Source: a virus. From it: 20,040 bases of DNA. Below the pieces are notes generated by a model that saw only the letters and a list, made by a program, of their open reading frames with translations, was not told the DNA's origin and ran no database searches. The first letter of the stretch is position 1, and each line of letters starts with the position of its first letter. The position numbers and the translations under genes are program-made. Of this stretch, positions 1-20,040 are shown piece after piece. The stretch lies in IMG/VR virus record IMGVR_UViG_3300025073_000188, positions 1-20,040 of that record. One strand, written 5' to 3'.

Positions 1-811
1 CCATAATCCCTCCGCCCCCTCCGGACGTCTTCGTTGTCGAAGTTCCCGCGCCCGATCCGGCCTGGCCCAGAGCCCCGCCGTAGCCTGAGAGAATCGAAAA
101 CGGATATTCTGACGCGGCGACTGCGTTCTGATATGCTACGTCCGCTTCCGTCTGTCCTTGCTGCTGTTTCTGCGCACCGACGCCCATCAAAGCCTGCTGC
201 GGGTAGTAACCTGCTGACAAGGTCGGCGGGAGAAGCTGTAACCCCTGCATCATGCGTTGGCGCTCTTGTTCGTAGGCCCCGCCGTAGATTTTTGTTGCCA
301 ATTCATCCAAGGCCCGGCCTTCCGCCTGTTGCGCCCCGCTCGATCCAAAAGCACCACCACGTAAGGCAGCCCCCCGCATCGTTCCGCTCACGTCCTTAGC
401 TGCTGCCTCGTAGGTCTTTCTGAGCCAGGGGTTTGTCTCTGGCGAGAGATAGGCCCCGCCGATGGTTGCCGCTTCTTGGCCAATACCGAGGTTGGCAACA
501 CTCTGGTAGCCGGGGGTCAAGGCGGTAATTCCACCCATCGCGGATTGTTGCTCAGGGGTGAATCCCGCTACCTGCTGATTAAGAGTCTCTGGCCGTGGTC
601 TTACGACGCCACCGGGCATAGCCTCGCCCTGATATGCCTGAATGAACTGTTCAGCGTAAGGTCGCAGCCATTCCGGGAGGCCCGTGGTGCTGGTTGTCGT
701 GCCACCACCTCCACCCTTGCACTCGGCGACCTGACCCTCATACTCGTAGGAATCCGCCTCAAGCACACGGCCTGATTTGATGTCAACCACGATTCGGATG
801 TAGACTCTCAT
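1..811 (-). CDS. DNA ejection/internal virion-type protein, 5' part, runs off window
   Basis: The reading frame opens with the ATG at 811-809 and stays open to base 1, giving about 270 codons with the C-terminus outside the window. The N-terminus (MRVYIRIVVDIKSGRVLEAD, then EYEGQVAECK and a run of glycines) matches a short motif I recall from small-genome phage virion proteins. It is followed by an Ala/Gly/Gln-rich, probably helical region (LPEWLRPYAEQFIQAYQ; later QQAEGRALDELATKIYGG). Such low-complexity, Ala/Gln-rich proteins after the adaptor gene are typically DNA ejection or internal tail proteins; that role is inferred from position and composition. The start overlaps the stop of the upstream GNAT-like gene (TAATG), which implies translational coupling. 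There are no membrane segments or enzymatic motifs in the visible part. Confidence 0.7.
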   Translation of the reverse strand, partial: MRVYIRIVVDIKSGRVLEADSYEYEGQVAECKGGGGGTTTSTTGLPEWLRPYAEQFIQAYQGEAMPGGVVRPRPETLNQQVAGFTPEQQSAMGGITALTPGYQSVANLGIGQEAATIGGAYLSPETNPWLRKTYEAAAKDVSGTMRGAALRGGAFGSSGAQQAEGRALDELATKIYGGAYEQERQRMMQGLQLLPPTLSAGYYPQQALMGVGAQKQQQGQTEADVAYQNAVAASEYPFSILSGYGGALGQAGSGAGTSTTKTSGGGGGIM

Positions 812-1368
812 TAAGGCCGGATTTCCTTTCTATACACGTATTGATGGCAATAGAACCCGCTCTCCATCAGCTTCCGTATCGCCCCCATCCACCCTATCCG
901 GCCACTCTCGAATGTGGCCCCGGTCAGCCCCCGCTCGCGCACCATGCCATCAAACCAGGGCATCATCCTTTCGATCATGGCCCGGTTCAGCCACAACGCC
1001 CAGATGTGGTATGTGAGGGGAATCTGGATGTACGGGTCTATCTTGACGGCGCCGGCGAGAAAGCCGTAAATGACCCCCTCCTTGTCCAGCGCAACATACA
1101 ACTCAACTGGATAGCGGATAGCCGGATTCAACAACCCTTCCTGGATGTAGAACCGTATATGCTCAGGGCTCCAGTGGCCGGCGCTCTTGTCTTTCCGCTT
1201 GATCCATTCAAGCCGCGGGCACACATAGGGCCAGCACTGGTTGAGCATGGCCATGGTCGTTACTCTCACGGGTTCGACCATCTCTGGGGCACCCTCTTTC
1301 CACCGCAGTTGCCGCTGCCGCTCGATGGGGGCAGAGGGGATTGAGTGGACGCCATTTCCGTTATTCAT
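811..1368 (-). CDS. GNAT-like acyltransferase-fold phage protein
   Basis: This is a 185-residue protein. Residues 88-110 (ELYVALDKEGVIYGFLAGAV) look like the central beta strands of a GNAT fold. Residues 157-182 (GRIGWMGAIRKLMESGFYCH, then YRKE) look like the final helix-strand of that fold, where GNATs usually have a GF(x)n followed by an aromatic/basic end. The canonical acetyl-CoA loop (Q/RxxGxG/A) is not clearly present, so catalysis is uncertain. Related GNAT-like proteins occur in the structural cluster of N4/P22-like phages next to ejection genes; that is from memory. The start is supported by AGGAG about 8 bases upstream of the ATG at 1368. Its 3' end overlaps the ejection-type gene by one base. 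An antisense HNH gene separates it from the upstream adaptor gene. Confidence 0.6.
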   Translation of the reverse strand: MNNGNGVHSIPSAPIERQRQLRWKEGAPEMVEPVRVTTMAMLNQCWPYVCPRLEWIKRKDKSAGHWSPEHIRFYIQEGLLNPAIRYPVELYVALDKEGVIYGFLAGAVKIDPYIQIPLTYHIWALWLNRAMIERMMPWFDGMVRERGLTGATFESGRIGWMGAIRKLMESGFYCHQYVYRKEIRP

Positions 1369-1381
1369 TGGGATCTCCTAA

Positions 1382-1390
1382 TGGTATACT
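1382..1390 (+). promoter_or_regulatory. Candidate extended -10 promoter for the antisense HNH gene
   Basis: TGG TATACT at 1382-1390 is an extended -10 element (TGn plus a 5/6 match to TATAAT). The ATG of the plus-strand HNH gene is at 1399, so a start about 7 bases after the -10 would give an almost leaderless mRNA. No SD precedes the ATG, which fits. There is no good -35. Confidence 0.4.
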
Positions 1391-1398
1391 GCCGCTAA

Positions 1399-1932
1399 AT
1401 GCCCGACTTCGACTTTAAGCCTGGTGGCCGCAAAGTTAAGGATGTTACTGGTCTTTGTTTCGGCACATTGACTGTTGTTAGTTTTTCCCATACCGAACCC
1501 CACAGAACCTTCTGGAAAGTCGCATGCCAATGTGGCACGGAAAAAACCATGCTCGCTTCTAATCTCAAACGCGCCAAGAGTTGCGGTTGTCTGACGAAAC
1601 AAATCCTCCGTAAGGCCCGAATTGTTCATGGTCAACGCTACTCGCGCACTTATGGGATTTGGCGCGGCATGAAAAAGAGATGCACAACCCCGAGTAACAA
1701 GGATTATCCACGTTGGGGTGGTCGTGGGATTACGGTCTGCGAACGATGGAGAAGTTCGTTCGAGAACTTCCTTGCCGACATGGGCGAATCTCCACCAGGA
1801 ATGACGATTGACCGTATCAACAACGACGGTCCCTACTCGCCTGAAAATTGCAGGTGGGCAACCCCGAAAGAGCAAGCAAATAATCGACGTAAGCGACGCC
1901 ATATTAAACCTACAAGTATGGTCGAGTTCTAA
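1399..1932 (+). CDS. HNH homing endonuclease, antisense insertion in the virion operon
   Basis: This 177-residue protein belongs to the common phage HNH family. An N-terminal CxC...CxC zinc pair (C43/C45 and C62/C64) is followed by the conserved central region ([31 protein letters not shown]). The H-N-H core is degenerate in the usual way for this family: [20 protein letters not shown], with D138, N142 and N150, then an Asn/Arg-rich tail (EQANNRRKR). The predicted role is a site-specific DNA endonuclease that spreads itself between phages. It lies on the strand opposite to all neighbours, and its 3' end overlaps the C-terminus of the adaptor-like gene by 23 bases. No SD is visible before the ATG. 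Together with the extended -10 just upstream, this suggests autonomous expression of an inserted selfish gene. Confidence 0.88.
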
Positions 1933-2527
1933 TTCCATTTCTGAGTCTAATAGTCTTGCTCCCGAGCGACACTATTTCCCGCAACTCCGCATCGCCATAG
2001 TCCTTGATCCCCTGTTCGTCGTGCGTGTAGACTCTGCAAATTTCCGCACAGGTCCCGTTGATAACGAGACTCTGCGCCGCCGTAGTCCAGAAATTTGTGG
2101 CGTCGTCGGCTGGCGGACCTGGCGGCAGATCCATCGTCAGCTCGAGGGGATAAATTGCATTGGGTGTCGGAAACAGCCGGAATTGAGAGCCATAGGGTGC
2201 CCACAAAGCCGGAAGCGACCGGATTCCGGGCTGTACGAGGTCGATGTTGTTGATGTAGGAGTAGGGTTTCTGCGCCAGCGGTAGCCAAACGCTACCGTTT
2301 AAAAGCTGGATCTGATTGACCTGCTCGAAACCAGTGGGGTAGTTGTAGTTAGACGTGCCGACTGCGGTACTGATCGAGGTGTCGGTAGCCTGGCCACCGT
2401 AGAAGCACTCTTTTTTGTAGAAGTCGATTCGGTCGGCAGAAACGCGGCGGGCGATTCCGTCAAAGTCGGGACGATTGATCCGGCTGGTAATTTCGGCAAT
2501 CAGCTGAAGGTTGGTAAGATCGGCCAT
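1910..2527 (-). CDS. Head-tail adaptor-like phage protein
   Basis: This 205-residue protein begins [20 protein letters not shown], with an amphipathic helical start, then a mixed beta region and a recognisable stretch ([20 protein letters not shown]) followed by a helical C-terminal part with an ICRVYTHDE segment. This pattern recurs in phage head-to-tail adaptor/connector proteins of P22/N4-like phages, where the helical protein binds the portal and starts tail assembly. I recognise it by family resemblance only. It sits between small virion genes and the GNAT/ejection genes, where such adaptors are usual. No strong SD precedes the ATG. The last seven codons overlap the antisense HNH gene; whether the HNH insertion replaced the original C-terminus cannot be told from one sequence. 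Confidence 0.6.
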
Positions 2528-2539
2528 GATCCATAGCTG

Positions 2540-2731
2540 TTACCGCTTCAAGTATCGCATCACGCGGCTTTGATCCTTCTTCGGATGCTGCGACTTCTGC
2601 TTTCCGCCCCCGTCCACCTGCTCTAGCGCCTTGGAAGGTTTCGCTACGGGGGTGCCGCCCTTGTCTATTGAGGGACGGACCTTCTTCTTGTCGATCTTCG
2701 GCTTGACGGAACCTTTGGGGCCATAATCCAT
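2540..2731 (-). CDS. Small basic phage protein, function unknown
   Basis: A 63-residue, Lys/Pro-rich, very basic protein (for example KPKIDKKKVRPSIDKGGTP). No domain is recognised and it is probably disordered. GGGGAG about 6 bases before the ATG supports the start. It follows the 65-residue gene by three bases and precedes the adaptor-like gene by 12, within a chain of small genes read together. Both this protein and the 65-residue one end with a related tail: KSQHPKKDQSRVMRYLKR here and KSQHQMTPMRYHKRGE there. This suggests duplication or a shared binding motif. A minor virion or DNA-binding role is possible but not shown. Confidence 0.6.
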   Translation of the reverse strand: MDYGPKGSVKPKIDKKKVRPSIDKGGTPVAKPSKALEQVDGGGKQKSQHPKKDQSRVMRYLKR

Positions 2732-2734
2732 CGG

Positions 2735-2932
2735 CTACTCCCCTCGTTTATGGTAGCGCATGGGCGTCATTTGGTGCTGAGACTTCTTGCCGGTCGGTTT
2801 CCAGCCATGCTCCACTCCCCGTAAAAGGTTCGCCTGCGCTTGGGCCTTTTTCTTACTTGTGCCCTTGGCGTGGACCTGATTGGGCGTGGAGACGCGGTAC
2901 TCCCCGTCAGTTTTCGTTACCTTGACCGGCAT
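2735..2932 (-). CDS. Small conserved phage protein with KAxAQxxLLxxVEHGW motif
   Basis: A 65-residue protein. MPVKVTKTDGEYRVSTPNQV is followed by KGTSKKKAQAQANLLRGVEH and GWKPTG. The order of a short beta hairpin (YRVSTPN) and a basic helix (KKAQAQANLLRGVEHG) is one I recall from many small phage proteins in head gene clusters; no function is established to my knowledge. It lies between the 78-residue and 63-residue genes with only a few bases between each. The SD is weak, so translation may depend on coupling to the upstream gene. The C-terminal KKSQH...MRYHKR resembles the end of the next gene product. Confidence 0.65.
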   Translation of the reverse strand: MPVKVTKTDGEYRVSTPNQVHAKGTSKKKAQAQANLLRGVEHGWKPTGKKSQHQMTPMRYHKRGE

Positions 2933-2935
2933 CGC

Positions 2936-3172
2936 CTAACGCTTGTTGGCGCCCTTGTTGACCTTCTCGCCGCCCTTGTAAGTGACGGCCCCGTACTCCT
3001 CGCCAAGCTCGTCGCTATCGTAGGGGTTCCCTACCTCTGGCCCAGCCGGGAGCTCGTCGCACGGAATGGACTTCCCACCCGTGGTCATCTCCACGTCGAT
3101 GCGGAAGCCCGCGCGGTCCTTTTCCTCCTGGGTCTGATCCATGCCAGGATTCGGATTCGTTTTGTAGGCCAT
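2936..3172 (-). CDS. Small acidic phage protein, function unknown
   Basis: The start is set at the ATG at 3172 because AAGGAGGAG lies 5-8 bases upstream of it; an upstream in-frame ATG at 3220 has no such site. The 78-residue product begins MAYKTNPNPGMDQTQEEKDR and is acidic in the middle (NPYDSDELGEEYGAV) with a basic end. There are no transmembrane segments or catalytic motifs, and no family is recognised with confidence. The gene begins one base after the stop of the preceding 116-residue gene, so the two are almost certainly co-translated. A minor virion or assembly role is only inferred from the neighbourhood. Confidence 0.65.
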   Translation of the reverse strand: MAYKTNPNPGMDQTQEEKDRAGFRIDVEMTTGGKSIPCDELPAGPEVGNPYDSDELGEEYGAVTYKGGEKVNKGANKR

Positions 3173-3173
3173 G

Positions 3174-3524
3174 CTACTCCTCCTTTTCTTCGTCGTAGAC
3201 CGATAGAGTGCCGCCCTCACCGAGCGGACTCCCTTTGTTCAATTCAAACTCCCGCGATTCTTGAAAAGCCTGCTCCTTAAAGCCTTGAATGTCACCTTTC
3301 CGCTTCGCTCTGCGCTCGCGGCTCTTGCGCTCCTCCGGCCCCTCGTCGTGAGGGTAGATCATCCGGTCGATGTCGAGATCGTCCGGTAACTCACCCCCGC
3401 CGTCGTAGCCGTCGCCACCCCATACGCCATTCGGGGCCACATGAGGATTCAGCGCCTCTTCTTTGGTCACTGGCGGCTCAACCCACTCGATAGGCTGAGC
3501 TATCAGGATTTTCTTTTTCGCCAT
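3174..3524 (-). CDS. Charged phage protein, function unknown
   Basis: A 116-residue protein with a short hydrophobic start (MAKKKILIAQPIEWVEPP), a Gly/Asp-rich middle (VWGGDGYDGGGELPDD), then a highly charged helical segment (EERKSRERRAKRKGDIQGFK) and an acidic end. It looks largely disordered or coiled-coil and matches no domain I know. AGGA about 8 bases before the ATG supports the start. It lies between the 152-residue virion-type gene and the 78-residue gene, in the same direction with short gaps. A role in the virion or in assembly is inferred from location only. Confidence 0.6.
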   Translation of the reverse strand: MAKKKILIAQPIEWVEPPVTKEEALNPHVAPNGVWGGDGYDGGGELPDDLDIDRMIYPHDEGPEERKSRERRAKRKGDIQGFKEQAFQESREFELNKGSPLGEGGTLSVYDEEKEE

Positions 3525-3537
3525 CAGGCGTTTCCTA

Positions 3538-3996
3538 CTAGACCGGCGATGCGATGCCGGAGAAGTGGTACTTGAACCACCCCCGGATGGCCACTCCCGT
3601 CGCCCCCGTGCCCGGCCCGGTCGAAACCGTCAGCCGAAAGTCCTTGTCGGAGGTACGGGCATACTCCACAGGCACCGCCAAGGCCGCCCCGTGGCTCGAC
3701 ATGAATCGCTTGCCCCCGGCCTGGCCGACCGTGTTGGCCGCCATGAACTTTGCGGCGGTATCGGTATCGCCAAGTTGGAGCGCAATCGCGTCCACGCCGG
3801 TATCCAGCTCAGGGAAGTCCGCGAACCAGTCGTCTAGGACCAGCGGCATCCCGATGTTCACTGGCATCAGCTTGATGATGTCGTTCAGGGCCAACGCCGT
3901 AGATACGGTGAAAAGGAACTCCCGGCATATCAGGATACCCACTCCCGGCGCTTCCGGGATCGGGTCCTTGTAATTGTCGCTCAAATAAGTCGCCAT
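3538..3996 (-). CDS. Putative virion protein downstream of capsid genes
   Basis: A 152-residue protein beginning MATYLSDNYKDPIPEAPGVG. It is rich in short beta-prone stretches separated by Gly/Ala/Thr (LPVNIGMPLVL-like and VSTGPGTGATGVAIRGWFKY), typical of small phage coat, decoration or tail-tube-like proteins. The segment DTDTAAKFMAANTVGQAGG and the final RGWFKYHFSG suggest an all-beta fold; this is composition-based inference, not a recognised domain. The start has GGAGG 9 bases upstream. It follows the beta-helix gene by 15 bases and precedes a chain of five small genes. There is no signal peptide and no membrane segment. Confidence 0.55.
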   Translation of the reverse strand: MATYLSDNYKDPIPEAPGVGILICREFLFTVSTALALNDIIKLMPVNIGMPLVLDDWFADFPELDTGVDAIALQLGDTDTAAKFMAANTVGQAGGKRFMSSHGAALAVPVEYARTSDKDFRLTVSTGPGTGATGVAIRGWFKYHFSGIASPV

Positions 3997-4011
3997 CGTG
4001 AAAGTCCTCCG

Positions 4012-5037
4012 TTATGTAGGTTGCGCGTTAGAGATCCCGCCTGTGTGATAATTCCCTGTCCAATAGAGCTTGGTAGAAACCACGCTCTTGCCAGCCCCGC
4101 CCGCAGTGAGTAGAGCCGTGGGGAAGCGACATCCGCTGACAATCCCGCTGTTTGCATTGTCTCCATTGAGGAGCACAAAGGCCGTAGGTAAGGTCCCTGC
4201 TTCCAGGGCCTTGAAGATACAATCTAAAATCTCCAGGTCGCGGAAACTCTGCGTGGCCCCACCCAAGGGTGTCTCCTTGAACGAGGAGTTTGAGAGATTA
4301 TGGAACTGGCATCGCCGAAAGTAGTTCTGTGTCGTCCCAAAATCGCCAGGGTTAACTAGATCGGTAACACCGACGAGATCCACTCCATCTGTAGCCCATG
4401 AGAACTCCACGTCGTCGCACAGCGTATCGCTGCCATCGCTGTAGATCCCCGCATCTACCTCAGTGGGTGTGCCCAAGGTGAACTTGGCGCAAGTGGCTAC
4501 GTTGAGAATCCTGCCTGAGCGATACCGTAACCGCTTGCCGCGATTGAGAAGCCCAAGGCTCCCTACGGTTTCGTCGCCTTCGAGCGTGATATTGACAAGG
4601 GTGGTTCCCTCGGCATTGTTCGTCAGGATGGTGGTAGCTCCAGTACCCTCAATAAAAATGCTGCCCTTGTTGCCCAAACCGACTATGGTAATGTTGCTCT
4701 TTGCGACCGGGATAACGACCTGCTCGGTGTAGTCTCCAGGCTTCATGTAGATCGTTTCGCCGATGCCGCCAGTGCATAACGCGATTGCCTTGGTCAGAGT
4801 AAGAACCGGAAGGTCCTCAACTGTCCCAGGGTTGCTATTCGACCCCGTAGGATCTACGAAGAAGGAGTTTTTCGGAGCGTTGATGTCCGTCCAGACGCCC
4901 GACTTGAAGGTGTAGAGATGCCCCGCAACCCGACCGTTCTGGGTGTACCTTTGTAGCCCGAGAACGCTATCGCCTCGGGGGTTGGAGATCAGCCCTACAT
5001 CATCGACCGCGTAAAATCCGCCGTTGACCTCTGTCAT
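4012..5037 (-). CDS. Right-handed beta-helix (pectate-lyase-like) virion protein
   Basis: This is a 341-residue protein. After an N-terminal domain (residues 1-55, ending WTDINAPKN), residues 57-115 contain the DPTGSNSNPGT...TLTKAI entry typical of phage beta-helix proteins: a short repeat with 'presumed gap, then serial parallel strands'. The remainder has regularly spaced hydrophobic strand and turn motifs (ITIVGLGNKGSIFIEGTGAT; FRRCQFHNLSNSSF; DLEILDCIFKALE; SGIVSGCRFPTAL). Such folds form tailspikes or surface fibres that bind or degrade host glycans. No catalytic Glu/Asp pair can be assigned. Position directly after the capsid gene makes a head-surface or neck fibre as likely as a tailspike. 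AAGGAG 7 bases before the ATG supports the start. Confidence 0.75.
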   Translation of the reverse strand: MTEVNGGFYAVDDVGLISNPRGDSVLGLQRYTQNGRVAGHLYTFKSGVWTDINAPKNSFFVDPTGSNSNPGTVEDLPVLTLTKAIALCTGGIGETIYMKPGDYTEQVVIPVAKSNITIVGLGNKGSIFIEGTGATTILTNNAEGTTLVNITLEGDETVGSLGLLNRGKRLRYRSGRILNVATCAKFTLGTPTEVDAGIYSDGSDTLCDDVEFSWATDGVDLVGVTDLVNPGDFGTTQNYFRRCQFHNLSNSSFKETPLGGATQSFRDLEILDCIFKALEAGTLPTAFVLLNGDNANSGIVSGCRFPTALLTAGGAGKSVVSTKLYWTGNYHTGGISNAQPT

Positions 5038-5091
5038 GGTTATACTCCTTTAAGTTGCCACCATCCCGTCATTGTGGGGGCAAACCAGTTC

Positions 5092-6240
5092 TCAAGCGGC
5101 GTAAGTGCTTACGACTATCGTCGCGTAATCCTCACCGTTGAACCGGCTCTTCTTCACTCCCCAAATCATTCCCGCAGTGATTCGAAGTTGATTGCCAGCA
5201 TCGAGTAATTCCTCATACCACCGTACCCGGAGGGGCTTCCCATTGGGTCCCGCCTCGCCGCCGAAGCCGATGGCCGCCGCCTGAGCGCCCACAAAGATCC
5301 CGCGCGCCACGCTGGTCGTGCCAGTCGCAGCCGCTCCGAGACTGGTAGGAGCTGCCACCTTGGTCTTGGTGATCGGATCGAAGACGAGATTCTGGGTGTT
5401 GTCGCCGTAAGGAACGCGGGCGTCCTGATGGATTACCACGTTCTCGTACATGCCGATGGCACCCGTAAAGATCGGGTTGCCGGTAATCTGGCCACCCTGC
5501 AAGGCTGCCCGGTAGATGTCTCCCCACTCGCCCGTGGTGAAATTCGTTTTGAGCGCCTTCACCTGAAGGGGATGCAGGAATAAAATCCCTGCCACCTCGA
5601 TGCCCTTCAGCACTACCGGCTTGATCGGCCAAGTGAGCGTTCCCTGGGCCTTGGCGATCAATTCCGGGATCAGGTTCACCGAAAAGGTGTCCGAGGAATC
5701 CAGGGTTGCCTCGCTGGTCGCATCGCCACCGAAGATATGATGATCGGCGTCCGGGGCTACCGCCGCCTGAAGCCCGGTGTAGGCGACATTGGTCTGAGCA
5801 GTGTTGCCCCCGAGCTGATTCAATAGCCCAGTGTCGATGTTCTCCTTCCACCAGTTCGCCAGGGTGGTCTTCCCGGCATCGCGCATCGAGTACGGAACCC
5901 GTTGCTGCGACATGCGCCCGACCAATAGTTCGGCCTGACGTTGCTGGTTGATGACGAAAGAGTCCTGGAACCAGGTGAAGGGCACCTCCTGGCCGGCAAT
6001 CGGGCTATCGCCCAGAACACCAGGACCGGAGATATTGGGGATCAAATCGTACTTGACGGTATCGCCAGGCCCCTTCATGGGCTCGTCGAACATCTGTACG
6101 AAGTTGGTTTTGTCGTCCGCCTTGAGTCCTACCGCCATGAGTTTGGCGGCGACCGTGGAACGGACGGCTTGGAAGAACAGTAATCGGCTGTAAATAACAA
6201 CAGCCGTAGCGTCATTTAAAGGTACAAGCGTCTCTGCCAT
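5092..6240 (-). CDS. Major capsid protein, N4-gp56-like family
   Basis: This 382-residue protein carries the features I associate with the N4 gp56-type major capsid proteins. There is an N-terminal helix (SRLLFFQAVRSTVAAKLMAV), then the characteristic MFDEPMKGPGDTVKYDLIPN stretch (about residues 50-69), a QDSFVINQQRQAELLVGRMS segment, and a C-terminal YEELLDAGNQLRITAGMIWG region that ends in a beta strand. It should fold as an HK97-type coat subunit. The start has AGGAG 7 bases upstream. The gene is preceded by a 465-base gene-free leader with its own predicted promoter, unlike all other head genes here, which suggests separate high-level expression. The beta-helix gene follows after 54 bases. 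Confidence 0.88.
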   Translation of the reverse strand: MAETLVPLNDATAVVIYSRLLFFQAVRSTVAAKLMAVGLKADDKTNFVQMFDEPMKGPGDTVKYDLIPNISGPGVLGDSPIAGQEVPFTWFQDSFVINQQRQAELLVGRMSQQRVPYSMRDAGKTTLANWWKENIDTGLLNQLGGNTAQTNVAYTGLQAAVAPDADHHIFGGDATSEATLDSSDTFSVNLIPELIAKAQGTLTWPIKPVVLKGIEVAGILFLHPLQVKALKTNFTTGEWGDIYRAALQGGQITGNPIFTGAIGMYENVVIHQDARVPYGDNTQNLVFDPITKTKVAAPTSLGAAATGTTSVARGIFVGAQAAAIGFGGEAGPNGKPLRVRWYEELLDAGNQLRITAGMIWGVKKSRFNGEDYATIVVSTYAA

Positions 6241-6608
6241 TTTTGGTCTCCTGTGCCCATTCGGGCAAGTTGAATTTTTTTGCTGACGTTTAGGTGGTCA
6301 GCCAAAAACTCACCGGAAGGCAGCTTCCTTCCCAGGGACCACTAGACACGGTAGGTCCGGCACCGAGAGATCGAGTTTTTACGGTCGCCGATCACGACCG
6401 AGGATGCCGCTTTAAAGGTCCCGCATCTGGACCGCACTCGCCTTTGGAGGGGCGCCAGCTAACCCCGTCGAGTTTGACGAGAACCCGGCAAACGAGGGAG
6501 GGCAGTGGTCTGCTTCAACCTGAACGGCTCGTGCCCTCATGAGCCTTCTTCCGTTTGTTTTAAAATTAGTTAGCATTGTGAAAGTGGCAAAACAGCCTTT
6601 ACGGTTTT
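6241..6608 (-). ncRNA. Candidate structured 5' leader RNA of the capsid gene
   Basis: About 365 bases between the predicted start site near 6602 and the capsid ATG hold no convincing gene, but carry many perfect short inverted repeats on the minus strand. These are GGCTC/GAGCC (6545-6541 with 6530-6526), GAGGGCA/TGCCCTC (6538-6532 with 6504-6498), GTTTG/CAAAC (6493-6489 with 6476-6472), GGTCC/GGACC (6433-6429 with 6421-6417), CGGTCG/CGACCG (6400-6395 with 6387-6382), GGAAGG/CCTTCC (6332-6327 with 6320-6315), GTGGTC/GACCAC (6342-6337 with 6299-6294) and GCTGAC/GTCAGC (6302-6297 with 6287-6282). The last two share bases and cannot form together, as in RNA switches. No known riboswitch, ribozyme or intron core was recognised. 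No U-tract follows any hairpin. Confidence 0.45.
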
Positions 6609-6637
6609 CGTATAACAGTTTTAAAACCCCGTGTCAA
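6609..6637 (-). promoter_or_regulatory. Sigma70-like promoter before the capsid leader
   Basis: On the minus strand TTGACA (6637-6632) is followed after 17 bases by TATACG (6614-6609), and TGT immediately precedes the -10, giving an extended -10. Transcription would begin near 6602, leaving about 360 bases before the capsid ATG. The region is AT-rich and lies in the only long gene-free gap of the virion module. Confidence 0.6.
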
Positions 6638-6705
6638 GAGAAATTTTCGGAATCGTTAAATCTTGGCTCAAAACTTGCTAGTATGGACGATTGTTTTTAC
6701 CTCCG

Positions 6706-6945
6706 TTAGCTATAATTGAGAGTAGCCCGGTTATCCCACACATTGTTAAATTCTGAGTCTCCATCGGCCCACTGGATGTCGCTTGTCTGTTTCGGCTGGC
6801 TGTAGATATATTTTAATATCTGCCATTGAGGTTTATTTTTGAGTGACCCAGGCTGCGCCAGCCCCCAATAGAGCACATCGCCTGAGGCGGTATATTCAAA
6901 ACACTGAGTTAAATTGTCTCTGTCGATTGTCCAAGGAAATGCCAT
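6706..6945 (-). CDS. Small conserved phage virion-type protein
   Basis: A 79-residue protein. The order of a short N-terminal segment, QWQILKYIYS, then DIQWADGDSEFNNVWDNRAT and LNYS matches a small protein family I recall from phage head gene clusters (…I…ts…wadG…fn…WdnR…L.Ys). Its function is unknown; the fold is probably all-beta, and a virion role is likely. A very strong purine-rich SD (AGGAGG within a G-run) precedes the ATG. It is the last gene before the gene-free leader of the capsid gene. Its stop codon is followed by another GGAGG (6704-6700) with no usable start codon after it, possibly a relic of a deleted gene. Confidence 0.7.
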   Translation of the reverse strand: MAFPWTIDRDNLTQCFEYTASGDVLYWGLAQPGSLKNKPQWQILKYIYSQPKQTSDIQWADGDSEFNNVWDNRATLNYS

Positions 6946-6975
6946 TTTGACCCCCCCTCCTGCGATCAGGTCCTC

Positions 6976-7305
6976 CTAACTCCACAATGCAATCATCACA
7001 TCGGACGCTGTGCCAGCAGTTGATCCGCCCCGCGTTGTCGTAATCGCAAAAGAAAAAGGGCTAATGAGCGTATCGCCGAAGGGAAAAACGTCTGTGGCGT
7101 CTGCTCCGAGTTGTATGACCAAATCGGGTACGGTTGTTCCGAGCACCACATCGGCGGCCAATCGCCTGAAAATCTGCATAAAGCGAGCAGCGCCGTCGTC
7201 GTTGTGCCACAGGATATGCCTCACGCGGGCGTTGGCTGCTAAAACTTGATGGACGGTATTATCCGTGACTGCCTTAAAGTATGGCCTGATAGGAACAGCA
7301 TCCAT
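6976..7305 (-). CDS. Small beta-rich phage protein, putative virion component
   Basis: The start at 7305 is chosen because AAGGAG lies 7 bases upstream; longer upstream extensions lie inside the scaffold gene in another frame. The 109-residue product begins MDAVPIRPYFKAVTDNTVHQ. It contains VRHILWHNDDGAARFMQIFR, then VLGTTVPDLVIQLGA and a C-terminal ISPFSFAITTTRGGS. This layout resembles small phage proteins with a repeated pattern 'xxVKLYNkaxaPtvGTDtPxxtipiPa…f…GisFstGiaiAiTtga', which I know from virion gene clusters and which appear to be beta-sandwich proteins without known function. It lies 11 bases after the scaffold candidate and before the 79-residue gene. Confidence 0.65.
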   Translation of the reverse strand: MDAVPIRPYFKAVTDNTVHQVLAANARVRHILWHNDDGAARFMQIFRRLAADVVLGTTVPDLVIQLGADATDVFPFGDTLISPFSFAITTTRGGSTAGTASDVMIALWS

Positions 7306-7316
7306 TGTTTTTCTCC

Positions 7317-8459
7317 TTACTCTGACAACCTCTGGAACCACAGTGGGTCGCCAGCCTTCTCCTTGTCTAGCATGTAGCGGTCCAGTTCCTTTTCGTCCAT
7401 TTCGAGGATCTGCTTCCTGGAGGTGATCTCCGCCGGTGGTGCCCCCCCTCCGCTCTGCATGACCGACAGACTCATTGCCTGCGCCTCCTGCTCCTTTGCC
7501 CGCTTCACGCGCTGTTGAGCGGCTGGCTTGGCTGGCGGCTGCGCGGGGGCAGCCGGATTGGTCGCCCCATCGGTCTGATAGCCAAAATCCACGGCGAGAT
7601 CGTAGACTATACCCGGCACGCTCCGACCTGTTTCGCGGCAATCCCGGATAAGCTCCAAGCGGTCCTGCTCAATCAGAATTCGTCCTACCATTTCGCGCGC
7701 GGCCTCGTATAGCTGCTCTTCGTCATCTGGGTCTTTGCCAGTCTCTGCCGCATACCGCTCAATCACCTCACGCCGGTTCCCCATCTCCCAAGTAGCCGCC
7801 CGCTCTACCCGACCGCTTTTTTCGTAGTGGGAAAGCCGCTTTTCGACAAGAAACTGCACGGCCTTTGGGTAATCTGCATGATCCCGGCTGAAGGTAGATT
7901 CCTCGACCTTGATTTGTTCCGTTACCGCCTGCTGCTCCTGATTTGCTCGCAGGCGCTTTAGCTCCTCGGCGGTCTGCGCGACAGTTGCCTTGACATCCCC
8001 GACATCTCTGGTGACCTTGGTAAGGGGATCCTCAATGGGCAGCTCCTCGTCTAGGAGCGTTTCTGCTGGTGGACGCTGACTGAGTTTCTGTTCAGCCGCC
8101 TCCTTTGCCTGGTTTGCCTCCTTGAGCTGCTTTTGAAGCTCCTTCATCTGCTTCCAGGAGGGTCCCTTTGGGTGGGGCTTGGCTTCTACCGGGGGTTGCT
8201 CCTTTGGAGGCTCCTCTTTGGGAGGTTGTTCTTTAGGCGGTTCTTCCTTGGAGGTTTCTGCCGGTGCCGCTTCGGCTGGGGCTGGCTGTGCGGTCTCGGC
8301 GGGGGTTTCGATCCCCGCATCTAGGGTCGGATGCTCAAGGTGAAGCTGATCTCCCCCCTCGTCCTTGAATATCTGATCCAAGGGATGAACCGGCTGCTCA
8401 TCTGGTTTTGGTGCTTCCAGCTTTACTGGAGCATTGGGATCTGTTTCTTCTGGCGGCAT
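7317..8459 (-). CDS. Putative capsid scaffolding protein
   Basis: The start is at 8459: AAGGAGG precedes this ATG by 5 bases, whereas an in-frame ATG at 8495 lacks an SD. The 380-residue product is acidic, Pro/Glu/Ala-rich at the N-terminus (with a four-fold five-residue repeat KE[E/Q]PP), then has a long predicted coiled coil (KQMKELQKQLKEANQAKEAA; VKATVAQTAEELKRLRANQE) and a helical, charged C-terminal end with RKQILEMDEKELDRYMLDKE. A highly charged, elongated, coiled-coil protein encoded between portal and major capsid is the signature of phage scaffolding proteins, which shape the procapsid and then leave. The assignment rests on position and composition; no conserved domain was recognised. 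Confidence 0.65.
   Translation of the reverse strand: MPPEETDPNAPVKLEAPKPDEQPVHPLDQIFKDEGGDQLHLEHPTLDAGIETPAETAQPAPAEAAPAETSKEEPPKEQPPKEEPPKEQPPVEAKPHPKGPSWKQMKELQKQLKEANQAKEAAEQKLSQRPPAETLLDEELPIEDPLTKVTRDVGDVKATVAQTAEELKRLRANQEQQAVTEQIKVEESTFSRDHADYPKAVQFLVEKRLSHYEKSGRVERAATWEMGNRREVIERYAAETGKDPDDEEQLYEAAREMVGRILIEQDRLELIRDCRETGRSVPGIVYDLAVDFGYQTDGATNPAAPAQPPAKPAAQQRVKRAKEQEAQAMSLSVMQSGGGAPPAEITSRKQILEMDEKELDRYMLDKEKAGDPLWFQRLSE
8190..8249 (-). repeat. Four tandem 15-base units encoding KE(E/Q)PP
   Basis: Within the scaffold candidate, 60 bases encode KEEPP KEQPP KEEPP KEQPP. The codons differ between copies (AAG/AAA, GAA/GAG, several Pro codons), so the amino-acid repeat is older or better preserved than the DNA repeat. 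This points to selection on the charged, extended linker. Confidence 0.85.
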
Positions 8460-8470
8460 AATAACCTCCT

Positions 8471-8542
8471 TTAGTTTTGCTTCTGTTCGATCCAATCAAA
8501 TGTTTGTGATAGAAGAAAAAAAATAGTGGTCAGTTTTCTCAT
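8471..8542 (-). CDS. Very small hydrophobic peptide, 23 residues
   Basis: An ATG at 8542 opens a 23-codon frame, MRKLTTIFFLLSQTFDWIEQ then KQN and TAA. GGGGGAG lies 5 bases upstream, and the stop is followed directly by the AAGGAGG of the scaffold gene, so it fits the operon spacing exactly. The first half (a basic start then TTIFFLL) resembles a truncated signal or membrane-anchor peptide. No homology can be claimed at this length. It could instead be a translated spacer that couples ribosomes from the 107-residue gene to the scaffold gene. Confidence 0.4.
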   Translation of the reverse strand: MRKLTTIFFLLSQTFDWIEQKQN

Positions 8543-8557
8543 CTTAACTCCCCCTTA

Positions 8558-8881
8558 CTAAGGTTTGAGATCCCACTCTATGTCTATCTCGCGCAAAGGT
8601 GTCCCGATGATCCTGATGTTATTTTTCTGCCGACAAAAGGTAACGCGCAGTTTATTTTTTTTCTTGAAACTAACGATGTTGACATGCAACTCACCCGATG
8701 GAACGGCGTTACGCTTCACGTAATCCTCCATCTCGGCAGCAACCGCCTTGGCAATCTGTTGGGCCACATGCAGCCCGATCATTTTGGGCACATTGGAGTC
8801 CTGGGCTATGCCCTGCTGTTGTTCAGGCTCTTGGCCTATGGCCTGTCCCCGAGCATCAAGGATTGTTGCTTGGCCGTTCAT
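8558..8881 (-). CDS. Small phage protein after portal, function unknown
   Basis: A 107-residue protein with a Gln-rich N-terminus (QEPEQQQGIAQDSN), a helix (LHVAQQIAKAVAAEMEDYVK) and a beta-rich basic C-terminal part (VNIVSFKKKNKLRVTFCRQK; IRIIGTPLREIDIEWDL). No domain is recognised. Its ATG overlaps the portal stop (ATGA), implying translational coupling and roughly stoichiometric production with the portal. It precedes the 23-residue peptide and the scaffold candidate. A head assembly role (portal partner or maturation factor) is plausible from position but not shown by sequence. There is no membrane segment and no protease triad. Confidence 0.6.
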   Translation of the reverse strand: MNGQATILDARGQAIGQEPEQQQGIAQDSNVPKMIGLHVAQQIAKAVAAEMEDYVKRNAVPSGELHVNIVSFKKKNKLRVTFCRQKNNIRIIGTPLREIDIEWDLKP

Positions 8882-11016
8882 GCCGCGCTCCCCTCTATTT
8901 GCTTGGCTGCTTCTTTATTCTGCTGCTCAAGTGGCACGATGCCACGCGCTCGGTCAAACAGCTCCAACGCCTTGGCCGCGAGCTCGGCCCCCTGGCTATC
9001 CCGATCCAATTTGGCTTTGTGGCCCGCAACAAGCGTTTCCAGAATGATTTTGATCTGGTCTCTGGTCTGCTGGCCTTTGATCCGGCTGGCCCGTGCCAGT
9101 TGAACCTGCGTATCCGCCTGAATTTTCTGAACCTTCGCTGCCCGCTCCTGTGGCGTAACCGGGGAGCCACGACCACCTTTTTGAATACCCATCTGAGACA
9201 TTTGCATTTCAGCCTGCGCCTGATCCCTTATCGCCTTCTTCAATACCTGACGAATTTTTACAGGTAAGATCATATAGTCGAGCAGTTCCGGGATGAATTT
9301 CCCCATACGAATCAAGGTCGGAGCGATGGCCAGCACGTTTTCCGTGTAAAGGTGGCGGATATTCGGATCGCGCTCGGTGTCGTCCAAGTTGAGGGAATAT
9401 TCTAACAAGAAGGGCTCGCGGGCCAGCTGGATGACCTCGCTCTCGAACGGCTTGCCGACTCGGATAAGGCGATCATCGGACAGGGTTTTTAGCTGCTCGA
9501 AAATAATCTCGCCTTCCTCAATCCGGTAGAGGGAAAGCGAAGAAAACTCCTTGCTCAAAAGCAGCAAGCTCGCCCGCTGCCTCTGTTTATTTGTAATCCC
9601 CGGCACGTTGGCGCCGCTCTGACCCCAGGCGCTCTCGGGCGAGAAGCCAGATACGTTCTCCATTGTCTTAATGCAGAACTCCATCACGGCCATAGACGCT
9701 TGAGGAAGTATCGGAACCGGCTTGTCTTTGATTTTGCCGCCAGAAATAGCCCCTGGAGCCACTTCCTGAGAAGTGCCCGGCTTTGCGTAATTCGCCTCAA
9801 ACAGGTCTACCTGCTTGGGCTTGATCGCCCCCTCTTCATAGAGGATTCCGCCCTTGGGCTGATGGCCCATAATCTCAAGGACCTGATTGAAAAATTTATT
9901 AGCGTAACGACTTGGATCTATAAGAATCCGCATGTAGCCATAGAAAACTTTTTCTTCCTCGTCCCAATGGCTGGTCATGCAGTTGAAAGTGAAGCGGTTG
10001 CCCGGAAGCTGCATCACGTCGCCGAGTTGGTGTTTCTGGTTCAAGAGAAAGACCTTCTGGTGGACCTTGCGCGACTGGCGGACGTAATCGGTGATCGACT
10101 TACCGAGAATCCTGCTTAGGCGGTTGCCGTAGGTGCGGAACTGATCGTCGGGCAGCCAAATGTCGTCGTCCTCCAGCGGGTCAAAAAAGTAGTACCCCAT
10201 CTTGTCGTCGTACCACTGAAACTCCATGATGCGGAGTTTGCCCTTCGTCGGGTCGCCCTGGCTGCTATCCTCAATCGGCTTGGTCTGAATGTAAGGAATA
10301 ATATACTGGATGGTGCTTTCGGCCTCGGGTCGGTTTTGGATCTCGCCCCCAGACACAGTTGCGGCTCGAATGAGTAATTCTTTGTCCGGCCATCGGGCTA
10401 GGGCCTCTTCGCGGTCAATCAGGCTCTCGCGGGCGCGCCAACGAGTGCCCATCAAGTTCTGATTGGAGCAGAGCGGCCACCACATCTCATCGTATGGAAT
10501 CCGGCAGGAACCCGGTAGCCCGCGCGGGTCGCGCCCACGGTCGATGTAGTAATCACCCCAACCCATCCCGGTCACTACGAGATCCTCGAAGGACCGTGCC
10601 CGGTTGAAGTTGCCATAACTCTTGGTGATGGCCCAATCGTAGGTGCGAGTTACAAACTCCCCAACGGACTGTTGGACTTCATCGGACTCATCTATCGGCT
10701 CGAAAATCAAGGCTTCCGGTGAGTAAGCTTCCACGCCAGCGACAAACCGGATGAACTTCTGTGCGGTATTGAAAGCGTTGTGAGGGCGTTGCTGGTCGAT
10801 GAGACTCTTTAAGTCTTCGTCGGAAAGTTGCTTGCCATCCCGGAAGCGGTAGGCTTGCTTGGCCTCCTTGCGCCACTTCTCGACGTGGGTACGGGAGGTA
10901 TTGATCTCGCCTTGTATCCAAGTGACAATCCTGTTTTGCGGATAACTGCCCGCGTCGATCTGCGGGCCTACTTCTGAAGTTCCGGGAGTATCCTGAAAGG
11001 CGTCAGTTTCTGGCAA
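8878..11016 (-). CDS. Portal protein, P22-like
   Basis: This 712-residue protein has the length and sequence texture of P22-type portals. The N-terminal part has the WRKEAKQAYRFRDGKQLSDE helix and the characteristic INTSRTHVEKW...AYRFRDGKQLS...DQQRPHNAFN order, where a Q.RP.N.fN motif is shared by many podovirus portals. This is followed by VAGVEAYSPEALIFEP, a beta-rich body, and a C-terminal coiled coil with Gln/Ala-rich repeats (AKVQKIQADTQVQLARASRI) corresponding to the portal barrel. Twelve copies would form the DNA channel at one capsid vertex. Translation starts at TTG (11016-11014) with AGGAG 7 bases upstream; no ATG fits. It lies after a promoter and is separated from the terminase only by an HNH gene. 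Confidence 0.85.
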   Translation of the reverse strand: MPETDAFQDTPGTSEVGPQIDAGSYPQNRIVTWIQGEINTSRTHVEKWRKEAKQAYRFRDGKQLSDEDLKSLIDQQRPHNAFNTAQKFIRFVAGVEAYSPEALIFEPIDESDEVQQSVGEFVTRTYDWAITKSYGNFNRARSFEDLVVTGMGWGDYYIDRGRDPRGLPGSCRIPYDEMWWPLCSNQNLMGTRWRARESLIDREEALARWPDKELLIRAATVSGGEIQNRPEAESTIQYIIPYIQTKPIEDSSQGDPTKGKLRIMEFQWYDDKMGYYFFDPLEDDDIWLPDDQFRTYGNRLSRILGKSITDYVRQSRKVHQKVFLLNQKHQLGDVMQLPGNRFTFNCMTSHWDEEEKVFYGYMRILIDPSRYANKFFNQVLEIMGHQPKGGILYEEGAIKPKQVDLFEANYAKPGTSQEVAPGAISGGKIKDKPVPILPQASMAVMEFCIKTMENVSGFSPESAWGQSGANVPGITNKQRQRASLLLLSKEFSSLSLYRIEEGEIIFEQLKTLSDDRLIRVGKPFESEVIQLAREPFLLEYSLNLDDTERDPNIRHLYTENVLAIAPTLIRMGKFIPELLDYMILPVKIRQVLKKAIRDQAQAEMQMSQMGIQKGGRGSPVTPQERAAKVQKIQADTQVQLARASRIKGQQTRDQIKIILETLVAGHKAKLDRDSQGAELAAKALELFDRARGIVPLEQQNKEAAKQIEGSAA

Positions 11017-11073
11017 AATGGACTCCTAAAAGGAAAAGTCCTGTTCGGGAAACCGATAATGGCATTTGGCAGG

Positions 11074-11102
11074 ACAATAAAACGATATTTGAGATTTGTC
11101 AA
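11074..11102 (-). promoter_or_regulatory. Sigma70-like promoter upstream of the portal gene
   Basis: TTGACA (11102-11097) and TATTGT (11079-11074, 4/6 match) are 17 bases apart on the minus strand, in the 118-base gap between the HNH gene and the portal. A start near 11067 would give a leader of about 50 bases. It could restore portal transcription downstream of the inserted HNH gene. Confidence 0.5.
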
Positions 11103-11134
11103 GGAGAAATTGCGGATTAGCTTCCTCCTCCCAG

Positions 11135-11770
11135 TTATGCCGCTTTCTTAAAAGGCCATTGAGAGCCTTTTTTTAGATTGCATTTCCCGCAGATCGGGCG
11201 CAGGTTGGCAGGCCAGTTTGAGCCACCCTTAGCTAAAGGCTTTACGTGGTCAATCTCTTCTGCTGGATCGCCACAAATCCAGCAGCGATTACCCCACATT
11301 GCCATACGGTTCCTGATTTGTTGTGCGCTTGCTCGGCCTTGAGCTTGAGAAAGTCGAGAGCGGTGCAGGGCCTTCGATGCTTTACGTAAAGCACGTGCTT
11401 TTTCTGGGTGTCGCAATTTCCACCGCCGATTAAGTTCTGCGTGCCTCCTAGCATTCGCCTTTTTCCACATAGTTGCTGCCCGATAGCGTTTTGCCTTGTT
11501 CTTCCGTGATGATCGAAGATTAGATAGCGCGGTTCTTTTCGGATTTTCTTTCTGCCAGTGGATGCTTCGTTGATTATGGCAGGGAATACAAAAGTAGTAA
11601 CCGACATAGAATTCTGAAATTGGCTTTGATTGGCCGCATTTTTTGCAGGTTTTTATCGGTAGCGGTTTGCCAGAAGCTAGTAGTTCTGCCAACTTCTTGC
11701 GTTTCTGGTCTTTCCAATTACGCATGTAAGCAGCATGTTGAATTCTTCCCTTCGCAGTTTTTAGACCCAT
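11135..11770 (-). CDS. HNH endonuclease between terminase and portal
   Basis: This is a 211-residue protein. It has an N-terminal zinc knuckle (C42/C45 with C61/C64: TCKKCGQSKPISEFYVGYYF then CIPC), a long basic helical linker (residues 65-140, RRHAELNRRWKLRHPEKARA), and a C-terminal HNH domain: C163/C166 (RCWICG), D174-H175 (EEIDHVKPLAKGGSN), N189 (ANLRPICGKCN) and C194/C197. All HNH metal and catalytic positions appear intact, so it should be an active nuclease. It is probably a free-standing homing endonuclease placed at the terminase-portal boundary. Its ATG lies inside the last codons of the terminase gene (10-base overlap), there is no clear SD, and it may be translated by coupling to the terminase. 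Confidence 0.88.
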   Translation of the reverse strand: MGLKTAKGRIQHAAYMRNWKDQKRKKLAELLASGKPLPIKTCKKCGQSKPISEFYVGYYFCIPCHNQRSIHWQKENPKRTALSNLRSSRKNKAKRYRAATMWKKANARRHAELNRRWKLRHPEKARALRKASKALHRSRLSQAQGRASAQQIRNRMAMWGNRCWICGDPAEEIDHVKPLAKGGSNWPANLRPICGKCNLKKGSQWPFKKAA

Positions 11771-14388
11771 AACGACAATAACCCCATGATGGATACGAGG
11801 AGCGCGTATACCGCCTCCCAGCCTCCAACCACCTTCTGCCCGCCAGTGGACTTCTTTCGCCCGATGTTTTCTTCATTCTCCATGTAGGTAATTACCAGCT
11901 CGGGCTCCAAAAGCCGGGACATGCAATCGAGGTCGTCTTCATGCGCGATCGAGCCGACGCCCTTGAAGAGCTTGCATTCTTCGTCGATGAACCGCTTAGT
12001 GAGATCCACGGTGCGGCCATCGTAGATTTTTCGCATACAGGTCCGAGGCAGGTAAATCCGCCCCTCTGAGAAAAATGGAACAATCGCGTCAATCCGCAAA
12101 TCTTTCGACAAATTATGCCGGGGTCCGCTCCGGCCAACCGGCACAGGATAGACTCTGATATCGAAGCCCTCCTCCTGCATTTTCTCAGTCAGGTAATAGG
12201 TATCACTCAATAGGCCGTACTCTTCGTAGATCGTCTGTTGCTGTTTCCACTGTCGAGTTAGGCGCATGATCGCTTCCACCCGCTCTTTGGGGTTCAGTCG
12301 GTCGTGAATCCAATCAACCAAGAAAAGTTTCTTGTCCTGGCCGGCCGCCCATACGTGGATTGAAGTATAGTCGGACTTCTTCCCCTTCGCCCCTGCCGGG
12401 TCCACGATCATGTAAGTGTTGTAGCGACCCGGCGGGATGGGAATGTCATAAAACTTCAACCACTCTTCCTTGAATTTATACGCCTGAGAGGCTGAAGGGT
12501 CCTGCTGAAACTTCGCCCACCAAACTTTACCTTCTTTCTTTTTGAAATCTTCATAGTGTTTTCTCCCGTGATACTCTTCCCAAAGATACTTTCCGGGGTT
12601 CTGCGGGTCTTCAGCCGGTAGGGTTATTACGAACCAATCTCCTCCCTGATCGACTGTGCCATCGTGCTCAAGTATCCGGGCGTATATATCCCGTTGCGTC
12701 CAGCGATGAGCGCACATGACAATCACCGCTTTAGGTTTTAGACGATCCTTCAGTAATCCGGTATAGGTGTCAAATAAGGTGTTCTGGATAGTCTCGCTTT
12801 CGGCGTCTACCCAATCTTTGATCAGATCGTCCATTATCAGGCAATTATGCACGAGTACTTGGTTTGCAAAGAAGTTATTTGTCCCTTCCACTTGGATGTC
12901 ATAGACAGGGACTTTTGCCGTGCGTAATCTGCGAACCGCGGCCACGGAGTCTCCTTGGATTTGTGATGAACCGCATGGCATGTCTTGCAAATCGTCACAA
13001 GGTTCTCTGGCTGATTGTTCGTCGGATTCTCGTCTATGTGATGGATAATCAGAGTCGTTCGGACTATCAGTTGTCCGCGCCATTGAACCAAAATCACTCC
13101 CTCTGAGGCTTGACAAACGATACAGCGATTTTCGTCCCGTTCCAGGATCAACGGGCGCATTAACTCGTACAGTTTGGCGTAGCTCGTTCCGGTCTTGAAA
13201 TGAGAATTCCCAGCCCCTCTCATTCTTAAAGAATGAGCCTTGTCCGCACAGGAGCGAGAGCAAAAGATCGTCCGCGACCCTCTTGGGGCGAACTCCTGTT
13301 CGCATTGAGGGCATGTCCGCTTTGGTCTCAACGCAGCCTGCGCCGCTCGTTGGCAGACCCGCGAACAGTATTTCCAGCCCGACCGTGCGCGTCCATGACA
13401 ATAACTGCATTGATGATGATATTTTGCCGAGTAGTGCGCTATGGAGTGAGCATGTGTGCAGTAAAAGAATCTGGCACCACGCCGAAGCTGCTTCTCGTAT
13501 TCTGCCCGGAGTTTTTTGAACCGCGTCCCACAGAAGGCGCAAACCAGTTCGACTACTATCCCCTCTCGGCGTGTCGCTTGATAACATTCCCGGCAGTTTC
13601 GCCCCCGATGTATCGGTCGCCCACATGTTGCGCAGTTTTTGTTGTGGCGTGACAAACGTCGCGGAAAGGGTATCTCCTGGTCGTAAACTAATCGCCGGCC
13701 TGTAACCGGATTCACGGCAGTAGATCCTATGATCTGCCGTGCATACGATTCGTCTATTGCTGGTTGTTCTAATTTCAACGAGATCATGCGATAAAACCCT
13801 CCTAGTTGCTCGAATGGCTCGCCACTCGACGATGCCGCGCTCATGATTGAAGCCGAGCACCTTCGGCTTGTTATCCGCGTTGTACAGCGCAGCAATATCT
13901 ATTTGCCCCTGATCGGTCGTGACCATCGTCCCCGCGGGAAAGCAATCCAGCCGCTTGCCTCCGATGCCACCGCTGTAACCGACTGAGTAAAAGTTTCCTC
14001 CCATTTTCGTCGTAAAGTGCGTTTTGCTACGGCTGTCTTGGGTCAATCTGGAATTGGGGAAAATTTTAAGGTGCAGGTCGCTCTGCATCCTGGCTTTGAT
14101 TTTTGCGCCGAAGTCATCGCTGGCGAGGTCGGCCGAGTAGGAGCAGACCATCGCATTATGGTCTGGATGCCTGCCTAAGTACCACGGCACAAATGTTCGA
14201 GTGGCAATATCCGATTTTGAGTCACCAGGTGGCATAAAAATCGCCAGCCTCAAAATTTCCCGACGCTCAAGATCCTCAAGGGCTGGGATGATGGTGTTCT
14301 GCTGATAGTCAAACCACTGGTAGCCAGAATTTATGGCAAGATAATATTGGCCGAGCGAGTTTCTGAGTTCTTCGACGTTAAGAGCCAT
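11761..14388 (-). CDS. terL: Terminase large subunit interrupted by an intein
   Basis: This 875-codon frame encodes a packaging motor of 508 residues after removal of a 367-residue intein (residues 149-515). ATPase part: a Walker-A-like loop (MPPGDSKSD, K58), MVCSYSADLASDDF, and Walker B split by the intein (GGKRLD148 then C516-LIMDDLIKDW). It continues with the coupling/arginine region (VMCAHRWTQRDI). Nuclease part: YMIVDPAGAKGKKSDYTSI (D663) and IAHEDDLDCMSRLL (D818/D819). The intact protein cuts concatemers and translocates DNA through the portal; splicing should be needed to join the two halves of the ATPase centre. The ATG overlaps the preceding stop (TGATG). The last 20 residues are unusually hydrophobic (YALLVSIMGLLSLWV) and overlap the next HNH gene. 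Confidence 0.9.
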   Translation of the reverse strand: MALNVEELRNSLGQYYLAINSGYQWFDYQQNTIIPALEDLERREILRLAIFMPPGDSKSDIATRTFVPWYLGRHPDHNAMVCSYSADLASDDFGAKIKARMQSDLHLKIFPNSRLTQDSRSKTHFTTKMGGNFYSVGYSGGIGGKRLDCFPAGTMVTTDQGQIDIAALYNADNKPKVLGFNHERGIVEWRAIRATRRVLSHDLVEIRTTSNRRIVCTADHRIYCRESGYRPAISLRPGDTLSATFVTPQQKLRNMWATDTSGAKLPGMLSSDTPRGDSSRTGLRLLWDAVQKTPGRIREAASAWCQILLLHTCSLHSALLGKISSSMQLLSWTRTVGLEILFAGLPTSGAGCVETKADMPSMRTGVRPKRVADDLLLSLLCGQGSFFKNERGWEFSFQDRNELRQTVRVNAPVDPGTGRKSLYRLSSLRGSDFGSMARTTDSPNDSDYPSHRRESDEQSAREPCDDLQDMPCGSSQIQGDSVAAVRRLRTAKVPVYDIQVEGTNNFFANQVLVHNCLIMDDLIKDWVDAESETIQNTLFDTYTGLLKDRLKPKAVIVMCAHRWTQRDIYARILEHDGTVDQGGDWFVITLPAEDPQNPGKYLWEEYHGRKHYEDFKKKEGKVWWAKFQQDPSASQAYKFKEEWLKFYDIPIPPGRYNTYMIVDPAGAKGKKSDYTSIHVWAAGQDKKLFLVDWIHDRLNPKERVEAIMRLTRQWKQQQTIYEEYGLLSDTYYLTEKMQEEGFDIRVYPVPVGRSGPRHNLSKDLRIDAIVPFFSEGRIYLPRTCMRKIYDGRTVDLTKRFIDEECKLFKGVGSIAHEDDLDCMSRLLEPELVITYMENEENIGRKKSTGGQKVVGGWEAVYALLVSIMGLLSLWV
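12837..13787 (-). CDS. HNH endonuclease nested in the intein in the +1 frame
   Basis: This is a 316-residue protein on the same strand as terL, one base out of frame. It has four Cys-rich zinc-knuckle-like units (C52/C55-C65/C68; C83/C86-C110; C127/C130-C141/C145; C159/C162-C176/C180). The HNH domain follows: C222/C225 (RCIVCQ), H249-H250 (LIIHHIDENPTNNQPENL), N262, C267/C270 (ICKTCHAVHH) and H274/H275. It should be the intein's homing nuclease. The start at 13787 has AGGAGGG 9 bases upstream; the frame opens further up (ATG 13895) but without SD or sequence sense. About 50 N-terminal residues overlap splicing domain A/B coding. The tail overlaps blocks F-G and ends 7 bases past the intein. 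Separate translation, not fusion, is implied. Confidence 0.85.
   Translation of the reverse strand: MISLKLEQPAIDESYARQIIGSTAVNPVTGRRLVYDQEIPFPRRLSRHNKNCATCGRPIHRGRNCRECYQATRREGIVVELVCAFCGTRFKKLRAEYEKQLRRGARFFYCTHAHSIAHYSAKYHHQCSYCHGRARSGWKYCSRVCQRAAQAALRPKRTCPQCEQEFAPRGSRTIFCSRSCADKAHSLRMRGAGNSHFKTGTSYAKLYELMRPLILERDENRCIVCQASEGVILVQWRGQLIVRTTLIIHHIDENPTNNQPENLVTICKTCHAVHHKSKETPWPRFADYARQKSLSMTSKWKGQITSLQTKYSCIIA
12844..13944 (-). mobile_element. Intein in TerL, without in-frame endonuclease
   Basis: The intein spans terminase residues 149-515 (C149 to N515, next residue C516). Block A is CFPAGTMVTT. Block B is IVCTADH (T217, H220). After a domain end near RPGDTLSATF, the next recognisable parts are block F, VPVYDIQVEG followed by NNFFAN, and block G, VLVHN|C with penultimate His514 and terminal Asn515. 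These are class 1 splicing residues, so it should splice. The usual His of block F (as in NHNF) is Asn here. Residues about 250-485 show no LAGLIDADG or HNH motif in this frame and look like composition without a fold, yet contain no stop codon. The same DNA encodes an HNH endonuclease in the +1 frame. Confidence 0.9.
13797..13803 (-). promoter_or_regulatory. Internal Shine-Dalgarno for the nested HNH gene
   Basis: AGGAGGG (13803-13797 on the minus strand) lies 9 bases before the ATG at 13787, inside the intein coding sequence. It is the key evidence that the out-of-frame HNH protein is initiated on its own and not made by frameshifting. Confidence 0.75.
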
Positions 14389-14576
14389 CAGTCAATCTTA
14401 ATCTCCGGTCCCGACATCTCCGGCTCAATCGTCTGACCGACCAACTCTTCGGGAACGGGAATTTTCAGCCGGTAATACTGCATCCCGCTTGGCGGCGAGT
14501 CCCAGCAGTACGCCGACCAGCCTTGCATCGAAATATAACTGAACGTCACAAACTTCTCAACGTAGACTTTCTCCAT
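14388..14576 (-). CDS. Small phage protein before terminase, function unknown
   Basis: A 62-residue protein, MEKVYVEKFVTFSYISMQGW then SAYCWDSPPSGMQYYRLKIP. It is aromatic-rich with beta-prone segments and no recognised domain. AGGAGG about 6 bases before the ATG is a strong SD. Its stop overlaps the terminase ATG (TGATG), so it is translationally coupled to terL and may set terminase expression. It follows the phosphoribosyltransferase-like gene by 14 bases. It is too small and non-helical to be a typical small terminase subunit. Confidence 0.6.
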   Translation of the reverse strand: MEKVYVEKFVTFSYISMQGWSAYCWDSPPSGMQYYRLKIPVPEELVGQTIEPEMSGPEIKID

Positions 14577-14590
14577 GGGGAACCTCCTTG

Positions 14591-15094
14591 TTAGACTTGA
14601 AGAACAAGATTATCGCGTTTCAGCTCTTCCAACTCGCATCTCGGGCACGGAATGATGTGCCCCTGATACTCCCGGTACTCGAAACCGCAGACCCCGCACT
14701 TTCCGCCGTAGGAAATAACCTCCAAGCCGGGCCGCTCCCTCTCTTCATACCAGAATCTCACCCGCGGGGGTTCTTCAAAGAGGGCGAGCTGAAACTCGGC
14801 CTTTACCCGGTTGGCTAGTTTCCGCAGGCTCGCACCGCTCATGGTCGCAGCGTCGATCACAAGCACGGGACGAAGCACCTGCGGAACGACCCTCATCATG
14901 GCCGGGAGCCAGATGGCGCCCAAGTAGTGCGAAGCGTACACGCTGGCGATAGCCCCCGAGCGCCCCGGTCCCATGACGGAACGGATCATTACGCTTCGGT
15001 GTTCAAGGGGATCAATGGGGCTAGGTGGACTGACAATGCTGTCCAGCTTCTCTTTCAGCCGGGCGAAAAACTCAGGTTCGGTGACGATTTTCAT
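14591..15094 (-). CDS. Phosphoribosyltransferase-like protein with C-terminal zinc ribbon
   Basis: This is a 167-residue protein. Residues 35-67 (VMIRSVMGPGRSGAIASVYA, then GAIWLPAMM) and 77-91 (VLVIDAATMSGASLRKL) have the order of a type I PRTase core. The second stretch corresponds to the PRPP-binding loop (usual form hhhhDD.hhTGxTh), here with D-A-A-T-M-S-G, so one acidic residue is missing. The C-terminal part carries two CxxC pairs (CGVCGFEYREYQGHIIPCPRC), a zinc ribbon. A nucleotide salvage, base-modification or nucleotide-sensing role is possible; loss of the second acid could mean binding without catalysis. GAGG lies 10 bases before the ATG. It is placed between a small Cys-rich gene and the 62-residue gene in the pre-terminase operon. 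Confidence 0.65.
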   Translation of the reverse strand: MKIVTEPEFFARLKEKLDSIVSPPSPIDPLEHRSVMIRSVMGPGRSGAIASVYASHYLGAIWLPAMMRVVPQVLRPVLVIDAATMSGASLRKLANRVKAEFQLALFEEPPRVRFWYEERERPGLEVISYGGKCGVCGFEYREYQGHIIPCPRCELEELKRDNLVLQV

Positions 15095-15099
15095 CTTAG

Positions 15100-15411
15100 C
15101 TACACCTCATATTGAGTAAGCAAAAAATCCGAGTGCTGTTTGCACCCAAAATTTGAGCGCGTGCGAACGGCGCTGAAATCGGAAGTCGGGCGGGAATCGT
15201 CTGTTACAACAAGGACCGCCACTTCTTTGTCGAATTGAATTGCCCCCATTCGCCTACAAACGCCTGTGTCTTTATTCTGTGGATATCTCTGATCCCAACT
15301 CTTGCAGGTCGCGCATCGAGGGGGGTTGAGCAATCTCAAATCGTCGTTCATCTCAGCCTCCAAATCACCCGCCCGCAGGGACATTCTATACAACTGGAAA
15401 GGATTCTTCAT
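15100..15411 (-). CDS. Small Cys-rich (zinc-binding) phage protein
   Basis: A 103-residue protein with CATCKSWDQRY (C33/C36), GVCRRMG and FGCKQHSDF, spaced as a four-ligand Cys cluster. Small phage proteins with the order 'C.xCxxW…G.C…T…FGC' are familiar from phage genomes and have no assigned function to my knowledge. The start overlaps the stop of the preceding 102-residue gene (ATGA). It ends six bases before the PRTase-like gene. Zinc binding is inferred from Cys spacing; nucleic-acid contact would be a guess. Confidence 0.65.
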   Translation of the reverse strand: MKNPFQLYRMSLRAGDLEAEMNDDLRLLNPPRCATCKSWDQRYPQNKDTGVCRRMGAIQFDKEVAVLVVTDDSRPTSDFSAVRTRSNFGCKQHSDFLLTQYEV

Positions 15412-15716
15412 TCCTCAATTTCTGCCAAAATTTGTGGCATGGGACAATTCTTCTTGTGCCCGCCCTGGCAGCCGGTACAGAACTCCTTAGAAACCTGCCC
15501 CATGCCGTTGCGAATGGCGATGTGAGGACGGATACGGATTAGCAGATTAAGGAGACGGTTAATATGAGCATCCTTATCGGCAAGGGCCTGCTCAAGCTCG
15601 GGAAGTATTGAATCAGGCCCCGGCTGCGGTGCTAGGCTCTCCCCGCTTTGGGCTCCCTGTGGTGCCTGTCCCTTGCTCGCCAAGATTTTCCCCAACACTT
15701 CGTCCTTTTTCGCCAT
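15408..15716 (-). CDS. Small phage protein with C-terminal Cys motif
   Basis: A 102-residue protein, MAKKDEVLGKILASKGQAPQ start, a Pro/Gln linker, a probable coiled coil (LPELEQALADKDAHINRLLN) and a C-terminal CTGCQGGHKKNCPMP cluster (three Cys and one His, possible zinc site). The start is secure: AGGAGGA lies 7 bases before the ATG. It overlaps the last 104 bases of the upstream zinc/HTH gene in another frame, an unusually long overlap. The stop overlaps the next start (ATGA). Function unknown. Confidence 0.65.
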   Translation of the reverse strand: MAKKDEVLGKILASKGQAPQGAQSGESLAPQPGPDSILPELEQALADKDAHINRLLNLLIRIRPHIAIRNGMGQVSKEFCTGCQGGHKKNCPMPQILAEIEE

Positions 15717-16350
15717 CGTTTTCTCCTCCTGTTAGTTGCCGCCTTTTACGTGCATCTTCCAAAACTTTCTGTTGCTCCCCGGAAACCAAATCCTCGAGCT
15801 CGTCCTGTCCGGGCTTTTTTGCCTTGACCTGATGAAGCAAGACGGCGGTATCGCGGATCTGCCCGATCACAGTCACGTAGGACATGAGGCTTTTCCGCTT
15901 CAACTCCGACTCCGCCGGCGAGGCCACGTCGTCCAAAAGCAGACTCCGGGCCAAGAGGTATTGATTGAGGCACCATCGGATTTGCCGATCTTCGGCGCCG
16001 TTCAAGGGGAAGGGGCTGTAGGCAATTACCCGCTTGGCGAGGTCCAACAGACTTGCCTTAATCTCGGGCGCGACAACCGGGATGAGGTGCTCTTCATAGT
16101 GCCAACCGATGTAGAGACTATTGAGTCCGTAGTCTTTTTCGATGTGGCTGAAGAAGTCGCCCTCGAGGAGTTTGCGGTTTACCTCGCTTCGGTAATCCGA
16201 AGCGCACACGGTACAGTTCCGGCCGTTTTTGAGCGCAAGGGGAATTTTGTTTGCTTGGAACTCGGTCTCGAAGCGTTGGACAATGGTCTCAATCGCTTCC
16301 AGACTTAAGCGCCCAAAAATAGCCGCTCTCTTGGCAACGCTATTGGCCAT
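15613..16350 (-). CDS. Zinc/HTH-like protein, candidate small terminase subunit
   Basis: The start is set at 16350 (MANSVAKRAAIFGRLSLEAI) because AAGGAC precedes it by about 10 bases. The 245-residue product has an N-terminal helical part, then a CxxC-type segment (NCTVCASDYRSEVNRKLLEG) running into a helix-turn-helix-like stretch (DFFSHIEKDYGLNSLYIGWH) with a following helical body. The C-terminal 45 residues are Gly/Glu-rich and disordered and overlap the next gene. A small DNA-binding protein a few genes before terL is where the DNA-recognising small terminase normally lies, so that is the best guess. An alternative is a transcription factor of the late operon. No recognised family decides this. 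Confidence 0.5.
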   Translation of the reverse strand: MANSVAKRAAIFGRLSLEAIETIVQRFETEFQANKIPLALKNGRNCTVCASDYRSEVNRKLLEGDFFSHIEKDYGLNSLYIGWHYEEHLIPVVAPEIKASLLDLAKRVIAYSPFPLNGAEDRQIRWCLNQYLLARSLLLDDVASPAESELKRKSLMSYVTVIGQIRDTAVLLHQVKAKKPGQDELEDLVSGEQQKVLEDARKRRQLTGGENDGEKGRSVGENLGEQGTGTTGSPKRGEPSTAAGA

Positions 16351-16609
16351 GAAGGATATTGTCCTTGGTAATCTCAAGCAACGCAATGATGTCGCGCATC
16401 GTCATGTTGGCGCACACCCAGTTGCTTTTCCAGCGGCCGGGAACTTCCTTGTCGAAGGTGAGCATGGCAACAAAAACCTGATCGGGATTTATCTTGCCGG
16501 TCTCGATCTCCTGCACCAAATCCTTGAGCTGTTCCAGCGGAGAGACTAGCCGGGAGTCGCCAGCCTTGATGGCCCGCTCGACGTTCAAGTGGGTCACTTT
16601 GTCATTCAT
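16340..16609 (-). CDS. Small conserved phage protein, function unknown
   Basis: An 89-residue protein. Its middle (LEQLKDLVQEIETGKINPDQ then VFVAMLTFD) and end (TMRDIIALLEITKDNILHGQ) match a pattern I recall from small phage proteins near replication or packaging genes ('LLxxvkeIexGkinpd.vlvlll…iALLEIaK..il'). Two helices flank one beta strand and there are no catalytic motifs. AAAGGA 5 bases before the ATG supports the start. The start also overlaps the stop of a possible 14-codon frame (ATGA), and the 3' end overlaps the next gene's start by 11 bases. Confidence 0.65.
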   Translation of the reverse strand: MNDKVTHLNVERAIKAGDSRLVSPLEQLKDLVQEIETGKINPDQVFVAMLTFDKEVPGRWKSNWVCANMTMRDIIALLEITKDNILHGQ

Positions 16610-16650
16610 GAAATTCCTTTAGACCCTTCCTTAATGGGGTTGTAGTTCAT
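16606..16650 (-). CDS. Possible 14-residue mini-gene linking two genes
   Basis: ATG at 16650 opens MNYNPIKEGSKGIS and ends TGA at 16608-16606. Its start overlaps the upstream stop (ATGA) and its stop overlaps the downstream ATG (ATGA). The double overlap could pass ribosomes from one gene to the next, or be chance in a 37-base gap. Confidence 0.3.
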   Translation of the reverse strand: MNYNPIKEGSKGIS

Positions 16651-16844
16651 TTTTTCCTAGTCAATCGCGCGACTTTACCGCGACCATTAACTGTCGTGTG
16701 CAACTTTTCTTTTCGGTCACGATAGAGCGATTCACGTCGCTTAAGTTCTTTGCCCGTAAGGGGCTTATAAATCTCCAGCCAGTTAATCCCCAAGTTTTCA
16801 CACACCTTCAGATGCTCACGGCGACTAATAATCTCGATTGCCAC
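16647..16844 (-). CDS. Small basic phage protein, function unknown
   Basis: A 65-residue, Lys/Arg-rich protein (IEIISRREHLKVCENLGINW; KELKRRESLYRDRKEKLHTT). It starts with GTG at 16844, overlapping the upstream TAG (TAGTG). The helical basic middle suggests nucleic-acid contact, but no domain is recognised. It is part of the tightly packed pre-terminase series. Confidence 0.55.
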   Translation of the reverse strand: MAIEIISRREHLKVCENLGINWLEIYKPLTGKELKRRESLYRDRKEKLHTTVNGRGKVARLTRKK

Positions 16845-17107
16845 TACTCGCCTTCTTCTTCCTCCCCGTCCCCCACTTTCACTTTGATCTTCTCCTTAGG
16901 TTCGATGGTAACCACCATATCGCCGTCCCGGTAGGTGAGCAACTCGTGCTTGTGCATGAGGTCCAACAACTCTTGCTTCTTTACTGTTTCCTCACGCAAC
17001 GCGAGCAACCTTGCATCTCGAATCTCCACGTAGGCTTCTGCCGCTGCAGTAATTTCCGGGATCGCATCCGGTAATTCCATCCCCTCAAGAGATTCTTGCT
17101 TAGCCAT
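16844..17107 (-). CDS. Small coiled-coil phage protein of a conserved unknown family
   Basis: An 87-residue protein. MAKQESLEGMELPDAIPEIT is followed by AAEAYVEIRDARLLALREET, a long helix, then LMHKHELLTYRDGDMVVTIE and a KVKVGDGEEEE tail. The order 'EI…aAeaYveiRd.Rm.l..eE…k..Ll.lM..hgL..Y…d..V.i….kvKVk' is one I recall as a widespread small phage protein of unknown role, often near replication genes. The end is strongly acidic. GGGGG lies about 6 bases upstream of the ATG. It overlaps the next GTG start by one base. Confidence 0.7.
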   Translation of the reverse strand: MAKQESLEGMELPDAIPEITAAAEAYVEIRDARLLALREETVKKQELLDLMHKHELLTYRDGDMVVTIEPKEKIKVKVGDGEEEEGE

Positions 17108-17450
17108 CTGTTCCCCCTGTCCTCAGTATGATTTTCGCCTTTCCGAGTTCCGATAGGTACACGCCGACATAAAGGCCGATGGTATATATCATGGCATCTC
17201 GCCGGTTGATTTCACTTGGGACATCGCCCAACGCTTCTATAGCCTTACCTCCCGTGGCTGCCTTGAGCATCACTTCTGTGAACACGTAGCCGTCGGGGTC
17301 ATTGATTATCTCCGGGAGGCTGGCAAGGTGAGTGTTGTTACGAAAAGCTGTAATCAATGCTTCTACCGCTCCCCGATTTGCGCGATCACAGAGGTCTGCG
17401 ACCAACTTACGTCCGACGACTAGTTTTTGCCTTAGAATTTCTTCGTCCAT
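17100..17450 (-). CDS. Small helical phage protein, function unknown
   Basis: The start is placed at ATG 17450 (MDEEILRQKLVVGRKLVADL), with GGAG 10 bases upstream; longer in-frame extensions overlap the preceding gene and have no SD. The 116-residue product is mainly helical (CDRANRGAVEALITAFRNNT; MIYTIGLYVGVYLSELGKAK). No domain is recognised. The mix of a hydrophobic helix near the C-terminus and a charged start does not look like a membrane protein. It overlaps the preceding ribbon-helix-helix candidate by about 44 bases and the next gene by 8. Confidence 0.55.
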   Translation of the reverse strand: MDEEILRQKLVVGRKLVADLCDRANRGAVEALITAFRNNTHLASLPEIINDPDGYVFTEVMLKAATGGKAIEALGDVPSEINRRDAMIYTIGLYVGVYLSELGKAKIILRTGGTDG

Positions 17451-17652
17451 GCTTTTCTTGCTCCGACATCGGCCATATAATTTGCCCACCCTTATCTTCC
17501 CAGTTATTTGACTGAAGCCTTTCCCACTCTGCGGCAACCAAATAAGCGAGAGTGAGGGACATTTTTTCCCTACGGGCTGAAGAGAGGATCTTTAACTTAC
17601 CCCAGATGGTATCAGCGCAACGGATGGAACGGGCTCTAGGCTGGTCATCCAC
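17407..17652 (-). CDS. Possible ribbon-helix-helix DNA-binding protein
   Basis: A GTG at 17652 with AAGGA 7 bases upstream is the best start; an in-frame ATG at 17691 has no SD and lies in a promoter-like TTGACA. The 81-residue product begins VDDQPRARSIRCADTIWGKL and continues KILSSARREKMSLTLAYLVA then AEWERL. A short strand (RSIRC) followed by two helices fits an Arc/MetJ-type fold, which dimerises to read operators. It is the first gene of the leftward series and sits next to the divergent control region, which suits a regulator. The C-terminal 15 residues overlap the next gene. The fold is inferred from pattern only. Confidence 0.5.
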   Translation of the reverse strand: MDDQPRARSIRCADTIWGKLKILSSARREKMSLTLAYLVAAEWERLQSNNWEDKGGQIIWPMSEQEKHGRRNSKAKTSRRT

Positions 17653-17718
17653 GCCAATTCCTTTACTATATTCAAAACCCGTTGTCAACATATATTTACA
17701 AGTGAATTATTTCTTTTC

Positions 17719-17748
17719 TTGACATCTTCCCCGCTCTTCGTTTATTCT
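17719..17748 (+). promoter_or_regulatory. Candidate promoter of the rightward replication genes
   Basis: TTGACA (17719-17724) and TATTCT (17743-17748, 4/6 match) are 18 bases apart. Transcription would begin near 17755, about 90 bases before the endonuclease VII start, and would pass through two GCCGGTCG direct repeats and an 11-bp hairpin. Confidence 0.5.
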
Positions 17749-17761
17749 CATTTTCATCCTG

Positions 17762-17781
17762 GCCGGTCGCGCAGCCGGTCG
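17762..17781 (+). repeat. Two direct repeats GCCGGTCG, 12-base period
   Basis: GCCGGTCG occurs at 17762-17769 and 17774-17781, just after the predicted rightward promoter. A spacing of about one helical turn suits a protein-binding site such as an operator, but two short copies alone are weak evidence. Confidence 0.35.
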
Positions 17782-17795
17782 AAGAAGTCCAACCG

Positions 17796-17824
17796 GGTCT
17801 GGGGTGTTCTCAGCACCCCAGACC
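17796..17824 (+). promoter_or_regulatory. 11-bp perfect hairpin in the 5' leader of the endonuclease VII gene
   Basis: GGTCTGGGGTG (17796-17806) and CACCCCAGACC (17814-17824) are perfect inverted repeats with a 7-base loop. No T-run follows on either strand, so this is not a standard terminator. It ends 10 bases before the SD (AGAGG at 17834), so it could be an operator or an mRNA element controlling translation or stability. Confidence 0.6.
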
Positions 17825-17843
17825 ACACTACTGAGAGGTGGAA

Positions 17844-18302
17844 ATGCTGTCTATCAAATCTCATTGTAAACGTGGACATGATATTAGCCTGGTCGGACGC
17901 AATCATCACGGAGATTGCCGACCATGTTCAAGATTGCGCAAAGTCAAATATTATCATCTAAATAAAGAAAAAATTAAGGCCTGCAGGAAAACGTACCGAG
18001 AGGCAAATCCTGAAAAAGTTAGAGGAGTGCGTTTAAAGCGGGAGTATGGAATTACAATTAGACAATACCAAAGCCGTCTAGCCAAACAAAATAATAAGTG
18101 CGCAGCTTGTGGTTGTTCAGGGCAAAAACTGGTAGTTGACCACGACCATATAACAAAACAAATTAGAGATTTGTTATGCGATGGTTGTAATAGAGGTATT
18201 GGGCAACTTAGAGACGATCCTATTGTAATCCGCAGAGCAGCACGTTATGTAGAATCTCACCGGCAGCAATCATTAACCCTTAGAGTTCATCATGTCGGAT
18301 GA
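17844..18302 (+). CDS. Recombination endonuclease VII family protein
   Basis: This is a 152-residue protein from the ATG at 17844 (AGAGG 5 bases upstream; an in-frame GTG at 17838 lies inside the SD and is less likely). It has an N-terminal zinc knuckle (C8, H12, C25, C28: HCKRGHDISLVGRNHHGDCR), a basic helical linker, and the endonuclease VII core: C86/C89 (CAACGC), D99-H-D-H102 (VVDHDHITKQIRDLLC) and C112/C115 with N116 (CDGCNRGIGQL). The DHDH and CxxCN motifs match T4 gp49-type nucleases. Those resolve branched DNA before packaging or, in many small phages, act as homing-type nucleases. It overlaps the next gene by 11 bases. It is the first gene of the rightward module. Confidence 0.88.
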   Translation: MLSIKSHCKRGHDISLVGRNHHGDCRPCSRLRKVKYYHLNKEKIKACRKTYREANPEKVRGVRLKREYGITIRQYQSRLAKQNNKCAACGCSGQKLVVDHDHITKQIRDLLCDGCNRGIGQLRDDPIVIRRAARYVESHRQQSLTLRVHHVG

Positions 18303-19488
18303 TCTTCCAACAATAAAGGCTCATCCCGATTTTGATTCGTTTAGCTCCGACGAGCTAAAAATCCATATTCGATCCTTAGAGGAGCAGGTCAATTTCGGCC
18401 AGGTTCATGGCGCCGAGCACCTGGTTATTGTCTCCCTTATCCAGGAGCGGCGATCAGCCCAGGCGGAGCTCGCCCGGAGGAACGGACTTGGACCCCCGAA
18501 CCAACAGCCGGAGTTCTGGCCGGAGTTTTTAAACGCAAAGGACTTTTTAAGCAAGCCCGAAGACCCTCAAAGATGGATATGGGAGGATTGCCTGGCGGCT
18601 GGGGTGGCTTCCATCCTGGTAGCAAAGCCGAAGGTAGGTAAATCTTTTCTCGCCACTAATCTGGCCATCGCCATAGCCCGCGGCTATCCTTTTTTGGCCC
18701 GGGGGGTAACTCAAGGTCCAGTCGCCTACCTCTCCTTAGACGCCACGCACGACGAGATGAGGGACGTTTTTAAGATATTCGGCCTTAAAGACAGCGACCC
18801 GATTTTTATCCATACGGGGCGGGCGCCGGTCAAGGCGCAAAAGTGGGTCATGGAACAGGTAGGTAAAAACGGAGTTAAGCTATTGATCGTCGATACGCTG
18901 CAAAAAGTCTTCAGGTTTCAAAATATTAACGACTACTCGGAAATTAACAACGCGACAGAGCCTCTATTGAGCGCAGCTAAAGAACAAGGCTGCCATGTGA
19001 TGTTTTTGCATCACGCGGGAAAGGAGAGCAGGGACGATCTCGACTCTGCGATTGGAAGCACTGGGCTTCGGGGTCTCGCCTATACCTATCTTCATCTCAA
19101 ACGCTTATCGGAAAGCACCCAACGCATTTTGAGAACCGATCAAAGAGGGGGCCGTAATTTCGACGAAATCGCTATCTCGGACGGAAAGGACGGGTGGATC
19201 GAGAAGATCGGCACGCGAATGGATGCAGAGATTGAAATTTTTAAGCCCCAGATAATAGAATTTTTAGAAGAGCAACCTGGCGCCCAGGAGAAGGAGATCC
19301 ACATGGCAATCCCAGGGCAAGGTCGAATCATGTCACGAGCCTTAAGAGCGTTGATGAAGCTTAGGGAGGTCGAAAGAACGGGAACCGGCAAACGGGGTAA
19401 CGCCTTCCACTACTATCTAGCTGGCCAGTTGATTCAGGAACCGGAAAAGGAAGAGGAAAAAGAACGGAGCTTGTTCCAAGCAAAATGA
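18292..19488 (+). CDS. RepA/DnaB-like RecA-fold ATPase, putative replicative helicase
   Basis: This is a 398-residue protein. After an N-terminal helical part with RIWEDC-like entry (residues 93-104), it has Walker A AKPKVGKS (111-118, K117), a strand-helix with YLSLDATHDEM, Walker B LLIVDTL (D201), and a sensor-like HVMFLHHAGKE (H240/H241). GSTGLRGLAYTYLHLKR then resembles motif 4 of AAA_25/RepA ATPases. Residues 316-376 form a winged-helix-like domain. RepA-type hexameric helicases unwind DNA at origins; here it would start phage replication, though a general DnaB-like or recombination ATPase is possible. It is coupled to endonuclease VII upstream and to the methyltransferase remnant downstream (ATGA). 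Confidence 0.8.
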   Translation: MSDDLPTIKAHPDFDSFSSDELKIHIRSLEEQVNFGQVHGAEHLVIVSLIQERRSAQAELARRNGLGPPNQQPEFWPEFLNAKDFLSKPEDPQRWIWEDCLAAGVASILVAKPKVGKSFLATNLAIAIARGYPFLARGVTQGPVAYLSLDATHDEMRDVFKIFGLKDSDPIFIHTGRAPVKAQKWVMEQVGKNGVKLLIVDTLQKVFRFQNINDYSEINNATEPLLSAAKEQGCHVMFLHHAGKESRDDLDSAIGSTGLRGLAYTYLHLKRLSESTQRILRTDQRGGRNFDEIAISDGKDGWIEKIGTRMDAEIEIFKPQIIEFLEEQPGAQEKEIHMAIPGQGRIMSRALRALMKLREVERTGTGKRGNAFHYYLAGQLIQEPEKEEEKERSLFQAK

Positions 19489-19607
19489 CTTGGCTAATTT
19501 TACAGGAAGACGCAAGGAGGATTCCGCTTAAAGACGGGATAGTCCAGACGGTGGTGAATAATCTGGTTTTTGTTCATGGGGTCACTGTACCCCCGGAAGT
19601 GGGGTGA
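19485..19607 (+). pseudogene. Decayed N-terminal copy of a DNA methyltransferase
   Basis: A 40-codon frame starting at the ATGA overlap with the ATPase gene reads MTWLILQEDARRIPLKDGIV then QTVV. This aligns without gaps with the start of the methyltransferase that follows (MGWIILQGDARNIPLKDNSV QCVITSPPYW). It loses similarity just before the SPPYW motif, continues with unrelated residues and stops with TGA. It therefore lacks any catalytic part. It is probably a leftover of a tandem duplication or gene replacement, kept in frame with the operon. Confidence 0.65.
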
Positions 19608-19617
19608 TGTCAACAAT

Positions 19618-20040
19618 ATGGGGTGGATAATTTTGCAAGGGGACGCTAGAAACATTCCCTTGAAAGACAATTCGGTTCAGTGCGTGATTACGTCCCCTCC
19701 ATATTGGTAATTGGGACCTTCGAGACTACAAGATCGCCCCGAGCGTGTGGGGAGATGGCTGGCTCGGGGTACTCGGCCTTGAGCCCACCATAGAGCTGTA
19801 CGTTGAGCACCTCGTGGAGATATTCAAAGAGATCCGCCGGGTGTTGAGAAAGGATGGGACCGTATGGATAAATTTGGGTGACTCCTATGCCGGCTCCTGG
19901 GGCAACCATCATCCAACCGGCAAGGGAGGCCAACGCCCGAAAGCAACAGAGCGATTCCAACGGGAAGCATGGGGCGATAAGAGTTTCAAGCCACCCATGG
20001 CAGATGCCCCCGGTCTCAAGCCCAAAGACCTCTGCATGAT
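19618..20040 (+). pseudogene. DNA methyltransferase (beta-class, SPPY motif), frameshifted, partial
   Basis: From the ATG at 19618 the frame reads MGWIILQGDARNIPLKDNSV then QCVITSPPYW and hits TAA (19708-19710). In the +1 frame from 19715 it continues DLRDYKIAPSVWGDGWLGVL and, without further stops, VNLGDSYAG-like INLGDSYAGSWGNHHPTG and PGLKPKDLCM up to the window end. Removing the 7 bases TAATTGG (19708-19714) restores SPPYWDLRDY, the usual sequence of N4-cytosine/N6-adenine beta-class methyltransferases with catalytic SPPY. The SAM-binding FxGxG motif should lie beyond the window. As it stands the gene is broken, unless an assembly error, programmed frameshift or restart applies. It would modify phage DNA against host restriction. 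Confidence 0.75.

Follow-up and report, generated by a model that had tools for sequence, protein, structure and literature searches.

Phage terminase inteins with an HNH endonuclease gene in an overlapping reading frame

In a stretch of virus DNA of 20,040 nucleotides (IMG/VR record IMGVR_UViG_3300025073_000188, analysed as a whole and termed "the window" below), the terminase gene TerL contains an intein, and the same DNA encodes a complete HNH endonuclease in the +1 frame. Computational analysis shows that both frames are open and conserved, that selection is split between them, that fold predictions are obtained for both, that their offset is fixed, and that the HNH gene can be lost with the splicing frame kept. 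Dozens of unrelated phages share this arrangement of two coding frames, which genome annotation has overlooked. The element is very probably a mobile TerL intein with its two functions carried by the same DNA in two frames, the HNH protein being made separately and serving in homing.

The intein-containing TerL precursor is encoded on the minus strand, as are all features described here (positions 11761-14388; 875 codons, open throughout), and matches phrog_38, phrog_4758 and Pfam Terminase_6C. Profile searches place its exteins in phrog_38 at 4.9e-68 and in phrog_4758 at 3.4e-43. The N-extein (13945-14388), matched by phrog_4758 over residues 30-149, is the ATPase part and ends just before Walker B, and the C-extein (11764-12843), matched by phrog_38 over residues 516-828, comprises Walker B onward and the nuclease domain. 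Between them lies an intein of 367 codons, C149 to N515 (12844-13944), delimited by Pfam and TIGR models and by its splicing residues. It displays a block B TADH at 217-220, then VYDIQVEG and VHN/C (the slash marks the junction), followed by the Walker B sequence LIMDD. The splicing residues are of class 1 type (Cys1, TxxH, His-Asn, Cys+1): the residue-1 nucleophile C1 and the block B residues T69 and H72 are invariant across 30-33 relatives, as is N367 in the C-terminal motif. The window intein matches Pfam Intein_splicing (E=1.9e-12) and exceeds the cut-offs of both TIGR01445 (intein_Nterm) and TIGR01443 (intein_Cterm), which bears out the sequence-only reading of 367 open codons with splicing motifs in the TerL frame.

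Structure prediction for the TerL frame confidently yields a Hint domain in two halves with a disordered middle. The N-terminal half (intein residues 1-100, blocks A and B; 13645-13944) is modelled by AlphaFold with a pLDDT of 85-98 and is assigned to the Hint fold by Foldseek. The C-terminal half (residues 329-367, blocks F and G; 12844-12960), matched by TIGR01443, reaches a pLDDT of 93-97 from residue 331. Over the whole intein, pLDDT values are mostly 93-98 at residues 1-90 and 331-367, and about 36-51 over most of residues 101-320. The best Foldseek matches in the PDB are inteins (E about 1e-5), and structure and profile matches include the NrdJ-1, DnaX and RecA inteins. The linker between the halves (residues 101-328; 12961-13644) is open and predicted to be disordered; Pfam profiles reveal no endonuclease in this TerL-frame middle, and the same DNA encodes the HNH protein in the +1 frame.

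The HNH gene (12837-13787) lies wholly within the TerL ORF and overlaps both splicing halves. It codes for 316 residues (12840-13787) from an ATG at 13787, and its frame continues beyond the intein end to a TGA stop (12837-12839) located in C-extein DNA, at TerL codons 517-518. A Shine-Dalgarno (SD) sequence, AGGAGGG (13797-13803), stands 9 nt before the ATG, and an SD-like site and ATG occur at the same intein codon in one relative, locus L017. The protein harbors four Cys-rich, zinc-finger-like units (13233-13634), with invariant Cys at alignment columns 83, 86, 110, 159, 162, 176 and 180, followed by the HNH catalytic core (12945-13157; RPLILER ... HHIDENP..NN..NL..C..CH..HH). This core is intact in the window (HHIDENP...NNQPENL...ICKTCH), and H249, H250, N258, N262, C267, H271 and H275 are invariant in 30 HNH sequences. 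The HNH protein matches phrog_1271 (1.7e-25); it and its Cys-rich units stand as first read from the letters alone, and the SD is likewise present in the sequence as claimed. AlphaFold models the HNH frame with a mean pLDDT of 82, 160 residues being at 90 or above. Compared with PDB structures, this model has no whole-chain hit that reaches significance (best E 0.028), and the zinc-finger arrangement was not matched among solved nucleases.

In the window, the third frame of the core contains 14 stops. Shuffling synonymous codons within the HNH gene creates 10.9 TerL-frame stops on average; none of 40,001 shuffles is stop-free and the minimum is 2, compared with 0 observed. For this locus alone, a stop-free TerL frame thus has P < 2.5e-5 by chance; the earlier figure of about one in a million was somewhat optimistic. 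Across 36 non-redundant clusters of the related loci described below as family 1, the host frame has 0 stops over the HNH core versus 388.6 expected. In the same clusters, T-ending codons that would create a stop before AA, AG or GA are used in 0 of 825 instances, versus 1734 of 3186 in safe contexts (p about 4e-238). With the relatives included, the case against a chance origin of the open frame is overwhelming.

The window phage has only near-identical copies among its closest relatives found (1 difference in 8,948 nt), and selection was therefore measured on a sister clade. This clade, cyanophage-like and with an intein of 337 codons, provided 31 aligned loci for the periodicity of substitutions, the window itself being outside the sample. 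In the exteins, TerL codon position 3 is the most variable (0.53 versus 0.10 and 0.06). In the HNH core, the most variable position is the first of the TerL codon, equivalent to HNH position 3: variation at HNH positions 3, 1 and 2 is 0.52, 0.31 and 0.24, and 0.34, 0.14 and 0.11 in closer pairs. Both frames are constrained over intein codons of about 46-90, and the TerL-frame pattern resumes at the C-terminal splicing block. By these periodicities, the core is under purifying selection in the HNH frame, and the exteins and splicing blocks are under purifying selection in the TerL frame. Among relatives, the linker has diverged in amino-acid sequence about twice as far as the HNH product (0.38 versus 0.17, 0.63 versus 0.35). 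From these patterns of variation and divergence, the TerL-frame linker is seen to be kept open yet loosely constrained, and the HNH protein to be conserved.

The same layout is found well beyond the window. A tblastn search of annotated phages with the HNH protein, as the sequence-only reading had proposed, retrieved Gordonia phage Clown (38.8%) and Synechococcus phage S-EIVl (29%), both of which carry the HNH inside the terminase gene, in its +1 frame. The Clown intein comprises 385 residues. A profile built from four HNH sequences (the window, locus L003, Clown and S-EIVl) was then used to scan IMG/VR and found 80 loci. In 66 of them (64 by script, plus two near-identical copies of the window phage), a +1-frame HNH lies within an open, intein-bearing TerL frame; these form family 1. 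The TerL frame spans the HNH completely and the third frame is closed in all 64 scripted loci, and the remaining 14 of the 80 are distant HNH genes devoid of a spanning frame. Wherever the junction is readable, the family 1 insertion site is the TerL Walker B (...N/C followed by a hydrophobic-DD motif). Contigs of cellular genomes gave 0 matches with the window HNH protein alone and 3 with the alignment; a Methanosaeta MAG and Actinobacteria bacterium OV450 display a layout identical to that of family 1.

Some members document decay, and related TerL genes an empty site. Loci L071 and L072 retain an intein of 211 codons with the HNH mostly deleted and the TerL frame open; in L058, the HNH frame is broken and the TerL frame is still open. 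The splicing frame is therefore the one that cannot be lost. Empty-site TerL alleles exist in sister clades, and 80 intein-less TerL relatives were collected at 80-97% identity. Their +1 position is Val or Ile in 78 of the 80, whereas intein-bearing alleles have Cys. L252 and L253, the two exceptions, have Cys and also lie nearest to intein-bearing alleles. Identity between L058 and L252 is 100% over the 400 nt downstream of the insertion site and 72.5% upstream, a break in identity that is as would be expected from recombination ending near the intein.

A second family shows the same principle with an unrelated nuclease. The TerL of L003 harbors two inteins, the second being located in the nuclease domain and holding a different HNH, of the HNH_3 type, in the +2 frame. 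The domain order differs as well: zinc fingers precede the HNH in family 1, and follow it in family 2. The family 2 layout also occurs in Acinetobacter phage Highwayman, Tetrasphaera phage TJE1, Rhodobacteraceae phage LS06-2018-MD07, and a human faecal phage contig. Scanning IMG/VR with family 2 yielded at least 554 relatives. In the best 80, the HNH occupies the +2 frame of an open frame that spans it in 69 cases, is free-standing in 11 and is never in frame. Free-standing family 2 relatives were observed directly downstream of terL. Hosts of family 2 are terminases by profile in 7 of 7 cases tested. Over 55 clusters, the host frame contains 0 stops, for an expectation of 125.9, and 1,085 stops fall in the third frame.

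The offset is thus fixed at +1 throughout family 1 and at +2 throughout family 2. An HNH in frame with the intein, which according to the sequence-only reading would have pointed to a single indel or sequencing error in the window, was found in none of the 66 family 1, 2 cellular-genome and 69 family 2 loci. The HNH is unannotated in all five of the isolated or complete phage records examined (Clown, S-EIVl, Highwayman, TJE1 and LS06-2018-MD07). With a probability nearly as high as that given to the window element itself, dual-coding inteins are widespread in phage terminases, with the nuclease as an overlapping gene, and arose at least twice, at Walker B (family 1, +1) and at a nuclease-domain site (family 2, +2), the linker being kept open mainly by selection against stops. 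The free-standing relatives downstream of terL suggest a path of origin in which a nuclease gene beside its target gene moves into the intein linker, in whichever frame stays open.

In the proposed mechanism, translation of the TerL frame would provide a Hint splicing domain assembled from residues 1-100 and 329-367, joined by a translated, unstructured linker of ~228 residues. Protein splicing would remove all 367 residues and ligate the TerL exteins at Walker B. On the same mRNA, an internal start with its own SD would give, from the +1 frame, the complete zinc-finger/HNH endonuclease as a separate protein. This enzyme would cut intein-less TerL alleles at the Walker B site, and repair would copy the intein in. 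We infer working splicing, translation of the HNH from the internal start, and a role of the HNH as the homing nuclease, cleavage of the intein-less allele included. With splicing element and nuclease made as two separate proteins, TerL yield would be uncoupled from the nuclease level.

The start is the weakest point of this mechanism, and its exact position, judged from the aligned loci, is not settled across family 1. In the window, L003, L012, L017 and L036, intein codon 53 is an ATG; other members have TTG or GTG starts or later ones. The SD and ATG, whose loss in relatives the sequence-only reading had named as counter-evidence, are conserved only in part. Many members offer TTG/GTG candidates alone, with a weak SD, and a single conserved HNH start, sought across family 1, was not found. 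These poorly conserved start codons would fit a +1 ribosomal frameshift inside the intein, producing an N-intein-HNH fusion instead of a separate protein, as would the open stretch of HNH frame that precedes the ATG in the window and in several relatives. However, L013, L023 and L027 carry HNH-frame stops around intein codons 47-67. In these members the start therefore lies later, and no common shift site can exist before those codons. A strong SD precedes an ATG at the same codon in the window and L017. In family 2, moreover, an ATG is conserved, a start codon commonly lies 37-44 residues before the conserved LHR, and SD matches of at least 5 occur in 25 of 59 versus 9% at control positions. 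Frameshifting is hence considered unlikely, and a separately initiated HNH protein remains the preferred reading.

Most characterised intein endonucleases are in frame with their splicing domain, and the +1 HNH frame might accordingly derive from a once in-frame domain, either as a relic that is not expressed or through a frameshift error. This is very unlikely given the identical +1 offset in 66 of 80 loci and two isolated phages, the purifying selection on the HNH frame, and the catalytic residues invariant in 30 sequences. A relic, or a sequencing or frameshift error, is rejected as a general explanation because the offset is fixed in many independent loci; single members such as L058 could have lost HNH expression.

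The nearest published case is the ShiLan domain, described together with the Pacc40 insertion (Arsenault, Gosselin, Gogarten 2025, Genes 16:178, PMC11855218). As in the window, an HNH is encoded out of frame in a phage gene, the host frame is open across it, and the distribution is sporadic. This shared logic favours an insert of that type, retained in the host protein and never spliced out, as does the distant relation of the family 1 HNH to that of the ShiLan carrier Mantra (35%, E=6e-7, between the Clown HNH and the HNH in the Mantra methylase). The ShiLan domain, however, resides in a methylase, lacks a splicing domain of either intein or intron type, and yielded no SD (PMC11855218). The window element has a full intein that surrounds and overlaps the HNH, in TerL and in many phage groups. 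Its host frame carries complete splicing blocks with matches to curated intein models, the Hint halves are modelled at pLDDT values above 90, and the insertion splits the Walker B of an essential ATPase. A retained, unspliced insert is more improbable still than a relic. The least probable alternative, with next to no likelihood, is a group I intron with an HNH ORF removed at the RNA level: such introns are common in phages, but the TerL frame has no stop across the insert in any cluster, a constraint that an intron would not impose, and the splicing motifs are consistent with protein splicing. The group I intron was rejected on RNA structure, as the window yielded no Rfam match at the gathering threshold.

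Among better-known inteins, one with an in-frame HNH endonuclease was reportedly described by Dalgaard et al. in 1997. In elements of this type, the intein protein includes the nuclease as one of its domains. The window element likewise combines a splicing domain and an HNH nuclease in one element; unlike them, its HNH is in the other frame and would belong to the same polypeptide only via a frameshift. In mini-inteins and split inteins with free-standing homing endonucleases, splicing and nuclease reside on separate proteins, and the nuclease gene lies beside or between the intein parts, whereas in the window it overlaps them in another frame. According to Kelley et al. 2016 (PMC5050341), inteins of mycobacteriophage TerL occupy ATPase motifs, including TerL1-e at Walker B; five representatives splice, and two with identifiable endonuclease domains cut intein-less alleles. 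Their sites in TerL ATPase motifs resemble that of the window, and the passages found on them do not mention an out-of-frame HNH.

A literature search for inteins with an out-of-frame nuclease returned the ShiLan paper and a genome announcement repeating ShiLan only. Outside this search, the ShiLan authors cite a 2025 preprint on inteins of actinobacteriophages and their non-canonical architecture (Gosselin et al., bioRxiv 2025.01.02.630785). Its title and the citing context suggest overlapping frames in these inteins, and Clown and related cases may be among them. The sequence-only reading knew of no described case. This holds, in the literature searched, for an intein with an out-of-frame nuclease, and fails for an out-of-frame HNH lacking a splicing domain, published in 2025 (PMC11855218). 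An intein with an out-of-frame HNH would thus be new, though the Gosselin preprint may cover part of it; if it does, this would concern family 1 in actinobacteriophages and leave the wider survey untouched.

Gordonia phage Clown, an isolate, allows the system to be tested with no need of rare material. Inteins recorded as lacking an endonuclease may hide one. As natural cases in which a Hint domain apparently tolerates a long and unconstrained linker, these elements are also of use for work on splicing and on how overlapping genes evolve. A mobile intein can have its two functions packed into overlapping genes, separating the expression of the nuclease from that of the essential host protein.

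The Walker-B intein of TerL is found in a reduced form in two of the compared loci (L071 and L072), where it spans 211 codons and most of the HNH gene is deleted. This short form is a natural mini-intein derivative. Upstream of it, both loci possess a stretch similar to the end of a P-loop intein. In two other relatives, L252 and L253, the P-loop of a cyanophage-like TerL harbors an in-frame intein of the LAGLIDADG type, complete in L253, L252 being a partial contig. Their Walker-B site is devoid of an intein, yet already displays a cysteine at +1 (the first residue after the insertion site), which is not the case in 78 of the 80 empty alleles.

The same dual-coding intein, with its overlapping splicing and HNH frames, is carried by a Methanosaeta sp. 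PtaU1.Bin060 contig (L176) binned with an archaeal genome; this contig could be an archaeal virus or else a binning error. The window also contains a gene for a DnaB/primase-helicase-like ATPase (18292-19488, + strand), whereas the structural module is encoded on the other strand.

The second, unrelated HNH family, encoded in the +2 frame of inteins at the TerL nuclease-domain site, has free-standing relatives directly 3' of terL in L092 (2923-3540), L093 (2998-3615), and Brevundimonas phage Poludnitsa (L095, 2935-3507), the latter without an annotated gene at this position. In hosts of this family, the TerL-frame intein region is matched by phrog_35162, phrog_36001, phrog_21587, and phrog_28563, all of unknown function, which may be host-frame translations of DNA also coding for hidden HNH genes.
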